Source: Pleurocapsa minor GSE-CHR-MK 17-07R (GTDB lineage Bacteria > Chloroflexota > Anaerolineae > Aggregatilineales > Phototrophicaceae). Taken from it: a stretch of 64,000 nucleotides of DNA. Where the stretch lies: assembly GCA_019359125.1 (NCBI GenBank), contig JAHHHY010000015.1:1-64000 (forward strand), given 5' to 3'. The translations under genes were made by a program, and so were the position numbers. The notes below the pieces were generated by a model that was given only the letters and a program-made list of their open reading frames with translations, was not told where the DNA came from and searched no databases. Positions 1 through 64,000 of this stretch are shown here, in pieces. Positions within the stretch are counted from its first letter, which is position 1; every line of letters begins with the position of its first letter.

Positions 1-185
1 GGGGTGGGCTTCATCTCTCCATCAGGCTTGTTGCCTCAAGGGACTGCCAAGCGCTCACCCCCTGTTCTGCTTGCCGTCTTATTCTACGGCCTTTTCAAGA
101 TACAAGGGGACCGAGGGGTGAGGCTGGGGCAGCACACACCCCATCCCTGTTTAACTTTTAACTTTCCCCTTTTAACTACTTTCCC
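1..185. other. Non-coding stretch with a repeat fragment
   Basis: No credible gene is visible. Bases 113-124 (GAGGGGTGAGGC) match the right end of the GCCTCACCCC-type repeat found complete at 26471-26554 and 59486-59625, so this is probably a remnant copy. Bases 150-180 are an AT-rich run with AACTTTTAACTTT-like redundancy. I see no terminator for the leftward anti-sigma gene. Confidence 0.4.
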
Positions 186-1004
186 TCACACATCCAGTGC
201 GTCGACGGCGCCGACGGCCAGCGGGTCGGTAGTGGGCGCGCTGCTGCCGGAGGCCGGTTCCACGCTGATGCCGACGGCGGCATAGTTCGTCAGGCCGTCC
301 AGCGTGTTGAACGCATAAGCGACCTGCTGCGCGTCGTTGGTGCGGAACAGGCCGGCGCTCACCGGGCCGGCATCGCCAATCAGCCAGAGCTGATAGGTGA
401 GGTCGTCGCTCAGCGGGGGAAGCTGGTTGGTGACCAGCGTGGCAGTTTCCTGCTCCGGGCTCCACAGCACGACAGCCAGCGCCTGCTCGCCTGCCGCAGA
501 CGACAGCACCAGTCGCTGCACGCCCTCCGCGCTGAGCAGCGTGACAACATCGCCCTGCTGCTGCTCCAGCGATGCCAGCCGCTCCTGCGCCGCGTTCAGT
601 GAGGCCGCCCAGTACACATTGCTCAGCACGACGATGGCCACCGCCGCCGCAGCGACGATGCGCCATGGGAAGGCGCGTTTGGGCGCGGGGAAGGGGATGA
701 CTTTTTCGGCGGGCGCGGGGGCAGGCGGCGCAGACACTTCCGACGGCGCGCTCTCGGCGGCGACTTTCGCCAGCAAGCTGGCGCGCAGCGACGGCGGCGG
801 CGCGACCGGCGTCACGGTTTCGGCCAGCATCCCCGTCAGGTGGGCATACTGCGCCAGTTCCTGTTCGGCGTCCGGGCAGCGCGTCATCAACTCGCGTACG
901 CGGGCTGCTTCTTCCGGGCTGGACGCCCCCAGCGCGTAGGCTGGCAGCAGAGCGCTCAGCTCGTCGCATTCTGATGTGTACTGTGTCTGGTTCCCCGTGG
1001 TCAT
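186..1004 (-). CDS. RskA-type anti-sigma factor, membrane-anchored
   Basis: This is the expected inhibitor of the ECF sigma factor encoded just upstream: it should hold the sigma factor at the membrane until an envelope signal releases it. Residues 1-65 are a short helical sigma-binding segment with two cysteines (C13, C43) but no full HxxxCxxC zinc motif. A Pro/Ala-rich linker (66-114) leads to one membrane helix (about 115-135). The remaining residues resemble the extracytoplasmic RskA domain, including LWLIGDAGPVSAGLFRTND. The gene lies 109 bases downstream of the sigma gene on the same strand, the usual order for such pairs. Family assignment is firm; the inducing signal is unknown. Confidence 0.88.
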   Translation of the reverse strand: MTTGNQTQYTSECDELSALLPAYALGASSPEEAARVRELMTRCPDAEQELAQYAHLTGMLAETVTPVAPPPSLRASLLAKVAAESAPSEVSAPPAPAPAEKVIPFPAPKRAFPWRIVAAAAVAIVVLSNVYWAASLNAAQERLASLEQQQGDVVTLLSAEGVQRLVLSSAAGEQALAVVLWSPEQETATLVTNQLPPLSDDLTYQLWLIGDAGPVSAGLFRTNDAQQVAYAFNTLDGLTNYAAVGISVEPASGSSAPTTDPLAVGAVDALDV

Positions 1005-1113
1005 GCCGCTGCCTGTGGTTTTCTGTCTGTGTCTGCTATGGATGAGATCGTTCTACTAGTACTTTCGTCCATAATGGGCCAATTGGATGACTATTCATCC
1101 ACTTCTTTGGAAA

Positions 1114-1677
1114 TTATTCATATTCGCGCAGCCACATGCCGCGTAAAGCGCGCATGCCGTCGCGTATTCGGCTTTTCACGGTGCCTAACGGCTGTCCAGT
1201 GGCGGTCGCAATTTCGCTGTGCGACAGGCCCTGGAAATAGGCCAGCTCGATCGCCTGCACCTGCTCTGGCGGAAGCTGGCGCAGCAGCTCGCGCAGCGCC
1301 TCGGCATCCAGCGCCGCCACGCCGCCCAGCAGTGCATCCGTTTCGCCCAGGCCGTGCATCTCGTCAATATCGACCGAGGAGGGCGGGGCCTGGCGTTTTT
1401 CTTTTTGCAGGCGGTCGATGGCGGTGAAGCGCGCGATCGTCAGCAGCCACGAGACCACTTTCCCGCGCGACGCATCCCAGCGCTCGGCCTGGTGCCACAC
1501 TTTGAGAAACGTATCCTGCGCGGCCTCTTCGGCCAGCGTATTGTCCTGCAGCACCCGCAGCGTCATGCCATACACCAGCGCGCCATACTGGTCATAAAAC
1601 TCGGCCAGCGCGGATTGATCGCGTTCGCTGATGCGGCGCATCAGGGCTGTTTCCTGCTCCGGGGTGAGTGGCTGCAT
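1114..1677 (-). CDS. ECF RNA polymerase sigma factor (SigK-like)
   Basis: A 187-residue group IV sigma factor that would direct RNA polymerase to a small stress regulon. Region 2 is visible at about 20-90 (FYDQYGALVYGMTLRVL, then AEEAAQDTFLKVW). Region 4 lies at about 120-180, with a helix-turn-helix reading LSHSEIATATGQPLGTVKSR. The length is normal for the family. The ATG at 1677 opens a reading frame without upstream alternatives. It forms a sigma/anti-sigma operon with the RskA-type gene downstream and is divergent from the Tat-exported ferritin-like gene at 1948, which is a candidate target. That regulatory link is inferred only from position. Confidence 0.92.
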   Translation of the reverse strand: MQPLTPEQETALMRRISERDQSALAEFYDQYGALVYGMTLRVLQDNTLAEEAAQDTFLKVWHQAERWDASRGKVVSWLLTIARFTAIDRLQKEKRQAPPSSVDIDEMHGLGETDALLGGVAALDAEALRELLRQLPPEQVQAIELAYFQGLSHSEIATATGQPLGTVKSRIRDGMRALRGMWLREYE

Positions 1678-1947
1678 ACGCGTGCGCTGTGCGTTCTCCA
1701 GATGAATTCAATCGAGTATACCACGGACCAGATTCCCCTGTTTTCCCGTGCGATGAGCAGATTCATGAGTGCTGCATGAGCAGAATCGCCACTTTCAATC
1801 CAAATCGCGCAGGCCAGTCGAAAGCTGTTGTGAAGCTTGCAACAAAGCAGTCAGCCGGACGAACAACCGGCACCCGCACTTTGCAGGGCTTTGTTGGGCA
1901 ATTCTGTTTAACCGGTTGGTTTGCATCACAATACTAAGGAGAACACC
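1678..1947. other. Divergent intergenic region, ECF sigma / ferritin-like gene
   Basis: This 270-base stretch separates two divergent genes and must carry both promoters. No clear sigma70 -35/-10 pair was identified. An 8-bp dyad, AACCGGTT, lies at 1909-1916, close upstream of the ferritin-like gene. An ECF-type promoter for either side is plausible but not identified. Confidence 0.35.
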
Positions 1948-2679
1948 ATGAAGAATCTGTCCCGCCGTACGTTCCTCACTGGCAGCATGGCCGCCGCTGG
2001 CGCCGCCACCGTTGGTTTCAACAGCCTGTTCGGTTTCAGCCGCGCCTTTGCCCAGGAAGCTATGGGCGAGAACGATGACACCCAGACGATCATCAATCTG
2101 GCTGCCACCGCCGAGCTGTTCGCCAGCACCCACTACCTGGCCGCCATCAACAGCGCCGAAGCGCTGGGCCTGGATGAGAGCGAAGTCGCTTACATGAAGG
2201 CTGCCTTCATCAGCGAACGCGATCACCTGGACCTGCTGATCTCGCTGGGCGCGACCCCGGTCGTGACCGAGTTCTATGTCCCCGAGACGCTGTTCAGCGA
2301 CCGTGCGCTGTTCGCCACCATCACCGAGCTGGCCGAAACCACTTTCGTCAGCGCGTACCTGGCCGCCACCCGTATCTTCGCAGAAGCCGGTGCACCCGCC
2401 TTCGCCGTGACGACCGCGCAGATCGCCGCCGTGGAAGCTGAACACCGTGCGTTCATCCGCGAAATTGGCCAGCTGCTGCCGAACAACCAGTCGTATGCGC
2501 AGTTCGGTTTCGCCAACGTGTCTGACGCCGTGCCGGTGCTGCAGGCGTTCCTCGATGGCTCTGGCGAAGGCTTCGTTGGCCCGGTCGCCCCGCCGACAGA
2601 CGAAGAAGTCGCCGCCATCCGTGCCGAAGCCGAGATGCTGGGCTACGACACCACCGTGCTGCCCTACGCAGCCATGTAG
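1948..2679 (+). CDS. Tat-exported ferritin-like domain protein
   Basis: A 243-residue protein with a twin-arginine signal (SRRTFLTG) at its very N-terminus, followed by an Ala-rich hydrophobic stretch ending near FAQEA, so it should be exported folded and loaded with cofactor. The mature part is helical and carries ExxH-type motifs (SERDH and EAEH) as in di-iron ferritin-like proteins of the desiccation-related (PCC13-62/DUF4439-like) type. The start at 1948 was chosen because AAGGAG lies seven bases upstream. The TTG at 1921 has no ribosome site. The gene sits directly before tatA, tatB and tatC, so the substrate and its translocase are encoded side by side. Metal binding and oxidase activity are inferred. 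Confidence 0.82.
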   Translation: MKNLSRRTFLTGSMAAAGAATVGFNSLFGFSRAFAQEAMGENDDTQTIINLAATAELFASTHYLAAINSAEALGLDESEVAYMKAAFISERDHLDLLISLGATPVVTEFYVPETLFSDRALFATITELAETTFVSAYLAATRIFAEAGAPAFAVTTAQIAAVEAEHRAFIREIGQLLPNNQSYAQFGFANVSDAVPVLQAFLDGSGEGFVGPVAPPTDEEVAAIRAEAEMLGYDTTVLPYAAM

Positions 2680-2799
2680 TTTCCCCTGTGCGGGGCGCGG
2701 CGACTATGACCCTGTCGCGCCCTGCGCTGTATCTCATGCTCTGAAAGCAAATTGACCCTGACGCGCACAGGCGCGCCGTGAACCGTGGAGGAAAACCTC

Positions 2800-2982
2800 A
2801 TGAACTTTGGACCTACTGAACTGATTATCATCCTGGTGATCGTGCTCGTGCTGTTTGGCGTCGGGCGTATCGGCAAAATCGGCGGCGAGGTTGGCTCGGC
2901 CGTGGCGAATTTCCGCAAGGGTGTGAAGGCTGCTGACACCGAGAGCACGTCGACCGACAAGCGCGCCGAAGTCTCGTCCTAG
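2800..2982 (+). CDS. tatA: Twin-arginine translocase subunit TatA
   Basis: TatA forms the size-adjusting pore element of the Tat export system. The 60-residue product has one N-terminal membrane helix (residues 8-21, ELIIILVIVLVLFG), the conserved FG hinge, and an amphipathic helix (GEVGSAVANFRKGVK) followed by a short charged tail. ATG 2800 is preferred because GGAGG lies just upstream; the GTG at 2785 overlaps that ribosome site. The gene opens a compact tatA-tatB-tatC cluster. Confidence 0.93.
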   Translation: MNFGPTELIIILVIVLVLFGVGRIGKIGGEVGSAVANFRKGVKAADTESTSTDKRAEVSS

Positions 2983-3010
2983 CCCCAGCGAATCCTGAAG
3001 GAAGTGTGCT

Positions 3011-3394
3011 ATGGATATTCTGGGCATTGGTGGCGGCGAGCTGGTCCTGATCGTGCTGGTCATGCTGGTGGTGGCCGGCCCGAAGCGGATGATTCAGTGG
3101 GCCTATGTCGCCGGCAAGTACGCAGGCCAGGCGCGCCGCCTGTGGGCGGAGACGGCCGAAAAGCTGCAGGCCGAGCTGGATAGCGCGGGCGTGGACGTGA
3201 AAGTGCCGCGCTCGATGAAGCTTCCCACCGGCCCGACGCTGCAAAACCAGCTGAAGGCGCGCATGGCCCAGGCGGCCGCGCCTGTTACCGCGCCGATGCG
3301 CGAGATCAGCAGCGAGTTTAATGCCGCGCTGAAGGAAGACGACACCCGTCCGATGCCCGCGGTGGCCGAGACGGAAACCACGCCGCAGTTGTAA
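3011..3394 (+). CDS. tatB: Sec-independent translocase TatB-like protein
   Basis: This 127-residue protein has a membrane helix at residues 9-23 (GELVLIVLVMLVVAG), a GPKR hinge where TatB has GPER, and a long amphipathic helix. A cytoplasmic tail of roughly 70 residues is longer than in TatA, which favours TatB. In the Tat system TatB with TatC forms the receptor for twin-arginine signals. It lies between tatA and tatC, with 28 and 83 bases of spacing. TatA and TatB paralogues can be hard to tell apart, so the B assignment is less certain than the family. Confidence 0.8.
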   Translation: MDILGIGGGELVLIVLVMLVVAGPKRMIQWAYVAGKYAGQARRLWAETAEKLQAELDSAGVDVKVPRSMKLPTGPTLQNQLKARMAQAAAPVTAPMREISSEFNAALKEDDTRPMPAVAETETTPQL

Positions 3395-3477
3395 AGCTCT
3401 ATCCCATTTGCATTGAAAATTCGTCGAGCATCAGTGTCACATCATCCGCCAGCAGGCGTGAGAGGAAGGGGTGCGTT

Positions 3478-4248
3478 ATGGCCTCTCTGGACAATCAGCT
3501 TCAACCGCAAGTCATCCAGGACGAACATCTGCGCATGGGCCTGTTCGAGCATCTGGACGAGCTGCGCCGCCGCCTGTTCAAGGCTGCGCTGGCGCTGATC
3601 GCCGCGACTGCCCTGGCACTGGTATTCACTGGCGATTTGCTGCTGGCGCTTCAGGCACCCTATGGCCGCGAGTTTGCAGTGCTGGGCCCGACCAGCGGCG
3701 TAGTGGCCTACTTCCGCGTCGCGCTGATGGCCGGCGCGATTCTCGCCAGCCCGGTCCTGACCTATCAGGCGCTGATGTTCGTGCTCCCGGCGCTGAAACG
3801 CGGCGAAAAACGCATCGTGCTGGGCGCTCTGCCCGCCATCACCATCCTGTTTCTGACAGGCACGCTGTTTGCCTGGTTTGTGCTGATTCCGCCTGCGCTG
3901 GGCTTTTTGGAAGGCTTCCAGCCGACGCTGTTCCGGCCTGAATGGACCGCCGACCTGTATCTGGGCTTCGTGACCACGCTGATCTTCTGGATGGGCGTTG
4001 CCTTCGAACTGCCGCTGATCACCTTTCTGCTGGCTGTGCTGGGATTTGTCACAGCGCGCAGGCTGATTCGCGGCTGGCGTATCGCCATCGTCGGCATTTG
4101 CGTGGCCGCCGCGCTCATCACGCCCACGGTCGACCCGTTCAACCTGATGCTGGTGGCTGTGCCGCTGTTCGCGCTGTACGTGCTAAGCATCGGCCTGGCG
4201 GCCCTCGCGGGCCGTATGCGCCGCCAGCAACCAACCGCCGCCGCGTGA
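3478..4248 (+). CDS. tatC: Twin-arginine translocase subunit TatC
   Basis: TatC is the polytopic receptor that recognises the twin-arginine motif. The 256-residue product has the N-terminal signature LFEHLDELRRRLFKA at about residues 22-36 and six predicted membrane segments, the usual TatC topology and size. The ATG at 3478 follows an AGGAAGGGG-like ribosome site. It ends five bases before the converging end of the glycosyltransferase gene on the other strand, with no room for a separate terminator. Confidence 0.95.
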   Translation: MASLDNQLQPQVIQDEHLRMGLFEHLDELRRRLFKAALALIAATALALVFTGDLLLALQAPYGREFAVLGPTSGVVAYFRVALMAGAILASPVLTYQALMFVLPALKRGEKRIVLGALPAITILFLTGTLFAWFVLIPPALGFLEGFQPTLFRPEWTADLYLGFVTTLIFWMGVAFELPLITFLLAVLGFVTARRLIRGWRIAIVGICVAAALITPTVDPFNLMLVAVPLFALYVLSIGLAALAGRMRRQQPTAAA

Positions 4249-4252
4249 TGCC

Positions 4253-5431
4253 TCAGGTCAGGATGTTGAGGATGTCCCGCGTGCGCGCTGACCACGTGTA
4301 ATGCGCATAGGCCAGCTGCTTTCCCGCCGCCGCGATGCGCGCGCGCAGGGCGCGATCGTCATGCAGGCGGGCGAGGGCAGCCGCCAGTGCCGCCGTGTCT
4401 GACGGGGGATGCAGCAGCGCGGTCTCGCCCTCGGTCACGACCTCGCGCATGCTGGGCAGGTCGCTGGCGACCACGGCGACCCCGGCAGCCAGATATTCAA
4501 ACAGCTTCATCGGGCTGGCGTAATAGGCGAAATGCGTCGTGAAGGGCAGCGGAATTGCGCCCACGTCAAACGCCGCCAGCCAGCCAGGCACCTGATCCGC
4601 TGGCACCTGGCCCACATAGCGGAAATGCTCCGCCGGGCGCCCCAGCTGCGCCCATTCTGCGCGTAGTGCTTCGGCCGCATCATCAGGGCCGCCCACCAGC
4701 GCGAACTGCACGCCCGGCACCTGGGCAATCGCCCGAATCAGCGTCCCCGCCCCTTTATCGATATCCAGCGTCTGCAAGCGCCCCACATACCCGACGATGA
4801 ACGCATCTTCCGGCCAGCCGACCCGCGCGCGTGCCTGGGCACGTGCTGGCAGCCCGGCAAAGCGCGCCGGGCTGAAGCCGTCATGCGCGACATGCACGTG
4901 GTCTTTGGGTGCCCCTTCGGTGATGAATTCCTCGGTCAGCTTGCCTGTCGTGGTGAACACGTGCGCGCGTTTCGCCACCCAAATCTGCAAGGCCCGCTGT
5001 CGGCCTTTGGACAGGCTGTGCGCTTCATAGGCCAGCCTGACGCCGCGCAGACGCGCCAGCGGGGACAGCGCCGCCAGCGTGACCGCGTCGCGGCTGTAAT
5101 AGGCGTCAGCGCGGGTGAACAGCGCCAGGACGCACGCGCTGATGATATACGTCAGCGTTTGCAGGGCGAATAACGCCTGTGCTATGCGCCCGGTCGGGCC
5201 AGCCAGCGCCAGCAGGTCGATGCAGGGCAGCCGACGCACGCGAAATGTCCGCGTCACGCCGTAATGCGTAAACGGGTCACGGCCGCGCAGGTCGGGCGTG
5301 TTCACGCGTCGGGCGGCCCACAGCGACACGTCCGCGCCGTTTTCGGCAAAGGCTTCGCAGTTCTGCATGATTTGCAGGCCGTGGGCTTTTTCAGTCGGCA
5401 GGCGGATATTGGCCAGATAGAGCAGTTTCAA
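4253..5431 (-). CDS. GT4-family glycosyltransferase
   Basis: A 392-residue GT-B fold enzyme that transfers a sugar from an activated donor. The N-terminal domain starts MKLLYLANIRLPTEKAHGLQ. The C-terminal donor-binding domain carries FIVGYVGRLQTLDIDKG and SPMKLFEYLAAGVAVVASD, with the EX7E-type glutamate. It is last in a kinase-GT-GT-GT run. Its start is a TTG whose last two bases overlap the TGA of the preceding gene (TTGA), which indicates translational coupling. Donor and acceptor cannot be read from sequence; an extracellular glycan is likely from the context. Confidence 0.85.
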   Translation of the reverse strand: MKLLYLANIRLPTEKAHGLQIMQNCEAFAENGADVSLWAARRVNTPDLRGRDPFTHYGVTRTFRVRRLPCIDLLALAGPTGRIAQALFALQTLTYIISACVLALFTRADAYYSRDAVTLAALSPLARLRGVRLAYEAHSLSKGRQRALQIWVAKRAHVFTTTGKLTEEFITEGAPKDHVHVAHDGFSPARFAGLPARAQARARVGWPEDAFIVGYVGRLQTLDIDKGAGTLIRAIAQVPGVQFALVGGPDDAAEALRAEWAQLGRPAEHFRYVGQVPADQVPGWLAAFDVGAIPLPFTTHFAYYASPMKLFEYLAAGVAVVASDLPSMREVVTEGETALLHPPSDTAALAAALARLHDDRALRARIAAAGKQLAYAHYTWSARTRDILNILT

Positions 5432-6495
5432 GGGGCATCGCTTTCGTTCAGATGGCCGTGCTCGATCAGTTGCACCAGCCGGGGTATCAGGCTGTGCAGG
5501 CTGAAATCGCGTACGACCGCGTCGCGCAGGCGCAGGCCCATCGCTCGTCGTGCGTCTGCCGGCAGGGCCAGCAGCGCGCCGAGTTTGTCGGCCAGCGCGG
5601 CATCATCGTCCGGGGAGCTGATCAGCAGGGCCGGGGCGTCCGCACCCAGCGCGGGCAAAAACGCCGGATTGCTGACGACCGTGGGCAGCGCGCACGCCAT
5701 CGCCTCCAGCGCCGACTTGTCGAACAGGCCCGCTGGGCTGAGGTTGACGCTGAACGCAGCGGACCGGTGCGCCGCCAGCACGCTATCAGGCGGCTGCGGC
5801 CCGGCAAAGCGCACGCGTCCGGCGACGCCGAGTTTGTCGGCCAGCGCCTCTAATTCCGCCTGCCAGCCCGCGTATTCTGCTGACGCGCCGCCGACGCACA
5901 CAGCCTGCGCGTCGGGCAGGCGGGCCAGCGCGCGGATGAGCGTGCCGTGGTGCTTGATCGGCATCACCCGCGCCACATAGCTGATTAGAGTGCCCGCGCC
6001 GTCGCCGGACGGAATGAAGAAATCCGTGTCGACCGCATGGCCGACAGCATGTACCTTGCGCGACGGGAATGGGAAGCTGTCGGGCACGCTGGTGGCCACG
6101 GCGCGGGCAAACCACGGCGCGACGCGGGCGGTCCAGTGGCGGCTGCGATGCACATACCACAGCGTCAGCGGCACCCGCGCCAGGTTCAGGATCGGCCCGG
6201 CCAGCACCGCGAAATGCAGGTTCATGTGCGCGAAGCACGCCCGATAGCGCCGTTCACGCAGCAGGCGCAGCAGGATGCCGTAAAATTCCAGCGTTCGGCG
6301 CGCCTCGCTGAAGCCTTTTTCCTTGCCCACCGACCACACATGCACATTGTCCGCCGCGGCGATGCGCCCGGCGCGCATGGTGATGACATCCACGCGCTCA
6401 TAGTGCGCGGCCAGCCGGTTCGCCCAGGTCGTGGTGAAAGCCAGCATATCGTCGTCGGCGTCCATCGCCAGGTTGAACAGCAGCAGATTGCTCAT
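5428..6495 (-). CDS. GT4-like glycosyltransferase
   Basis: A 355-residue protein with a C-terminal GT-B domain: TLISYVARVMPIKHHGTLIRAL marks the start of the Rossmann half, and SPAGLFDKSALEAMACALPTVV the donor site. The first glutamate of the usual EX7E pair is replaced (FDKSALEA), so catalysis may differ from its neighbours. The N-terminal half (MSNLLLFNLAMDADDDMLAF) is divergent. The start at 6495 was chosen because it gives an ATGA overlap with the upstream gene; the longer frame would run 82 codons into that gene. It belongs to the leftward kinase-glycosyltransferase operon. Confidence 0.8.
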   Translation of the reverse strand: MSNLLLFNLAMDADDDMLAFTTTWANRLAAHYERVDVITMRAGRIAAADNVHVWSVGKEKGFSEARRTLEFYGILLRLLRERRYRACFAHMNLHFAVLAGPILNLARVPLTLWYVHRSRHWTARVAPWFARAVATSVPDSFPFPSRKVHAVGHAVDTDFFIPSGDGAGTLISYVARVMPIKHHGTLIRALARLPDAQAVCVGGASAEYAGWQAELEALADKLGVAGRVRFAGPQPPDSVLAAHRSAAFSVNLSPAGLFDKSALEAMACALPTVVSNPAFLPALGADAPALLISSPDDDAALADKLGALLALPADARRAMGLRLRDAVVRDFSLHSLIPRLVQLIEHGHLNESDAP

Positions 6496-7685
6496 GGTCG
6501 GCTTTGCGCGGTCTTGCGCCACAGCGTGACGAATTTCTCGGCATAGCCCGCCGTGCTGAAATCGCGCATGGCGCGCTGATAGCCGGCCTCGCCCATGCGC
6601 CGCGCCATATCGGCATCGTGCAGCAGCATGACCAGCCGGGCGGCCACGTCGCGGGCGGTATCGTCGCTTTCGGGCACATAAAAGCCGTTTTCGCCGTGTT
6701 TCAAAATGGCGGAAATGCCGCCCATCCCGGTGGCGACGCACGGCAGGCGCGAGGCGGCCGCCTCCACCAGCACGCGTGGCATGCCCTCGTAGGTGCTGGT
6801 CAGCGCATAGGCGTCCGCGAGCTGATAATACGCACGAAGCTGCTCATGCGGCACCTGACCGTGCAGGATGACGCGCTTTTCCAGCCCCAGCGCCTGCACC
6901 TGCGCGGTCAATGCCTCACGCGCTGTCGTCATATCGCCCACGAGCAGCAGGCGTGCTTCCGGCACCGATTGCAGCACGCGGGAGAAACTTTCCAGCAGCA
7001 GCGGCAGCCGCTTCAACGGCACTGGCCGCCCCACCCACAGCACGACTTTCGCGTCCGCCGGGATGCCCAGCCTGTCGCGCAGCGTTGCCAGCTCGTCCGG
7101 CGGCACCCGTTCAGCAAATTCGGGCGACGCGGTGGCCAGCGGCAGCACATCGATGCGCTCGCGCGCGATCCCCCGCCGGGCGATGCTCTCCAGGCTTTCC
7201 TGGCTGACCGAACGGATGCGGTCGGCCCGGCGCACCACATACGATGCCAGCGCCACCAGCGCCCGGTTACGCAGCGGCTTTTCTTTCAGCAGCGCCGGAT
7301 TGTCAAATACGAGGCTGTGATCCTGCAGCAGCAGCGGCGCGCGCAGGCGTCGTTTGAGCAGCCAGCCGGCCAGCCCGGTCAGATACAGGTCCTGCGCGAC
7401 GATCACATCGGGCGTGAAATTCAGCATGCGCGCCAGCCGCAGCACATCCGTGACAAAGGTCAGCGGAGAGCGCGAGCGCGTCGGCAGGATGTGCAGGCCG
7501 CCCTCGTGCCGTTCGATGACAGGGCGTCCTGCACGCGTATGCACGAGGATGGTCAGTTCGCCTGCCGCCGCCGCGTATTCGGCGTGACGGCGGATGGCAT
7601 CATTTGCTTCAGGCGCGGCCAGATGCGGGTCAAAGCTGATCATCAGCACCCGCATCGCGCCCGCCCGGTTGTCTGGCCCGATCAA
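6492..7685 (-). CDS. GT4-family glycosyltransferase
   Basis: A GT-B glycosyltransferase of 397 residues, or 387 if the ATG at 7655 (MRVLMISFDPHLAAPE) is used. Both halves are clear: the N-terminal acceptor domain and a C-terminal donor domain with VVLWVGRPVPLKRLPLLLE and YEGMPRVLVEAAASRLPCVAT, including the EX7E pair. The TTG at 7685 overlaps the kinase stop as TTGA and has GGAGG ten bases upstream, the same coupling arrangement as the third glycosyltransferase, so I keep the longer form. It is the first of three glycosyltransferases behind the receptor-like kinase. Confidence 0.85.
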   Translation of the reverse strand: MIGPDNRAGAMRVLMISFDPHLAAPEANDAIRRHAEYAAAAGELTILVHTRAGRPVIERHEGGLHILPTRSRSPLTFVTDVLRLARMLNFTPDVIVAQDLYLTGLAGWLLKRRLRAPLLLQDHSLVFDNPALLKEKPLRNRALVALASYVVRRADRIRSVSQESLESIARRGIARERIDVLPLATASPEFAERVPPDELATLRDRLGIPADAKVVLWVGRPVPLKRLPLLLESFSRVLQSVPEARLLLVGDMTTAREALTAQVQALGLEKRVILHGQVPHEQLRAYYQLADAYALTSTYEGMPRVLVEAAASRLPCVATGMGGISAILKHGENGFYVPESDDTARDVAARLVMLLHDADMARRMGEAGYQRAMRDFSTAGYAEKFVTLWRKTAQSRP

Positions 7686-10600
7686 AAGCCCTGCGCCTCC
7701 AGGTTGTCCAGGCGCGCCTGCACCTGTGCCGCGTCCCAGTTTTCGCTGCCGCCCAGCTCAAAATACAGGCGGTATTTATCGGCGGCGCGATCCATCTCAT
7801 CCAGATATTCGTAGTAGATGTCCCCTATGCGGCGGGCGACATACTGGCTTTCGGCCCACACCTCTTCGGCGTCCTGGAACGCGTCGAGCGCATCTTCGGC
7901 ATAGTCTTCGCCAGCCAGCAGGAAGGCCTCGCCCCGCGAGATATGCAGCGCGAACAGGTCAAACGGGTCGTCCTCATCGGCGGCGCGTGCATACGTCTCC
8001 GCCGCTTCCAGATACAGGCCTGCGCGCACCTGCGCCCCGCCCAGCTGCGCCAGCAGCAGGCTGAACTCATAGCTCGCGATGTCGGTGTCTTCGGCATACT
8101 GAATCGCCGCTTCCAGGTCATCGACAGCCAGCTGGTTATACGATGCATTGGCCGCGTCAGACAGCGCCAGCATCAGGCCGGTGATGCCGCGCCATTCCAG
8201 GATATCCGGGCGGTCATACACATAGCTGGTCGCCGTCGTGAAGGCCTCATGCGCGCCTTCCCAATCTTCCAGACCGAATTTTGCGCGGCCCAGGTTGAAA
8301 TACAGCTCGGCCACCAGTGGGTAATTCTCTACTGGCGGATCCTCGTTCAGATTTTCGGTCAGTTCTTCAAGTCCACTCACGGCCTGCCGGTAACGGCCAT
8401 TCTCCAGGTCGCTCATGGCGCTGCGGAAGCGGCTCGTCAGCGCGCGCGGCAGCCTCGCCAGCGAGACATCGGGCGACTGCGGCGTGATGCGGCGTTCCTC
8501 GCCCTGCAAATACCACTGGAAATGCGAGGCGGCCACGTCCTGCGAGTTGTAGGTCAGGCTGGGGTCTATTTCGCCCATGATTTCGGCCAGGCGCTGCTCG
8601 ATGCGCTGCAGCTCTGAATCACCGCCCAGGTCGACGTAAATCTGGTAATACACCTGCGCCGTGACCGAATCGCCCGCGTCGTCATAAATTTCACCCAGGC
8701 GGCGGAAGTAGTAGGGATTTTCGCCATCGAGTGAGGATGCCGTCAGCAGATCTTCGACAGCCCCTTCGGTCAGCCCGTCATTCAGGATGATGCGCGCCTC
8801 GGCACGCGACGCATACACGCTGGCGTCTTCCAGTCCCTCGTCGATGGCCGCAGTGAAGTCACTTTCGGCTGACGCGAAATCGCCCAGCTGCTCATAGGTA
8901 TAGCCGCGCTCGGCATGGGTCCAGGCATTGTCGACATTTTCATCGCCGGAATCATGCGCCAGCGTGTACGACTCGACCGCCGCTTCCAGATTGCCCAGCG
9001 AGAGATACGAGCGCGCTGTAATCAGGTGGGCGACGCCGTCATTTGGATTACCAGCCAGCGCGTTGGCCATATCGTTAATGGCATCAGTGTAGTTTTCAAG
9101 CTGATAATTGACCTGGCCACGGGCATTCCACACATCCAGCCGGCTGGGGTCGCGGCCGGCGGCATAACTCAGGTCTTCGAGAGCAGATTCAGGATCATCC
9201 AGCGACCAGCTTGCCATAGCGCGCTGGAAATACAGCTCGGCGGTCACGTTGTCGTTGTATTCGCCGTCTTCGATGGCGCGCGTCAGTTCTTCGCGTGCCT
9301 GTTCCCAGTCGCCGTTACCCATCAGCCTGATGGCTGTCTCGTATGAGCTGGCCGCTGTCTGCGACACAAAGGCCGTGTCATTGGCGGCCGGGGTATTGGC
9401 CAGCGCGACGACATCCGGGGTCGGTTCCTGCGTGGGCTCGGTCGTCGGCTCATTTGTTGGCGTCGCGCTGGGTTCGTCTGTCGGTTCGTCCGTGGGCGTG
9501 GAGGTGGGCACGTCGGTCGGCGGATTCAGCGGATCAGGGTCTTCACCGTCCAGCGTGCCATCGCCGTCACTGTCAATCACCAGCGGATTCGTGCGCAGCA
9601 CCGAGACTTCTTCGCCATCTGCCAGTCCGTCATCGTCGGTATCGGCCACGGATGGGTCTGTGCCCGTGCGCAGTTCCTGCGCGTCGTTCAGGCCATCGTC
9701 GTCGCTGTCCAGCGTCGCCGGGTCGACAGTAGGCTCAATGGTGGGCTGGGCAGCCAGCGTCGCGGCGGCGTCAGTGGCGACAGACGCGACTTGTGTGCTG
9801 GTCAGGTTGGCGGACAGCGCCAGCGCGATCTGCGCTTCAGCGGTCTGCGTCTGCTGGGCCTGTTCCTGACTGGCCCCGCTCAGCAGCGCGATCACGACCA
9901 CAATCAGCACGATGGCGGCCACTGCGCCGCCCAGCACCAGCGGCAGCGATGAACGTTTCGGCTGCTCTACCACGACGGGCGTGGTCTGCTGCGGGCTGCG
10001 CGTCGCGCCTGCGCCTTGTCCGCCCAGGGCTGTCGCGTTGCCAGACTGTTTCGCGGTCGGGGTGGGGCTGTTGGCGGGTGTGGTGCGCTGATTCACATCT
10101 GCCGGGGTGGCGGCTGGCAGCGCGGACGCAGGGGCGCTGACGGCTGATGCGGGTGTGCCGTTGACTGCGGCGGAAAATGCGTTGGCGAAATCCCCGCACG
10201 ACGGATAGCGTTCTTCCGGCAGCTTGGACAGCCCGCGTTCGACGACCGCGCTGATCGCCTGGGGAATCCCCTCGCGGCGGATGAACAGCGGCGTCGGCGG
10301 CTGCGTCAGATGCCCGTGCATCATCGAGTACGGCGTGTCGCCCTCAAACGGCGGCGTGCCGCTGAGGAGCTGATAGATCATCGCCGCCAGCGCATACTGG
10401 TCGGTCGCCTGCGAGATGCGGTCTTTTTCGTTCTTCCACTGCTCGGGCGCCATATAGGCGGGCGTGCCCACGAACGTGTTGTCGCTGGTGAGCTGGGTGG
10501 TGCTCTGCACCAGCTTGGCGATGCCGAAGTCCACCAGGTACGCGCTCTTGCGCTGGTCGAACATCACATTGCTGGGCTTGATATCGCGGTGCACGACGCC

Positions 10601-10996
10601 GCGGCTGTGCGCATAGTCTAGCGCATCGCATAGCTGGCGCAGCAGGCTGTTGATTTCGTCCAGCCCCAGCGGCGGCAGCTTGACCAGCCGGTCGGTCAGC
10701 GAGCCGCCGGTCAGCAGGCGCATGACGACATAGCTGATGTCGTGGTCCACGCCGAAGTCGTAGACCGGCACGATGTGCGGATGCTCCAGCGAGGCGGCTG
10801 TCTTGGCCTCGCGGTTGAAACGCTCCAGATAATTGGCCTCAGACGCCAGCGCGGGCGGCAGCACTTTCACCGCCACCTCGCGCCCCAGGTCAGACTGGAA
10901 GCCTTTATAGACAGCGCCCATGCCGCCGCGATTGAGCATCGCGCGCAGCTCATATTTGCCCAGCGTTCTTCCTGTGAGATTCTGCAGTTCATTCAT
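7682..10996 (-). CDS. Hanks-type Ser/Thr kinase with thrombospondin-3 and TPR repeats
   Basis: A 1104-residue receptor-like kinase. The cytoplasmic kinase domain (about 14-275) is complete: glycine loop NRGGMGAVY, K44 in VAVKV, HRD at 136-138, DFG at 156-158 and APE in YMAPEQW, so it should be active. After a Pro/Thr-rich linker comes one membrane helix (about 351-373). Outside lie calcium-binding thrombospondin type-3 repeats (about 429-490; DSDDDGLNDAQE, DTDDDGLADGEE, DSDGDGTLDGED), a Thr/Pro/Glu linker, and then roughly 550 residues of TPR repeats to the C-terminus. It heads an operon with three glycosyltransferases, which suggests it senses or regulates surface glycan assembly. A PP2C phosphatase gene is present at 28205. 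Confidence 0.92.
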   Translation of the reverse strand: MNELQNLTGRTLGKYELRAMLNRGGMGAVYKGFQSDLGREVAVKVLPPALASEANYLERFNREAKTAASLEHPHIVPVYDFGVDHDISYVVMRLLTGGSLTDRLVKLPPLGLDEINSLLRQLCDALDYAHSRGVVHRDIKPSNVMFDQRKSAYLVDFGIAKLVQSTTQLTSDNTFVGTPAYMAPEQWKNEKDRISQATDQYALAAMIYQLLSGTPPFEGDTPYSMMHGHLTQPPTPLFIRREGIPQAISAVVERGLSKLPEERYPSCGDFANAFSAAVNGTPASAVSAPASALPAATPADVNQRTTPANSPTPTAKQSGNATALGGQGAGATRSPQQTTPVVVEQPKRSSLPLVLGGAVAAIVLIVVVIALLSGASQEQAQQTQTAEAQIALALSANLTSTQVASVATDAAATLAAQPTIEPTVDPATLDSDDDGLNDAQELRTGTDPSVADTDDDGLADGEEVSVLRTNPLVIDSDGDGTLDGEDPDPLNPPTDVPTSTPTDEPTDEPSATPTNEPTTEPTQEPTPDVVALANTPAANDTAFVSQTAASSYETAIRLMGNGDWEQAREELTRAIEDGEYNDNVTAELYFQRAMASWSLDDPESALEDLSYAAGRDPSRLDVWNARGQVNYQLENYTDAINDMANALAGNPNDGVAHLITARSYLSLGNLEAAVESYTLAHDSGDENVDNAWTHAERGYTYEQLGDFASAESDFTAAIDEGLEDASVYASRAEARIILNDGLTEGAVEDLLTASSLDGENPYYFRRLGEIYDDAGDSVTAQVYYQIYVDLGGDSELQRIEQRLAEIMGEIDPSLTYNSQDVAASHFQWYLQGEERRITPQSPDVSLARLPRALTSRFRSAMSDLENGRYRQAVSGLEELTENLNEDPPVENYPLVAELYFNLGRAKFGLEDWEGAHEAFTTATSYVYDRPDILEWRGITGLMLALSDAANASYNQLAVDDLEAAIQYAEDTDIASYEFSLLLAQLGGAQVRAGLYLEAAETYARAADEDDPFDLFALHISRGEAFLLAGEDYAEDALDAFQDAEEVWAESQYVARRIGDIYYEYLDEMDRAADKYRLYFELGGSENWDAAQVQARLDNLEAQGF

Positions 10997-11051
10997 GTGC
11001 GCGCGCTGCTCGTTTCTGCGCTAAAGTGCGATGCGTGCTGCCGGGTTGTGG

Positions 11052-12491
11052 CTAGATGACTGGCGGTGTCGCTGTACCTATAAAGTAGATGATAAATGCC
11101 ACCGCCGCAAACAGCGCGCCCAGCCCGACCAGCATGGTGCGGCGCTCGTCGGCTGGCGCGGATTGCTGCGACGCATCAGGCTGGAAGCTGCCCAGGAAGA
11201 CGCCGATTTTCGCACCCAGCCAGCCCGTGCCCAGCGCGAAAATCAGCGTGCCCACAATCATGGCGGGCAGGGTGTCGGCGTTCAGGCGCGGATAGATAAT
11301 CAGCGTCGGGATCAGCGGGATCGAGATGACGCACATGGCGATGCCCGCGCCCAGGTTGGCCAGCACCAGCGAGCTGGTCTGGCTGGCCTGTTTGTAGCGC
11401 AGCGCATACACAACATCCAGCGCGATCAGCGGCGTCACTGACAGGATATGCGCGGTGGCCGACATGCCATACTCGCCGGAGCCGAACACGTTCAGCACGA
11501 CCTGGCGCAGCAGCAGCGCGCCCACGCCGACGACCGTGCCGGTGCCGATGCGGCGGGTGGTCTGAATCGCCACCTGCCCAATCAGGATGGTGCACATGAT
11601 GACGACGACCGGGAAAATCCATTCCGGGCGGCTCCAGAAGCCGTTAGGGCTGCTGCTGCCCAGCCCGGCCAGGCTGTCGATGCCATCCCATTCCAGCGTG
11701 AACACCTGAAACTGCACCATCAGCGCCATCATCAGGAACAGGAAGGCGATGATTTCGCGCCAGCCCAGCCCGCCCATAAATTGCCAAGAGTCGCGTTTCA
11801 CCAGGCTGAGCTGCACCGCCGCGCCCGACAGCATGATGATGCCCATGCCGATCGCCAGCGACAGGTGCGGCAGGCTCCACGCGGTGATATCCAGGCCATA
11901 AATGCGATGCCAGATCGGGTCAATTGGCGCGGTGAGGGCCATATAACCACAGGCCAGCGTCAGGATGCCCAGTTGGGGCTCGCGGCGGAAACGCTGGCGC
12001 AGCGAGCCACGCCCGCGCATCACGACCAGGATGCCGCCAAACGCGAACAGCGCCATCAGGCCGATGGAGCCGTACATCATCAGATGCGGCCGCCACCAGA
12101 AATCGTCAATCACATCGCCCACGCCAAACTGGCGGTGCCAGTTTTCGTCCCAGCTCAGGCCGACCAGGAACAGCATCCCGGCGATCAGCGTGAGCACGAT
12201 GACGAGCTGTTTGGCTGCCTGTGCGCCGGCTGCCGCCTTCACGCGCTGGTTGGCCGGCATCGGGCTGAGATACAGATACCAGGTCAGGCCGCCAAAGCCG
12301 AGCAGAATGGCGATTAGCACGCCGACACCGATGGCGAACAGGGGCCCCGGCGTGGCGGTGCCGCCCCAGTGCACGAGTGCCAGCAGCACGCCAATGATTC
12401 CCAACAGCGCCAGTACCGCCTTCATGACGCCCGTCCTGCTGACGCTGCTCTCCTGCGAAGGCGGCGTCACCGTCTGGTTTAACGTAGTCAT
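11052..12491 (-). CDS. Multi-pass membrane protein with duplicated DxxWHR...PHL motif
   Basis: Function not recognised. The 479-residue product has about eleven hydrophobic segments and a short hydrophilic N-terminus. A motif occurs twice: DENWHR at 115-120 followed by WWRPHL at 132-137, and DPIWHR at 191-196 followed by WSLPHL at 205-210. Each copy sits at the mouth of a membrane helix. Paired histidines repeated in this way suggest a metal, haem or quinone site in an internally duplicated bundle, but that is inference. It is read leftward, divergent from the methyltransferase at 12613, and ends 55 bases before the start of the big kinase gene. Confidence 0.72.
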   Translation of the reverse strand: MTTLNQTVTPPSQESSVSRTGVMKAVLALLGIIGVLLALVHWGGTATPGPLFAIGVGVLIAILLGFGGLTWYLYLSPMPANQRVKAAAGAQAAKQLVIVLTLIAGMLFLVGLSWDENWHRQFGVGDVIDDFWWRPHLMMYGSIGLMALFAFGGILVVMRGRGSLRQRFRREPQLGILTLACGYMALTAPIDPIWHRIYGLDITAWSLPHLSLAIGMGIIMLSGAAVQLSLVKRDSWQFMGGLGWREIIAFLFLMMALMVQFQVFTLEWDGIDSLAGLGSSSPNGFWSRPEWIFPVVVIMCTILIGQVAIQTTRRIGTGTVVGVGALLLRQVVLNVFGSGEYGMSATAHILSVTPLIALDVVYALRYKQASQTSSLVLANLGAGIAMCVISIPLIPTLIIYPRLNADTLPAMIVGTLIFALGTGWLGAKIGVFLGSFQPDASQQSAPADERRTMLVGLGALFAAVAFIIYFIGTATPPVI

Positions 12492-12612
12492 CTGGTTCCT
12501 CTGAAACTCGTTTTGCTGAGGCGTTTTCCCTGCGCTGATGCTTCCCTGCTTGATGAGAAGCGGCGCATTGGAGTATCATTCATGACTATAGCACGCACTG
12601 TAGTGAGATTCG

Positions 12613-13428
12613 ATGCAAAAACGAAATGAACCGCAGCAGGCTGTGTCGTCGTCGCTGTACGATGAGGCCTATTTCCGCACCGCCTGCGAAGGATACGACG
12701 AATTCAATACCAGCGAAGGCCAGCAGCTGTCCCGACGGCTGGCATCCGCTTTCTCCCTGGCGAAGGTCGAGCCGGGCATGACCATCCTCGATGTGGGCTG
12801 TGGCCGTGGCGAGATTTTGCGCCACGCGGCCGCGCGCGGCGCGGATGCGTTTGGTATCGACTACGCGCTGGTGGCGGTCAATATGTCGCAGCAGGTCGTC
12901 GAGGGCATCGACGGCACCGCGCCCGGCAAGACCGATGTCGCCCAGGCTGACGCCAAGCAGCTCCCGTTCCCCGATCGGTTTTTCGACCGCGTGCTGATGT
13001 TCGACGTGGTCGAGCACTTGCACCCGTGGGAGCTGGATGTCGCGCTCAAAGAAGTCAATCGTGTGCTGAAAGACGATGGCCTGTTCATCGTGCACACGGC
13101 CCCTAACGTGTGGTATGACAAGTATGCCTACCCGGTGGTGCGCGCTATCCGCACCGCGATGGGCCAGGGCGCCAAATACCCCAAAAACCCGCGCAACTTC
13201 CTGGTTGAAGTCAACGAGCATGTGCATGTCAACGAACAGAGCATGTGGAGCATGCGGCGCACGCTGGGCAGGGCCGGTTTCCGCGGCAAGGTGTGGCTGG
13301 AAAGCCCGCCCCAGCATGGCGGGGAAGGTGTCGTGATCGACAACCTGCGCGGCTTCCTGTTCAAGACGCCGCCGCTGCGCTGGTTTTTTGAGCGTGAAGT
13401 CTTCGCTGTGGTGAGCAAGGCGCGCTGA
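12613..13428 (+). CDS. Class I SAM-dependent methyltransferase
   Basis: A 271-residue enzyme with the Rossmann SAM site as motif I (ILDVGCGRGEILRHAAARGA, about residues 57-76) and the acidic partner in FGIDYA. Post-motif II reads RVLMFDVVEHLHPWELD. The VEHL and LKDDGLFIVHTAPN pattern is common in methyltransferases acting on small molecules, lipids or glycans. The substrate cannot be assigned. It stands alone in its orientation, 38 bases before the sortase gene, and may share its transcript. Confidence 0.85.
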   Translation: MQKRNEPQQAVSSSLYDEAYFRTACEGYDEFNTSEGQQLSRRLASAFSLAKVEPGMTILDVGCGRGEILRHAAARGADAFGIDYALVAVNMSQQVVEGIDGTAPGKTDVAQADAKQLPFPDRFFDRVLMFDVVEHLHPWELDVALKEVNRVLKDDGLFIVHTAPNVWYDKYAYPVVRAIRTAMGQGAKYPKNPRNFLVEVNEHVHVNEQSMWSMRRTLGRAGFRGKVWLESPPQHGGEGVVIDNLRGFLFKTPPLRWFFEREVFAVVSKAR

Positions 13429-13465
13429 TCGTCCAGATAGGTCCCTGCAAAAAGAGGTCGCCGCT

Positions 13466-14578
13466 GTGCGTGACAAACGTTCTCCCGAAGAATTAAGTGT
13501 AGAAGAACTGGAGCGTCTGCTGGCGCAGAAGCGCCTGGAGGCGCGCCAGGCCGCGCAGAACCGTGCCCAGCGCAGCGGACGCGGTGTGGTGGAGATTGAC
13601 GGGGAGGGCGATTATGCCCCGGAATCCCCGGCCAACACCGGCAAGACCGTGCCCGCGCTGGAGGCGCTGCTTCAGCAGACGCAGGGCGATATGCCCGCCC
13701 CGCTGATGGCTGCCGGTATGTCGTCAACCGCGGTCGCACGCGAGGCCGCCTTTGAAGAAGCGCCGCCCCCGCCGCCCAGGCCGCGCGCGCCTCGTCCGGG
13801 CGCAACCGCTGCGCAGGTTCAGGCGTCTGCACCCGCCAAGCCGCGCAAAAAGCGCAGTCGCTGGTACGACGCGCTGCTGACGCTGATCGAAATCGCCGCC
13901 GTGCTGGGCCTGGTGCTGATCGGCTATCAGTTATTCACGCAGACACGCACGCTGGAGCAGGAAACCGCCAACGCGCAGGAACTGTTTGAAGAACAGCGCC
14001 GCGCCGGTATTCCCACCTTACAGCCCACGCCCAGCCTGAGCCTGGAAAATGCTGTGCTGCCCGGCGGCCATATCGTGACCGAATCCGGCCAGCTGCTGTT
14101 CAACTATGACGAAGTGCCAGCGCACCTGCTGCCGCTGGTCGAAAGCCAGTGGATCCGGCCGGTGGTGGCGCGCCCGCAGCCCACCAACGAAACCGCCGTC
14201 AGCCTGATTATCCCGCGGCTGGAGATTAATCAGACGATCGTGCAGGGGGTGGACCTGGAGGCGCTGCGCCAGGGCGTCGGCCAGCTGGTCAACGGGGCAG
14301 ACCCCGGCGACGATGTGGGCAATGTGGTGCTGGCCGCGCACAACGACGTGTATGGTGAGCTGTTCCGCCATCTGGATCAGCTTCAGGCCGGCGACAACTT
14401 CCAGATTCAGACGCAGACGACCACCTATACCTACGAAATCACCGACATCTTCACGGTCGCGCCGAACGATGTCAGCGTGCTGGCCACCCGTGGTGGCGCG
14501 ACGGCGACGCTGATTTCGTGCTATCCGTACCGTGTGAACACCGAACGCATCATCGTGTATGCCAATCGTATCGCCTAA
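13466..14578 (+). CDS. Sortase (class D/E-like cysteine transpeptidase)
   Basis: Sortases cleave a C-terminal sorting signal and join the protein to a wall or pilus nucleophile. The 370-residue product has a long charged and proline-rich cytoplasmic N-terminus, one membrane helix at about 140-155, and a C-terminal sortase barrel. The triad is visible: H292 in VVLAAHNDVYGE, C352 in TLISCYPY and R361 in VNTER. The start is a GTG at 13466 preceded by AGAGG. No protein with an obvious LPxTG-type sorting signal was seen in this window, so the substrates lie elsewhere. The extended cytoplasmic region is unusual for the family. Confidence 0.88.
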   Translation: MRDKRSPEELSVEELERLLAQKRLEARQAAQNRAQRSGRGVVEIDGEGDYAPESPANTGKTVPALEALLQQTQGDMPAPLMAAGMSSTAVAREAAFEEAPPPPPRPRAPRPGATAAQVQASAPAKPRKKRSRWYDALLTLIEIAAVLGLVLIGYQLFTQTRTLEQETANAQELFEEQRRAGIPTLQPTPSLSLENAVLPGGHIVTESGQLLFNYDEVPAHLLPLVESQWIRPVVARPQPTNETAVSLIIPRLEINQTIVQGVDLEALRQGVGQLVNGADPGDDVGNVVLAAHNDVYGELFRHLDQLQAGDNFQIQTQTTTYTYEITDIFTVAPNDVSVLATRGGATATLISCYPYRVNTERIIVYANRIA

Positions 14579-14587
14579 GGGATTGTT

Positions 14588-14926
14588 ATGACCGACCAGC
14601 CGCCACGCCGCCGTTCTGCCAGCGAACGCCGCGCCGCCAAAAAGAATGAAAAACCCGGCATCACCAATCCGTATACGATCCTGTCTGCGGCCGAACGCCG
14701 TGACCGCGACCGGCTGATGGCGGGCAAGGTGCGCGCTAAAGCCATAACGACAAAACTCAGTGCCGAGGAAATTGCCGAGCTGCTGCACAACCCCACGCGC
14801 GAAGTCACGATTGATGACCTGAAGCGTGACTATCAGCATGTGATCAGCGACACGCGCGGCATGTTCCTGCTGGCTGGCGGGCTGGTCGTGCTGGAAATTG
14901 CCCTCGCGCTGCTGCTGCCGCGCTAG
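14588..14926 (+). CDS. Small C-terminally anchored membrane protein, unknown function
   Basis: A 112-residue protein, not recognised. The first 90 residues are highly charged and predicted helical (RRRSASERRAAKKNEK at the start, then a basic helical region). A single hydrophobic helix (MFLLAGGLVVLEIALALLL) ends the chain, giving a tail-anchored topology. It begins nine bases after the sortase stop and is followed within 20 bases by the Crp/Fnr gene, so the three are probably co-transcribed. It may assist or tether sortase-related machinery, but nothing in the sequence shows this. Confidence 0.7.
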   Translation: MTDQPPRRRSASERRAAKKNEKPGITNPYTILSAAERRDRDRLMAGKVRAKAITTKLSAEEIAELLHNPTREVTIDDLKRDYQHVISDTRGMFLLAGGLVVLEIALALLLPR

Positions 14927-14945
14927 ATTTTCGCAGGGACGGTAC

Positions 14946-15659
14946 GTGTTGGCCGTGCAAGTCATCAACTGGTCGCAACTGGAATTATTCACCGGGCTGG
15001 ATGCCGTGCAGCTCACGCCGGTGATCGCGTCGGCGCGCCGCCATGTGTATCCGGCTGGCTCATTTCTGTTCCGCGAGGGCGAGGCCAGCGCCGGTTATTT
15101 CGCACTGTCGGATGGCATGGTGCGCCTGTACCGCGCCAACCCGGAAGGCCGACTGCACACGCTCAGCCTGCTGCGCGCCCCGGCCGCCTTCAATGAAGTC
15201 GCGGCGGTGGATGGCGGCCCAAACCCGCTGAATGCCCTCGCGGTGACCGACTGTGTGGCCTTCACGCTGTCACATGGCAGCCTGCGCGCGCTGATGAGCA
15301 GCGAGTCGGTCGTGATGGGCAACGCGCTCAAAATCCTCGCGCATATCAACCGCGACACGCTGGAGCGCCTGGAAGACATGACCTTCCGCACGATTCCCGG
15401 CCGCCTGGCCAAGCTGTTCCTGCACCAGAGCGCGTATGGCCAGCACATCTGCGAGGCGCCCAGCCATCTTTCGCAGGAAGATATGGCCAGCATCCTGGGC
15501 ACGACCCGCGAGGTGGTGGGGCGTGCGCTGCGCAGCCTGATGACCGCCGGCCTGCTGCGCAAGCAGGGGCGTTATTACGCGGCCGCCGACCTCGATGGCC
15601 TGCTGACGCTGGCCGAGACCAACGAACTGCCGCAAAAGTTAACCTGTGTGAAAAAATAA
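14946..15659 (+). CDS. Crp/Fnr-family transcriptional regulator
   Basis: A 237-residue regulator with an N-terminal cyclic-nucleotide-binding-like barrel (about 10-130; FLFREGEASAGYFALSDGMV) and a C-terminal winged helix at about 165-220, with recognition helix ILGTTREVVGRALRSL. There is no N-terminal cysteine cluster, so it is not an iron-sulfur FNR. The effector is unknown. The GTG at 14946 was chosen because AGGGA lies upstream; earlier codons overlap the preceding gene in another frame. The ferredoxin gene 177 bases downstream is a possible target. Confidence 0.88.
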   Translation: MLAVQVINWSQLELFTGLDAVQLTPVIASARRHVYPAGSFLFREGEASAGYFALSDGMVRLYRANPEGRLHTLSLLRAPAAFNEVAAVDGGPNPLNALAVTDCVAFTLSHGSLRALMSSESVVMGNALKILAHINRDTLERLEDMTFRTIPGRLAKLFLHQSAYGQHICEAPSHLSQEDMASILGTTREVVGRALRSLMTAGLLRKQGRYYAAADLDGLLTLAETNELPQKLTCVKK

Positions 15660-15756
15660 GCAACCCGGGTGAAACACTCATCCTGCGCAGGCTAAATCTG
15701 ATCTTCAAATCCAACAAAAGTTCCAGACACACGGGTTAACGCGTGTTACACTCACG

Positions 15757-15765
15757 TGATATGAT
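15757..15765 (+). promoter_or_regulatory. Extended -10 promoter candidate for ferredoxin gene
   Basis: TGA-TATGAT is an extended -10 element 72 bases before the ferredoxin start. The -35 region is weak (TTAACG at spacing 18), as is usual when an extended -10 is present. The upstream flank holds an imperfect ACACGGGTTAAC-type dyad that a Crp/Fnr protein could use; no consensus site is evident. Confidence 0.4.
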
Positions 15766-15836
15766 GCCAGCAAAGTTTCATGCTCGCGGCAACGTGAGCG
15801 GCATTGTCCGATAATGATTCATATGGAGTACTGCTC

Positions 15837-16184
15837 ATGACCCATATTATCACCAGCCTGTGTCTGCGCGACGGCGCCTGCGTGCAGGTGTGCCCGGTAG
15901 AATGCATTGTCCCCGGCCAGCCGGAAAACGAATGGCCCTGGTATTTTATCGATCCGGATACCTGCATCGACTGCGGCGCATGCGTGCCGGAATGCCCGTT
16001 TGAAGCGATCTTCATCCAGGAAGAAGTGCCGGCGTCGTACACCATGGCGGCTGGCCAGAAGCGCATCCCGTTTGACAGCAAGGTAGAAGTGGCCTCTGCT
16101 GGCGGCGAAGTGATCGACCTGACCATCGACATCCAGCCGAACTACGATTTCTTCGCCAAGGGCCCCGGCTACGACGCGCTGTAA
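15837..16184 (+). CDS. 7Fe-type (3Fe-4S / 4Fe-4S) ferredoxin
   Basis: A 115-residue electron carrier with two cluster motifs. The C-terminal one is complete (CIDCGACVPECP, 4Fe-4S). The N-terminal one lacks the middle cysteine (CLRDGACVQVCPVEC: C-x5-C-x3-CP), the pattern of a 3Fe-4S site, so this is a 7Fe ferredoxin rather than a 2[4Fe-4S] one. The 45-residue C-terminal extension is typical of bacterial 7Fe proteins. ATG 15837 has GGAG eight bases upstream. A strong terminator follows at 16207, so it is probably monocistronic. The partner enzyme is not identifiable. Confidence 0.93.
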   Translation: MTHIITSLCLRDGACVQVCPVECIVPGQPENEWPWYFIDPDTCIDCGACVPECPFEAIFIQEEVPASYTMAAGQKRIPFDSKVEVASAGGEVIDLTIDIQPNYDFFAKGPGYDAL

Positions 16185-16206
16185 ATCGTCCCGTTCATGA
16201 CATGAC

Positions 16207-16240
16207 AAAGGCCGCCCCGGTATCCGGGGCGGCCTTTTTT
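16207..16240 (+). terminator. Rho-independent terminator after ferredoxin
   Basis: A GC-rich perfect stem (GGCCGCCCCGG / CCGGGGCGGCC) with a three-base loop, followed by TTTTTT. It lies 23 bases after the ferredoxin stop. Confidence 0.92.
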
Positions 16241-16288
16241 GTTGCGGGCGAGTATGAACATACACAGTAGTTGGTCTGAAAAGCACCA

Positions 16289-16308
16289 GGGCGCGTCGCG
16301 ACGCGCCC
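16289..16308. repeat. Solo GGGCGCGTCG palindrome
   Basis: A single copy of the 20-bp perfect palindrome GGGCGCGTCGCGACGCGCCC. The same palindrome forms both ends of the elements at 33030-33169 and 62893-63025. Here only one end is present, in the gap between the ferredoxin and L,D-transpeptidase genes. Confidence 0.75.
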
Positions 16309-16390
16309 GCGGGCCACCCAGCCCACGCCTACAAAAAACGGACGCCCCATGGGAGCGTCCGCCTGAAAATGTTGCTGTTGGTGCGGCTGT

Positions 16391-17527
16391 TTAGCCCTGC
16401 GAGATGCCAAACTGGCCGTAGATGCCGCTGGAATACACGTACACATAGGTCTCCGGCACACCTTCTTCGTTCACCGGATTGGCGCCGACCCAGTCATACA
16501 GGTAGCGCGCATCGCTGATGCTGAGGTTGACACAGCCGCGGCTGCGGCGATAGCCAAAACCCTCGTGCCAGTAGGTGCCATGCAGGCTGATGCCATCGTT
16601 GAAGTACATCACCCACGGCACATCCTGCAGCGCATACGAGCGCGGGGAGCCCGCCGCACCGCTCATCGGGTCACGCGGGAGGCGCGCCCACACCTCATAC
16701 AGGCCCGGCGGGGTATCGGTCTGCGGCAGGCCGGTGGCCACCAGCGTCGCGTATACGGGGGTATCGTTCTCGTAGGCGATCAGGGTCTGTTCGTACAGGT
16801 CGACGGCGATCCAGCGGCCGGTCACATTTTCTGGCCGTTCGATCGGCTTGGCCACGGCGACCCAGCGCTGTTCCACCCACTCGTTCTCGCCAATCATGTA
16901 CCAGGTGACGCCGGCGGTGTCTTCGATTGAGGCGAACACGTTGAAGCGGTCATACTTGCGCATCAGGCGCTGGGTGTCCACATCCTGCTGACCGCCCGGA
17001 ACGCTGGCCGGGTACAGGTCAAACATCACCCAGCCAAACGGCTGTTCCAGCGCGTTCAGCACCTGCACCCCGGCGAAATACGACGCGGGCACATACTGGA
17101 TATCGCTTTCGCGCATCCAGCCGCCGCCCTGCACGCCGATCCAGCCCGGATTGCTGTTGATATCGGTGGCGATGACAAAGTTAAATCCTGGCTCGATGGT
17201 GCGCAGCACGTTGCCATCCGGCACTTCGAATACGCTTGCTTCTCCCTCGGTCACCACGCGCCAGTAGCTGTAGCTGTTCAGGGTTTGCAGGTCCAGCGGC
17301 ACTTCCACCACGCTCGGCTCTGGCTGCGAGGCCATCACGCGGGCGCAGTCTGCATCCGGGATAAAGCCCGTCTCCAGGATATCGGAACAGGCCAGATAGC
17401 CGACGGTGTGGTCGTTGTCATACAGAAATTCGACATCTGTGGTGGTTTGCGCGGCGGCCATGCTGACGCCGGACAGCGCGATTGCTGTGATAAATACCGC
17501 TGTGAGGCGACGTTGAACAGTCTTCAT
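16391..17527 (-). CDS. Secreted L,D-transpeptidase (YkuD domain)
   Basis: This enzyme would form 3-3 peptidoglycan cross-links or attach proteins to the wall. The 378-residue chain starts with a Sec signal peptide (cleavage near AAAQT). A long, probably SH3-like N-terminal region precedes the YkuD domain at about residues 250-360. The catalytic signature is intact: H316 and H321 in HGTYWH, and C332 in SRGCVNL. ATG 17527 is preferred because GAGGGAG lies upstream; the ATG at 17548 lacks a ribosome site. With the sortase and LysM proteins it indicates a peptidoglycan-based envelope. Confidence 0.9.
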   Translation of the reverse strand: MKTVQRRLTAVFITAIALSGVSMAAAQTTTDVEFLYDNDHTVGYLACSDILETGFIPDADCARVMASQPEPSVVEVPLDLQTLNSYSYWRVVTEGEASVFEVPDGNVLRTIEPGFNFVIATDINSNPGWIGVQGGGWMRESDIQYVPASYFAGVQVLNALEQPFGWVMFDLYPASVPGGQQDVDTQRLMRKYDRFNVFASIEDTAGVTWYMIGENEWVEQRWVAVAKPIERPENVTGRWIAVDLYEQTLIAYENDTPVYATLVATGLPQTDTPPGLYEVWARLPRDPMSGAAGSPRSYALQDVPWVMYFNDGISLHGTYWHEGFGYRRSRGCVNLSISDARYLYDWVGANPVNEEGVPETYVYVYSSGIYGQFGISQG

Positions 17528-17698
17528 ACGTGCGTCTCGCTCCCTCATTCACTATGCTATTCGTGGGCTGATGATCGTGCCAGTTTATCATATCGAAACG
17601 TCCAGTTTTAGATTTAGTTCATACGATTCACCTACGGAACCGCGCAGCGGACGCCCACTTTCCGGCGGCCTGCGCGTGCGGGCGGCGCGTCGGGCAGA

Positions 17699-17707
17699 TG
17701 GTATAAT
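17699..17707 (+). promoter_or_regulatory. Extended -10 promoter for asnB
   Basis: TGG-TATAAT is a perfect extended -10 hexamer 38 bases before the asnB start. No -35 match stands at the usual distance. A transcript would begin near 17714 with a leader of about 32 bases. Confidence 0.55.
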
Positions 17708-17745
17708 CGCGGGCTTGTGTGTCTGCATGAAATGGTGAAGCGGGT

Positions 17746-19674
17746 ATGTGCGGGATTTGCGGCATCCTTGATTTGCGCGGACAGGAACGTGCCGACCTGA
17801 CGGTGGTGCGGGCGATGACCGAGCGCATCACCCATCGCGGGCCGGATGGCGATGGCTTTTATGCTGCGCGCAATATGGCGATGGGCATGCGCCGCCTCAG
17901 CATCATCGACGTGGCTGGCAGCGACCAGCCGCTGTATAACGAGAACGAACGCCTCGCGCTGGTCTTCAACGGCGAAATCTATAACTACCGCGAGCTGCGC
18001 GCCGCGCTGGAAGGCGGGCATCGCTTCCGCACGCAGGGCGACGGCGAGACGCTGATCCACTCGTATGAGCAGCACGGCACCGACTTCTTCGCGTCGCTGC
18101 GCGGCATGTATGCGTTCGCGCTGTATGATGCGCCGGAAGACACCACGCTGCTGGCGGTCGACCATATCGGCATGAAGCCGTTGTATCTGTGGGAACATGA
18201 CGGTCTGCTCTCGTTCGCCAGCGAGATCAAGTGCTTCCTGGCGGACCCGGCCTTCCGGCCCGAACTCAACCTGGATGTGCTGGATACGTATCTCTCGTTT
18301 GGCTACATGCTGGGCGAGCAGACAATCTTTCAGGGCGTGCGCCGCCTGATGCCCGGCCACTTTCTGCATATCGTGCGCGGCAGTGTGCGCCAGGAACGCT
18401 ACTGGGGCTTTGGCGAGGGCGTGGCCGGGCATACGCGCCTGGACGACGCGGCGGTGATCGAGCAGACGCGTGAGCGCATCCGCGAGAGCGTGCGCCTGCA
18501 TCTGCGCAGCGATGTGCCGTTGGGCCTGTTTCTGAGCGGCGGCATCGACTCGGCCGCCATGCTCAGTCTGATGTCTGCCGAGGCGGGCGGGGCGGTGGGC
18601 GAGCGCGTCAAGACCTTCACCGTGGGCTATAACTCCAGCACGCCGGACAATGAGCTGGCTCAGGCGCGCCGCATCGCCGGGCATTTTGGCGCCGACCATC
18701 ACGAGCGTGTCATCACGGCCGAGGACTGGTGGGACGGCTTCCAGCGCTACGTCTATCATCACGACGAGCCGAACGCGAATTCATCGGCCATTTCGCTGAT
18801 GCTGCTGAGCGAGGAAACCGCCAAACACGTCAAAGTCGTGCTGACCGGCCTGGGCGGGGACGAGCTGTTTGCCGGCTACAGCAACCACCGGCTGATCGCC
18901 CGCATCATGGCCGAGCATGCCAAATCGAGTCGCTCTGCGGCGGCGCGGTCGCTGGCGCACGGGTTGGGCCGCCTGGAATCGTATTATCCCGCCTTCAAAC
19001 GTTATCGCGGTCTGGGCGCACTGCCCACTGTGCTGCCACGCATCCGCCATCGCCTGCTGCCGCTGAACGAGGCGCTGCTGCGTTCGCAGTCGTTTGACGG
19101 CATGGTGTTCAGCGATGCGCTGCGCCGCCGCCTGTATAACTCGGCGCTGAAGGCGGCCACCGCGCATGGCTACAAGTCGACCACCTACGACGAGATTATC
19201 GCGCGCAGCCTGCGCCGCAACGGCAGCGACACCGCGCAGGCGCTGGTCATCAATACCTGGCTGACGGGCAACGCGCTGCTGAACTGCGACAAGGTGACGA
19301 TGGCGCACAGCCTGGAAGCGCGGGTGCCGTTCTTCGACCCGCATCTGCTCGACTTCGCGGCGGTCATCCCGCCGGACCTGCGCATGACCAGCAATAAATA
19401 CGTGCTGCGCGAGGCCATGCGCCCGCTGCTGCCCGCGTTCGCGCTGGAGCGCCCAAAGCAGCCGTTTTCCACGCCGATTCTGGGCTGGTTTGCCGACGAA
19501 CTGGCCGGGCGCATTCAGGCCCGCCTGCGTGACCCGTCGGCGTTTGTGCGCCGCTACCTGAACACGCGCACGCTGGACGAGCTGCTCGATGGCCATTTCA
19601 GCGGCCGCGCCCCGCAGGTCGAGGTCGTCTTCCGCCTGCTCACGTTAGAGACATGGGCGGAAACGTTTATGTAA
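17746..19674 (+). CDS. asnB: Asparagine synthase (glutamine-hydrolysing)
   Basis: AsnB makes asparagine from aspartate, ATP and glutamine. The 642-residue protein starts MCGICGI, so Cys2 is free to be the glutaminase nucleophile. The N-terminal domain shows ITHRGPDGDGFY and LVFNGEIYNYRELR. The synthetase domain has the ATP pyrophosphatase loop LFLSGGIDSA (about 258-267) and GLGGDELFAGY. The length is usual for the family. In bacterial glycan clusters such proteins sometimes amidate other carboxylates, so a cell-surface role cannot be excluded, but its immediate neighbours do not suggest one. Its own extended -10 promoter lies upstream. Confidence 0.93.
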   Translation: MCGICGILDLRGQERADLTVVRAMTERITHRGPDGDGFYAARNMAMGMRRLSIIDVAGSDQPLYNENERLALVFNGEIYNYRELRAALEGGHRFRTQGDGETLIHSYEQHGTDFFASLRGMYAFALYDAPEDTTLLAVDHIGMKPLYLWEHDGLLSFASEIKCFLADPAFRPELNLDVLDTYLSFGYMLGEQTIFQGVRRLMPGHFLHIVRGSVRQERYWGFGEGVAGHTRLDDAAVIEQTRERIRESVRLHLRSDVPLGLFLSGGIDSAAMLSLMSAEAGGAVGERVKTFTVGYNSSTPDNELAQARRIAGHFGADHHERVITAEDWWDGFQRYVYHHDEPNANSSAISLMLLSEETAKHVKVVLTGLGGDELFAGYSNHRLIARIMAEHAKSSRSAAARSLAHGLGRLESYYPAFKRYRGLGALPTVLPRIRHRLLPLNEALLRSQSFDGMVFSDALRRRLYNSALKAATAHGYKSTTYDEIIARSLRRNGSDTAQALVINTWLTGNALLNCDKVTMAHSLEARVPFFDPHLLDFAAVIPPDLRMTSNKYVLREAMRPLLPAFALERPKQPFSTPILGWFADELAGRIQARLRDPSAFVRRYLNTRTLDELLDGHFSGRAPQVEVVFRLLTLETWAETFM

Positions 19675-19729
19675 TAATGAGTCTGAACATGCTATTATTT
19701 CTAAGTACCTTTCACTGAGAAAAAATATC

Positions 19730-20545
19730 ATGGAATCAGATCGACTTTTAGCTCCTGTGGAAGATGGATTGGAATATCGCGATTCTCAACCTTATGCAAA
19801 ACAGAAGCTAAAAAGCGTCAATTACTATTTGCAGCAAGCTATAACTGCGACTAAAGGAAAATTTCGGGATATTTGCTACTTAGACCTACAAGCAGGACCT
19901 GGAAAAAATAAGATAGGCTCAGAGATTGTGCTCGGTAGCCCACTGATTGCTTTGAATTTACCCAATCCTCCTACATTGCTCTTGTTTAACGAAGACAAGA
20001 AAAAACTAAGTGAAAGCTTGAAACAACGAGTGCAGGCAAGCCCTATCGCCGATAGGGTAAGGATCTTTAGAGAGGATGTAAATGATGTGGCTGGCAAAAT
20101 GATTGATGTTTTGCCAAATCGTGGTAAGTATTCATTGAACATTGCGTTCTTAGATCCAGAAGGTTTGGAAATCAATTGGTCAACAATTCAACTTTTGGCT
20201 GACGTCAGAAGAATGGATTTGATCATCAATTTTTCTTCGAGCGGTGTTAAAAGGTCACTACAGCACCCAGATAAACTGGATGCATTTTTTGGAACTCCAA
20301 ATTGGAGAGAAATTGATTTGAAGTCAACTCGAGCCATGGTTGATCTCTACTTGAGTAGACTTCGGGGATTTGGATATACGATTATCGAAGATCCAGAAAT
20401 TCCTGGTGAGGAAGTGCGAGTACGGAATTCCAAGAACGCAGAGTTATATACGATGATCTTTGCCAGCAAGCATCCTCTTGGAAACAAATTTTGGAAGAAC
20501 GCTGCGGATTCTACTAAACCACCGAGACTGCCGGGATTTGAATAG
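19730..20545 (+). CDS. tcmP: Three-Cys-motif partner protein TcmP
   Basis: The 271-residue product matches the TcmP family, defined by its constant association with DUF5131 (Gp37/Gp68-type, three-Cys-motif) proteins. Visible features are a Rossmann-like start (ICYLDLQAGPGKNKIGSEIV), a central IAFLDPEGLEINWSTIQLL and a C-terminal NAELYTMIFASKHPLGNKFW. The layout resembles SAM-type methyltransferases (DxxAGPG), but activity is not shown. Its gene is much more AT-rich than its neighbours, which suggests acquisition. It runs tail to tail into the DUF5131 gene with a 32-base overlap of the 3-prime ends. The ribosome site is weak (GAG at -13). The function of the pair is unknown; mobile and defence-type contexts are reported for it. 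Confidence 0.82.
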   Translation: MESDRLLAPVEDGLEYRDSQPYAKQKLKSVNYYLQQAITATKGKFRDICYLDLQAGPGKNKIGSEIVLGSPLIALNLPNPPTLLLFNEDKKKLSESLKQRVQASPIADRVRIFREDVNDVAGKMIDVLPNRGKYSLNIAFLDPEGLEINWSTIQLLADVRRMDLIINFSSSGVKRSLQHPDKLDAFFGTPNWREIDLKSTRAMVDLYLSRLRGFGYTIIEDPEIPGEEVRVRNSKNAELYTMIFASKHPLGNKFWKNAADSTKPPRLPGFE

Positions 20546-21296
20546 GTTTGTCCGGGAAGTCTTCTAACCACTTATCCAGCGGCCAGTCAAGATTTCCCTT
20601 GAAGAAGATCTTGGTCCCTTGAGCTTTAAGTACTTTTAGGGCATTCAATACCCAGTCGCGCTCTGGTTGATATGTCTTTGGGCCATTCGTGGCTGCGCCT
20701 ATCACAGCCCATTCCAAAGGACTGTCAACCAAAAGCGGGGCGATATTGAAACTCAATGGCTCAATGCTCATCCATCGGATCGGTACGCGAATGTTTCGCA
20801 GAACCTCCAGTTGCCTCTTTACCATGCGTTTCTGTTGGTCTGCACTTAACGGCTTTCCAAACATGAAAGATGGTGGGGCGCTCACGCCAACCCACACATT
20901 CTCAGGGATATCAAATTCCAAAAGACGAGGGGCGTTTTTGGTCAACAACTGAAATGAATGCCAGTGCGCCTGACGGCAGATATCAAATACCCGCTCTATT
21001 TCTTCAGCAGGTACCCAGTGACCCATAAGGTCGCTCATACTATCCAGAAAAATCTTGGACTGCGCCTTGATTTTGAGCGGCTCATCAAGAATTTCTGGTC
21101 TCCAGTAGTGGTGTTCAAATCCATGGGGATAGGCTGCCTGGGCAACTCGTTCAGCCACGGTTTCCGCATAGCACTCGGCAATCGACCCATCTGGCATCGT
21201 CCATCGACATGAATGTTTACAACCAGCAACAGGATTCCATGTGAAATCCGTCCATTCAATGCCGCGCTTGCGAACGGTTTTAAATTGCTTGTTCAT
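20514..21296 (-). CDS. DUF5131 (phage Gp37/Gp68-like) three-Cys-motif protein
   Basis: A 260-residue member of PF07505, a family resembling radical-SAM proteins. With the ATG at 21296 as start, the cysteines are C26, C30 and C42 (GCKHSC, then AECYAE). The family landmarks IEWTDFTWNPVAGC at the N-terminus, FLDSMSDLMG, FQLLTKNA and WVGVS are all present. ATG 21296 has GTGGGG immediately upstream; the GTG three codons earlier overlaps that site. It is the expected partner of TcmP, here convergent with it. A radical-SAM-type chemistry is inferred from the cysteines only; the spacing (C-x3-C-x11-C) is not the classical CxxxCxxC. Confidence 0.85.
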   Translation of the reverse strand: MNKQFKTVRKRGIEWTDFTWNPVAGCKHSCRWTMPDGSIAECYAETVAERVAQAAYPHGFEHHYWRPEILDEPLKIKAQSKIFLDSMSDLMGHWVPAEEIERVFDICRQAHWHSFQLLTKNAPRLLEFDIPENVWVGVSAPPSFMFGKPLSADQQKRMVKRQLEVLRNIRVPIRWMSIEPLSFNIAPLLVDSPLEWAVIGAATNGPKTYQPERDWVLNALKVLKAQGTKIFFKGNLDWPLDKWLEDFPDKPIQIPAVSVV

Positions 21297-21337
21297 TTTC
21301 CCCACTCGCTTTGACTTACCATAAAGTCTAAGATTAT

Positions 21338-21360
21338 GATTAAGAACTTTTGTTCTAATC
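21338..21360. promoter_or_regulatory. Inverted repeat upstream of DUF5131 gene
   Basis: GATTAAGAAC and GTTCTAATC are separated by four T residues and form a near-perfect dyad 42 bases before the DUF5131 start. It may be an operator or part of the promoter; it lacks a T-tract that would make it a terminator for this gene. Confidence 0.4.
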
Positions 21361-21383
21361 CTATCTTGCTTTGATAAAATAGT

Positions 21384-21418
21384 CTACCATTTGTAGTGAA
21401 TTTCTCTACAAACTGTAG
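21384..21418. promoter_or_regulatory. Pair of CTAC-N5-GTAG dyads, 22 bp apart
   Basis: CTACCATTTGTAG (21384-21396) and CTACAAACTGTAG (21406-21418) share the form CTAC-N5-GTAG and start exactly 22 bases apart, about two helical turns, so dimers would sit on one DNA face. The second copy resembles the TACA/TGTA half-sites of BlaI/MecI-type repressors. They lie in the region upstream of the DUF5131 gene. The cognate protein is not in the window. Confidence 0.45.
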
Positions 21419-21441
21419 TCTTCATCCCCTCATAAACGAAA

Positions 21442-21469
21442 AAGCCGACACAGGTTTTGACGTCGGCTT
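21442..21469 (-). terminator. Terminator-like hairpin, leftward
   Basis: AAGCCGAC and GTCGGCTT pair around a 12-base loop. Read leftward, the stem ends in TTTTTCG, so it could stop a leftward transcript starting within 21470-21569, where no gene is visible. It may be an orphan boundary of the AT-rich island. Confidence 0.45.
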
Positions 21470-21569
21470 CTTCAAAGAGGGAGGGAGAGATTTAGTTGTT
21501 CTTGGTTGAAAATCAGTATCGGCCGCCACGCTGAATGACGCATGAGTAAAACATCAGGGAAACCTAAAG

Positions 21570-22202
21570 ATGACCGACCACCCCGCGCTGACGCAGATTT
21601 ACCCGAATGTCAGCCTGCCCGTCGACGCGCAGATTGACCCGTTTGTGATTCTGGGCCAGCCCCCGCGCGGCGAGACGCCCGGTTCGCTGGCGCTGACGCT
21701 GGGCGCTGGCGCGGTAGTGCGCTCGCACACAGTCATCTACGCGGGCAACACGATTGGCGCGGGGCTGCAAACCGGGCATCATGTCACCATCCGCGAGCAT
21801 AATACCATCGGCCTGAATTTCAGCATCGGCACCGGCAGCATCGTCGAGCATCATGTCACGATTGGCGACGGCGTGCGCCTGCACAGCCGCGTGTTTGTGC
21901 CGGAATATTCGGTGCTGGAGGATGGCTGCTGGCTGGGGCCTGGCGTCACGGTGACGAATGCGCGCTATCCCGTCAGCAAACGCGTGAAAACGTCGCTTCA
22001 GGGCGCGCACATCGAGCGCGGGGCGATCATCGGCGCGAATGTGACGCTGCTGCCGGGCGTGCGCATCGGCGCGGGCGCGCTGGTGGGCGCGGGCAGCGTG
22101 GTCACGCATGATGTCGAGCCGGGCGCGGTCGTCATCGGCAATCCGGCCCGCTTCCTGCGCTGGAAAAGCGAGACGGGCGAGTATGGCGACTCAGGCGGCT
22201 GA
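21570..22202 (+). CDS. Left-handed beta-helix (hexapeptide) acyltransferase
   Basis: A 210-residue protein made largely of hexapeptide turns (LGAGAVVRSHTVI, IGAGLQTGHHVTI, IGDGVRLHSRVFV, IERGAIIGANVTLLPGV, IGAGALVGAGSVV), which form a trimeric left-handed beta-helix. It ends with GAVVIGNPARFLR, the standard exit motif of CoA-dependent acetyl- or acyltransferases (WbbJ/DapH-like). The probable catalytic histidines are in TGHHVTI and VEHHVTI. The acceptor is probably a nucleotide sugar or glycan, but nothing adjacent confirms this. It lies just right of the AT-rich island and has normal GC content. Confidence 0.85.
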   Translation: MTDHPALTQIYPNVSLPVDAQIDPFVILGQPPRGETPGSLALTLGAGAVVRSHTVIYAGNTIGAGLQTGHHVTIREHNTIGLNFSIGTGSIVEHHVTIGDGVRLHSRVFVPEYSVLEDGCWLGPGVTVTNARYPVSKRVKTSLQGAHIERGAIIGANVTLLPGVRIGAGALVGAGSVVTHDVEPGAVVIGNPARFLRWKSETGEYGDSGG

Positions 22203-22220
22203 CGCGCTGCCTCGACATGC

Positions 22221-22880
22221 CTAATGCTGGAAATACACCTGCATATTCAGGCGGCCCAGGCGCAGCTCGTCGCCGTGGCGCAGCGCCCGCACTTCCTGCG
22301 GATACAGCCTCAGATTATTGATAAAGGTGCCGTTGGCGCTGTCCAGGTCGACCACATGCAGCATCGAGCGTTTTTTGTCGAAGCGGATGGCGGCGTGCCC
22401 GCGTGAGACGCCTTTCTGCGCGCCCTGCTGGCCCAGCAGGTCGATATCCGGCAGCACGGCGAAGGTGTCGGCCGAGCGGCCGATGACCGCGTCGTGGTCG
22501 AGCAGCTGCGGTTGTAGGCGATAGGCCGCGTTGGTGCCTTTTACAATCAGGATGAGCGTGGACTTCGAGCCAAAGAAGGCGGTGTCCAGCTGCGGATCAG
22601 GTGTATCCAGCCGACTGGTAGAGTCGGGCGATTCATACAGGGGATCGTGGGCGATCAGCCCGTTGTCGATACGGGGCGGCTCCGGTTTCAGCTCGCGCAG
22701 GCTGGCCCCCGCGCCCTGATGCCGCGCTTCCCAGTCGCGCACCATCTTCACCAGCTCGGTGCGGTGCGTGCTGCTCAGATGGGCGATATCTTCGCGCACA
22801 AATTCAAGCGCACCGCCCGGCACCATCCCTTCACGGCGCAGCTTGCGATACAGATCGTACACCGATTGAATCGATGTCAT
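22221..22880 (-). CDS. FHA-domain protein
   Basis: A 219-residue cytoplasmic protein. The N-terminal 50 residues are helical (VYDLYRKLRREGMVPGG), and a linker leads to an FHA domain at about 115-219 with its phosphothreonine-binding landmarks: DAVIGRSADT, SRGHAAIRF and LDSANGTFINNLRL. FHA modules read Ser/Thr kinase output, so partners may be the kinases at 7682 or 29354; that is inference. ATG 22880 was chosen over a TTG 48 bases upstream. Neither has a clear ribosome site, so the start is less certain. Confidence 0.85.
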   Translation of the reverse strand: MTSIQSVYDLYRKLRREGMVPGGALEFVREDIAHLSSTHRTELVKMVRDWEARHQGAGASLRELKPEPPRIDNGLIAHDPLYESPDSTSRLDTPDPQLDTAFFGSKSTLILIVKGTNAAYRLQPQLLDHDAVIGRSADTFAVLPDIDLLGQQGAQKGVSRGHAAIRFDKKRSMLHVVDLDSANGTFINNLRLYPQEVRALRHGDELRLGRLNMQVYFQH

Positions 22881-23184
22881 GGGGAGGTGGCCTTCTGGCA
22901 AGCAACAGGGTGCCGGCCCACAAAACAAAAACTGCGCAGGTGGTCATCTTCTAATTGTGGGTACGGTCTGAAAGCGCGTCAAGCGGGTGACTGCCGAATT
23001 ATTTATGAAATTTTCACGCTGTAGGGTAACAGTGACCGAAAACCGGATACTGATTATCGTGGTTTACTTATTTTGACAACATAGTGCTTTTCAACTAAAC
23101 TCCGTCCGACCTGTGTGTATTGCATACCGTATTTCTGTGTAGGCGCACATAGCTCTGTTCTTTGTATTTTGAGAGGAACGATCC
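22881..23184. other. Divergent intergenic region
   Basis: This 304-base gap separates the FHA gene from the amino-acid binding protein gene. Apart from the rightward TTGACA promoter listed separately, no gene or repeat is seen. It must also contain the leftward FHA promoter, which I could not place. Confidence 0.5.
23073..23101 (+). promoter_or_regulatory. Sigma70-type promoter of binding-protein gene
   Basis: TTGACA (23073-23078), a 17-base spacer, then TAAACT (23096-23101). The predicted start point is near 23108, giving a leader of about 77 bases. Confidence 0.68.
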
Positions 23185-24246
23185 ATGAAAAGACTTGCTT
23201 TTGTACTGGGCACTGCTGCCCTCCTCACCGTGGGCGCCACTGCGCTTTCGGCGCAGGATGCCACCGCCACGCCGATTCCGCTTCCTGAAGTGGGCACGGT
23301 GACCAGCCGCATCATCGACCGTGGCAGCCTCGTCTGCGGCGTCAATCAGGCGCTGCCTGGCTTTGGCGCGCCGAACGACGCGGGCGAATTTGTCGGCTTC
23401 GACATTGATGTGTGCCGTGCTGTGGCTGCCGCCATCCTGGGCGATGCCACCGCTGTGACCTTCCGCCCGATCACCGCCGCCGAACGTCAGCCTGTGCTGG
23501 CCTCCGGTGAAGTGGACATGATCTCGCGCAACACCACCTTCACGCTGGTGCGCGACACCCTGTGGGGCGCCACCTTCGGCCCGACGACCTTCTACGACGG
23601 CCAGGGTGTGATGGTATTTGCCGACAGCGGCATCGCTGCGCTGGAAGACCTGGAGGGTGGCCGCATCTGCACCAACCAGGGCACCACGACTGAACAGAAC
23701 ATCACCGACACGATGGGCCAGCTGGGTCTGGAATTTGAACTCCAGACCTATCAGGACTTCGACGCCGTGATGGCTGCCTTCAACGAAGGCGGCTGCGATG
23801 CGGTGACCAGCGACGTCAGCGGTCTGATTTCGCGCCAGGCCAGCTCGGCTGATCCCGGCTCGTACCAGATTCTCGATGTTGTCATCAGCAAGGAACCGCT
23901 GGGCCCGCTCAGCCCCGAAGGCGACAGCCAGTTCGCCGACATCCTGCGCTGGGTCGTGTTTGGCCTGATCCAGGCTGAGGAATTTGGCATCAGCAGCACC
24001 AACATCGACGACTTCCTGGCCAGCGAAAACCCGGACATCCAGCGCTTCCTGGGCGTCAATGGCAACGATCTGGGCGCGAACCTGAACCTGCCTGCCGATT
24101 TCATGCAGACGGTGATTCGCCAGGTGGGTAACTACGGCGAAATCTGGGACCGCAACCTGGGCCCCGATACCCCGTTCAACCTGGAACGCGGCGTGAACGC
24201 GCTGTGGACCAATGGCGGCCTGCTGTACTCGCCCCCGTTCCGTTGA
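23185..24246 (+). CDS. Amino-acid ABC transporter substrate-binding protein (AapJ-like)
   Basis: A 353-residue periplasmic or surface binding protein for amino acids. The Sec signal peptide (MKRLAFVLGTAALLTVGA) ends near LSAQD without a lipobox cysteine. The bilobal SBP3 fold is clear: RGSLVCGVNQALPGFG, FVGFDIDVCRAVAAAILGD, EVDMISRNTTFT and the long C-terminal lobe typical of general L-amino-acid binding proteins such as AapJ. Two cysteine pairs may form disulfides. No permease or ATPase gene follows; a terminator ends the unit, so the rest of the transporter is encoded elsewhere. GAGAGGAA provides the ribosome site. Confidence 0.92.
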   Translation: MKRLAFVLGTAALLTVGATALSAQDATATPIPLPEVGTVTSRIIDRGSLVCGVNQALPGFGAPNDAGEFVGFDIDVCRAVAAAILGDATAVTFRPITAAERQPVLASGEVDMISRNTTFTLVRDTLWGATFGPTTFYDGQGVMVFADSGIAALEDLEGGRICTNQGTTTEQNITDTMGQLGLEFELQTYQDFDAVMAAFNEGGCDAVTSDVSGLISRQASSADPGSYQILDVVISKEPLGPLSPEGDSQFADILRWVVFGLIQAEEFGISSTNIDDFLASENPDIQRFLGVNGNDLGANLNLPADFMQTVIRQVGNYGEIWDRNLGPDTPFNLERGVNALWTNGGLLYSPPFR

Positions 24247-24277
24247 GACGCACATCAGAAATTCGCCAATCTTAATG

Positions 24278-24313
24278 AAAAGAGGCGTGCCATCAGAGGC
24301 GCGCCTCTTTTTT
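24278..24313 (+). terminator. Rho-independent terminator
   Basis: AAAAGAGGCG and CGCCTCTTTT pair, and the stem is followed by further T residues. It stands 31 bases after the binding-protein stop. Confidence 0.88.
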
Positions 24314-24454
24314 GTGGCGCTCATCTTAATTGTGAACTGCGTAAATAATTGATGGTGCATGAAACACTTTATGAAGTGGGTTTCATCGCGGGTTTATACT
24401 GAATATTAATCGCAGATAAGTAAGCAAACTGCAAATCGCAAGGGGGAAACACAA

Positions 24455-25024
24455 ATGAACAAGACTGTTAAACTGTCAGGAATCGTTTTGCTGCTGATGG
24501 GCGCGCTGGGGCTCCTGATGCTGCCGGCGCTGGCGCAGGACGGCCGCATCAATCAGGCAGATAATCTGGGCGGCTACGCCATATACTGCGTTGATAGCAA
24601 TCTGAATCCGGCTTTGCACTATGACGAGGGTGGCATCCGCGTGCTGACCAGCACTGGCCTTGAAGCCCTGTTTGTTCCGAACGCCGATATCGTCGCGGTG
24701 GGTGAGCCCGAAGAAAACACGATGCTGGGCAGTGCCGGTTCGCTGAGCCTGTATCGCCTGGGCGGATTCCCGTGGTACTTCCAGCTTAATGGCGTGGATG
24801 ACAGCGGCAAGGAATTTGCCTTCCTGTGGCTGGAGTGCGACCAGAGTGCGCCCGCCCCGACCCCGACACCTTGCGTGCCCGTCTACCTCAGCGGCCCAAC
24901 GGAGTTCGGCGCCTATATTGACCCGTGCTGCCCGGTCATCGGATCGGCTCCGCTGGACCTGTCGCCATCCGGTCGTGACGGTGCGCCGTCCGAACTGGCC
25001 TATGACCCATGCTATCCCAAATGA
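24455..25024 (+). CDS. Secreted Cys/Pro-tailed protein, tandem paralogue 1
   Basis: Not a recognised family. The 189-residue protein has a Sec signal peptide ending near LAQDG, then a conserved domain of about 115 residues (GRINQADNLGGYAIYCVD at its start, FAFLWLECDQSAP at its end). The C-terminal tail is rich in Cys and Pro (ACVPVY-like start, IDPCCPV, YDPCYPK). The next gene repeats the N-terminal domain almost identically but carries a different tail. The tail cysteines are probably exposed outside the cell and could form disulfides or bind metal. AAGGGGG provides a good ribosome site. A hairpin-prone GAAAC...GTTTC dyad (24361-24384) and TATACT (24395) lie upstream. Confidence 0.78.
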   Translation: MNKTVKLSGIVLLLMGALGLLMLPALAQDGRINQADNLGGYAIYCVDSNLNPALHYDEGGIRVLTSTGLEALFVPNADIVAVGEPEENTMLGSAGSLSLYRLGGFPWYFQLNGVDDSGKEFAFLWLECDQSAPAPTPTPCVPVYLSGPTEFGAYIDPCCPVIGSAPLDLSPSGRDGAPSELAYDPCYPK

Positions 25025-25157
25025 GCGCGCGCTAGTCCACGCGCTGTTGCCATAAATTGATGTGTGTCTGCTGGCGTCCTTCGGGGCGCCGGCAGTATTC
25101 CAGGGCCGTTTGCAGGCCGGCCATTTCAAGCCTGTACCAATCAAAGGGAAGTGAAAC

Positions 25158-25769
25158 ATGCACAGACTGATCAAAACACTGGGTCTCGTCCTGCTGGTCA
25201 TTGGGGCGATGATGATGTTCATGCTGCCGACGCTGGCACAGGACGGCCGCATTAACCAGTCCGACAATCTCGGCGGCTATGCGATTTACTGCGTCGACAA
25301 CAATCTGAATCCAGCCCTGCACTATGACCAGGGCGGCATCCGCGTGCTGGACAGCACCGGCCTTGAAGCCCTGTTTGTCCCGAACGCCGACATCGTTGCG
25401 GTGGGTGAGCCGGAAGAAAATACGCTGCTGGGCAGCGCCGGTTCGCTGAGCCTGTATCGACTGGGCGGCTACCCGTGGTACTTCCAGCTCAATGGCGTGG
25501 ATGACAGCGGCAAGGAATTTGCCTTCCTGTGGCTGGAGTGCGACCAGAGCGCACCGGCAGAAGTTGAAGAACCGGTGATCGATCCGTGCCTCGTGTACAC
25601 GGGTGGCCCGTCGCTGTTCATTTCCATTGACCCGTGCTGCCCGGTGCCCGGCTGGGGCCCGTCGGCATTTGCCCCGTGCTGTCCGTTCCCGTTTGGCGGG
25701 CCGTCTGCACTGGCCCCGTGCTGTTACTCTGGCCCATCCGACCTGGATGCCATCAAGCTGGCCTGCTAG
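25158..25769 (+). CDS. Secreted CCP-tailed protein, tandem paralogue 2
   Basis: A 203-residue paralogue of the preceding gene, unknown in function. The signal peptide (to about LAQDG) and the domain to about residue 140 are nearly the same. The tail is expanded into short repeats with double cysteines: IDPCCPVPGWGPSA, FAPCCPFPFGGPSA, LAPCCYSGPSD. The unit is roughly GPSAxAPCC. The strong conservation of the domain at DNA level argues for a recent duplication, while the tails have diverged by repeat expansion. A bidirectional terminator ends the pair. Confidence 0.78.
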   Translation: MHRLIKTLGLVLLVIGAMMMFMLPTLAQDGRINQSDNLGGYAIYCVDNNLNPALHYDQGGIRVLDSTGLEALFVPNADIVAVGEPEENTLLGSAGSLSLYRLGGYPWYFQLNGVDDSGKEFAFLWLECDQSAPAEVEEPVIDPCLVYTGGPSLFISIDPCCPVPGWGPSAFAPCCPFPFGGPSALAPCCYSGPSDLDAIKLAC

Positions 25770-25801
25770 GTCTGGCTGATTCAGGCATCACCTGAACATA
25801 C

Positions 25802-25846
25802 AAAAAGCACCCGCGCAGCCGAACCAAGGCTGCGCGGGTGCTTTTT
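25802..25846. terminator. Bidirectional terminator between convergent genes
   Basis: A perfect 19-bp stem: AAAAAGCACCCGCGCAGCC pairs with GGCTGCGCGGGTGCTTTTT around a seven-base loop. Poly-A on one side and poly-T on the other serve both the rightward secreted-protein genes and the leftward gene ending at 25862. Confidence 0.93.
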
Positions 25847-25861
25847 ATTCTGGTGACTATT

Positions 25862-26218
25862 TCAGGCGTTGGCGCTGTGCTGTTTGGCGGCTTTCTCCAG
25901 CGCGCGCTGTGCCTCGCGCACGTTGATCTTGGGGGCGGCTGCGCTGTAAAACCGCGCGGCCGTCGCGGCCACGGCGCGCTGTCCGTCGGCGCTGGCATCG
26001 GTTGTGTCGATGACAAAATCCTCTTCGGACAGGTCGTCAATCGGCTCCAGCTTGATTTCGGTCACGTTCTCGCGGCGCACCCGTTCCAGATTCAGCCGGC
26101 GCTTGTCTGCGTCCGCGGACTTCGCGGCATCCCCGGCGGCCTGATAGTAATCGCGGATGCGCGTCTCCAGCTCAATTGCGAACGCCATCACGGCGCCAAA
26201 GGTGTTGATGTCTGTCAT
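25862..26218 (-). CDS. Small helical acidic protein, unknown function
   Basis: A 118-residue soluble protein, not recognised. It is predicted all-helical, rich in charged residues and alanine (FAIELETRIRDYYQAAGDAA, RRLNLERVRRENVTEIKLEP, REAQRALEKAAKQ). The first helix has the E/Y pattern of ferritin-like or rubrerythrin-like proteins (ELETRIRDYY), but a full four-helix set of metal ligands cannot be shown. ATG 26218 was chosen because the 26 codons before it run through repeat DNA. A shared terminator stands at its 3-prime side. Confidence 0.6.
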   Translation of the reverse strand: MTDINTFGAVMAFAIELETRIRDYYQAAGDAAKSADADKRRLNLERVRRENVTEIKLEPIDDLSEEDFVIDTTDASADGQRAVAATAARFYSAAAPKINVREAQRALEKAAKQHSANA

Positions 26219-26271
26219 GGGTTCCTCGCGGAAGGGCAGGCGAAAGGGTAACGTTCCGTAGTTCCGTAGTA

Positions 26272-26299
26272 GTAGTGGCAAGGCATGCCTTGCCACTAC
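26272..26299. repeat. 28-bp perfect palindrome GTAGTGGCAAGGCA
   Basis: GTAGTGGCAAGGCA is followed directly by its exact reverse complement. The outer GTAG/CTAC ends recall the CCCTAC/GTAGGG borders of the other hairpin elements in the window (33030, 59741, 62893), so this may be a solo end of a related family. Confidence 0.75.
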
Positions 26300-26321
26300 A
26301 AACAGGCTGGTTGATGGTTAT

Positions 26322-26370
26322 GCCTCACCCCGTTTCGCTCCGCTCAACCGCCAGGGTTTCGGGGTGAGGC
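26322..26370. repeat. GCCTCACCCC repeat, internally deleted copy
   Basis: Its 49 bases equal the 84-base copy at 26471 minus an exact 35-base central segment (the CCCCTCTCCAC hairpin and flank). The ends are GCCTCACCCC and GGGGTGAGGC. Confidence 0.8.
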
Positions 26371-26470
26371 TATTTTGGCGGACACGGTAGATCGCGTCCC
26401 TGCGACAGAACCGGCAGATCTTTATGGGCTGTTCGTAAGCCGAATAGCGCCCATGAGTTTCTCTGCCTGC

Positions 26471-26554
26471 GCCTCACCCCGTTTCGCTCCGCTCAACCGC
26501 CCCTCTCCACAACGTGGAGAGGGGCAGAAACCCGTCAGGGTTTCGGGGTGAGGC
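26471..26554. repeat. GCCTCACCCC repeat, full copy
   Basis: An 84-base element with 10-bp terminal inverted repeats (GCCTCACCCC / GGGGTGAGGC) and a perfect internal hairpin CCCCTCTCCAC-aac-GTGGAGAGGGG at 26500-26524. It sits 22 bases beyond the 3-prime end of mmsA. There is no coding capacity. Confidence 0.82.
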
Positions 26555-26576
26555 AGGTTTTAGGCCTGACGACGGC

Positions 26577-28028
26577 CTAGAACCAGCGCTCGATGACGAT
26601 TTTGCGGTCGGTGAAGAATTCGATCGCGTCCGGGCCCTGGCCATGCAGGTCGCCGAAGAACGAATCCTTCTTGCCGCCGAACGGGAACGACGCGGTGGCC
26701 GCGGCCACGCCCACATTGATGCCGATGTTGCCGGCGTTCACGCGATACTTGAACTCGCGCGCATCGCGGCCGCTGCTGGTGAAGATGCTGGCGGCGTTGC
26801 CAAACTTGCTGGCGTTGACCAGCTCGACCGCTTCGTCGAAGTCATCGGCGTGCATGATCGACAGCACGGGGCCAAAGATTTCGTCGCGGGCGACGCTCAT
26901 GTCCATCGTGACGCCATCGAGGATGGTCGGGCCGACAAACGAGCCGTTCTCGAAGCCTTCGACCGTCTTGCCACGGCCGTCCAGCACGGGGGTGGCGCCT
27001 TCGGCCACGCCCTCGCTGATCATGCGCTCGATGCGTTCACGTGCCGAGGCTGAAATGACCGTGCCCATCTGCGTCGTCTCACTCAGGCCATAGCCCACGC
27101 GCAGCGACGATGCCTGCTTGACCAGCTCGTCGCGCAGCGGCTCGTAGGCATCGCCCACCGCCACCACCACCGAACCCGCCAGACAACGCTGGCCGGCGCA
27201 GCCGTAGGCCGAGCCCATGATGTTCTTCACGCTGGCAGCCATGTCGGCGCCGGGCATGACGACGATATAGTTCTTGGCGCCGCCCTGGGCCTGCACGCGC
27301 TTGCCATGTTTGGCGCACGTCTCATACACGATGCGGGCGACCGGGGTGCTGCCCACAAACGACACGCCGACGATGCCGGGGTGCGTCATCACGGCGGTCG
27401 AGACTTCCTTGCCGCCGTGCACCATGTTCACGACGCCTTCGGGCATGTCCAGATCGTGCAGGATTTCCATCATCAGCTCGCTGCTGAGCGGGGTCTGCGG
27501 CGACGGCTTCAGCACGTAGGTGTTGCCCAGCACGATGGCCGTGGGCAGGAACCACAGCGGCACCATCATCGGGAAGTTGAACGGGGTGATGGCCGCGAAT
27601 ACGCCCATCGGCTGGCGCTCCGCCGTTTCATCGATGCCGCTGGAGATATCCTCGGTCTTGTAGCCGCGCGCGAACGACGGCACGCTGATGGCGAAGTCAA
27701 CGCTTTCGATGCCGCGGCGCACTTCACCACGGGCTTCGTCGCGCGTCTTGCCGTTTTCTTCCACCACCACGCGCGCCAGGTCTTCGAAGCGTTCTTCCAG
27801 CAGCGCCTTATAGCGGTACATGTACTGGGCACGGCTGAGGATCGGGGTGCTGCGCCATTCGGGATAGGCAGCCTCGGCAGCCTTGACCGTCTTGTCTACA
27901 TCTTCGAGCGTGCCTTCGGGCACGTGCGCCAGCACATCGCAGGTGGCAGGATTGACGACCGGGGTCACTTTGTCGGAGGTGCTTTCGACCCATTCCCCGC
28001 CGATGTAGTGCTTCAGTGTGCGTACCAT
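26577..28028 (-). CDS. mmsA: Methylmalonate-semialdehyde dehydrogenase (CoA-acylating)
   Basis: This enzyme converts malonate or methylmalonate semialdehyde to acetyl-CoA or propionyl-CoA, the last step of myo-inositol breakdown (IolA) or of valine breakdown (MmsA). The 483-residue chain has the aldehyde dehydrogenase fold with AITPFNFPMMVPLWFLP, the cofactor loop GVSFVGSTPVAR and the catalytic cysteine in GCAGQRCLAGS. The missing general-base glutamate (QAQGGAKN instead of an ELGG motif) is typical of the CoA-dependent family. ATG 28028 has AGGAG 11 bases upstream. The promoter carries the same LacI-type operator as iolC at 41475, which favours the inositol role. Confidence 0.93.
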   Translation of the reverse strand: MVRTLKHYIGGEWVESTSDKVTPVVNPATCDVLAHVPEGTLEDVDKTVKAAEAAYPEWRSTPILSRAQYMYRYKALLEERFEDLARVVVEENGKTRDEARGEVRRGIESVDFAISVPSFARGYKTEDISSGIDETAERQPMGVFAAITPFNFPMMVPLWFLPTAIVLGNTYVLKPSPQTPLSSELMMEILHDLDMPEGVVNMVHGGKEVSTAVMTHPGIVGVSFVGSTPVARIVYETCAKHGKRVQAQGGAKNYIVVMPGADMAASVKNIMGSAYGCAGQRCLAGSVVVAVGDAYEPLRDELVKQASSLRVGYGLSETTQMGTVISASARERIERMISEGVAEGATPVLDGRGKTVEGFENGSFVGPTILDGVTMDMSVARDEIFGPVLSIMHADDFDEAVELVNASKFGNAASIFTSSGRDAREFKYRVNAGNIGINVGVAAATASFPFGGKKDSFFGDLHGQGPDAIEFFTDRKIVIERWF

Positions 28029-28046
28029 TTGGGTAAATTTCTCCTG

Positions 28047-28062
28047 ATGCAATCGATTGCAT
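28047..28062. promoter_or_regulatory. LacI-type operator, mmsA copy
   Basis: ATGCAATCGATTGCAT is a perfect 16-bp palindrome with a central CG, the form recognised by LacI/GalR-family repressors. It begins just downstream of the -10 box of the mmsA promoter, covering the predicted start point. The identical 16 bases occur at 41404 before iolC. Confidence 0.78.
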
Positions 28063-28070
28063 GAACGTTA

Positions 28071-28098
28071 AGTGTAACGCCGTTTAGGGCAAGGTCAA
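28071..28098 (-). promoter_or_regulatory. mmsA promoter
   Basis: Read leftward: TTGACC, a 16-base spacer, TACACT. The LacI-type palindrome starts nine bases after the -10 box, so a bound repressor would block initiation. Confidence 0.65.
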
Positions 28099-28204
28099 AA
28101 AGAAAACAGGCCCGCCTGAGGATGCGTCCGGAGCGGTGCCCAATTGTATACACAGCATGATAATGGCAGCATGCGGCGGCAATCAATACCCGCGCCTGCG
28201 CCCT

Positions 28205-29140
28205 CTAGGGCTTGAGTGTGCTGTCCGCGTCGTCCGTGCTCAGGATAGACTTTGGCAGGCCATCCAGCGGCTTGGTTTTCAGGCGCATGGTGTCTTCTTC
28301 CTTGAGCGACACCGGGCGCAGCTCGACAGTGGAAATGTCGTTCGGGTCATTCGTCTCGTCGGCTTCCACCTTGACGATGATCACGCTCACGTTGTCTTCA
28401 CCGCCGCGCTGATTGGCGAGGTCGATCATGGCCAGCGAGGCATCCGCGGGGTTGGGGAAGCGCAGCGCAATCTCCCCGATTTCAGCGGGCTTTACGTGGC
28501 GCGTCAGGCCGTCTGAGCACAGGATCATGCGGTCGCTGATCTCGAGCTGAAGCGAATAGATATCGACTTCGACTTCCTCGCTCTGGCCCAGCGCCCTGTA
28601 GAGCACGTTTTTCATCGGGTGTTCTTCGGCCTGTTCGTGGGTCAGATGGCCGGCGGCGACCAGCGCCTCAACAAAGCTGTGGTCGGCGGTCACCTGGGTG
28701 ATGCGGCGTGCGCGCGCTTCCACATGATAGGCGCGGCTGTCGCCCACATGCGCCAGCAGCGCGTGCGTGCCGCGCACCAGCGCCAGCGTGACGGTCGTGC
28801 CCATGCCGCGCTTGTCCGGATTATTCGCGGCCAGCTGCACGATATTCAGGTTCGCCAGCTTGATGGCTTCCTGCATTTTGATGGTGATGAACTCGTCGGT
28901 CAAGGTCTCCAGATGCGCCCGATTGGCATATTCCGACTGCGCGAGCGCGTCTTCCACGGCCTGCACTGCCAGCCCGCTGGCTTCTTCGCCAGCCGCCGCG
29001 CCGCCCATCCCATCGGCCACAACCGCGAGCGCGAATTCGGCATCGCTCCACAGGCGCAGGCTGTCTTCGTTGTTATCTCGCACCTGTCCAACACTGGTTC
29101 GTGCGCTGCAGACCAGACGGATATAACGTTCTGCGCCCAT
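28205..29140 (-). CDS. PP2C-family Ser/Thr protein phosphatase
   Basis: A 311-residue metal-dependent phosphatase that would reverse Hanks-kinase phosphorylation. The PP2C motifs are complete and in order: RDNNEDS, VADGMGGAAAGE, MGTTVTLAL, HVGDSRAYH, TADHSF, ILCSDGLTRH and GGEDNVSVIIV, so the metal-binding aspartates are present. A C-terminal tail of about 60 residues (EADETNDPND onward) lies beyond the catalytic domain and has no membrane helix. It is divergent from the atypical kinase at 29354; such kinase-phosphatase pairs usually act on the same targets. Confidence 0.94.
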   Translation of the reverse strand: MGAERYIRLVCSARTSVGQVRDNNEDSLRLWSDAEFALAVVADGMGGAAAGEEASGLAVQAVEDALAQSEYANRAHLETLTDEFITIKMQEAIKLANLNIVQLAANNPDKRGMGTTVTLALVRGTHALLAHVGDSRAYHVEARARRITQVTADHSFVEALVAAGHLTHEQAEEHPMKNVLYRALGQSEEVEVDIYSLQLEISDRMILCSDGLTRHVKPAEIGEIALRFPNPADASLAMIDLANQRGGEDNVSVIIVKVEADETNDPNDISTVELRPVSLKEEDTMRLKTKPLDGLPKSILSTDDADSTLKP

Positions 29141-29353
29141 GCAGGGGCTCCTCGGAGACTGATAAACTAACTGAATTGTACAAATAGCGGGCAGGCGCGC
29201 AAGCGGCGCGCATGAAGAAGTGGTTGAGAAAGCGTAGTGCAGCCGCCCCTGTTGTCAGCACCGGCCGTGTGCCATTATTGTGATGGTGCCGTTTGCTGGC
29301 CACGCCCGCAACACTTGCACCTGAAATGCTCGCCCATTTGACGGGAAATCTGC

Positions 29354-30481
29354 ATGGCACGTCTGACCGATCGCTATCGCATTGAAAATTTCATCGACAC
29401 GTTTGCGCTGGGGCATTATGCCCGTGTGCTGAGCGCATTTGACAAACAAACAAGCAGCACGGTGGCCTTCAAGGTGCTGCGTCCGGAGCATCTCGATCCT
29501 GATGGCGACATGCGCTGGGAATACAAGGCCTTCGCCAACGAGGCCGATTTGCTGACGAAGATGTCGGCGCAGGGGCAAGTCATTCGTCTGCTGGACTGCG
29601 GCTACATCGAATCGAACGCGGAAGCGCCGGCCAGCGGCGAGATGGTGGCGTTCGAGGGTGATGCGGCGGCCTTTGCCCGCGAGGCGCGCTCGTTTGCCGA
29701 AAAGGGCTGGCGGCCGTTTCTGGTGCAGGAATACATCCCGCGCACGCGCAGCATGTTTTATCTGATGCGGCCCGACAAGGCCAACAGCACGCGCCAGCGC
29801 CTGCCCACCGAAGAAGGCCTGTCGCTGGCGATGCAGTTTGCCGACCTGCTGCGCGCGGCCCACCGCCAGAACATCGTGTATCTGGACCACAAGCTGGAGC
29901 ACGTGTACTGGGACGGCGCGACGCTGCGCGTGATCGACTGGAACAGCTCGCGTCTGCTGGCCGGCACCGAAAAGGAAAACGAAGCTGTCTTTCGCCAGGA
30001 CGTGCATAACCTGTGCGTGGGCATCCTGTACTCGCTGTTCACGGGCATGTCGCCACAAAAGACGGCGCTGCGCCCGCAGCCCGGCTCGCAGAGCGAAGTC
30101 GAGGCGCGCTATGCCGATATCACCGCGCTGGACTTTGGCAATGAGCCGACGCTGAGCGCGGGCGTGCAGAAGCTGTTGCAGCAGGGCGCGGCCATGCAGC
30201 TCCACACCGCCGACGACCTGTCGTATGCGCTGCGCGAAGTGGCGATTGCGCACGGCTGGGACTTCCCTGGCGCGTATACCAGCCCGCACAGCCGCGATGC
30301 CCGCGCTGCCGTCCGCGCCGGCCTGATGAAGGTGCGCGCTGGCGAGGAATCCCTTCGCGATGCCCGCGACCTGTTCCTGGATGCGGCCACGCTGGACGAT
30401 ATCTCCGAGGAACAGTCGGCCGAGCTGATGCGGCTGGCCCGCGCCGTCAGCGATATGCTGAATCTGCGCGTCGTGCCCTGA
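29354..30481 (+). CDS. Atypical Ser/Thr protein kinase-like protein
   Basis: A 375-residue soluble kinase-fold protein without membrane helix. The VAIK lysine is present (TVAFKVLRPEH), but the glycine loop is absent (DTFALGHYARVL). HRD is replaced by YLDHKLEHVYW and DFG by DWN (LRVIDWNSSRLL). The catalytic-loop Asp, its Lys and the metal Asp therefore survive in altered settings, so activity is possible but uncertain. A pseudokinase that reads a signal is the alternative. The C-terminal 100 residues are helical and Ala-rich. It is divergent from the PP2C gene and followed by the secreted PPC-repeat gene. Confidence 0.8.
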   Translation: MARLTDRYRIENFIDTFALGHYARVLSAFDKQTSSTVAFKVLRPEHLDPDGDMRWEYKAFANEADLLTKMSAQGQVIRLLDCGYIESNAEAPASGEMVAFEGDAAAFAREARSFAEKGWRPFLVQEYIPRTRSMFYLMRPDKANSTRQRLPTEEGLSLAMQFADLLRAAHRQNIVYLDHKLEHVYWDGATLRVIDWNSSRLLAGTEKENEAVFRQDVHNLCVGILYSLFTGMSPQKTALRPQPGSQSEVEARYADITALDFGNEPTLSAGVQKLLQQGAAMQLHTADDLSYALREVAIAHGWDFPGAYTSPHSRDARAAVRAGLMKVRAGEESLRDARDLFLDAATLDDISEEQSAELMRLARAVSDMLNLRVVP

Positions 30482-30502
30482 CGCCCATGCGCCGGAACGC
30501 GC

Positions 30503-30508
30503 TATAAT
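30503..30508 (+). promoter_or_regulatory. -10 box candidate before secreted repeat protein
   Basis: A perfect TATAAT stands 34 bases before the ATG at 30542. The only -35-like hexamer is CTGACG at 19-base spacing, so the promoter is tentative. Confidence 0.35.
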
Positions 30509-30541
30509 GCTGGCACTTTGCTGCCATTGAACAGACTGCCG

Positions 30542-32050
30542 ATGCCCCGTTTGACCATGCTTCTTCTCCTGACGATGCTGCTCTGCCTGAGCGGATTCGT
30601 GCTGCCTGCGCAGGCCCAGGTGGAAGGCGGCTCGGTCATCGAGACGGTGGCGGGCGAGGCCGAGGGCATCATCTATGGGGCCCGCCGCGACGCCGAGATT
30701 AACGACGAGACGCCGCGGCTGGTGTATGCCTTTGCCGGGCTGCGCGGCGAACGCATCAGCGCCAGCATGCGCATCACGTCCGGCGACCTGGTGGGCGCGC
30801 TGCTGCTCATCAACGCGGACGGCCAGATTGTCGCGTCGGCGCAGGGCGCGGGGATGCTGGAATTCGACAGCCTGCGCCTGCCCGGCAGCGGCCTGTATGC
30901 GCTGGTGGTGACGCGTTTCGGCGGTTCGACCGGCACCACACGCGGGGGTTTCAGCCTGTCTCTTGACCGCCAGGGCGCGAGTGCCGACGACGGCAGCGCG
31001 CTGCGCATCGGTGACCAGGTGATTGGCGAAATTTCAAACAGCGCCCCGCGCCTGTTTTACACCTTTCGCGCCGGCCGTGGCGACGTGCTCACGATTCAGA
31101 TGCGCCGCCTGAGCGGGAATCTGGATGCGCGCCTGCAAGTGACCGACAGCGCCGGCAACGTGATCGCGGACAATGACGAAATCCTCGGCTCTGGCTCGCT
31201 GGATGCCGCGATCGAGTCACTCGTAATTACGCAGGATGCCTCGTATGTGATCGTGGCCTCGCGCTTCGGCGGCGAGTCTGGCGACAGCGTGGGCGATTTC
31301 CTGCTCACGCTGGACACGACCGCCAACAGCGCCCTGGGCACCAGCGCCCTGCTGGCCGCCCCGCTGCAACCCGGCGCGACCGTGACCGGGGCGCTGGACA
31401 GCGACCGCTACGCGCAGTTCTACCGCTTCGAGGGACGGCGCGACGATGTGGTCAGCGTGCGCATGGCGCGTTCCGGCGAGGGCAACCTGGATACGCTGCT
31501 GGCGATCACGGACAGCGCGCTGACGGAACTGGCGGTCAACGACGACACCGAAGGCTCGCAGAATTCAGCCATCGAGAATTTCGTGCTGCCGGGCGACGGC
31601 GTGTACTACATTATCGCCACGCGCTACGAACGCGCCGCCGGCCAGACCGAGGGCGGCTACAGCCTGACGCTGGAGAATAACGGCAGCATCTTCGCGGGTG
31701 TGCCGCTGGGCGCGCTGCGCCTGACCTACGGCTCGACGGTGGGCGGCTATATCGACGATGCCGCGCCGGAGACGCTGTATGCCTTCCAGGGGCAGGCGGG
31801 CGACCTGATCACCATCGCCATGAGCCGCGCCGATGGCACGCTTGACTCGTTTGTCACGCTGCTGGACAGCCGCCTGAATGTGCTGCTGACCGATGACGAC
31901 GGGGCAGGCCAGCAGAATGCGCGCATCGACCGCTATGTGCTGCCCGCCACCGGCGTGTACTATATCCGCGCGGCGCGCTTTGAGAATCCGAATGGCGGCC
32001 CGGCGACCTTTGGCAGCTACCTGCTGGTGCTGGCGCAGCTTTTTGACTGA
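30542..32050 (+). CDS. Secreted protein of four PPC-like beta-sandwich repeats
   Basis: A 502-residue exported protein with a signal peptide (MPRLTMLLLLTMLLCLSGF, cleavage near AQAQ). The rest is four tandem repeats of about 115 residues. Each shows a Y/F-x-F-x-[GA]-x2-G[DE] start (RLVYAFAGLRGE, RLFYTFRAGRGD, QFYRFEGRRDD, TLYAFQGQAGD) and a LPGxGxYxxxxxR end (LPGSGLYALVVTRFG, LPGDGVYYIIATRYE, LPATGVYYIRAARFE). This matches bacterial pre-peptidase C-terminal (PPC) domains, usually carbohydrate- or protein-binding, here without an attached enzyme. The third repeat is the least regular at its start. ATG 30542 begins the signal peptide; the TTG at 30518 would add a poor leader. Confidence 0.82.
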   Translation: MPRLTMLLLLTMLLCLSGFVLPAQAQVEGGSVIETVAGEAEGIIYGARRDAEINDETPRLVYAFAGLRGERISASMRITSGDLVGALLLINADGQIVASAQGAGMLEFDSLRLPGSGLYALVVTRFGGSTGTTRGGFSLSLDRQGASADDGSALRIGDQVIGEISNSAPRLFYTFRAGRGDVLTIQMRRLSGNLDARLQVTDSAGNVIADNDEILGSGSLDAAIESLVITQDASYVIVASRFGGESGDSVGDFLLTLDTTANSALGTSALLAAPLQPGATVTGALDSDRYAQFYRFEGRRDDVVSVRMARSGEGNLDTLLAITDSALTELAVNDDTEGSQNSAIENFVLPGDGVYYIIATRYERAAGQTEGGYSLTLENNGSIFAGVPLGALRLTYGSTVGGYIDDAAPETLYAFQGQAGDLITIAMSRADGTLDSFVTLLDSRLNVLLTDDDGAGQQNARIDRYVLPATGVYYIRAARFENPNGGPATFGSYLLVLAQLFD

Positions 32051-32074
32051 GAGAAGGCGAGACAAGACAGGCTT

Positions 32075-32584
32075 ATGCAGAAACGACTTATTTTCATCGG
32101 CGCGGGCATCGTCCTCGCCTTGCTGGTTGTCGTGGTGACGACCGCGCTGCTCACCCCTGAATCGACGAATCCGGCGGCGGATAACGCAGTCTTGTTCGTG
32201 CAGGACGTGCTGACCGGCAACGATGCCGAGGCGCTCAGCCTGCTGGCGCCTGCGCCTGCCGCGTGGGTTGCTGAAAACTGTCCCGGCGGCGTGCCCAGCG
32301 GCTGCATCGCGCCGACCATTCCTGACGACTGGGGCCGTTTTGAACGCGCTGTGTTCCGCCGTGGCGCGCTGGTGGGCAGTGCCTGGAACATGGACATCAT
32401 CGGTTTTTACGAGGCTGGCGTGGGCAGCACCGGCGTGTGCGCGCATACGCGTATGGAGCAGGATGCGTCTGGCGCGTGGCTGGTGGCCGAATATGCCGGC
32501 TTCATCCACTGCGGTGACCCGGCGTCGAGGTTGATGGCCACCAATCCGGATACGCCGAATCGCGTGCCGGCGGCCTCCCCGTGA
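32075..32584 (+). CDS. Membrane-anchored exported protein, unknown function
   Basis: A 169-residue protein, not recognised. The N-terminal helix (LIFIGAGIVLALLVVVVTTALL) acts as a membrane anchor or signal. The outside part has four or more cysteines (ENCPGG, SGCIAP, TGVCAH, IHCGDP) that could form disulfides, and a C-terminal segment similar in layout to NTF2-like or lumazine-type stress domains (AVLFVQDVLTGNDAEALSLL), a common shape for small exported regulators. It follows the PPC-repeat gene by 24 bases and overlaps the next gene by four bases, so the three are probably one operon. Confidence 0.72.
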   Translation: MQKRLIFIGAGIVLALLVVVVTTALLTPESTNPAADNAVLFVQDVLTGNDAEALSLLAPAPAAWVAENCPGGVPSGCIAPTIPDDWGRFERAVFRRGALVGSAWNMDIIGFYEAGVGSTGVCAHTRMEQDASGAWLVAEYAGFIHCGDPASRLMATNPDTPNRVPAASP

Positions 32585-33009
32585 GACGTATTGGCATTGG
32601 GCTGCTGGCCGCGCTGCTGGCGGGCTGTGCCCCGTACAGCCCGCCTGACTTTCTGGCGCACACGCCCGGCCCCGGCATCAGCGTGTTTGATAGCCGCCTG
32701 CGGGGGGATGCGTTCGAAATCGATGTGCCGGAGGGCTGGCGCGTGATTACCGGACCGGCACAGTTCCCGTTGTCGATCGTCATGGCGGGCGCGGACTGCC
32801 AGTTGATTCAGCTTGGTATTGGCGCGTTTGCGCCTGAAATTCCGGCTGAGTGCGCCGAACAGGACATGCAGACGATTCGCCGTGAGACGGCTGTCCTGCT
32901 GCCGGACGGCGCGCTGACACTGGCCGGGTCGCATCCCGGCGGGCCTGATGGGCAGGCGTTTGAGGTGTTGTTTGAGGCTGTGGCCGCCAGCGTGCGGGCG
33001 CGGGATTGA
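32581..33009 (+). CDS. Small lipoprotein, unknown function
   Basis: A 142-residue predicted lipoprotein with lipobox LLAGC at residues 12-16, so the mature protein would be lipid-anchored at Cys16. The remainder has a FDVPEGW-like start (FEIDVPEGWRVITG) seen in PsbP/DUF-type surface proteins, and three further cysteines. No function is assigned. The GTG start overlaps the stop of the preceding gene as GTGA. Confidence 0.7.
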   Translation: MRRIGIGLLAALLAGCAPYSPPDFLAHTPGPGISVFDSRLRGDAFEIDVPEGWRVITGPAQFPLSIVMAGADCQLIQLGIGAFAPEIPAECAEQDMQTIRRETAVLLPDGALTLAGSHPGGPDGQAFEVLFEAVAASVRARD

Positions 33010-33029
33010 GGTGACTCCGGTGAAATAAA

Positions 33030-33169
33030 TCAGTGGGCGCGTCGCGACGCGCCCCTACGCCCCAACCTTGTGGAGCGTGAATCAATGCGATTTTTGTTAG
33101 GCATAAATACAAAACGTGATGACCTGTCGAGTCGGCCATTGTAGGGGCGCGTCGCGACGCGCCCACTGA
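33030..33169. mobile_element. 140-bp MITE-like element with 29-bp hairpin ends
   Basis: The two ends are exact 29-bp inverted repeats, and each end itself contains the 20-bp palindrome GGGCGCGTCGCGACGCGCCC (33035-33054 and 33145-33164) next to CTAC/GTAG. The interior of about 80 bases is AT-rich and non-coding. A related copy is at 62893-63025 and a solo palindrome at 16289. No transposase was found in the window. Confidence 0.75.
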
Positions 33170-33212
33170 GTATTCTCCTCACGCAATCTGAATATGCCCC
33201 GGTTATTTCCCC

Positions 33213-34208
33213 CTACAGCATTTTCAGGCGGCGGGCGACCTTGAGCTGCATTGGGAAGACGGGCAGCAGATCGGCAATCTCTTTATATTTGCCGCTGGCA
33301 ACTTCGGCCTGGTAGCGGCGCAGCACGCTGATGGCCGCGGGCAGGATGTCGATGCCGCGCGTCTTGCGCTCCAGCAGCGCATAGGCTTCCGCCTCGCGCT
33401 TGTTCATGTAGTCTTCCAGATACATGGCCACGGCTGCCACGCCAAAGACAGCATTGAACTGCGCTGCCCAGGTGGGGAACTGCGCCAGCAGCTGCTCGTT
33501 TAGCGGCAGCGCCGTTTTGCTCACATTGACCAGTGTGTCGGCATGGCGGGCAAGATAGGGCGACATCAGCAGCTCGCTGTAGCCCAGGATGGCGGCGCGG
33601 ATCAGATGGGCGGGATCATCTTTGTATTCCCACGGCGGGCTTTCGCCCCAGGCCACGCGCGGCGGCGCGATCACGACCAGCTGGCCGCCCACGCGCACAT
33701 TGACCTCGCGGTCCGTCGGGAAGCACAGGTTCGGCAGGAAGACCAGCGTCTCGGAAATCTCGCCCAGAAACGGGCGCATGAAGTCGCGGATGCGCGCATG
33801 GCCCAGCACCTGCTGAATCGCGCTCAGGCCGATGTCCCACGCGGGCTCATCCTGCCACAGCGAGACCAGATCGGTGGCAAACAGAAAGTCACGCAGATGC
33901 GGCAGGAAAGCAGGGGGCAGCCACGCCGGGCTGGACTCGACCGTGAAGGTCTCCGCGTCAAAGCTGAGCGCCAGCCCGAACAGCGATTCCAGCGGCACGC
34001 CATCATCCAGCAGATGCTGCGCGATCACGACGGCGGGATGCGCCGCGAACGGGGCCACATGCTTGCGCGTGATGCGGGCATGCATGTGCGTGCCATGCGG
34101 ATGCCGTTCCCATTCGCGCTGCGGGAAGTCGGTGGCGGCCAGCAGCGCGGCCATCAGGCGCACGCGGTCGTCAATTTTTACAAGGATGTCGCCAGTTTGT
34201 ACGGTCAT
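33213..34208 (-). CDS. Conserved hypothetical protein, 331 aa
   Basis: Family not recognised. The soluble 331-residue product has a histidine-rich patch near its N-terminus (ERHPHGTHMHARITRKHV) and no signal peptide or membrane helix. A later segment reads PNLCFPTDREVNVRVGGQLVVIAPPR, and the C-terminus is helical. The start is uncertain: ATG 34208 (MTVQTGDILVKIDDRVRL) begins a well-structured chain, but the frame is open to an ATG at 34298. I prefer 34208 because the residues before it are low-complexity. It may be co-transcribed with the next leftward gene. Confidence 0.6.
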   Translation of the reverse strand: MTVQTGDILVKIDDRVRLMAALLAATDFPQREWERHPHGTHMHARITRKHVAPFAAHPAVVIAQHLLDDGVPLESLFGLALSFDAETFTVESSPAWLPPAFLPHLRDFLFATDLVSLWQDEPAWDIGLSAIQQVLGHARIRDFMRPFLGEISETLVFLPNLCFPTDREVNVRVGGQLVVIAPPRVAWGESPPWEYKDDPAHLIRAAILGYSELLMSPYLARHADTLVNVSKTALPLNEQLLAQFPTWAAQFNAVFGVAAVAMYLEDYMNKREAEAYALLERKTRGIDILPAAISVLRRYQAEVASGKYKEIADLLPVFPMQLKVARRLKML

Positions 34209-34309
34209 TCCGGATTGTGGTTTCAGATACGGCACAGGTCGATACTCACCCACGATTGTAACCGAAATTGGGCGTGTTGAGGGTTGATGTCTGCGCATGA
34301 CTTTACGCG

Positions 34310-35836
34310 TCAGGCTTCGGCGTCCTGCGCGCCTTCCAGATAGCCCGCGATCCACTTCAGCGCATCAACGGCGCTGTGTGGCGCCAGGTCGCCTGTGGCA
34401 AGCTGATGATCGACATCGTCAGACCGGCGGATGAGCGAGGTCTTGGTGCGTTCGTCGGCCATATCGGTGATCAGGCTGGCCAGCGCCTTGAGCTGGTTGG
34501 CCAGCAGGCGCACGTATTCGGGCGGCACTTCGGCAAAATTGCGGCCCAGCTCGTCGCGCAGCGCGGCGGCATCAAAGGTGACGGTGCGCCTGGCCGGCGG
34601 GTCATAGGCCTCGCTGAGCGTTTGCAGCATCTCCTGCGTCATGCTGACGGCATCGACAAATTCGCGCATGGTGCGCTTGCCAAACATGCGCCGCACGCTG
34701 AGGATGCTGCGGCTGATCGTGCGCAGGGCGGCCAGGTCGCGGTGCGGCTCCATCAGCTTTTGCAGGCGGCCCAGCTGGGCCGACGTATGCGTGCTGGCAA
34801 AGCCGCGCCACCACGTTTCGATGGCCTGGCTGGTCTGCTGGCTCCAGCCCGTGTGTGAGACAAGCTGTTCCAGCAGATCGACCAGCGTTTCGTCATCGCG
34901 CGAGGTTTCAATCTGCATCTGGATGCGCCGGGCAGCCCCGCGCGCGCACAGCTCATCGTGGAAAGCGGTGGCGGTCTCCAGCAGCTTCCACGGCACCACC
35001 CCGTTGACATGCAGCGCGGGATTCTGGATCAGCCGCGACACCTGCGAGGTGATCGGCATGGCGTCATTTTCCCATGCCAGCGCCTCCAGCACGCGCAGAT
35101 ACACATCCAGCGAGAGCTGCGCGGTCATGAAGCCAGCGGTGGTCAGCTGCGCGGTCAGGCTGATGAGGTCAAGCGGTGTCCGTCCGCTGCGCACGAAGGC
35201 GCCGGCCAGCACATCGGCGGCCGTCTCCAGCGTGAGCGAACTGGCCACAAACCCCACAGCCAGCTCATCGCGCCGTTCTTTCAGCATCAGGCCCAGCAGC
35301 GGCACCGCCTGGTCGGGCGACAGGCAGGCGGTAATCTCTTCATTGGCGAGCATTTTCTGGGCGGCAGCGGGGTCGCGCTTGATGGCCAGCATCAGCACGC
35401 CCTGGGCCAGCTTTGGCTCCTGGCAGGCGCGTGTGCCCGCGTGGGTGATGCCTGCATGCAGCACCTCCGACAGGCCATACTGCACCGGCTCACGGGCGAC
35501 CAGTTGCAGCCACTCCAGCAGGGTATCCGCATCGCCCTCCTGGATGGCCACCTGTAAGGCGGCATGGGCGGCCTCGCGCAGGCGGCGCAGCCACTCGCCG
35601 GACGCGGGATCTTCGGCGTCGGCGGCCAGGCGTGCGCGCACGAAGGCATACAAGGCGTCGGGATGCGCCGCCAGCGCGTCATCCAGCACGGGCAGCAGCG
35701 CAGCAGCGGCGTCTGCGTCCGCATCGATCATGCGGGCCAGCAGCACCGCTTCGGCCGCGTCGCGCTCATCCAGCGCCCGATGCAGCCTGTCCAGCGGCGA
35801 CGGCTGGTCGCCGGGTATGGGGTCAAATAACGTCAT
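34310..35836 (-). CDS. Large helical-repeat protein, unknown function
   Basis: A 508-residue soluble protein with no recognised domain. It is Ala/Leu-rich and predicted helical throughout, in a pattern of paired helices (LARMIDADADAAAALLPVL, ALYAFVRARLAADAED, LMLAIKRDPAAAQKML) typical of HEAT- or TPR-like solenoids, hence probably a scaffold. The C-terminal third includes RRMFGKRTMREFVDAVSMTQ. ATG 35836 opens the chain; codons before it run into a non-coding spacer. It stands between recO and the histidine-rich hypothetical gene, all leftward. Confidence 0.65.
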   Translation of the reverse strand: MTLFDPIPGDQPSPLDRLHRALDERDAAEAVLLARMIDADADAAAALLPVLDDALAAHPDALYAFVRARLAADAEDPASGEWLRRLREAAHAALQVAIQEGDADTLLEWLQLVAREPVQYGLSEVLHAGITHAGTRACQEPKLAQGVLMLAIKRDPAAAQKMLANEEITACLSPDQAVPLLGLMLKERRDELAVGFVASSLTLETAADVLAGAFVRSGRTPLDLISLTAQLTTAGFMTAQLSLDVYLRVLEALAWENDAMPITSQVSRLIQNPALHVNGVVPWKLLETATAFHDELCARGAARRIQMQIETSRDDETLVDLLEQLVSHTGWSQQTSQAIETWWRGFASTHTSAQLGRLQKLMEPHRDLAALRTISRSILSVRRMFGKRTMREFVDAVSMTQEMLQTLSEAYDPPARRTVTFDAAALRDELGRNFAEVPPEYVRLLANQLKALASLITDMADERTKTSLIRRSDDVDHQLATGDLAPHSAVDALKWIAGYLEGAQDAEA

Positions 35837-35930
35837 AGGGAGGATTCTGCTACACGCAGCACAGGCGCTCCAGAGTACAGGATGGGCGGATTGTAGCACA
35901 GGAAGCGGCGGGTTGGGGCAACCAGCGCGC

Positions 35931-36707
35931 TCAGCCGGGGGCGCTTTCGCGGCGGATGCGGCGCAGAAACTCCGCGCTGAGCGGGCGCTTTTCCAGGATG
36001 TGGGCGATGAACGATGACAGGATGCGCTCGCTGTCGTCCAGCGGACCCTGCGGAATGTTTGCGGCCTCGACCTGTTCATAGCGGCTGCGCTGCATCAGGC
36101 GTAACGTCTTGAGCGTGAGCATCGGCAGCGAGAGCGTATTCAGCACGCGCGGGGCATGCTGCGGGCAGACCACGCCGCCTTCACCCGGGCTGAAGACCTG
36201 GTCCTGCGGCTCGATGGGCTCACCGCCGACCACACATTCACTCAGCTCTGGCCCAAAGCCCGCCCACAGCAGCAGCTGCACCTCGAAATAACGCACCGAG
36301 AGGCGGGGGTCGTCGACGTCGTTGATGCGAATCAGCGTGGCCTCGGTCAGCCGATAGAGCGTGCGCGTGTCTTCAAAGCCAGCATTGACGAATTTGTCCA
36401 CCAGCTCGGCGCAGTAGCCGGCATACGCGCCGCGCACCAGGTCTTCGCGCAGGCGATCAAGCGGCAGGGTCATTTCGGCTTGTGCTGCCACGCCCAGCTC
36501 GCGCCCGGTGTGAATGAGCATATCGGCGCGTGTCAGCAGCTCAACATGGCCCATCTTGTGGCTGGTCAGCTTGCGTGCGCCTTTGGCGATGACATCCTGC
36601 TTGCCGTGCTCCGGCGTGAGGATCGTCAGCAGACGGTCGGCCTCGCCAAAGTCACGGCGTTTCAGAATGATCGCGGTGGTGCGGTAGGAACGGTCAGGGC
36701 GTGGCAT
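35931..36707 (-). CDS. recO: DNA repair protein RecO
   Basis: RecO loads RecA on single-stranded DNA with RecR in the RecF pathway. The 258-residue chain has the N-terminal OB fold (TTAIILKRRDFGEADRLLTIL, then GKQDVIAKGARK), the helical middle and a C-terminal domain. The zinc site is degenerate: only CVVGG and VVCPQH remain where the family usually has two CxxC pairs, a change known in many RecO proteins. Its ATG overlaps the stop of cdd by one base, so the two are translationally coupled. The same recO-cdd neighbourhood occurs in other bacteria. Confidence 0.93.
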   Translation of the reverse strand: MPRPDRSYRTTAIILKRRDFGEADRLLTILTPEHGKQDVIAKGARKLTSHKMGHVELLTRADMLIHTGRELGVAAQAEMTLPLDRLREDLVRGAYAGYCAELVDKFVNAGFEDTRTLYRLTEATLIRINDVDDPRLSVRYFEVQLLLWAGFGPELSECVVGGEPIEPQDQVFSPGEGGVVCPQHAPRVLNTLSLPMLTLKTLRLMQRSRYEQVEAANIPQGPLDDSERILSSFIAHILEKRPLSAEFLRRIRRESAPG

Positions 36708-37153
36708 CAGGCGGGTGGCGGGGCTTCCAGGCTGTCACGGTTGAAGCCCAGCGGCAGCAGGTCCGCCAGACGCATGCGATGCTGCACCGTCCCCTGCATG
36801 TCGACCATGATGACATCCAGGTGCGGAGCAAACTCATACATCATCTGGCGGCACACGCCGCACGGCGAGCCGCCATTAGAGGTGGCGACGACGATCTGCG
36901 TGAATTCGCGCGCGCCCTCGCTGATGGCCTTAACCAGCGCCGAGCGCTCGGCGCAGATGCCCGCCGGATACGACGCATTCTCGACATTGCAGCCGGTGAA
37001 TACGCGCCCATCCGTGGCGACCAGCGCTGCCCCCACCGGATAGTGTGAATAAGGGATGTAGGCGTGCTGCGCGACCGCAATCGCCGCCTGAATCAGCGCG
37101 CCCAGATCCTCGTCAAAGCCCGCTGTTGAACCAGACGATTTCGACATCTTCAT
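36707..37153 (-). CDS. cdd: Cytidine deaminase
   Basis: Cdd deaminates cytidine and deoxycytidine to uridine for pyrimidine salvage. The 148-residue protein is of the small tetrameric type with all active-site residues: N57 and E59 in CNVENASYPAG, zinc ligand C67 and catalytic E69 in ICAERSAL, and zinc ligands C98 and C101 in SPCGVCRQ. Its 5-prime end overlaps the tail-tube-like gene by 41 bases, and its stop codon shares one base with the recO start. The three are one leftward unit. Confidence 0.95.
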   Translation of the reverse strand: MKMSKSSGSTAGFDEDLGALIQAAIAVAQHAYIPYSHYPVGAALVATDGRVFTGCNVENASYPAGICAERSALVKAISEGAREFTQIVVATSNGGSPCGVCRQMMYEFAPHLDVIMVDMQGTVQHRMRLADLLPLGFNRDSLEAPPPA

Positions 37154-37559
37154 ATTGGATCACCAGCGTTTCCTGCACCAGCTCGCCAGAGCCGGAGTCA
37201 AAGTCGGAATAAGAAAGTTCAGAGATGTAGGCGCCTTTCAGCGACCAGCGGCGCACTTCCACGCCGTCGTCCAGCGCGCTGATGTCCAGCGTGCGAATCG
37301 GGCGGACGATGTCGTCTTTGGCCGTGACCGTCTCCATCACCCACCGGTTGACGGGCATGGCCGGATCGCGCTGCACCATTTTGGTGATGCGCACGGCATC
37401 ACGCAGCAGGCGGGTGGCCGCTGGCTTCATTTCCATTTTGAAGGGCGCCAGGCCGCTCAGCTTGAAGATGCCCGTGATGACTTCGCCATCGATGGACACG
37501 CTGAATTCGTTTGCGCTCAGGCTGTCAACAGACTGCACCAGGGCGAGCGAGTCGTTCAT
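37113..37559 (-). CDS. Phage tail-tube-like (T4 gp19 fold) protein
   Basis: The 148-residue product resembles T4 gp19-type tail-tube proteins, which form hexameric rings. The landmarks are an N-terminal strand NEFSVSIDGEVITGIFKLSG, the turn ITKMVQRDPAMPVNRWVMET, the strand RRWSLKGAYISELSYSDFD and the closing ETLVIQYEDVEIVW. No sheath, baseplate, spike or terminase gene is near; the neighbours are cdd and recO. So it is either a stray from a contractile system or a domesticated ring protein. GGGAG lies nine bases before the ATG. Without a profile search the assignment is moderate. Confidence 0.6.
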   Translation of the reverse strand: MNDSLALVQSVDSLSANEFSVSIDGEVITGIFKLSGLAPFKMEMKPAATRLLRDAVRITKMVQRDPAMPVNRWVMETVTAKDDIVRPIRTLDISALDDGVEVRRWSLKGAYISELSYSDFDSGSGELVQETLVIQYEDVEIVWFNSGL

Positions 37560-37585
37560 GCGTAACGTCTCCCGTAAATCAGACG

Positions 37586-37619
37586 AAAAAGGGTGAAGCG
37601 ATTGTGCATCCCTTCACCC
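37586..37619 (-). terminator. Leftward rho-independent terminator
   Basis: Read leftward, GGGTGAAG and CTTCACCC pair around a 13-base loop and are followed by TTTTTCG. It ends the LysM/glycoside-hydrolase gene whose stop is at 37696. Confidence 0.82.
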
Positions 37620-37695
37620 CGTATAGTGTACCGCAGAAGCGGGCTTGTCACCGCACCCGGATTTTGATTGTCCGGGCGCGGCCTGTGACGAACAT

Positions 37696-39339
37696 CTAGT
37701 TGCCCATCACCCCGCCCAGCGTGTTACAGGCGATGCAGGTGTTGCCGCCGCGCACGATGGCGAAGCCGGCCTGCGGGTCGTCGTCATAGCGGGTGGCGTC
37801 GATGTTGAACACGATCAGCATGCGCACGCGGCCGGTATTGCGCGAGAGCACAGCGGCCTGCGCCAGCCATTCGGCCTGTTCCTGCAGGCTGGTGGTGGCA
37901 GCCCAGCCGAACGCGGGCGGCAGCGGGCCCAGGCCTTCAGCGGTCAGGTAGCCCAGCTCGGTGAAGCACAGCTGCTTGTTCGGGAACACGCTGGCATACA
38001 GGTTCACCATGGTGGGGAAGTAGCGCGTGTAGTGGTTCGGATTCCCGCGCGGGTCGCCACTGCTGGCCGTCGGCGGCACGACACCTTCGTTGTAGTGGAT
38101 GCCGATGCAGTCGGCGTAGTTGCCTGCGCCAGCCGCCGCCATGCCACGGATGAAGGCATCATCGTCGCAGCCGTTGCCGGTGCAGCCGCCGCCGAAGAAG
38201 CCGGTCGGTGCAGGGGCGCCGCTGACCACCAGCACGGCTGAGTTGCGGCTCTTGATGCTGTTGAACGAGGCTTGCAGCATCTGCGTGTAGGTGGTGGGGC
38301 TGATCAGCCCACGCGGCCATTCACGGTCGATGTTCTGTTCGTTCCACACTTCGATGGCGTCCGGGCCGAGGGCAGCCACGCCGCCCAGGAAGTTGGCGAA
38401 GTCAGCGATGTAGCCGCCGGTATTGGCCGCCAGCTGGCTGGGATTGCCGATGACGCTGAGCAGCACGCGGAAGCCATTGGCGCGCGCGCCGTCGATGGCA
38501 CCCTGCGCGACGCTGGGGCTGTCGCCCTGGTTGTGGCGCACCTGCAGCTTGACCCAGGTCATGCCGGCCTGGCGCATCTGCGGCGCGAGGCCGAAGTTGC
38601 CGGTCACGATCTGGCCGCCCAGCTCGAAGCTGACGCCGCCCGGCGGCGGATTGGTGGGCGGGCGGGTGGTGGCGGTGGCGCCTGGCACGGGTGTCGGCAC
38701 AGGGCCGCTGCCGCTGGGGATTGTCAGCAGCTGGCCAACATAAATCAGGTTCGGGTTGCTGATGCCGTTGGCAGCCGCAATCGCGCTGGTGGTGGTGCCA
38801 AAGCGCGCAGCGATACGCGCCAGCGTGTCACCCGGCGCCACGCGATACGTCGTCGTGCCTCCCGGAGGCGCGGTGGGCGGTACGCCGGTTGGCGGGACAG
38901 CCGTGGGTGGCGGCGCGCCGGTGCCACCGGGGATGATCAGCTGCTGGCCGGGATAAATCAGATTGGGATTGGCGATGCTGTTGCGCGTGATGATCGCCGT
39001 GGTCGTCACATTGAAGCGGCGCGCAATCGCCGACAGGAAGTCACCGCGCTGCACGACATAGGTCGTCTCGCCGGTGGGCGGCGCGGTCGGGCCGGGCGTG
39101 GCTGGCGGTGGTGTGCCGCCGGTGGGGATGGTCAGCACCTGGCCGACATAAATGAAGTTCGGGTTGGCGATGCCATTGGCGGTCGCCAGCGCCTGAATCG
39201 AGGTGTTAAAGCGTACTGCGATGCGGAACAGCGTGTCGCCATACTGCACCACATACTGCTGCTGCTGCGCACTGACGGATGCCAGCGGCACAATGGCTAA
39301 CAGCAGCACTGCAAAGAATATGATGAAAAATTTACGCAT
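37696..39339 (-). CDS. Secreted triple-LysM protein with clan-A glycoside-hydrolase-like domain
   Basis: A 547-residue exported protein. After the signal peptide (to about SVSAQ) come three LysM modules (about 28-72, 90-137, 160-207; YVVQYGDTLFRIAVRF, YVVQRGDFLSAIARRF, YRVAPGDTLARIAARF) joined by Pro/Thr linkers. They bind peptidoglycan or chitin-like glycans. The C-terminal half is a TIM-barrel-like hydrolase with the acid/base candidate in EVWNEQN (near residue 334) and the nucleophile candidate in CFTELGYL (near 462), the clan GH-A arrangement. Cysteine pairs stabilise it outside the cell. The substrate is probably a cell-wall or external polysaccharide. Confidence 0.87.
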   Translation of the reverse strand: MRKFFIIFFAVLLLAIVPLASVSAQQQQYVVQYGDTLFRIAVRFNTSIQALATANGIANPNFIYVGQVLTIPTGGTPPPATPGPTAPPTGETTYVVQRGDFLSAIARRFNVTTTAIITRNSIANPNLIYPGQQLIIPGGTGAPPPTAVPPTGVPPTAPPGGTTTYRVAPGDTLARIAARFGTTTSAIAAANGISNPNLIYVGQLLTIPSGSGPVPTPVPGATATTRPPTNPPPGGVSFELGGQIVTGNFGLAPQMRQAGMTWVKLQVRHNQGDSPSVAQGAIDGARANGFRVLLSVIGNPSQLAANTGGYIADFANFLGGVAALGPDAIEVWNEQNIDREWPRGLISPTTYTQMLQASFNSIKSRNSAVLVVSGAPAPTGFFGGGCTGNGCDDDAFIRGMAAAGAGNYADCIGIHYNEGVVPPTASSGDPRGNPNHYTRYFPTMVNLYASVFPNKQLCFTELGYLTAEGLGPLPPAFGWAATTSLQEQAEWLAQAAVLSRNTGRVRMLIVFNIDATRYDDDPQAGFAIVRGGNTCIACNTLGGVMGN

Positions 39340-39385
39340 AACCTGAACTCCTTCGCGACGAGAAACCTGTGGCTACCGCCTAGCT

Positions 39386-39943
39386 TTATACGGGCACGAG
39401 CAGCACCTGCCCCGGATAAATAGTATTTGGATGTGTCAGCCCGTTTTGGGCGATGATGGCCTGTGTGGTGCTGCCATACATACGCGCAATCTGCGACACA
39501 TACTGGCCGGGCTGCACGACATGCGTGTAAATAACCGGCTCACGCGGAATATACAACACCTGGCCCGGATAAATCAGGTTCGCATTCGGCAGGTTATTGG
39601 CGATCACCAGCGCCTGCACGCTGCTGCCTACGCGCGCCGCGATTTGTGACAGGCGGTCGCCGGGCTGCACCACGTAAATCGTCTGGCTGCCCGGTGGCGG
39701 CGGCTGCGGTGCTGGCGACAGCGGAATAATCAGCACGCGGCCCGCATAAATCAGGTTAGGGTTCACAATACTGTTCGCCTGCACAATCGCCTGCACTGGC
39801 ACGTTGTACAGCCGGGCGATGCTGTTCAGCGTTTGCCCGCGCGTCACCGTGTGATAGACCTGGCTGCCCGTCTGGGCTGATACACCAGCCGCAGCAAAAA
39901 ACAGCGCAAACAAGACGACAATCGTACACAGGCGACGTTTCAT
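39386..39943 (-). CDS. Secreted triple-LysM protein
   Basis: A 185-residue exported protein of a signal peptide (MKRRLCTIVVLFALFFAAAG, cleavage near VSAQT) and three LysM modules with short Pro linkers (YHTVTRGQTLNSIARLY, YVVQPGDRLSQIAARV, THVVQPGQYVSQIARMY), and nothing else. It is likely a wall-binding partner of the LysM hydrolase encoded immediately downstream, 46 bases away. ATG 39943 begins the signal peptide; the longer frame has no better ribosome site. Confidence 0.87.
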   Translation of the reverse strand: MKRRLCTIVVLFALFFAAAGVSAQTGSQVYHTVTRGQTLNSIARLYNVPVQAIVQANSIVNPNLIYAGRVLIIPLSPAPQPPPPGSQTIYVVQPGDRLSQIAARVGSSVQALVIANNLPNANLIYPGQVLYIPREPVIYTHVVQPGQYVSQIARMYGSTTQAIIAQNGLTHPNTIYPGQVLLVPV

Positions 39944-40104
39944 GATGAGCCCCGTCAGCACCCGTTCGTATGACTTTTAGCTTATGTTTCTAAACTGAAA
40001 CTATAACACAGGCTTGCATAAAACATTGCAGGATGTCGGAATTTCCGAGGCTTAACAGTGAACAAAATTCTAACCAAGGGGAGAATGCGCCGGTTTGCGC
40101 GGCC

Positions 40105-40113
40105 TGTTATACT
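40105..40113 (+). promoter_or_regulatory. Extended -10 promoter, possibly leaderless
   Basis: TGT-TATACT ends at 40113, only seven bases before the ATG of the glycosyltransferase at 40121. Initiation seven bases after the box would start the RNA at or next to the start codon, a leaderless message. Confidence 0.45.
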
Positions 40114-40120
40114 TATCTTT

Positions 40121-41392
40121 ATGAAAACTTCCACTGTGCTTGTCAACTTTGCCGCGCTGGATCCGCCCCGTAATGGCGGCACCAGCCGAATCGGGTTGCA
40201 TGTATCTCGGCTGCTGCAAACGCTGCGCGATGTGCGCGTGGTCTTTGCTGTGAACCTGGCCTTCGTGCCGCAGTTTGAGGAATGGCTGGGCGCCAGTGCC
40301 TGCATTGTCCCGATCAACACGGGCGGCTACTACGGGCAAAGGCAGGCCGCCCGCATCACCCGTGCGCTGAAGCCAGACTTCATCATCAGCCCGCTGTTTG
40401 GTGCCGAGCCGTTCCAGCAGATCACCGAGCCTGTGCATATCGTCGGTATGCCGGACACGCTGGCGCTTGAACACCCGGAGCTGTTCAGCGAGCACGATGT
40501 CGCTTATCGGCGCAAGCTGTATGAGCAACTGAAAACGGCCGACCGCGTGGTTACCATCTCGCAGTTTGCCGCCGATCAGCTCGTCAAGAATGCGGGCCTG
40601 CTGCGCGAACGCGTGGATGTCGTGCTGCTGGGTGGCGACCCCGCCCCGCCGGATGCATCGGTTACGCCGCCTGTCAGCGGAAAATACTGGTTCTATCCGG
40701 CCAATGCCTGGCCGCACAAACGGCATGATCTGCTGCTGCGCGCGTTTGCCATCGCCCGCCAGAAGGACCCGATGCTCACGCTGGCGTTGACGGGCGACGG
40801 TGACTCGTTCCAGGCGGCTTATGGGGCTAAGCTGGCCGAGCTTGGCCTGGATGATTCATGCGTGCGCCATCTGGGATACGTCAGCAATGCGGCGCTGATG
40901 GCGCTCTATCATCATGCCGAGGCGCTGGTGTTTGTCAGTTCCTACGAGGGGTTTGGCATGCCCCTGCTGGAGGCCATGGTTGCAGGCTGCCCGGTCGTGT
41001 GCGCGCCGCTGACGGCTATCCCCGAAGTCGCGGGTGACGCAGCGCTGTATGTGCGCGACGACACGCCTGAAGGATGGGCACGCGCCGTGCAGGATGAGCT
41101 GCCCGGCCAGCGCGACCGGCTGATCGCGGCGGGATATGCGCGGGCACCCCTGTTCACGTGGGACAAGATGCGTGAAGGCTGGCGCGAGGCGCTGGCACAG
41201 GCAGGCCTGCCGACACAGACAGGCGAGCCGCCGAAATTCAGGTCGCTGTTTGACCTGAATCGCCGGATGACGCTGCCGGGTGGTCGCCCGATTCCCCAGG
41301 ATACCAGGCTTCAGAGAGCGTTTTCGCGGTCGTATCAATGGGCCGTGCAAGGCATCGCACTGGTGCAGGCCAAACGATACATCAGCCGCTGA
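40121..41392 (+). CDS. GT4-family glycosyltransferase
   Basis: A 423-residue glycosyltransferase with a GT-B fold. The N-terminal loop DPPRNGGTSRIGLHVSRLL is typical of mannosyl- and rhamnosyl-transferases of GT4. The C-terminal half shows YWFYPANAWPHKRHDLLLRA, the EX7E donor site SSYEGFGMPLLEAMVAG and GCPVVCAPLTAIPEVAGDAA. The ATG at 40121 lies just behind an extended -10 box, so the transcript may be leaderless; the earlier TTG or GTG codons cover that promoter. It stands alone between the LysM genes and iolC. Confidence 0.86.
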   Translation: MKTSTVLVNFAALDPPRNGGTSRIGLHVSRLLQTLRDVRVVFAVNLAFVPQFEEWLGASACIVPINTGGYYGQRQAARITRALKPDFIISPLFGAEPFQQITEPVHIVGMPDTLALEHPELFSEHDVAYRRKLYEQLKTADRVVTISQFAADQLVKNAGLLRERVDVVLLGGDPAPPDASVTPPVSGKYWFYPANAWPHKRHDLLLRAFAIARQKDPMLTLALTGDGDSFQAAYGAKLAELGLDDSCVRHLGYVSNAALMALYHHAEALVFVSSYEGFGMPLLEAMVAGCPVVCAPLTAIPEVAGDAALYVRDDTPEGWARAVQDELPGQRDRLIAAGYARAPLFTWDKMREGWREALAQAGLPTQTGEPPKFRSLFDLNRRMTLPGGRPIPQDTRLQRAFSRSYQWAVQGIALVQAKRYISR

Positions 41393-41403
41393 ACCATCTC
41401 TTT

Positions 41404-41419
41404 ATGCAATCGATTGCAT
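41404..41419. promoter_or_regulatory. LacI-type operator, iolC copy
   Basis: ATGCAATCGATTGCAT, identical to the site at 28047 before mmsA. It sits between a weak -35 (TTTATG, 41401) and a TAAACT -10 (41424-41429), covering the promoter core of iolC. Confidence 0.78.
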
Positions 41420-41474
41420 GGGGTAAACTCTGGAAAGATTTGCGGATCCTGCCGGGCCGGAGGGAATTATTGCC

Positions 41475-42428
41475 ATGCGCACGTATGATGTTTTGTGTAT
41501 GGGGCGCAGCTCCATCGACTTATATTCGAACGATATTGGCGCTCCGTTTGAGGACATCACCAGTTTTGCGGCGCTGGTGGGCGGCTGCCCGACCAACATC
41601 AGCGTGGGCACGCGCCGCCTGGGCTGCAAGAGCGCGCTGCTGACCGGCGTGGGCGAGGATCATGTGGGGCGTTTCATCCTGCATTTCCTCAACCGCGAAG
41701 GCGTGGAGACGAAGTTTACCCCCGTCAAGCCGGGCCGCCGCACCAGCGCCGTGCTGCTGGGCATCCAGCCGCCGGAGACCTTCCCGATCACGTTTTACCG
41801 AGACAACTGCGCGGATATTGCGCTGGATATCGACGACGCGGCCGCCGCGCCGCTGGTCGATACGCGTCTGCTGCTGATCAGCGGGACCGGCCTGAGCGCC
41901 GACCCCAGCCGGGCGGCCACGCTGTATGCGGCCGAGACAGCGTCATCGTCGGGCACGGAGGTTGTGCTGGATATCGATTATCGGCCGACCGCGTGGCCGG
42001 ATGTGCGCGCGTTTGGCATTTCCGTGCGTACGGCGCTGCCGCTGTGCGATATCGCCATCGGCACCGAGGACGAAATCAAGGCGGCGACCGGCGCGGCCAC
42101 CGACGAAGAAGCGGTGCAGATCCTGCTGCGCGGCGTGCGCAAGGCGGTTGTGTACAAGCGCGGCGCGGATGGCAGCCGTGTGTATACCCGCGACGGCCAG
42201 ATTTTTGACGCCGCGCCGTTCAAAATCACCGTGCTGAACACGTTGGGCGCGGGCGATGCCTTCGCCAGCGGCTTTTTGTATGCCCACTTGCAGGGGTGGG
42301 GCTGGCAGAAAAGCGCGCGCATGGGCAACGCGACCGGCGCGATTGTGGTCACGCGCCAGGGCTGCGCCAACGACATGCCCACGCTGGACGAGGCCATGAA
42401 TTTCATCGAGGCGCAGGGCGGGTTTTAG
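41475..42428 (+). CDS. iolC: 5-dehydro-2-deoxygluconokinase
   Basis: IolC phosphorylates 5-dehydro-2-deoxy-D-gluconate in myo-inositol degradation. The 317-residue ribokinase-fold protein starts with YDVLCMGRSSIDLYSND, the IolC-specific form, and has the substrate loop VGGCPTNISVGTRRLG. The PfkB signature with catalytic Asp lies in NTLGAGDAFASGF (about residues 255-267). GGAGGG precedes the ATG. The promoter contains the LacI-type palindrome shared with mmsA, so the two genes should be co-regulated; other iol genes are not in the window. Confidence 0.9.
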   Translation: MRTYDVLCMGRSSIDLYSNDIGAPFEDITSFAALVGGCPTNISVGTRRLGCKSALLTGVGEDHVGRFILHFLNREGVETKFTPVKPGRRTSAVLLGIQPPETFPITFYRDNCADIALDIDDAAAAPLVDTRLLLISGTGLSADPSRAATLYAAETASSSGTEVVLDIDYRPTAWPDVRAFGISVRTALPLCDIAIGTEDEIKAATGAATDEEAVQILLRGVRKAVVYKRGADGSRVYTRDGQIFDAAPFKITVLNTLGAGDAFASGFLYAHLQGWGWQKSARMGNATGAIVVTRQGCANDMPTLDEAMNFIEAQGGF

Positions 42429-42436
42429 GACAAAGT

Positions 42437-42487
42437 ACTGAGTGCTGAGCAATGAGTGCTGAGTAAAAGCTGTGCTTAGCACTCAGT
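42437..42487. repeat. CTGAGTGCTGAG inverted repeat, copy 1
   Basis: ACTGAGTGCTGAGC (42437-42450) and GCTTAGCACTCAGT (42474-42487) form a 14-bp stem with one mismatch. It sits nine bases after the iolC stop and includes tandem GAGTGCT units. A second copy with a perfect stem is at 51061-51118. Confidence 0.75.
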
Positions 42488-42599
42488 CTTTTCCCTGATT
42501 CTTCAGCGGCATATTCGTTCGGCAGAGAAGACGCGTGTTGTCTCAGAAGAACAACCTGATGTGATCTGTTAGTTTGCAAGGTTGCGGGTTGAACGTCTG

Positions 42600-43295
42600 T
42601 CACCCATCCAGCCTGGCCCGCTTCTCCAGATTATGCTTTGCGCAGAGCAGTTGAATATTCTGGGCCGTCAGAGACGTGCCGCCCATTGAATACGGGATGA
42701 TATGATCAAAATGCAGATTCACCGTTGAGCCACACTTCTGACATTTGCCATCATCTCGCTTCCACACCTCCAGCTTTACCGATGCTGGAATCATGCGAGA
42801 ATGTTGCAGTTCAAGCAATTGCGACGAGCCAACTTGTTCCTCTTTAAAGACCAATTTAAATTTGAAGACAATCCGGGTCCCATCTGATTCAGTCCAGGCG
42901 TCCACCAAATCGAACAGGCCGTTGAATTCCCAAATGCCGGGTTTTAACTTCTCGTACAGGCGCACAATTTCAGCGGGAGCACGCCCCTCTTTATAGTCGT
43001 GCGCCGCCTGATAAAACAGCCCATTTTGAGTTAACGAGCCGCCTGGAAAGGACATTGGCTGATTTTCGCGTTTCGGATCACTGGAAGAAAAATCACTTCG
43101 TAAATCATGCCCCTCATACAGGACAATCTTTCCGCCATCCAGTTCAGCGTCACGATAAGGCGCGTTTGGTCTGAGACTCGACAGCAGGATTGTGCGGCCA
43201 AACGGTTTGCAGCGAAAATTCATTCCTGCCTGTAGGCGGGATCCTTCTTCAGCAGCAAGCTCGTCGTACGAGATAATCTGTCCAGGTTCAAACAT
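42600..43295 (-). CDS. SRA-like / HNH modification-dependent endonuclease
   Basis: A 231-residue restriction-type protein. The N-terminal 150 residues follow the SRA/YDG pattern for reading modified cytosine: GKIVLYEGHD, then LTQNGLFYQAAHDY, then WEFNGLFDLVDAW and VFKFKLVF. The C-terminal HNH nuclease (about 172-229) has CQKCG (C185, C188), the catalytic H198 in HFDHIIPYSMGG, N213 and a closing CAKHN. This is the architecture of type IV enzymes that cut methylated or hydroxymethylated foreign DNA. It is a single gene without a partner methylase. Its base composition is slightly more AT-rich than its neighbours, in line with transfer. Confidence 0.78.
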   Translation of the reverse strand: MFEPGQIISYDELAAEEGSRLQAGMNFRCKPFGRTILLSSLRPNAPYRDAELDGGKIVLYEGHDLRSDFSSSDPKRENQPMSFPGGSLTQNGLFYQAAHDYKEGRAPAEIVRLYEKLKPGIWEFNGLFDLVDAWTESDGTRIVFKFKLVFKEEQVGSSQLLELQHSRMIPASVKLEVWKRDDGKCQKCGSTVNLHFDHIIPYSMGGTSLTAQNIQLLCAKHNLEKRARLDG

Positions 43296-43471
43296 AGGTT
43301 CATATGCCAGTTGAAAACGATTGCACTAAATCAGGCAGCAGCGAAGTCATTTAGCAGTAACTTCCTTAATGCGCGTACAGGAGGATCATAACCCGCACTG
43401 CAACCTAATTCATATATGTGGATTATAGGCCAGATTTCAGCCTTTATCGCGGCTGGCGCGCAGCCACGAAT

Positions 43472-43500
43472 TTGACAACGCCCCCGCTTTTCCTCATAAT
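43472..43500 (+). promoter_or_regulatory. Promoter of the TetR-led fatty-acid cluster
   Basis: TTGACA (43472-43477), an exact 17-base spacer, CATAAT (43495-43500). The 24-bp palindrome at 43496 starts inside the -10 box. The leader to the TTG at 43552 is about 45 bases. Confidence 0.75.
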
Positions 43501-43519
43501 CAAATCCGGATTTGATTAT
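43496..43519. promoter_or_regulatory. 24-bp palindromic TetR operator
   Basis: ATAATCAAATCC followed directly by its exact reverse complement. It overlaps five bases of the -10 box and covers the start point, so a bound TetR dimer would shut off its own cluster. Confidence 0.8.
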
Positions 43520-43551
43520 TCCATCGCCCAACGCATTCCAGGATATCACCC

Positions 43552-44193
43552 TTGGCAAGACGACCCGCCGGACTGACCGCAAATCGTGAGGACATCCTGC
43601 TGGCTGCTGCCGACGTGCTGCAGCGGCGCGGGTATGCTGCCACCACGATGAAGGAAATCGCCGCCGCTGCCAACCTGACCGCGGGCACGCTGTATCACTA
43701 TTTCGCCAACAAAGACGCGCTGGTGCTGGCCGTGCTGGAGATGGGCCTGGAAGCAGGCATCGCCCGCGTGGAGCCAATCGCCGGCGACGCATCGCGACCG
43801 GCGTTAGAGCGCCTGCGCGACATGATGGCCGCGCACATTCTTGGCCTGACCGAACAGCCCGCCATTGGCGCGGCGATGGTCTTTGAGATTCGCGCGCTGC
43901 TGTATGCCAGTGACGACGGCGAGGCCGAAGATGACGCCGATGTGCAGGAGTTTCTGGTTCGCAGGCAGGAATTCTTCGGGCGCCGCGACGATTTCGAGCG
44001 CCTGTTTCGGCAGGTGGTGCAGCAGGCCATCGCTGATGGCAGCCTGCGCCCGATCGACGCCGGCCTGTATGTCAAGACGCTGCTGGGCGCGCAGAACTGG
44101 GTGGGCGTGTGGTATCGCCCGGAAGGCCGCCTGACCGGTGGCGAAATCGCGGCGCGGATGGTGGATCTGCTGATTGAAGGGGTACGACCATGA
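43552..44193 (+). CDS. TetR-family repressor of the fatty-acid cluster
   Basis: A 213-residue repressor. The N-terminal helix-turn-helix (residues 12-57) reads REDILLAAADVLQRRGYAATTMKE with TAGTLYHYFANKDALV as the recognition turn, the TetR signature. The C-terminal ligand domain is all-helical and could hold an acyl-CoA, as FadR- or PsrA-like TetR proteins do. The start is a TTG at 43552 with AGGATAT upstream; the next ATG lies inside the DNA-binding domain. Its stop overlaps the SDR start by four bases (ATGA). The 24-bp dyad in its promoter is the likely operator. Confidence 0.86.
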   Translation: MARRPAGLTANREDILLAAADVLQRRGYAATTMKEIAAAANLTAGTLYHYFANKDALVLAVLEMGLEAGIARVEPIAGDASRPALERLRDMMAAHILGLTEQPAIGAAMVFEIRALLYASDDGEAEDDADVQEFLVRRQEFFGRRDDFERLFRQVVQQAIADGSLRPIDAGLYVKTLLGAQNWVGVWYRPEGRLTGGEIAARMVDLLIEGVRP

Positions 44194-45008
44194 AACTTCT
44201 GGAAGGCAAAATTGCGCTGATTACCGGCAGCGGACGCGGCATCGGGGCGGCCGCCGCGCATCTGTATGCGGCCCACGGCGCGCACGTCATCGTCAGCGAT
44301 ATTGACCCTGTGCCCGCGCAGGCCACGGCCGACGCGATCATCGCCAGCGGGAGTGCTGCCAGCGCCCAGGCCGCCGATGTCACCAAAGACGCCGATATCG
44401 CTGGGCTGATCGCGAAAGCCGAATCGCTGGGCGGGCTGGACATCCTGGTGAACAACGCGGGCTACACGTGGGACGGCATGGCCCACAAGATCACCGACGA
44501 CCAGTGGGACGCGATGCTGGCCGTGCATCTCACCGCACCCTTCAAAATCATCCGCGCCGCCGTGCCACTGATGCGCGAGGCCGCCAAGCGCGAGCAGGCG
44601 AACGGGGGCACAGCGCGTGCCCGCAAGATCATCAACGTCAGCAGCACGACCGGCACGCGCGGCAATATCGGCCAGTCGAACTATGCGGCAGGCAAGGCGG
44701 GCATCATCGGCCTGACCAAAACGCTGTCGAAAGAATGGGGCGCGTTCAATATTCAGGTGAACGCGGTCGCCTTTGGGTTCATCGATACGCGCCTGACGCA
44801 GTCTGAGGGCGCCGGTGACTTCACCGAGCGCGATGGACAGAAAATCAAGCTGGGCATGCCCGACCATATCCGCACGCTCTCGTTTATGGTCATTCCGGCG
44901 GGGCGGCCCGGCACCGCAGAAGAAGCCGCAGGTGCATTACTGTTTTTCGCAAGCCCGCTGTCGAATTACGTCAGCGGTCAGGTTCTTGAAGTCGCTGGAG
45001 GCATGTAA
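44190..45008 (+). CDS. Short-chain dehydrogenase/reductase (FabG-like)
   Basis: An NAD(P)-dependent oxidoreductase of 272 residues. The cofactor motif ITGSGRGIGAAAAHLYA lies near residue 11, NNAGYT follows, and the Ser-Tyr-Lys triad is in NVSSTTGTRGNIGQSNYAAGKAG. The C-terminal QVLEVAGGM closes the fold as in FabG-type 3-oxoacyl reductases. It is translationally coupled to the TetR gene and followed by acyl-CoA dehydrogenase genes, so the substrate is probably a 3-hydroxyacyl or 3-oxoacyl-CoA. A segment of about 25 residues (NVSSTTG preceded by REQANGGTARARK) is an insertion relative to shorter FabG proteins. Confidence 0.88.
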   Translation: MKLLEGKIALITGSGRGIGAAAAHLYAAHGAHVIVSDIDPVPAQATADAIIASGSAASAQAADVTKDADIAGLIAKAESLGGLDILVNNAGYTWDGMAHKITDDQWDAMLAVHLTAPFKIIRAAVPLMREAAKREQANGGTARARKIINVSSTTGTRGNIGQSNYAAGKAGIIGLTKTLSKEWGAFNIQVNAVAFGFIDTRLTQSEGAGDFTERDGQKIKLGMPDHIRTLSFMVIPAGRPGTAEEAAGALLFFASPLSNYVSGQVLEVAGGM

Positions 45009-45017
45009 ATTACCCCA

Positions 45018-45413
45018 ATGAACGATTCACGCAACGCTGTCCTGAATATCACCGTCCTTCATCCGCCGGCCGTGCTGTCTGACGGACGCACGCTGTTATT
45101 CGGCCTGCAGAACAAAGCGGGCGCGCTGCAAGTTGGGCAGCCGCTGGAAGATGGCGCGCTGCACTTTTCCACCAAAGTGGCCGTGCGCGGCAACACCATC
45201 AGCGGGGCAGCCGTGCACAGCGGCCCCGGCGAACGCTTCCTGTATCTGAGCATGGGCGCAGAAAATGCCCCGCAGCAGTGGATCCGCCGCTACAAAGTGA
45301 ATCTGGACTCGGTGGCCCAGGTGCTGGAAGGCCGCGAAAGCGCCTCGTGCATTGTCGACCTGCAACACGGCATTTCCCCGCCGCAGGTGCCTTTTGTGCA
45401 GGACTGGGAATAA
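45018..45413 (+). CDS. DUF5990-like protein
   Basis: A 131-residue soluble protein resembling DUF5990. The shared landmarks are LFGLQNKAGAL near residue 27, FSTKVAVRGNTISGAAVHSGPGERFLYLSMG in the middle (given here only as the GPGERFLYLSMG core) and WIRRYKVNLDSV. It has a mostly beta pattern and no membrane segment. Its function is unknown; its place between the SDR and the first acyl-CoA dehydrogenase suggests it belongs to the same operon. Confidence 0.62.
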   Translation: MNDSRNAVLNITVLHPPAVLSDGRTLLFGLQNKAGALQVGQPLEDGALHFSTKVAVRGNTISGAAVHSGPGERFLYLSMGAENAPQQWIRRYKVNLDSVAQVLEGRESASCIVDLQHGISPPQVPFVQDWE

Positions 45414-45463
45414 ACACGGACGCATTACGCCAATAAAAATCTGGACTTTAAAGGAGCGCACGA

Positions 45464-46561
45464 ATGGTTTCTTTCATCCCCAGTGACGAGCAGCAGCAGC
45501 TGATCGACAGCATCCGTAAATTTGCGACCAATGACATGCAGCCGGCCGCGCATGACGCCGACGAACACGGCAGTATTCCTGCGGCTGTGCTGAATAAAGG
45601 CTGGCAGATCGGCCTGGTGCCCACGGCTATCCCCGAAGAACTGGGCGGCCTGGGCGAGCTGAGCGCGCTGAATGGCGTGCTGGCAGCCGAGGAACTGGCC
45701 TTTGGCGATTTATCCGCGGCGCTGGCGATCCTCTCACCGGCGCTGTTTGCCACGCCGGTCACGCTGTATGGCACTGCCGAACAGCGCGAGGTCTGGCTGC
45801 CTGGGTTCCTGGAAGCCAAGCCGCCCAAAACGACCGCCGCGCTGCTGGAGCCAGGCATCTTCTTTGACCCGCATCACCTGAAGACGACCGCTGTCGAGGC
45901 CGACGGCGGCTATGTGCTGAACGGCCACAAAGCCGTCGTGCCACTGGCAGACGATGCCGACGTGCTGCTGGTGTACGCGCATGATGAAAGCAGCGGCAGC
46001 ACCGAGGGCTTTCTCGTCAATAAGGGCACGGCTGGCCTGAGCATCGCCGATGGCGAAAAGCTGATGGGCCTGCGCGCCCTGCCCACTTTCCGGGTGTCGC
46101 TGGACAATGTGAAAGTGGACGCCCCGTGCAGGCTGGGCGGCGCGGTGGGAAGCGACTTCAACGGGTTGGTCAATCGCATGCGCGTGGCGTCGGCTGCGCT
46201 CGCGGTCGGCGTCGGCCGTGCCGCGTTTGAATACGCGCGCGATTATGCCAAACAGCGCCAGGCCTTTGGCGCGCCCATCGCCCAGAAACAGGCCATCGCC
46301 TTCATGCTGGCCGAGATGGCCATCGAGGTCGATGCCATGCGCCTGCAAACCTGGGAAGCTGCCTGGACGCTCGATCAGGGCGAGGATGCCACCAAGAAGG
46401 CGTATCTGGCCAAAACGTATGCCGACAAAGCCGTTATGCAGGTGGCAGACAGCGGCGTGCAGGTACTGGGTGGCTATGGTTTCATCCGCGAATACCCGGC
46501 CGAGCGCTGGCTGCGTAACGCCCGTGGCTTCGCCGCGCTGGAAGGCATCGCGATCGTGTAG
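45464..46561 (+). CDS. Acyl-CoA dehydrogenase
   Basis: A flavoenzyme of 365 residues that would introduce the alpha-beta double bond in acyl-CoA. The N-terminal helical domain (DEQQQLIDSIRKFA), middle beta domain (TTAALLEPGIFFDP, then GYVLNGHKAVVPLADDADVL) and C-terminal domain (YAKQRQAFGAPIAQKQAIAF, VLGGYGFIREYPAERWLR) are all there. It ends at ALEGIAIV, so the chain is short after the usual active-site region, although the EG of the catalytic-base position is retained. GGAG precedes the ATG. It lies in the TetR-led fatty-acid cluster with a second dehydrogenase and FadN. Confidence 0.9.
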   Translation: MVSFIPSDEQQQLIDSIRKFATNDMQPAAHDADEHGSIPAAVLNKGWQIGLVPTAIPEELGGLGELSALNGVLAAEELAFGDLSAALAILSPALFATPVTLYGTAEQREVWLPGFLEAKPPKTTAALLEPGIFFDPHHLKTTAVEADGGYVLNGHKAVVPLADDADVLLVYAHDESSGSTEGFLVNKGTAGLSIADGEKLMGLRALPTFRVSLDNVKVDAPCRLGGAVGSDFNGLVNRMRVASAALAVGVGRAAFEYARDYAKQRQAFGAPIAQKQAIAFMLAEMAIEVDAMRLQTWEAAWTLDQGEDATKKAYLAKTYADKAVMQVADSGVQVLGGYGFIREYPAERWLRNARGFAALEGIAIV

Positions 46562-46616
46562 GTTACGGTCACATGGGCTGGAAAAGTGCTGATGAGTTGA
46601 CTTGCGGGGGTTAAAT

Positions 46617-46865
46617 ATGTGGTTGGTATATCTGCGATTTGATGATCAGGGTTCCGTGACGACTGCGCACGTGCGCACGGGCAATAAAGACAGTGTCGGG
46701 GATATTGTCAAAAAGGCAGAACTGCATGGCTTCACCAAGTCATCAAAGCTGGTGGAGTATATTGCATTCTATTCCAGTGGCACGATCAAGCTGCCTCAAC
46801 CACATTCAAAAGTATTCGAACACAAAGACTTTGACCGCAAATGGGCTTTAGCAGAACACGAATAA
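46617..46865 (+). CDS. Small protein of unknown function
   Basis: An 82-residue protein without recognised family. It reads as one alpha/beta unit (MWLVYLRFDDQGSVTTAHVR, then DIVKKAELHGF, then YIAFYSSGTIKL) with no signal peptide. It sits between the two acyl-CoA dehydrogenase genes in the same orientation. GGGGG lies seven bases before the ATG; a TTG 15 bases earlier is the alternative start. Its codon use is more AT-rich than the flanking genes, so it may be a recent arrival in the operon. Confidence 0.55.
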   Translation: MWLVYLRFDDQGSVTTAHVRTGNKDSVGDIVKKAELHGFTKSSKLVEYIAFYSSGTIKLPQPHSKVFEHKDFDRKWALAEHE

Positions 46866-46904
46866 CTGGCTGATGAGTATCCCGTTTTTTCTTGGAGGCC
46901 CCTG

Positions 46905-48158
46905 ATGGCGATTGATTTTAAGATTCCCGAACATGTGCAGCAGCAGGCCGACATGGCCAAAATGGCTGCCGAGTTCATGATGCGGCCGGTCAGCCGCGAG
47001 CTGGACGAGAATGAACATGCGCGCCCGACAGCGTTTGCCGAAAACATGTGGCCTGTCATGCGCGATATGCAGAAAAAGACCCTCGACAGGTTATCCACCC
47101 CGCCAGACGCTGAAAAGAAGCCAGAGCGCCAGAGCACGAGCAATCTGCGCCTGATGCTGATGATCGAGATGCTGAGCTGGGGCGACGCCGGCATCTATCT
47201 GTGCCTGCCAGGCGGCGCACTGGGCGGCGCGGCGGTCGAGGCCGTGGGCACGCCGGAACAGAAGATGCGCTTCCTGAAACGCTTTGCCGAAGGCGAGGTT
47301 CCCGCCTGGGGCGCGATGGCCATGACCGAGCCAGGCGCGGGCAGCGACACCAGCGCCATCCAGACCACGGCCGTGCTGGACAAAGCGACCAACGAATGGG
47401 TGCTGAACGGCGAGAAAATCTTCTGCACCAATGGCAAGCTGGCGCTGGAAGAAAGCGACGGGCTGGTGATCGTGTGGGCCAGCATCGACCGCTCGGCAGG
47501 GCGCGCAGGCATGCGTCCGTTTGTGGTGGAGGCCGGTACACCCGGTGTGAAGGTGACCAAGCTGGAAATCAAGCACGGCATCCGCGCCAGCGACACCGCC
47601 GCGATTCTGCTGGAGAATGCGCGCATCCCGGCCGACAACATCCTCGGCAGCCCGGAAGTGCAGCGCGAGGGCGGCGGCGGGTTCAAGGGCGCGATGGCCA
47701 CGTTTGACGCGACGCGCCCGCTGGTGGCCGCCAGCGCGCTGGGCATCGGCCGAGCCGCGCTGGAATTCCTGAAAGACACGCTGTCCGAAAATGGCGTCGA
47801 TGTGCCGTATGGCCAGCCGTATCACAAGCTGACCGCGATTCAGCGCGACGTGATCGAGATGGAAAGCCAGCTCAACGCGGCCTATCTGCTCACGCTGCGC
47901 GCTATCACCCTGCTGGACCAGCGCCAGCCGAACAATCTGGAAAGCGCGATGTGCAAGCAGAAGGCCGGCAAAGTCGTGACGCAGATCACGCAGAAGGCCG
48001 TCGAGCTGCTGGGCATGATGGGCTACTCGCGCGAGTGGCTGGTGGAAAAGTGGATGCGCGACGGCAAGATCAATGATATTTACGAGGGCACCGGCCAGAT
48101 CAACACGCTGATTGTGGCGCGCCGCATCCTGGGGTATTCCAGCAAAGAGCTGGGGTGA
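46905..48158 (+). CDS. Acyl-CoA dehydrogenase
   Basis: A second, longer acyl-CoA dehydrogenase (417 residues). The flavin-site stretch MTEPGAGSDTSAIQTTA, WVLNGEKIFCTNG, AGRAGMRPFVVEAGTPG and the C-terminal DIYEGTGQINTLIVARRIL, with the catalytic glutamate in YEG, are intact. It shares under half its residues with the neighbour at 45464 by eye, so the two probably handle different chain lengths. GGAGG precedes the ATG. Its stop overlaps the GTG start of the DUF559 gene by four bases. Confidence 0.92.
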   Translation: MAIDFKIPEHVQQQADMAKMAAEFMMRPVSRELDENEHARPTAFAENMWPVMRDMQKKTLDRLSTPPDAEKKPERQSTSNLRLMLMIEMLSWGDAGIYLCLPGGALGGAAVEAVGTPEQKMRFLKRFAEGEVPAWGAMAMTEPGAGSDTSAIQTTAVLDKATNEWVLNGEKIFCTNGKLALEESDGLVIVWASIDRSAGRAGMRPFVVEAGTPGVKVTKLEIKHGIRASDTAAILLENARIPADNILGSPEVQREGGGGFKGAMATFDATRPLVAASALGIGRAALEFLKDTLSENGVDVPYGQPYHKLTAIQRDVIEMESQLNAAYLLTLRAITLLDQRQPNNLESAMCKQKAGKVVTQITQKAVELLGMMGYSREWLVEKWMRDGKINDIYEGTGQINTLIVARRILGYSSKELG

Positions 48159-48574
48159 GGCACCAGGTGCGTCCTGATGCGGATAAGTGGAAACAATTAA
48201 AGACGGTCGCGCGGGAAATGCGAAGTCATCCAACCGAGGCTGAGTCCGTGTTGTGGGAGTCGCTGCGCAGGAAACAGGTCGGAAGGATCAAATTCAGACG
48301 GCAGCATGCGATTGGCCCGTTTATTGTGGACTTTTACTGCCCAGCAGCGCGGTTGGTGGTTGAAGTAGACGGCCCAATTCATGACTTGCAGCAGGAATAT
48401 GATGAAATGAGGACAGCCTGGCTGGAATCACTGGGTCTCAAAGTCATTAGGTTCCGCAATGAAGCTGTAGAAGGCCAGCTTAGCGTCGTCATGGATACGA
48501 TTCTGTCGCATGTTTCACCCACCTCTCCCCCTGCCCCCTCTCCGCTTCGCAGCGAGGGGGAGAGCTGGCCATGA
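48155..48574 (+). CDS. DUF559 / Vsr-like PD-(D/E)XK endonuclease domain protein
   Basis: A 139-residue protein of the DUF559 family, related to the very-short-patch repair nuclease fold. Its core is HPTEAESVLWESLRRKQVGR, FRRQHAIGPFIVDFYCPAA and LVVEVDGPIHD, with the D and ExD of the nuclease site, then LGLKVIRFRNEAV. The C-terminal 18 residues are low-complexity Pro/Ser and are encoded by the left end of a repeat element (48521-48620), so the natural C-terminus has been replaced. The GTG start overlaps the previous stop (GTGA). Confidence 0.82.
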   Translation: MRHQVRPDADKWKQLKTVAREMRSHPTEAESVLWESLRRKQVGRIKFRRQHAIGPFIVDFYCPAARLVVEVDGPIHDLQQEYDEMRTAWLESLGLKVIRFRNEAVEGQLSVVMDTILSHVSPTSPPAPSPLRSEGESWP

Positions 48575-48620
48575 GTCATCCCCTCGTCCACGCAGTGGAG
48601 AGGGGAACGAGGGGAGAGGT
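48521..48620. repeat. ACCTCTCCCC inverted-repeat element
   Basis: A 100-base element with perfect 10-bp terminal inverted repeats (ACCTCTCCCC / GGGGAGAGGT). Its centre (48568-48608, GTCATCCCCTC then GTGGAGAGGGGA) matches 59570-59612 closely, so both belong to one family. Its left half codes for the tail of the DUF559 gene. Confidence 0.75.
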
Positions 48621-48647
48621 ATTTTCTCTACATTCAGGAGGCAGCAC

Positions 48648-51050
48648 ATGCCAACACACATTCGCAAGGCAGGGGTCATCGGCAGCGGGACCATGGGCGG
48701 CGGCATCGCGGCGCTGCTGGCGGGCGTCGGCGTCACGGTGACGCTGCTGGACATCGCTGCGCCGGGCACGCAGCCGGGCGACCCGCCCGCCAAACGGAGC
48801 GCCATCGCCATTGACGGGCTGAAGAAAGCGACGGCATCGCGCCCGGCGCAGTTTTTCAGCGCGGCCGACGCGGGCCTGATCCGGACCGGAAACATCGACG
48901 ACGACCTGCATCTGCTGGCCGATGCCGACTGGATTATCGAGGTGGTGGTCGAGCGACTGGACGTGAAACGGTCGCTGATGGCGAAGCTGGCCGCGATCGT
49001 CTCGCCGACAGCTATCGTCAGCACCAACACCAGCGGCCTGCCCATCGCCGAGATTGCCGAAGGCCTGCCCGACGACTTCACGCGCCGTTTTCTGGGCACG
49101 CACTTCTTCAATCCGCCGCGCTATCTCAAGCTGCTGGAGGTCATCCCCGGCCCAAACACTGACCCCGACATCGTGGCCTTCATCGAGCGTTATGGCGCGA
49201 ATGTGCTGGGTAAAGGGGTGGTGCTGTGCAAGGACGAGCCGAATTTCATCGGTAACCGCTTCATGAGCATGATCGGTTCGCAGGCCTTCAACAGCGCGCT
49301 GACCGGCGGCTTCACCGTAGACGAAATCGACAGCATCACCGGCCCGCTGATCGGCCGCCCGAAGACGGCGACGTTTCGCCTGAACGACCTGGTCGGCATC
49401 GACATCGCCGTGCATGTGGGGCGCAACCTGTATCCCGCCATCCCGAATGACCCGGCGCGCGAGATTCTGGCGCATCCCGACACCGTCGCCATTTTCGACT
49501 ACCTGCTGGACAAAAAATGGCTGGGCAATAAGTCCGGCCAGGGCTTCTACAAGACGGTCAAGGGGCCAGGCGGCGAAAAAGAATTCTGGACGCTCAACCT
49601 GAAAACCTTCGAGTATGAGGCGCCGCAGAAAGTGCGCTTTGACAGCGTGGGCAAGCATCGCAAGGTCGAAGACACCGGCGAGCGCATCCGCCTGCTCATC
49701 AGTGAGGACGACCGCGCCGGGCAATACCTGTGGCATCACCATGCCTTTTACCTGGCCTACGCCAGCCAGCGCGTGCCCGAAATTACCGAGAGCATCGTTA
49801 ACATCGACAATGCGCAGAAGTGGGGCTTCGCGCATGAGATGGGGCCGTTTGAAATCTGGGATGCGCTGGGCGTGACCGAGACCGTGCCCGCTTTTGATGC
49901 AGCAGGCTATCCGGTGGCTGACTGGGTGAAGACGATGCTGGCCGCTGGCCACACCAGCTTTTATCAGCGCGACGCGTCGGGCATGGCGACGGCCTATTAC
50001 AGCCCGCAGGCTGGCGCATATGTGCCGCTGGCCCGCGACCCGCTGGCGATCAGCGCGCGTTCGCTGCGTGCCAGCACCGGCAAGCCGGTCAAACGCAACA
50101 GCGCGGCCAGCGTGTGGGATATGGGCGACGGTGCGGCCCTGCTGGAACTCCACAGCACCGCGCAGGCCATCGATGCCGAGGTGATCGAGATGACCTGGGA
50201 GGCGCTGGCGCTGCTGGAGGCGCAGTTTGACGCGCTGGTCATTGGCAGCGATGCCGAGCGATTCTGCATCGGCGCGAACCTGTTCATGGTGGCAATGGCC
50301 GCGCAGAGCGGTCAGTTGTCCGACCTGGAAAAAGCCATCATCGCCAGCCAGCAGGTCATGGATGCGCTGCGCCACGCCGTGAAGCCGGTCGTCATCGCGC
50401 CGCACAATATGGCGCTGGGCGGCGGCGCCGAGCTGGTCATGGCCGGGACGCGCGTGGTCGCGCACAGCGAGTTATATATGGGCCTGGTGGAGGTCGGCGT
50501 GGGCGTGATTCCGGCCAGCGGCGGGTGCAAAGAGCTGCTGCGCCGCATCGTCAACCCGGTGATGGAGAGCCATCCCAATGCTGATGTGCTGCCCCACCTG
50601 CAAAAAGTCTTCGAGAATATCGCGCTGGCCAAAGTGAGCGAGAGCGCGAAGCAGGCCCGCGAGTTGGGCTTCCTGACGCCCGCCGACCGCATTGTCATGA
50701 ACCGCGCCACGCTGTGGGGCGAGGCCAAACGCGAGGCGCTGCATCTGGCGCATGGCTATACGCCGCGCCGCGCCGGGCAGGTGTATGCGGCCGGGCGCGA
50801 TGCCTATGCCGCGCTGCTGGTCGCGGTCGAGGGCTTCCGCGAGGGCGGCCAGGCCAGCGAGCATGATGCCCTGATCGCGCGCAAGCTGGCGTATGTGCTG
50901 TCAGGCGGTGCGGTCAGCAGCCCTGGCTGGGTGGACGAACGTGTGATTCTGGACCTGGAGCGCGAGGCGTTTCTGTCGCTGCTGGGCGAGGCCAAAACCA
51001 TCGAGCGCATCGCCCACATGCTGCAAACGAACAAGCCGCTGAGGAATTAG
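48648..51050 (+). CDS. fadN: 3-hydroxyacyl-CoA dehydrogenase / enoyl-CoA hydratase fusion (FadN-like)
   Basis: A bifunctional beta-oxidation enzyme of 800 residues. The hydroxyacyl-CoA dehydrogenase half comes first: NAD loop AGVIGSGTMGGGIAALLAG at residues 8-26, VSTNTSGLPI, and FLGTHFFNPPRYLKLLEVIPG with the catalytic His. The crotonase half is C-terminal (about 490-720; FCIGANLFM oxyanion hole, NMALGGGAELVMAG and LVEVGVGVIPASGG with both glutamates). This order and length match FadN (YusL) rather than FadB/FadJ, where the order is reversed. AGGAGG lies six bases before the ATG; the frame before it runs through repeat DNA. Thiolase is not in the window. Confidence 0.9.
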   Translation: MPTHIRKAGVIGSGTMGGGIAALLAGVGVTVTLLDIAAPGTQPGDPPAKRSAIAIDGLKKATASRPAQFFSAADAGLIRTGNIDDDLHLLADADWIIEVVVERLDVKRSLMAKLAAIVSPTAIVSTNTSGLPIAEIAEGLPDDFTRRFLGTHFFNPPRYLKLLEVIPGPNTDPDIVAFIERYGANVLGKGVVLCKDEPNFIGNRFMSMIGSQAFNSALTGGFTVDEIDSITGPLIGRPKTATFRLNDLVGIDIAVHVGRNLYPAIPNDPAREILAHPDTVAIFDYLLDKKWLGNKSGQGFYKTVKGPGGEKEFWTLNLKTFEYEAPQKVRFDSVGKHRKVEDTGERIRLLISEDDRAGQYLWHHHAFYLAYASQRVPEITESIVNIDNAQKWGFAHEMGPFEIWDALGVTETVPAFDAAGYPVADWVKTMLAAGHTSFYQRDASGMATAYYSPQAGAYVPLARDPLAISARSLRASTGKPVKRNSAASVWDMGDGAALLELHSTAQAIDAEVIEMTWEALALLEAQFDALVIGSDAERFCIGANLFMVAMAAQSGQLSDLEKAIIASQQVMDALRHAVKPVVIAPHNMALGGGAELVMAGTRVVAHSELYMGLVEVGVGVIPASGGCKELLRRIVNPVMESHPNADVLPHLQKVFENIALAKVSESAKQARELGFLTPADRIVMNRATLWGEAKREALHLAHGYTPRRAGQVYAAGRDAYAALLVAVEGFREGGQASEHDALIARKLAYVLSGGAVSSPGWVDERVILDLEREAFLSLLGEAKTIERIAHMLQTNKPLRN

Positions 51051-51060
51051 AGGAAAAGTA

Positions 51061-51118
51061 CTGAGTGCTGAGCAATGAGTACTGAGTAAAAAGCATCGAC
51101 TCATTGCTCAGCACTCAG
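51061..51118. repeat. CTGAGTGCTGAG inverted repeat, copy 2
   Basis: CTGAGTGCTGAGCAATGAG (51061-51079) pairs perfectly over 19 bases with 51100-51118 around a 20-base loop. It begins 10 bases after the fadN stop, as copy 1 does after iolC, and lacks a T-tract. It may act as a 3-prime hairpin. Confidence 0.8.
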
Positions 51119-51265
51119 GGCGAACAATGCGACCCTGGCGCACAACGCACAGTCAGCGTGCCCGATTTCGTATCCTTAAATGTCCACTTACCTGCGGCTC
51201 ACATGTCGGGCGTATACTGACTTGTGCATTTTGGCGCAAACCAATCACCGAAAGCCTGACCGCAC

Positions 51266-53848
51266 ATGCAGATTCCCGTCATCCCCCGCCTGTCTGCCCG
51301 CTATATCTCGCGCAGCATGCTGCAAAGCGTGCTGTTTATCGTCGGTGTGATGATCGGCGTCGCGGTCGTGGTCGCCATCGACCTGGCCAATACCTCCGCC
51401 AGCCGCGCCTTTGAGCTGAGCACGCAGACCATCAGCGGCCGCGCCACCCACCAGATCGTGCCTGCCAACAACGCCCTGCCCAGCGATATTTACCGCCGCT
51501 TGCGCGTAGAGCTGGGGCTGAACGAACTGGCGCCCGTCATCGAGGACCTGGTGCGTTCACCCGAACTGGGCGACCGGCCGATGCGCCTGCTGGGCGTCGA
51601 TCCGTTTGCCGAGCCGCCCTTCCGCGACTATCTGACCACCGTGCAGGTGGATGGGGAAGACCAGAACGCGTTTCAGGCGCTGACCGAATTTATCGCGCGG
51701 CCGTTTACCGCCCTCATCAGCGCGGGCACGGCCGAACGCTATGGCATCCAGCCGGGCGATATCGTGACCGTGCAGCCGGGCGGTCAGCCGCGCGAAATCA
51801 CCATCGCGGGCATTCTGGTCGCCGACGACGCGGCCAGCCAGTCCGCGCTGGATGACCTGATCCTGACCGATATTTCGACCGCGCAGGATATCGCCGGGCG
51901 GGCGGGTTTCATCAGCCGCGTCGACCTGATCCTGCCGGATGGCTATCCGCTGGAAAATATCATCGCCCTGCTGCCGGAAGGCGCGGTGTTGACCACGCCC
52001 GCGGCGCGCTCCAGCGTCATCAGCCAGATGACCGACGCCTTCGAGCTGAATTTGCAGGCGCTCAGCCTGCTGGCGCTGGTCGTCGGCGTCTTCCTGATTT
52101 ACAACACGGTCACCTTCAGCGTGATTCGCCGCCGCGCCGTGCTGGGCATCCTGCGCGCGCTGGGCGCCACCCAGGGCCAGATTTTCCGCCTGATTATCGG
52201 CGAGGCGCTGGTGCTGGGCGCGATCGGCACGGTGATCGGGCTGGGGCTGGGTATCATCTTCGGGCGCCTGTCGGTCGGCCTGATCGCGCAGACCATCAGC
52301 GATTTGTATTTCATGGTCAATGTGCAGGGCGTCACGCTCGACCCGTTCACGCTGGTAAAGGCGGCCGGGATTGGGCTGGCGGCCAGCGTCGCGGCGGCCT
52401 TCATCCCGTCGCTGGATGCCACGCGCACCCCGCCCGCCGGGTCGATGAAGCGCTCGCTGCTGGAAGAACAGGCGCTGCGCCTGCTGCCCTATGTGACGAT
52501 TTTTGCGGCGGTCTTGTGCGTCCTCGGCGTGCTGCTGCTCCAGATTCCCACCGACAGCCTGTTCATCAGCTTCGGCGGACTGTTCTGTGTGGTGGTGGGC
52601 GGGGCGCTGTTCACGCCGGCCGCGCTGGTGCTGTTCATGCGCTGGAGCGTGAATCCGCTCGGTCGCGTGTTTGGCGTGCTGGGCAAGATGGCCCCGCGCG
52701 CGGTGTCGCGTTCGCTCAGCCGCACCTCGGTCGCGGTGGCCGCGCTGACGGTCGCGGTGAGCGTGATCGTCGGCGTCAGCGTGATGATCGCGTCGTTTCG
52801 CGGCACGGTGACTGACTGGCTGAATACCACGTTGGGCGCGGATATCTATATTTCGCCGCCGCAGCTCACGGCCGTGCGTGCTGAGGGCGATGTCGATCGC
52901 GGGCTGGCCGACCGACTGGCGGCGCTGCCCGGCGTGGCAAACGTGGTCATCGGCCGCAACATCACCGCGCCCGCGCCTGCGTATCCGATGCTGCCGCCCG
53001 TCAATATGATCGTCGCCAACGGTGAGGTCACCAACGGCCAGCGCCAGTTCGTGTGGCTGGCTGACGGCATCAGCGAGGCCAATTACTGGGATGTGCTGCC
53101 CACCGGCGACTATGTCATGGTCAGTGAGCCGTTCGCCTTCCGGCGCGATATCACGCCAGAGTCGAATACGCTGACGCTGCTCACCGACAGCGGCGAACGC
53201 ACGTTTGAGGTGAAGGGCGTATTCTACGACTACACCAGCGACCAGGGCACCGTCTTCATGGCCGAGAACGTGTACCGGTCGTATTTCGACGACCCGTATA
53301 TCTCGACGCTGGCGGTCTTCCTGACCGACGACGCCGATTTCGCGACGGCGCTGGATGCCGTGCGCGGCGAGCTGATCGGCACCGACCTGACCGCGCAAAG
53401 CAACCGCAGCCTGCGCGATGGCGCCATTGAAGTGTTCGAGCGCACCTTCTCGATCACACAGGCGCTGCGCCTGCTGGCCGTCGTGGTGGCCTTCATCGGC
53501 ATCCTGAGCGCGTTGATGTCGCTGCAAATCGAGCAGACGCGCCAGTATGGCACGATGCGCGCCGTGGGCATGACGCGCCGCCAGTTGTGGAATTTCACGC
53601 TGCTGCAAACTGGCCTGATGGGCTTCACGGCGGGCGCGCTGGCGCTCCCCATTGGTGCCGCTCTGGCCTACGTGCTGATCTACGTCATCAATGTGCGCTC
53701 GTTTGGCTGGACGATGCAGATTTCGCTGGCGCCAGAGGAATTCCTGATCGCGTTTGTCGTCGCGCTGGCGGCGGCCCTGCTGGCAGGCTTGTATCCGGCG
53801 CGGCGCATCGCCCGGCTGGCCACGGCCACCGCGCTCAAGACAGAATGA
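51266..53848 (+). CDS. FtsX-family ABC transporter permease
   Basis: An 860-residue membrane protein with the duplicated FtsX/MacB-type layout: a first membrane helix (about 18-40), a large extracellular domain (about 45-240), a block of three helices (about 260-380), a second block, another extracellular domain and a closing FtsX block ending LYPARRIARLATATALKTE. Both FtsX repeats show the RRRAVLGILRALGATQGQ and TRQYGTMRAVGMTRRQL signature before a helix. Such permeases move lipoproteins or drugs, or regulate wall hydrolases, and need a separate ATPase. None is nearby. A TATACT box lies at 51213 but without a good -35. Confidence 0.88.
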   Translation: MQIPVIPRLSARYISRSMLQSVLFIVGVMIGVAVVVAIDLANTSASRAFELSTQTISGRATHQIVPANNALPSDIYRRLRVELGLNELAPVIEDLVRSPELGDRPMRLLGVDPFAEPPFRDYLTTVQVDGEDQNAFQALTEFIARPFTALISAGTAERYGIQPGDIVTVQPGGQPREITIAGILVADDAASQSALDDLILTDISTAQDIAGRAGFISRVDLILPDGYPLENIIALLPEGAVLTTPAARSSVISQMTDAFELNLQALSLLALVVGVFLIYNTVTFSVIRRRAVLGILRALGATQGQIFRLIIGEALVLGAIGTVIGLGLGIIFGRLSVGLIAQTISDLYFMVNVQGVTLDPFTLVKAAGIGLAASVAAAFIPSLDATRTPPAGSMKRSLLEEQALRLLPYVTIFAAVLCVLGVLLLQIPTDSLFISFGGLFCVVVGGALFTPAALVLFMRWSVNPLGRVFGVLGKMAPRAVSRSLSRTSVAVAALTVAVSVIVGVSVMIASFRGTVTDWLNTTLGADIYISPPQLTAVRAEGDVDRGLADRLAALPGVANVVIGRNITAPAPAYPMLPPVNMIVANGEVTNGQRQFVWLADGISEANYWDVLPTGDYVMVSEPFAFRRDITPESNTLTLLTDSGERTFEVKGVFYDYTSDQGTVFMAENVYRSYFDDPYISTLAVFLTDDADFATALDAVRGELIGTDLTAQSNRSLRDGAIEVFERTFSITQALRLLAVVVAFIGILSALMSLQIEQTRQYGTMRAVGMTRRQLWNFTLLQTGLMGFTAGALALPIGAALAYVLIYVINVRSFGWTMQISLAPEEFLIAFVVALAAALLAGLYPARRIARLATATALKTE

Positions 53849-53928
53849 AGCACAGACAAGCGTTGACTGCGGATTTCTGAAACCGGATAGCGGCGCATCC
53901 AAAACGCCCCTCACGATTTTGTATCGCA

Positions 53929-53987
53929 CCCATGCAGGCGCGGAGACTTTCAGCAGGAAGCTCCGCGCCTGCATGGGTTTCCTGCTG
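53929..53987 (+). ncRNA. Possible H-type pseudoknot structure
   Basis: Two interlocked perfect inverted repeats. Stem 1 is 17 bp (53929-53945 with 53961-53977, CCCATGCAGGCGCGGAG). Stem 2 is 9 bp: CAGCAGGAA (53951-53959), inside the loop of stem 1, pairs with TTCCTGCTG (53979-53987), outside it. That topology is an H-type pseudoknot. It lies between the FtsX permease and the MerR promoter. Whether it is transcribed, or is a repeat or terminator, is unknown. Confidence 0.45.
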
Positions 53988-54002
53988 CCCACCAACAACT
54001 GC

Positions 54003-54033
54003 TTGACATAAAGTGCACTTTAGGTTGTACAGT
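54003..54033 (+). promoter_or_regulatory. MerR-type promoter with 19-bp spacer and dyad
   Basis: TTGACA (54003-54008), a 19-base spacer, TACAGT (54028-54033). The spacer holds the perfect 14-bp palindrome TAAAGTGCACTTTA (54009-54022). This is the MerR-family activation geometry: an over-long spacer that the bound regulator shortens by twisting. It lies 27 bases before the MerR start. Confidence 0.8.
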
Positions 54034-54060
54034 GTGGTCGTTCAGACAACAGGGCACGCC

Positions 54061-54453
54061 ATGAAGACCTACACCAGCCGCGAAGTCTCGGCCATCACCG
54101 GCCTCAGCATTCCCACCCTGCGCTATTACGAGAGCATCGGCCTGCTGGACAGCGTGCAGCGCGCCGACAACAGCCATCGCCGCTATTCCGATGACGACCT
54201 GCGCCGGATTGAGTTTCTCAAGCGCGTGCGCGCCACGGGCATGTCCATCAGCGAAATGGGGCGCTATGTCGACCTGTTTCGGGCCGGCGACGAAACCCTG
54301 GCGCAGCGGCTGGATGTGCTGCTGGCGCATCGACAGCGCGTGCAGGCGCAGATGGACGCGCTGGCCGATACGCTCGACTTTCTGGACGCAAAAATTGCGC
54401 GCTACCACGACTTGCAGGCGCAGCAGGCCGCCATGCCAGAGGCCGCCTCGTGA
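54061..54453 (+). CDS. MerR-family transcriptional regulator
   Basis: A 130-residue regulator of the AdhR/NmlR-like branch. The winged helix at residues 1-70 reads MKTYTSREVSAITGLSIPTL, RYYESIGLLDSV and SHRRYSDDDLRRIEFLKRVR, followed by the long dimerisation helix (LDVLLAHRQRVQAQMDALADTLDFLDAKIARY). There are no conserved cysteines, so it is not a metal or thiol sensor; the inducer is probably a small organic compound or aldehyde. ATG 54061 starts the DNA-binding domain, 27 bases after a MerR-type promoter. The beta-hydroxyacid dehydrogenase gene 63 bases downstream is likely to be its target through the same transcript. Confidence 0.92.
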   Translation: MKTYTSREVSAITGLSIPTLRYYESIGLLDSVQRADNSHRRYSDDDLRRIEFLKRVRATGMSISEMGRYVDLFRAGDETLAQRLDVLLAHRQRVQAQMDALADTLDFLDAKIARYHDLQAQQAAMPEAAS

Positions 54454-54516
54454 CAGCGGGCGGGCGGGGAATCACACTATCGTACGCCGGACGGGGTTGA
54501 ATTCAGGAGAACAGAC

Positions 54517-55389
54517 ATGAATGTGGCATTTATCGGGCTGGGCATTATGGGCAGCCGCATGGCGGCCAATCTGCTGGCGGGCGGCTTTGCCCTGACGGTG
54601 CACAATCGCACACGTGACAAAGCTGACGCGCTGATCGCGCATGGTGCGCGCTGGGCGGATACCCCGCGCGAGGCTGTGCAGGGCGCAGATGTGGTCATCA
54701 CCATGCTGGCGCATCCGGAAGCCGTCGAGAGCGCGGCGCTGGGCGAAACCGGCTTTCTGGGCGCGATGGCCTCCGGCGCGATCTGGATGGATTGCAGCAC
54801 GGTGCAGCCGGCGTTCTCACGGCGCATGGCCGCGGAAGCCCAACGCCACGGCGTAAAATTCCTGGACGCGCCGGTGGCCGGCACGAAGCAGCCCGCGCAG
54901 ACTGGTCAGCTTGTCTTCTGGGTGGGTGGTGATGCGGAGACGGTGCAGGCGTGCGGGCCGCTGTTTGAGAAGATGGGCAAACAGGTCAATCATGTGGGCG
55001 AGGCAGGCATGGGCATCGCCTTCAAGATGGTCATCAATCACCTGCTGGCGACCTCGCTGCTGGCGTTTGCTGAAGGGCTTGTTTTGGGCGAATCACTCGG
55101 CATCGGGCGCGATGTGCTGCTCGATGCGCTGATCGGCAGCGCAGTGGCCCCGGCGTATCTGGCGGGCAAGCGCGGCAAGATTGAATCCGGCGAGTATGAG
55201 GCTGATTTTCCGCTGCGCTGGATGCAGAAGGACCTGCAAATGGTGGCCGAGGCCGCCTATCAGACGGGCGCTGCCATGCCGCTGGCGAACAGCGCCAAGG
55301 AAGCGTATCAGCTGGCCGTGCGGGCGGGCTATGGAGATGATGATATGTCCGCGATATACGCGTTCATCAAAGGCAACGACGACGTCTGA
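54517..55389 (+). CDS. Beta-hydroxyacid dehydrogenase (3-hydroxyisobutyrate dehydrogenase family)
   Basis: A 290-residue NAD(P)-dependent oxidoreductase. The cofactor motif VAFIGLGIMGSRMAANLL is at the N-terminus, the substrate loop DCSTVQPAFSRRMA at about 93 and DAPVAGTKQPAQTGQLVFWVGG at about 117 (only core quoted: FLDAPVAGTKQPA). The catalytic lysine lies in GMGIAFKMVINHLL. Members reduce succinic or glyoxylic semialdehyde or oxidise 3-hydroxyisobutyrate; the GxAFK form also occurs in semialdehyde reductases. Located behind MerR, it may detoxify an aldehyde. AGGAGA lies upstream of the ATG. A hairpin ends the unit at 55412. Confidence 0.88.
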   Translation: MNVAFIGLGIMGSRMAANLLAGGFALTVHNRTRDKADALIAHGARWADTPREAVQGADVVITMLAHPEAVESAALGETGFLGAMASGAIWMDCSTVQPAFSRRMAAEAQRHGVKFLDAPVAGTKQPAQTGQLVFWVGGDAETVQACGPLFEKMGKQVNHVGEAGMGIAFKMVINHLLATSLLAFAEGLVLGESLGIGRDVLLDALIGSAVAPAYLAGKRGKIESGEYEADFPLRWMQKDLQMVAEAAYQTGAAMPLANSAKEAYQLAVRAGYGDDDMSAIYAFIKGNDDV

Positions 55390-55411
55390 GGCATGCAGAG
55401 CAGGCAAGAAA

Positions 55412-55452
55412 ACAGGGGATGGGAGCGTCCGCAAAGACATCTCATCCCCTGT
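55412..55452. terminator. Hairpin between convergent genes
   Basis: ACAGGGGATG and CATCCCCTGT pair, extended by GAG/CTC with a one-base bulge. It lies between the stop of the beta-hydroxyacid dehydrogenase (55389) and the stop of dps (55475). The T-run is poor on both sides, so efficiency is uncertain. Confidence 0.55.
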
Positions 55453-55474
55453 CGTTTATGCCTTGAGTGCCGGG

Positions 55475-56002
55475 TTATTCCAGATGCGCGCGCAGGAACC
55501 ACGCCATCTTTTCGTGACTCTCCAGCAGCCCGGTCAGGAAGTCAGCCGTGCCGGCGTCGCCCGCTTCGGTCGTCTTGTCGATGCCCTGGCGCAGCGCCTG
55601 AATGACGGTTTCGTGGTCGGTCAGCAGCTCGCGCACCATGCCTTCAGCGTCAGGGTTGACGCCGGGGGCTTCCTTCAGGGCGCTGTGCTGGGCCATCTCG
55701 CTGGTGGTGCCGATGGAGATGCCGCCCAGCATGCGCACACGCTCTGCCGTCTCGTCCATCGCTTCTTCCAGGATGGTGTACTGTTCCTCAAACAGCTCGT
55801 GGAGCTGCTTGAAGTGCATACCCGTCACGTTCCAGTGGAACTTGCGGCTTTTGGTGTACAGGACGAACGTGTTCGCCAGCGTGGCGGTGAGAATTTCAAT
55901 CGACGACTTGCGTGCCTTGTCGCCCAGGCCAATATTCAGCAGCTTGTCCGCTGTCTTGGTGCTGTTCTTGCCATTGGTGGCCATGGTCATTTCCCTTTGC
56001 AT
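55475..56002 (-). CDS. dps: Dps-type ferritin-like DNA-protection protein
   Basis: Dps dodecamers store iron and shield DNA during starvation and oxidative stress. The 175-residue protein has the ferroxidase-site pattern HWNVTGMHFKQLHELFEEQY and EEAMDETAERVRMLGG, with His, His and Asp/Glu ligands provided by adjacent subunits. The helical end is LLESHEKMAWFLRAHLE. Start choice is open: ATG 56002 (GGGAAGGGA upstream), 55990 or 55984 give 175, 171 or 169 residues with a basic, Lys/Asn-rich N-terminus (TNGKNSTKTADK) of the kind that binds DNA. I use 56002. Confidence 0.9.
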   Translation of the reverse strand: MQREMTMATNGKNSTKTADKLLNIGLGDKARKSSIEILTATLANTFVLYTKSRKFHWNVTGMHFKQLHELFEEQYTILEEAMDETAERVRMLGGISIGTTSEMAQHSALKEAPGVNPDAEGMVRELLTDHETVIQALRQGIDKTTEAGDAGTADFLTGLLESHEKMAWFLRAHLE

Positions 56003-56120
56003 GTGTTCCCTTCCCATAAGACGTATTGTAATGACCTGAGTATACGCCGCGGGAGAACACTCATGCAGGTCTAAGCGGGTGACAGGCACATGGGTCGAAT
56101 GGGGGATGGGCCGCGGGTGA

Positions 56121-56660
56121 TTACAGCTTCTCGACGGATAACACCTGTTTGCTGCCGGCTGTGCGGTACACCCGATAACGGCTGTGCTCGCTGAAGGCAT
56201 TAAAGACCGGCTTGGCGGCACGGATCTCGCTGCCCCCCACCTGCACGATATAGGCTGACGTACGCGTGCGCGGGTTCATGCGCAGGATGCGTTTGGCCTC
56301 ACCTTCCTGCACCAGCAGCGGCGACGCGGCCGTATCCGCCCGATGGCGCATGACGATCTGCGCGGTGACGCCCACCAGCCCGGCATTGAAGATGGTGAGC
56401 GCGATGCCCACCAGCAGCAGCACCGCGTTCGAGTGCTGTGACCCGAAGAAAATCAGCGTGGTGGCCGCGAGGATGATGAAGAAGACCAGTGCGCCATTGA
56501 TCGCGACGGCGCGGCGAAACTGCGTCGTCAGCCGGTTGCGCTGGGCGTCGCTGAGCGTGCCGGCGCGGTTGGCGGACAGGTCTGCCAGGCTGAAGCGCAG
56601 CAGCTCCGCAAGGGTGGCCGATGCAACCTCGGGGGTGGGCTGGTCCTGCGTGATGGTCAT
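56121..56660 (-). CDS. Two-helix membrane protein, unknown function
   Basis: A 179-residue protein, not recognised. The N-terminal 50 residues are helical and cytoplasmic (LAELLRFSLADLSANRAGTL). Two hydrophobic helices follow (GALVFFIILAATTLIFFG and VLLLVGIALTIFNAGLVG, separated by a short loop) and then a C-terminal domain of 70 residues (RMNPRTRTSAYIVQVGGSEI, YRVYRTAGSKQVLSVE). It lies between dps and a lipoprotein gene, all leftward, 33 bases from the lipoprotein stop. Confidence 0.75.
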   Translation of the reverse strand: MTITQDQPTPEVASATLAELLRFSLADLSANRAGTLSDAQRNRLTTQFRRAVAINGALVFFIILAATTLIFFGSQHSNAVLLLVGIALTIFNAGLVGVTAQIVMRHRADTAASPLLVQEGEAKRILRMNPRTRTSAYIVQVGGSEIRAAKPVFNAFSEHSRYRVYRTAGSKQVLSVEKL

Positions 56661-56693
56661 ATCATGTGTCCTTGAACGTGTGGTCTGATGATG

Positions 56694-57506
56694 CTAGCTG
56701 GCAGGGGCAGGCGGCGCGTCGCGGGTGACGCCGGGCACGGCCAGCCCGACCGAATAGCCGCGCTCACCCTCGCCGAACACGATGCTGTAGGGCAGCGTGC
56801 GGATATTCTGCCACAGGGTGGCCACCGCCGCACCGGTCACCCATGCCGGCTGACTGCCACCTGCCAGCGCCGCCAGGCTGACGCCGCCGTGATCTTCCGG
56901 ACGCCAGAAGATGAAGGGCGCATCCGGGCGCAGCTCGGTTTCAGTCACGGTGACCCACGCTTCAGACGGGTCAAAACGGATCGGCGCGCCGCTGATGAGC
57001 TTGCAGGCCGACAGCACGCGGCCAAACCAGCCGCTGTCCCATGAGCCGTAGTTGTCGGCCACATGCGTGCGGTTGCCGATATTCATCACCACCTGCTCGA
57101 CCACCGGCGCCGATTCCCCGGCTGGCGGGGCAGTCGCGCGCGCATCCAGCGTGTAAAAGCCTTCATTCAGCGCGACATAATTGACGAACTGCTCGATGCG
57201 GGCCGTGTCGACAAAGTCAAACAGGATTTCGGTGTTGAACGGGCCCAGCTCGTTCACCCACACGACGCGCCCGTCGCCATACACGGTGCACGGCGGAATC
57301 TCGCTGAACTGCGCGTGCGCGGGCAGGTCACCGCCCAGGATGTCGGCGCGGAAGAGAATCGCGCCGGGGCTGGTGTCCCACAATTGATCGGCGGGCAGCG
57401 CGGTCGGCGTAAGCTCGGTCACGCCGCAGGCAGACAGCACGCAGAGGGCGGCGGCGCAGGCGGCAGTCGTCAGGTGACGCAGGGTGCGGGATGCCCGTCC
57501 GGGCAT
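56694..57506 (-). CDS. Predicted lipoprotein, unknown function
   Basis: A 270-residue lipoprotein with lipobox VLSAC near residue 27. The mature part of about 240 residues has no recognised domain. It shows ILFRADILGGDLPAHAQFSE, VYGDGRVVWVNE and YVALNEGFYTLDA, patterns recurring in Anaerolineae surface proteins. ATG 57506 is preferred because GAGG lies eight bases upstream and it leads straight into the signal sequence; codons before it add a hydrophilic stretch. It precedes the two-helix membrane gene in a leftward pair. Confidence 0.78.
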   Translation of the reverse strand: MPGRASRTLRHLTTAACAAALCVLSACGVTELTPTALPADQLWDTSPGAILFRADILGGDLPAHAQFSEIPPCTVYGDGRVVWVNELGPFNTEILFDFVDTARIEQFVNYVALNEGFYTLDARATAPPAGESAPVVEQVVMNIGNRTHVADNYGSWDSGWFGRVLSACKLISGAPIRFDPSEAWVTVTETELRPDAPFIFWRPEDHGGVSLAALAGGSQPAWVTGAAVATLWQNIRTLPYSIVFGEGERGYSVGLAVPGVTRDAPPAPAS

Positions 57507-57664
57507 AAGGCGATCCTCTTGTGAATTCTGGCATTCTTTCATGCATTGTAACACGCACTCTGTCCAGTCGGGCAGGCGTCTGGTTGTAAAGGGATTGTCA
57601 AGGGGTGAGCCTGGCGCGGGGCTGTGCTATGCTTAGGCGACTTGCCGCACGAGAAGGGGGCCGT

Positions 57665-59404
57665 GTGCCAGAAGAATCCGTTATCGCTGCCGGGGCGCCA
57701 GACCAGCCGACCGCGCAGCAGGAAACCAATACCCGCGTGGCCCGCGCCACCGGCGTGCTGGCGCTGGGGAATATCCTCAGCCGGGCGCTGGGCATGGCCC
57801 GCGAGATCGTCATCACGACGCTGTTTGGCGCATCGCGCGCGACCGACGCTTTTTACGCGGCCACGATTGTCCCCAAGACGCTGTATGACCTGCTGATTGC
57901 CGGCCACGTGAACAGCGCGATCGTCCCTGTGCTGAGCGAGATCGATGCGAAAGAGGGCCGCGTCGCCTTCTGGCATGTGGTCTCGGTGCTGGTCAGCCTG
58001 CTCACCGTGATCCTGTCGCTGCTAGTGCTGCTGATTATGGCATTCGCGCCGCAGGTCATCACGCTGGTGGGCAGCGGCTACTCGGCCGAGACAGTCGGCC
58101 TGGCCGCCGGCCTGCTGCGCCTGACCGCCCCGGCGCTGATTTTCCTCGGCCTGTTTTCGGCCATGAGCGGCGCCCTGTATGCGCTGCATCAATTCACCTG
58201 GCCTGCGCTGGCCGGCGTGGTCTTCAACGGCTGCATCGTGCTGGTGACGCTGCTGGCTGTGCCGCCCGTGCAGGTGACCGCGCAGATTCTGCCCGGCACG
58301 CTGCCTGATTTCTCGTATGCGCGCCCGGAATGGGCGATCCAGTCGGCGGCGCTGGGTTGGATGGTAGGATCTGCCGCCCAGGCGCTGGTGCAGATTCCCG
58401 GCCTGCGTGGTTCGCGCCTGCGCCTCTCGCTTAATTTCCGCCATCCCAGCATCCGCCAGATTGCAAAGCTGTACGCGCCGGTTATGTTCACGCTGATCGT
58501 GGACACGCTGGTGGTGCGCACCTTCAGCTATAACCTGGCCAGCAACACCGTGGAAGGTGCGCTGGGCTACATGAACTGGGCGACCACGCTGATTCAGTTT
58601 CCGCAGGGGCTGGTGGCGACGGCCATCAGCGTGGCGATTTTGCCCACGCTGTCGCGCTTTGCCGCGCTGATGGCGATGGGCTCGACGCCAGATATGGCCG
58701 GGGATGATGCTTCGGCCATGGCGTCCGGCGCATCACAGGACAATACGCAGGCGTTCAAAGACACGCTGGGGCTGGGGCTTAGGCTGTCGATCGTGCTGAT
58801 GCTGCCCGCGGCTGTGGGGCTGTTTGTGCTGGCCACGCCGATTGTCTCGCTGATTTTTCAGCGCGGCGCCTTTAACGCGACAGATACCGCCATCACCGCT
58901 GATGCGCTGCGCCTGTACCTGATCGGCCTGCCGTTTGCCGCGGTCGACCTGCTGCTGGTGTATGCCTTTTATGCGCGCCAGGACACGCTGACGCCCGCGC
59001 TGATCGGGCTGGTCAGCTTTGGCGTGTACCTGGTGACGGCGGTGCTGCTGCTGCCGGTCATCGGCCTGTTCAGCCTGATGGTGGCCGACAGCCTGAAGCA
59101 CATTTCGCATGCGCTGATATCGGCCGTGCTCTTGCAGCGTAGGCTGAACGGGCTGGGCAAACAGCGCATCTTCAGCACGCTGGCGAAGGCAGGCTTTGCG
59201 GCTGCGGCGATGGGTCTGCTGGCGCTGGTGACTGAGCCGCTGCTGGAGAGCGTTGTCGGCATGAGCAGCACGCTGCGCGAGGCGATCGTGGTGGCGGTGG
59301 CGGCCGGGCTGGGCGGGGCGGCCTATGTGGGCATCGCCACGCTGCTGAAAGTGGATGAGCTGGCGTGGATGGCAGGTATGGTGCGCCGCCGCCTGGGGCG
59401 GTGA
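57665..59404 (+). CDS. murJ: Lipid II flippase MurJ
   Basis: MurJ moves lipid-linked peptidoglycan precursor across the membrane. The 579-residue chain has about 14 membrane helices. The family stretch GVLALGNILSRALGMAREIVI (core: NILSRALGMAREIV) and FGASRATDAFYAATIVPKTL at the N-terminus are typical, with the conserved Arg and Asp of the central cavity. Start is uncertain: the GTG at 57665 follows AAGGGGG closely and is chosen; ATG 57629 or GTG 57605 would add 12 or 20 residues. It stands alone among unrelated genes and is followed by non-coding repeats. Confidence 0.92.
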   Translation: MPEESVIAAGAPDQPTAQQETNTRVARATGVLALGNILSRALGMAREIVITTLFGASRATDAFYAATIVPKTLYDLLIAGHVNSAIVPVLSEIDAKEGRVAFWHVVSVLVSLLTVILSLLVLLIMAFAPQVITLVGSGYSAETVGLAAGLLRLTAPALIFLGLFSAMSGALYALHQFTWPALAGVVFNGCIVLVTLLAVPPVQVTAQILPGTLPDFSYARPEWAIQSAALGWMVGSAAQALVQIPGLRGSRLRLSLNFRHPSIRQIAKLYAPVMFTLIVDTLVVRTFSYNLASNTVEGALGYMNWATTLIQFPQGLVATAISVAILPTLSRFAALMAMGSTPDMAGDDASAMASGASQDNTQAFKDTLGLGLRLSIVLMLPAAVGLFVLATPIVSLIFQRGAFNATDTAITADALRLYLIGLPFAAVDLLLVYAFYARQDTLTPALIGLVSFGVYLVTAVLLLPVIGLFSLMVADSLKHISHALISAVLLQRRLNGLGKQRIFSTLAKAGFAAAAMGLLALVTEPLLESVVGMSSTLREAIVVAVAAGLGGAAYVGIATLLKVDELAWMAGMVRRRLGR

Positions 59405-59485
59405 TGAGTCAGATGTGTTTGTGTTTGCCATCAGGCGGACGCAGCGAGGCTGTTTCAGGAAGTATCGGGAGATGCGGTTTTATAG

Positions 59486-59625
59486 GCCTCACCCTGCGTC
59501 GCTGCGCTCCGCCGTCCCTCTCCACGATGTGGAAGAGGGACAAAATGCCTGCTTTTTTGGCTCACATATTGGCCGTGAGTCATCCCCTCAGTCCACATCG
59601 TGGAGAGGGGAAAGAGGGGTGAGGC
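59486..59625. repeat. GCCTCACCCT inverted-repeat element
   Basis: 140 bases bounded by GCCTCACCCT and AGGGGTGAGGC. It has an internal CCCTCTCCAC-type hairpin and a second motif (GTCATCCCCTC then GTGGAGAGGGGA) shared with the element at 48521. It combines features of the 26471 and 48521 copies, so it looks like the fullest member of the family. Confidence 0.75.
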
Positions 59626-59740
59626 TGGTTCAGGCCTACTGATGTGCGCACTGACCGAAAAGTGGGGAGTCGTTGGCGTAGCGGCTTGGCATGCCAAGCC
59701 CCATGGGCACCAAGTTAAGACGGGTCTTCTCTTATTTGCC

Positions 59741-59850
59741 GGGCGGACACGCAGGTCCGCCCCTACATTCCTCGCGGACAAACAGTTGCAACCGCGAGTT
59801 TTTCCCTTCAAATCCAAGCGACTCCGAGGGGCGGACCTATGTGTCCGCCC
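59741..59850. mobile_element. 110-bp element with hairpin ends (GGGCGGAC family)
   Basis: Both ends are hairpins: GGGCGGAC...GTCCGCCC at 59741-59762 and 59829-59850. The two ends are inverted repeats of each other over about 24 bases with two mismatches, followed inward by CTAC or CTC. The interior has a further CTCGCGG/CCGCGAG stem. The design matches the 33030 element although the sequence differs. Confidence 0.65.
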
Positions 59851-59950
59851 TGGAGGATCAAAGTCTACAGATTGCAACCTTGTTGGGCAGGACCAAAAAC
59901 ATTTGCCGCTGGCGTTCGGCAAGTCAGGTGCTGGCATGCCCCCGCACAGC

Positions 59951-60220
59951 CTAACGCGCGAAACGCTTCGCGCTGCGAACGCGCAGTTTGGCCGCCTCTT
60001 CCTCGCGATTCTTCGGCGGGACCTGCGTCGTCAGCCCATCGAGCAAGCGGCGCGTGACATCGGTTACCTCATTTACCGCCGCCTGAAACGCAGCTTCGTT
60101 GGCCTTTGACGGCGTATTAAACCCGCTGATCTTGCGCACATACTGCAAGGCCGCGGCCTGAATCTCGTCATCGCTCACGGGTGGGGCGAAGTTATACAGC
60201 GTGCGGATGTTCCGGCACAT
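59951..60220 (-). CDS. DUF2277 family protein
   Basis: An 89-residue small cytoplasmic protein that fits DUF2277 from end to end: MCRNIRTLYNFAPPVSDDEI at the start, AALQYVRKISGFNTPSKANE in the middle, and a basic end EAAKLRVRSAKRFAR. The opening Met-Cys-Arg-Asn-Ile is a hallmark of the family. The function is unknown. It is leftward, 16 bases after the stop-side neighbour (the AlkZ-like gene) in the same orientation, so the two are probably co-transcribed. Confidence 0.9.
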   Translation of the reverse strand: MCRNIRTLYNFAPPVSDDEIQAAALQYVRKISGFNTPSKANEAAFQAAVNEVTDVTRRLLDGLTTQVPPKNREEEAAKLRVRSAKRFAR

Positions 60221-60235
60221 GGGTGAGTTCCCCTC

Positions 60236-61324
60236 TCAGCGTTCAATCGTCAGTTTGAGCGGCAGCGCGACGAAGCGGGCATACGCGCCCGCAGCCTCAG
60301 CCGCCGCATCTTCCAGCGCACCCAGCGGCTGGAACGGTATCAGCGTGATCTCGACGTGCTTCTTGCCGATGCTGCGTCGCCAAGTGCCCACGACCTGCCC
60401 ATCGATCACGATCATCGACTGGAACACGCCGTTATTGCCGGGCACGATGCGCTGCGCGTACTCCGCGGCCAGCACCGCGCCCCGGTCTTTATAGCCCAGC
60501 AGGAATTCGTCGAAACCGGGCAGCAGCAGCACATGGCCTGCGGCCTGCGGACGGGCAGATGCAGCCAGCGATTCCGGCATCCAGTAGGTTTTGCGGTCGA
60601 TGGTTTCAGAAACAAACGCATTCCGCACCAGCTCGAGCGCGGCTTTGGCTTCGGTCATGCTGATGCCGGCCCACCATCCCAGGTCCTGCACGGTGGCCGG
60701 GCCGTGGCTGGTGAAGTACATGCGCGCCAGCGCCGCCAGTGATTCCTCCGGCGAGAGATCGAGCGCGTTCGGCGCCCACTCGTCCAGCAGCACGAACGTC
60801 TGTTGTTTGCCCTGCATCGGGCCCAGGCACAGCAGCCCCAGCTGCGACAGATACCACAGGATGTGATAGGTGCGCTGCCCGGCAGTGCTGATGCCTGCAT
60901 TCTCCAGCAGCGCCATGATGTCCGGACGCGACAGACGGCGGCCGCCGCTGAGCGCATCCGTCAGCAGATCGCCACAGCGCATGATCGTCGCCACCGTCAG
61001 GTCGAGATTGTCCAGCCGCGACTGGTCGGCGGCCAGCATGCGCGCCCCGCACAGCCGCAGCATCCAGCGGGCATGCTGCGGCGCGACAAAATGGATCGTG
61101 CCGCGCATCGGCCAGGTGCGCAGGATGTCGCCGTTTTCAATGGCGCGCTCGACATCCGCCAGCAGGGGGGACTGTGTGCGCAGGCCAATGGCCCAGACCG
61201 ACTGCATGTAGTCCTGCGCCTGCATCGCCCCCATGTGCGCGACCACGTCTTTAGGCGATGCGAAAACATTCCCCGTGACATGCTGATTCGCCAGCCGCCA
61301 GTGCCCGATCTCGTGCGCCTGCAT
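60236..61324 (-). CDS. AlkZ/YcaQ-like winged-helix DNA glycosylase
   Basis: A 362-residue HTH_42-superfamily protein, the family of AlkZ and YcaQ that excises bulky alkylated bases and unhooks interstrand cross-links. The catalytic QxQ loop is intact: GAMQAQDYMQSVWAIGLR near residue 32. The C-terminal beta-barrel signature is present as LLPGFDEFLLGYKDRGAVL and MIVIDGQVVGTWRRSIGKK. Three winged-helix units fit between. ATG 61324 (MQAHEIGHWRLANQHV) is chosen; codons upstream are in the spacer. Such genes often lie in antibiotic clusters for self-resistance, but no such cluster is visible here. Activity is inferred from the motif. Confidence 0.83.
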   Translation of the reverse strand: MQAHEIGHWRLANQHVTGNVFASPKDVVAHMGAMQAQDYMQSVWAIGLRTQSPLLADVERAIENGDILRTWPMRGTIHFVAPQHARWMLRLCGARMLAADQSRLDNLDLTVATIMRCGDLLTDALSGGRRLSRPDIMALLENAGISTAGQRTYHILWYLSQLGLLCLGPMQGKQQTFVLLDEWAPNALDLSPEESLAALARMYFTSHGPATVQDLGWWAGISMTEAKAALELVRNAFVSETIDRKTYWMPESLAASARPQAAGHVLLLPGFDEFLLGYKDRGAVLAAEYAQRIVPGNNGVFQSMIVIDGQVVGTWRRSIGKKHVEITLIPFQPLGALEDAAAEAAGAYARFVALPLKLTIER

Positions 61325-61391
61325 AGCCCTCCATGTCGTCTGATTCAGATAATTTGTTCTATTATACGGGGTTTGTGGGCGCGGGCAACCG

Positions 61392-62087
61392 TTACCGGCA
61401 CGAGCGGCGGCGCGGCAGCTCATAGGTGTCCGGTTCCATTTGCAGCATCATGAGCGCCTCTAACTCGCCGTTGGCGCGCAGCACGACCGGCGCCCGCCAA
61501 AAGCGCGAAGCATCCAGCGGGCAGCGCAGGTCAAGGCGCGTGCTCAGCCCGCCGTCGTAGTAGGTGGCGACCTGAAACAGCCGACCATCGGATGCCGATG
61601 AGGTGCGTACGCGCCCGTACTGCGGGCGGTCGAGCGCCACCCAGACATCGCCAAAACGCAGCGTGGTGCCGATTTCCACCCACTGCACCAGCCCCTGGCT
61701 GAACCACAGTGAGCCGCGTCGATTGGCGTTGATATAGGCGGGCTGCGCGCCCGACCAGTCCCATTGCAGATAGCCGCTGTCGATGTCCATGCCACGGCTG
61801 TAATAGATGCGCTCCACCCACGGGCTGGCTTCCAGCAGATCGAGCGCCTGGGGCATGCTCATGTCGCCCGCGCTGATATCCAGCGGGCACACAACCGCTT
61901 CGCCGCAGTCTTCGTCTGGCAGCAGCAGCGCGTGATAGTCAGCACTGCCTGGCGCAGACGCGAACCACTGCGCCAGCGCGACGATGACGATCAGCGCGGC
62001 AAACAGCGCGGCCGCCGCCTGGGCAACGATGGGGACAAACGGGGTCTGACCGGCATCAATCCCGCGAAATGGGGCACGGATCATCAT
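61392..62087 (-). CDS. Membrane-anchored exported protein, tandem paralogue A
   Basis: A 231-residue protein without recognised family. One N-terminal membrane helix (about 18-42, IVAQAAAALFAALIVIVAL core) leads to an external domain with three cysteines (EDCGEAVVCPLDI, LRCPLD). It shares its plan with the next gene: an early CxxxxxxCP motif, SPWVER, YLQWDWSGAQPAYI and CPLDASRFWRAPV. The overlap of 32 bases with the neighbour, two adjacent ATGs (62087 and 62084) and a weak ribosome site make the exact start uncertain. It is probably translated with the upstream paralogue. Confidence 0.72.
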   Translation of the reverse strand: MMIRAPFRGIDAGQTPFVPIVAQAAAALFAALIVIVALAQWFASAPGSADYHALLLPDEDCGEAVVCPLDISAGDMSMPQALDLLEASPWVERIYYSRGMDIDSGYLQWDWSGAQPAYINANRRGSLWFSQGLVQWVEIGTTLRFGDVWVALDRPQYGRVRTSSASDGRLFQVATYYDGGLSTRLDLRCPLDASRFWRAPVVLRANGELEALMMLQMEPDTYELPRRRSCR

Positions 62088-62760
62088 ACAGCCAGCCAGC
62101 AAAATCGTAGTCGTCGAACGGGACGCCCTGCATCAGGTTGTCGCTGAACAGCGAAATGGTGACGGGCGCACTCCAGAAGGCGCGGGCAGGGGCGGGGCAG
62201 TTGAAATGGGTTTCGATCACCAATTGGCTCTGGTTGTAGGCTGCCAGAAAATACGCGTTGGTGATGTCGCGCACGGTGCCAGACACGGCCAGCACGGCCG
62301 TCTGAATCGCCAGATCGCGCGACACGACCTGCAGGATGCCGTGCCGGGGAGCGCCGAGCGCCTGTTCATAGGCGCCATAGGGCAGGTAAGTGGGCACAGT
62401 GAGATAGCTGACCACGCCGTTGGTCACCCACAGGCCGGGCTGAATGCCAAGCTGGTCGGCCTCGCGCAGCCAGGCGGGCGCGGCTGGTGCCCAGCGCCAC
62501 GTCATATATCCGGCCCAGCGGGTTTCCTCAAAGGTGGGATTTTGTACCCAGGGATGGCGCATGAGCAGCGTCAGCGCACCTTCGGCGGTGGTCGTACCGG
62601 GGAGGATGCCGCTCCAGCACGGTTCGGATTCATCCTCGCAGCCATCGCGCATGAAGGCGCGAATCTGCGCGCTGTCGTCGGCCTGCGCGCGGATGACCCC
62701 GACGGCGACCGCAAACAGGGCCAGCAGCATCAGCATGACGGTGAAAACGGTGCGTCCCAT
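62056..62760 (-). CDS. Membrane-anchored exported protein, tandem paralogue B
   Basis: A 234-residue paralogue of the preceding gene. After the N-terminal helix (VFTVMLMLLALFAVAVGVI) it has CEDESEPCWSGI, HPWVQNPTFEE, YMTWRWAPAAPAWL and CPAPARAFWSAPVTISLFS, matching the landmarks of paralogue A in order. Such pairs of short exported proteins recur in Anaerolineae genomes without known function. ATG 62760 is chosen over a TTG 39 bases upstream. Confidence 0.72.
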   Translation of the reverse strand: MGRTVFTVMLMLLALFAVAVGVIRAQADDSAQIRAFMRDGCEDESEPCWSGILPGTTTAEGALTLLMRHPWVQNPTFEETRWAGYMTWRWAPAAPAWLREADQLGIQPGLWVTNGVVSYLTVPTYLPYGAYEQALGAPRHGILQVVSRDLAIQTAVLAVSGTVRDITNAYFLAAYNQSQLVIETHFNCPAPARAFWSAPVTISLFSDNLMQGVPFDDYDFAGWLYDDPCPISRD

Positions 62761-63118
62761 GGGCGATGCCCCGAAAACCGGATGGACGAGACCTGTCAAT
62801 CATAGCGCCGGATGACGCAAATCGCATGAGAAGAACGGAGGCGGATTTGTTGGGCAGGGATGCGGGTGGCTTGTCGGAAAATACGCTGTAAGCGGGCGCG
62901 TCGCGACGCGCCCCTACGCTCCCAACCTCATGAAGAAGACATCAATTCGCAGGATATTCAACGAAAAGATGAGTTGTAAATACCGGTAAGGTCTGCCGTC
63001 GTAGGGGCGCGTCGCGACGCGCCCGTCTCAATACCCTGTCAAAGTAATTCTTGACGACGGTCAAACCTTGGCGTTCCTGGCGTCTTGGCGGTTCAACTCT
63101 TTTTAGTGGTCGCGCCTC
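62761..63118. other. Intergenic region with a hairpin-ended element
   Basis: No gene in 358 bases. It holds the 133-bp element at 62893-63025 and a degenerate 9-mer tandem (CTTGGCGTT, CCTGGCGTC, TTGGCGGTT) at about 63066-63095, a pattern seen between genes of many bacteria. Confidence 0.6.
62893..63025. mobile_element. 133-bp MITE-like element with hairpin ends
   Basis: 25-bp terminal inverted repeats (62893-62917 and 63001-63025), each containing the palindrome GGGCGCGTCGCGACGCGCCC next to CTAC/GTAG. The interior differs from the 33030 copy except for CCCAACCT-type remnants near the left end. No coding capacity. Confidence 0.75.
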
Positions 63119-64000
63119 TCAGTTGCGATTCAGGCGCGGATCGAGCGCGTCGCGCAGGCCGTCGCCCAGCAGATTGAAGCCGAGCACGGTGATCATGATG
63201 GCGATGCCAGGGAAGAACACCAGATGCGGGCTGGTGAACACGTAATTGCGCCCTTCGCTCAGGATTGCGCCCCATTCCGGCAGCGGCGGCTGCGCGCCCA
63301 GGCCGATGAACGAGAGCGCGGCGGCCTCCAGCACGACCGAGCCGATGCCCAGCGTCGCCTGCACGATCAGCGGCGTGAGCGCGTTGGGCAGAATCTGCAC
63401 AAACAGCATGCGCCCGTGGGTGGCCCCCAGCGCCCGGTTGGCCGTCACGTATTCCATTTCTTTGATCGAGAGCACGCTGGCGCGGGCCAGTCGCGCATAG
63501 ACCGGGATGCTGACGATGGCGATGGCCACCAGCGCGTTTTGCAGGCCGGGTCCGGCGAAGCTGACGATGGCGATGGCCAGAATCAGCGACGGAAAGGCCA
63601 GCAGCACGTCCATGATGCGCATGAGGATGCCATCGACCCAGCCGCCGAAATAGCCCGACACCATGCCGATCAGCGAGCCGATGATGATGCCGATGGCCAC
63701 GCTGCTGATGCCCACGACGAGCGAATACTGCGCGCCCCACAGCACGCGGCTGAACATATCGCGCGCATTCAGGTCCAGGCCCATGAAGTGCTGCGGTTCT
63801 TCGGCGGGGCAGCCCAGCACATGGATGCACGGCGGACGGCCGGGCAGGCGTCCCAGCCCGCGATGATCCTGCCGGTCGAGCATCGGCTGAAGCGGGTCAT
63901 AGGGCGCGATCACCGGAGCCAGCAGCGCGATAATCACGATGAAGGCGATGATGATCATGCCCAGATTGGCGCTCTTGTTGCGGCGCAGGTTCTTCCACAG
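63119..64000 (-). CDS. Peptide/nickel ABC transporter permease (DppC/OppC-like), partial
   Basis: The permease that pairs with a DppB-type subunit to import peptides or nickel chelates. The chain of 293 visible residues lacks its N-terminus because the frame stays open to the window edge (LWKNLRRNKSANLGMIIIAF). The OppC-type start VIAPYDPLQPM, GLDLNARDMFSRVLWGAQYS and the EAA loop VTANRALGATHGRMLFVQILPN are all present, followed by LGFNLLGDGLRDALDPRL at the end. About 40 residues around GRPPCIHVLGCPAEEPQHFMG form an unusual Cys-containing periplasmic insert. The rest of the operon must lie to the right. Confidence 0.92.
   Translation of the reverse strand: MWKNLRRNKSANLGMIIIAFIVIIALLAPVIAPYDPLQPMLDRQDHRGLGRLPGRPPCIHVLGCPAEEPQHFMGLDLNARDMFSRVLWGAQYSLVVGISSVAIGIIIGSLIGMVSGYFGGWVDGILMRIMDVLLAFPSLILAIAIVSFAGPGLQNALVAIAIVSIPVYARLARASVLSIKEMEYVTANRALGATHGRMLFVQILPNALTPLIVQATLGIGSVVLEAAALSFIGLGAQPPLPEWGAILSEGRNYVFTSPHLVFFPGIAIMITVLGFNLLGDGLRDALDPRLNRN

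What the first reader, a model, noticed from the sequence alone, without database searches (positions are those of the whole stretch)
19680..21570. AT-rich island with a tail-to-tail TcmP/DUF5131 pair
Base composition drops sharply between asnB and the acyltransferase gene. The island holds only TcmP and its three-Cys partner, convergent with a 32-base 3-prime overlap, plus dyads and a leftward terminator-like hairpin at the right edge. A two-gene module with methyltransferase-like and radical-SAM-like parts and a conserved pairing but no known function is a good candidate for an uncharacterised nucleic-acid modification or defence system.
Basis: partly seen in the sequence, partly recalled or inferred. 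Interest (0 to 1): 0.66.

Follow-up and report, generated by a model that had tools for sequence, protein, structure and literature searches.

The report
SOS-controlled enzyme pair with swappable partner
A small two-gene insert in an uncultured bacterium carries the same kind of DNA-damage control switch as the cell's own repair genes, and in its relatives one of the two enzymes is repeatedly exchanged for a very different version while the other stays, the pattern expected of a weapon or repair tool under pressure to change.

Summary
In detail: a 1.76-kb AT-rich insert between asnB and its downstream hairpin carries TcmP (+) and DUF5131 (-), tail to tail with a 32-nt overlap. Two congeners have the empty site. 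PADLOC already lists such pairs as phage-defence candidates (PDC-M30, PDC-M41), so "candidate defence pair" is not new. New here: (1) DUF5131 has a LexA/SOS-type box: 41 of 44 related modules score 11 or more of 14, against 1 of 473 neighbouring genes; its exact palindrome occurs three times in the genome, once before lexA. (2) All 45 pairs of this branch are convergent and AT-richer than their flanks. (3) TcmP is an exchangeable cassette: at one chromosomal site DUF5131 is 88-93% identical, TcmP only 17-21%; DUF5131 has native GC3 there, TcmP foreign. (4) DUF5131 models as a radical-SAM barrel nearest spore photoproduct lyase, with CX3CX11C cysteines; TcmP as a Trm1/RlmJ-like methyltransferase. 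Sampled neighbours show no defence-gene enrichment. Best reading: an SOS-inducible nucleic-acid-modifying conflict module with TcmP as the variable part. Main rival: a DNA-repair pair. Function is untested.

The parts
19675..21437 (.). acquired AT-rich insert, from the asnB stop to the presumed native asnB hairpin
   Evidence: Congeners G010 and G011 keep the gene order around asnB and the FHA gene without it; composition
19730..20545 (+). TcmP, Trm1/RlmJ-fold methyltransferase-like protein, the exchangeable partner
   Evidence: TIGR04474 139 bits; model pLDDT 93.3; Trm1 Z 15.2, RlmJ Z 15.1
20514..21305 (-). DUF5131 radical-SAM-fold protein, likely start 21296, the constant partner
   Evidence: PF07505 128.7 bits; model pLDDT 94.4; spore photoproduct lyase Z 14.0
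20514..20545 (.). 32-nt tail-to-tail overlap of the two reading frames
   Evidence: 31 of 45 modules of the branch overlap
21171..21221 (-). codons of the three cluster cysteines, spacing C-x3-C-x11-C with MPDGS insert
   Evidence: cysteines invariant in 68 of 68 aligned proteins; spacings
21342..21357 (-). LexA/SOS-type box TAGAACAAAAGTTCTT, from 61 nt before the MNKQ start of DUF5131
   Evidence: one of three exact AGAAC-N4-GTTCT sites in the genome
21381..21421 (.). dyad holding two CTAC-N5-GTAG palindromes 22 nt apart, role unknown
   Evidence: among the 16 modules printed the CTAC-N5-GTAG pair was reported only in the window
21438..21473 (.). hairpin, presumed native asnB 3' flank, marks the right edge of the insert
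   Evidence: counterpart after asnB in L022 and L023, by eye
21570..22202 (+). hexapeptide acyltransferase, right neighbour, also absent from the two empty sites
   Evidence: PF00132

Best explanation
The island is an acquired copy of an SOS-inducible two-enzyme module. Shown in silico: a LexA-type operator on the DUF5131 gene; a tail-to-tail pair; a spore-photoproduct-lyase-like radical-SAM fold for DUF5131 and a Trm1/RlmJ-like methyltransferase fold for TcmP; repeated replacement of TcmP by very different TcmP types beside a resident DUF5131. Inferred: on DNA damage or phage-caused SOS induction LexA leaves the box and DUF5131 (in some modules TcmP too) is made. TcmP chooses and methylates a nucleic-acid target, the variable part, and DUF5131 performs a general radical reaction on the same or a linked substrate. 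The turnover of TcmP points to genetic conflict, most likely anti-phage or anti-element defence, more than to fixed household repair.
For: SOS: a box of 11 or more of 14 matches lies within 150 nt of DUF5131 in 41 of 44 modules; 0.38 are expected from dinucleotide shuffles and 1 of 473 other genes in the same loci has one. 25 of the 28 modules not printed when the consensus was chosen pass. A box of 10 or more, in 340 nt, lies at 13 of 14 recA genes found and 13 of 14 lexA frames picked, the miss being a spurious frame; in 150 nt 17 of 473 control genes reach 10. In the own genome exact AGAAC-N4-GTTCT occurs 3 times, reversed control 0: before lexA, before this DUF5131, and before a BNR-repeat gene. 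A looser pattern gives 5 sites, reversed control 1, one of them before a NurA-domain gene. TcmP has its own box of 11 or more in 16 of 44. Partner exchange: L094/L095/L096 share a context, DUF5131 88-93% and TcmP 17-21% identical; DNA identity is mostly 0.8-0.97 outside and 0.42-0.56 inside TcmP, with borders in the last codons of DUF5131 and just inside the TcmP leader. GC3 of DUF5131 is native there (0.79-0.87 against 0.73-0.82), of TcmP foreign (0.45-0.51). Over 38 modules, 236 of 343 module pairs with DUF5131 at least 65% identical have TcmP under 30%. Two unlike TcmP genes stand side by side in L071, L274 and the S. meliloti locus. Folds. The aspartates and glycines of motif I and motif IV are invariant in 39 TcmP of the branch. 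In M. tuberculosis Rv2734, Rv2735c, recX and recA form one cluster of genes with changed expression under mitomycin C (PMC5057432 passage) and Rv2735c is partly co-transcribed with recA (PMC3062782 passages).
Against: No enzymatic or phage data. No PADLOC enrichment among the neighbours scanned; the Pfam families listed for them (25 of 106) are household ones. In 16 modules the locus is fixed at one site, as for a resident function. The nearest solved fold of DUF5131 is a DNA-repair enzyme, and spore-photoproduct-lyase-like proteins are known SOS genes elsewhere, which suits repair as well. Over the phylum only 6 of 25 pairs sampled have a box of 11 or more at either gene. Outside Chloroflexota no convincing box was found. 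That Rv2734 is DUF5131 and Rv2735c TcmP rests on a BCG annotation and recall. One TcmP type has a degenerate motif I. The exchange loci are metagenome assemblies.
Confidence: 0.5

Rival explanations
1. A DNA-repair pair: DUF5131 reverses a base lesion by radical chemistry, as spore photoproduct lyase does, and TcmP helps to recognise or process the lesion. SOS control is then the whole point, and TcmP types match different lesions or habitats.
For: SPL takes Foldseek ranks 1-6 and VIA Z 13.8-14.0 over 197-199 residues, RlmN next at 11.8. SplB is a known or predicted SOS gene (PMC3323433, PMC8565304, PMC3765255 passages); a radical-SAM protein is called core SOS in Gram-positives (PMC7739468 passage). 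Box type shared with lexA, recA and a NurA-domain gene. Household neighbours.
Against: Repair enzymes are not usually swapped for 17%-identical partners at one locus. Phage-borne relatives lack the box: 0 of 17 at 11 or more. The pair lies near defence genes in other branches.
Confidence: 0.27
2. A toxin-antitoxin-like or restriction-like addiction pair: TcmP modifies host nucleic acid harmfully and DUF5131, raised by SOS, undoes or tolerates it; tight tail-to-tail linkage keeps the two together.
For: 45 of 45 modules of the branch keep the convergent order, 31 overlapping; AT-rich insertions in 27 contexts.
Against: DUF5131 of one group stands with several of the six TcmP types, which a specific antidote would hardly tolerate; DUF5131 without TcmP occurs in viral contigs and in L087, L093, L098 and L104.
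Confidence: 0.12
3. Merely a horizontally moving pair of unrelated use (ordinary tRNA or rRNA modification) whose AT-richness and box are incidental.
For: Fold closeness of TcmP to tRNA and rRNA methyltransferases.
Against: Box frequency far above chance and controls; sharp, repeated partner exchange.
Confidence: 0.08

Closest known systems
PADLOC phage-defence candidates PDC-M30 and PDC-M41
   Same: Both parts match: TcmP to PDC-M41A (E 9.6e-20) and PDC-M30A (1.2e-13), DUF5131 to PDC-M41B (5.2e-41) and PDC-M30B (6.7e-40). PDC systems came from guilt by embedding and are not validated by experiment; PDC-M30 was predicted in 32 strains of a 100-strain P. aeruginosa panel, 68.8% of them resistant (PMC10855318 passages).
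   Different: This branch is convergent, carries CX3CX11C cysteines, has a LexA-type box, and shows no defence-gene enrichment around it.
Spore photoproduct lyase / SplB
   Same: Nearest solved fold of DUF5131, Z 14.0, rmsd 2.9 over 197 residues; SplB is under SOS control in several groups.
   Different: 11% identity; cysteine spacing CX3CX11C, whereas SPL has CX3CX2C (recalled); beside TcmP in 45 of 54 loci; no evidence of lesion reversal.
Trm1 and RlmJ N-methyltransferases
   Same: Nearest solved folds of TcmP, Z 15.2 and 15.1, a tie; D-P-x-G motif IV resembles Trm1 (recalled).
   Different: 12-17% identity; hypervariable partner protein, not a fixed tRNA or rRNA enzyme.
NCBI radical SAM mobile pair protein A (TIGR04471)
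   Same: A radical-SAM protein of mobile gene pairs (name).
   Different: 34.5 bits against a cut-off of 355.
Mycobacterial Rv2734-Rv2735c beside recA-recX
   Same: Neighbouring genes on opposite strands by their names, in one mitomycin-responsive cluster with recA and recX (PMC5057432 passage).
   Different: Sequence relationship not tested here; expression from the recA operon instead of an own box is possible.

Membership tests
TcmP (TIGR04474) | score above the curated cut-off | tested here: met
   139 bits, cut-off 53
DUF5131 (PF07505) | score above the gathering score | tested here: met
   128.7 bits, cut-off 28.9
PADLOC PDC-M30/PDC-M41 | both components present side by side | tested here: met
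   the library gives no curated cut-off
PADLOC PDC-M30/PDC-M41 | protection against phage | not testable with these tools
   no experiment; the candidates themselves are unvalidated
defence island member | neighbours enriched in defence genes | tested here: not met
   3 PADLOC families, one match each, in 88 of 297 neighbour proteins from 24 of 27 contexts; 25 families, one match each, in 47 window control proteins
radical SAM superfamily | barrel fold with three cysteines for the 4Fe-4S cluster | tested here: met
   fold; three cysteines invariant in 68 of 68
radical SAM superfamily | canonical CX3CX2C spacing | tested here: not met
   CX3CX11C in 52 of the 53 close relatives and in the window; CX3CX2C and CX6CX2C occur in other DUF5131
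spore photoproduct lyase | same fold | tested here: met
   Z 14.0, 197 aligned
spore photoproduct lyase | lesion-reversal chemistry and its active-site residues | not tested
   no assay; residues not compared
NCBI rSAM_mob_pairA (TIGR04471) | score above the cut-off | tested here: not met
   34.5 of 355 bits
LexA/SOS regulon | operator like those of lexA and recA of the same genome | tested here: met
LexA/SOS regulon | induction by DNA damage | not testable with these tools
   only published expression data for a mycobacterial pair
Trm1/RlmJ-type N-methyltransferase | methyltransferase fold with motif I and D-P motif IV | tested here: met
   window motifs DLQAGPG and DPEG; one other type degenerate in motif I
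Trm1/RlmJ-type N-methyltransferase | methylation of an exocyclic amino group in RNA | not testable with these tools
   no assay

The most novel reading that the evidence does not exclude
An SOS-triggered immune module that works by nucleic-acid modification: a resident, LexA-controlled radical-SAM enzyme of spore-photoproduct-lyase type with an unusual CX3CX11C cluster motif acts together with interchangeable methyltransferase-fold specificity cassettes that are exchanged at a fixed chromosomal slot, comparable in logic to specificity-subunit swapping in restriction systems but with radical chemistry.
Probability: 0.33. Interest if true: 0.85.

Novelty: new variant of a known kind. Interest (0 to 1): 0.67.

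Why it matters
TcmP genes are widespread (in 68 of 301 genomes sampled over this phylum, 54 over the family's cut-off), and I found no function for the pair in the papers searched. A LexA-type operator gives a concrete inducer and a simple test. The constant-plus-exchangeable arrangement tells which part is under changing selection. If defence, it would add radical-SAM chemistry under SOS control to immunity; if repair, it would be a new partnered relative of spore photoproduct lyase.

Tried and rejected
Rejected: the hairpin as part of the module; the consensus promoter and terminator hits (not above shuffles); an Rfam RNA in the island (three hits, all far below gathering); a tRNA attachment site (no tRNA in the window); membership in TIGR04471; defence-island enrichment in this branch.

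Led nowhere or weak: sequence search of solved structures (best E 0.89 and 1.1). LexA-type motifs outside Chloroflexota: pattern searches in Streptomyces, Rhizobium, Sinorhizobium, Leisingera, Acetobacter, Deinococcus and Pseudomonas records; a GAAC-N4-GTTC core at -153 in Streptomyces and at -14 in S. meliloti, nothing convincing elsewhere, so no claim. Palindrome count in congeners G002 and G007: 5 and 6 sites against reversed controls of 4 and 1, so rarity holds for the own genome and not for G002; one G002 site lies upstream of its DUF5131. The dyad 21381-21421 was not reported in the other 15 modules printed. A5 (24 further neighbours) was aligned but not scanned.

Rows dropped: of 54 loci 9 had no TcmP (three reach a contig end inside DUF5131, L114 ends about 200 nt after it, L123 is disrupted); 7 of 45 modules left out of the identity comparison for broken or truncated frames or near-duplication; 2 of 45 left out of the codon comparison for too few other genes; the upstream tests have 44 of 45 modules; two of the 45 convergent pairs have gaps of about 200 nt because the DUF5131 frame is broken (L089, L090). 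A slip in the GC script gives a wrong flank value for L079 and L108, whose pair lies within 200 nt of the locus end.
Full report
CHECK. Family scores are clear (139 bits to TIGR04474; 128.7 bits to PF07505). G+C drops to 0.44-0.47.

EMPTY SITE. asnB matches were found in 29 of 31 genomes. Of the 29 asnB loci fetched besides the own, none has the pair within the stretch fetched (up to 1.5 kb of flank). In two congeners (G010, G011; asnB 66-67% identical) the order of the flanking genes is kept: the gene at 16391-17548 (L,D-transpeptidase-like, recalled), asnB, FHA gene, with about 190 nt between asnB and FHA and neither the pair nor the acyltransferase. In the other asnB loci no other window gene was matched next to asnB, so they do not show the site. 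After the asnB stop both congeners carry a hairpin and a GAGGG-rich tail that resembles window 21438-21490 by eye. The pair therefore most likely entered between the asnB stop and its hairpin; the acyltransferase is a second difference. TcmP is in 3 of 15 genomes of the genus and 19 of 61 genomes in all, own included; the two other congeners that have it carry it on contigs other than those of their best asnB.

THE BRANCH. A scan of one genome per species with the DUF5131 branch gave 64 loci; 53 are 45% identical or more, 51 of them Chloroflexota by record title. With the window that is 54 loci; 45 have TcmP, and all 45 are convergent, 31 overlapping, 43 with a gap of at most 39 nt. Of the 53 DUF5131, 52 show C-x3-C-x11-C, nearly always with an MPDG insert, in place of the CX3CX2C or CX6CX2C of other DUF5131. 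In a phylum-wide TcmP sample (68 of 301 genomes positive) the 30 loci returned gave 25 pairs, 24 co-directional and 1 divergent, and 5 loci without DUF5131, so convergence largely marks this branch. It recurs outside: a Rhizobium plasmid (overlap 4 nt), Streptomyces (gap 62), Deinococcus (gap 11). All 45 pairs are poorer in G+C than their flanks, median 10.6 points, two of the flank values being faulty (L079, L108). They lie in 27 contexts; one context holds 16 modules. Viral contigs hold relatives: of 17 (L135-L151) 15 are 45% identical or more and 9 show the CX3CX11C pattern; none has TcmP in the stretch fetched.

SOS BOX. Upstream sequences of 16 modules suggested the palindrome TAGAACA-N2-TGTTCTA. 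Scored over 14 positions within 150 nt of the start, 41 of 44 modules reach 11 or more; shuffles expect 0.38. Of the 28 modules not printed beforehand 25 reach 11. By context 24 of 27 have such a module. Control: among 473 other genes in the same loci 17 reach 10, 1 reaches 11, none 12. At recA a box of 10 or more is found at 13 of 14 genes (two of 16 loci gave no gene), and at lexA at 13 of 14 frames picked (six of 20 loci gave none; one pick was a spurious antisense frame without a box); these regions were 340 nt long. In the own genome exact AGAAC-N4-GTTCT occurs three times, reversed control none: before lexA, before this DUF5131, before a BNR-repeat gene. A looser pattern gives five sites, reversed control one; the two added precede a NurA-domain gene and a protein without Pfam match. 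In congener G002 the palindrome is no rarer than its control (5 against 4). TcmP has a box of 11 or more in 16 of 44 modules (0.3 expected), not in the window; some starts are mis-set, so this is a lower bound. Viral relatives have none at 11 (0 of 17). In the phylum sample 6 of 25 pairs have a box of 11 or more, 5 before DUF5131 and 1 before TcmP; in 4 of the 5 DUF5131 is the second gene and the box lies just before it.

PARTNER EXCHANGE. Over 38 modules DUF5131 is more alike than TcmP in 702 of 703 comparisons; the two identities hardly correlate (r 0.13); 236 of 343 comparisons with DUF5131 at 65% or more have TcmP below 30%; TcmP falls into six types at 33%. L094, L095 and L096 share their neighbours. 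There DUF5131 is 87.5-92.6% identical and TcmP 16.8-21.1%. DNA identity in 200-nt bins is mostly 0.8-0.97 in flanks and DUF5131, apart from a few insertions, and 0.42-0.56 in TcmP. The borders lie in the last codons of DUF5131 and just inside the TcmP leader, after a conserved box-like promoter segment. DUF5131 has native GC3 there (0.81, 0.79, 0.87 against 0.78, 0.73, 0.82 of other genes); TcmP does not (0.45, 0.51, 0.47). Over 43 modules TcmP is poorer in G+C than DUF5131 in 42, and DUF5131 poorer than other genes in 41. L106/L110 and L105/L116 show the same pattern in the large context. Unlike TcmP genes stand side by side in L071, L274 and S. meliloti. Mixing also occurs in co-directional pairs (for example DUF5131 74%, TcmP 26%), though many such pairs match at both genes. 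In the window both genes are AT-rich (GC3 0.52 and 0.37 against 0.78), which fits recent arrival of the whole module. These are metagenome assemblies.

FOLDS. AlphaFold2 models are confident (pLDDT 94.4 and 93.3). DUF5131: six spore photoproduct lyase entries lead both lists (Foldseek E 1.2e-4 to 6.2e-4; Z 13.8-14.0), then RlmN 11.8 and viperin 11.5 by Z. TcmP: RlmJ leads Foldseek (E 2.6e-8), Trm1 and RlmJ lead by Z (15.2, 15.1). In 39 TcmP D52, G58, D142 and G145 are invariant and P143 nearly so; one type has a degenerate motif I and one member reads D-A-W-G.

NEIGHBOURS. 88 neighbour proteins, from 24 of 27 contexts and not the window's, match 106 Pfam families, of which the 25 shown are household ones (ribonucleotide reductase, RNA polymerase, DnaB, dihydroxy-acid dehydratase, TPR repeats and others), and 3 PADLOC families, one match each, at 1e-20; 47 window proteins as control match 25 families, one match each. 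The large context has DAHP synthase, a P-type ATPase, a UxuA-like dehydratase and a transporter. Against this, an Mrr-type nuclease lies next to TcmP in L082. In other branches the pair sits beside abortive-infection genes (Leisingera), near a DNA methyltransferase and an integrase (Deinococcus), beside an integrase with mercury genes or a Tn3 transposase nearby (P. aeruginosa), and with Hna in S. meliloti by the paper's table (PMC12445080 passages).

LITERATURE. Only passages were read, in 15 papers. SplB-type radical-SAM enzymes are known or predicted SOS genes. In M. tuberculosis Rv2734, Rv2735c, recX and recA are one cluster of genes differentially expressed under mitomycin C (PMC5057432), and Rv2735c is partly co-transcribed with recA (PMC3062782). 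A BCG gene, BCG_2748c, is described as having a TcmP domain (PMC7387457); that it equals Rv2735c and that Rv2734 is DUF5131 is recalled, not tested. Searches listed no title or abstract start that links DUF5131 or TcmP to LexA; the library is limited to open licences, listings were capped, and I did not read every listed paper.

JUDGEMENT. SOS-type control and partner exchange are well supported by sequence; what the enzymes do is inference. I weigh conflict above repair because TcmP turns over while DUF5131 stays, and because the module is acquired as a unit.

Noticed in passing
window 42501-43500: A second composition dip (G+C 0.49) around the reading frame 42603-43295 (-).
   Followed up: no
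window 21570-22202: The hexapeptide acyltransferase gene is also missing at the empty sites of two congeners although its composition is ordinary, so it is a separate gain or loss.
   Followed up: partly
L071:5455-7506, L274:316-2337, L217:7956-10147: Two unlike TcmP genes next to one DUF5131, as if cassettes accumulate before one is lost.
   Followed up: partly
L135-L151: Viral contigs carry DUF5131 relatives (9 of 17 with the CX3CX11C pattern) without TcmP in the stretch fetched and without the SOS box; possible donors or counter-defence.
   Followed up: partly
L291:233-1459: A NurA-domain nuclease gene with a LexA-type box about 40 nt upstream, a likely SOS gene of this lineage.
   Followed up: yes
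L218, L222: In Pseudomonas plasmids the pair follows an integrase gene divergent from a DNA-binding gene, with mercury genes in one record and a Tn3-family transposase in the other, as a transposon passenger would.
   Followed up: partly
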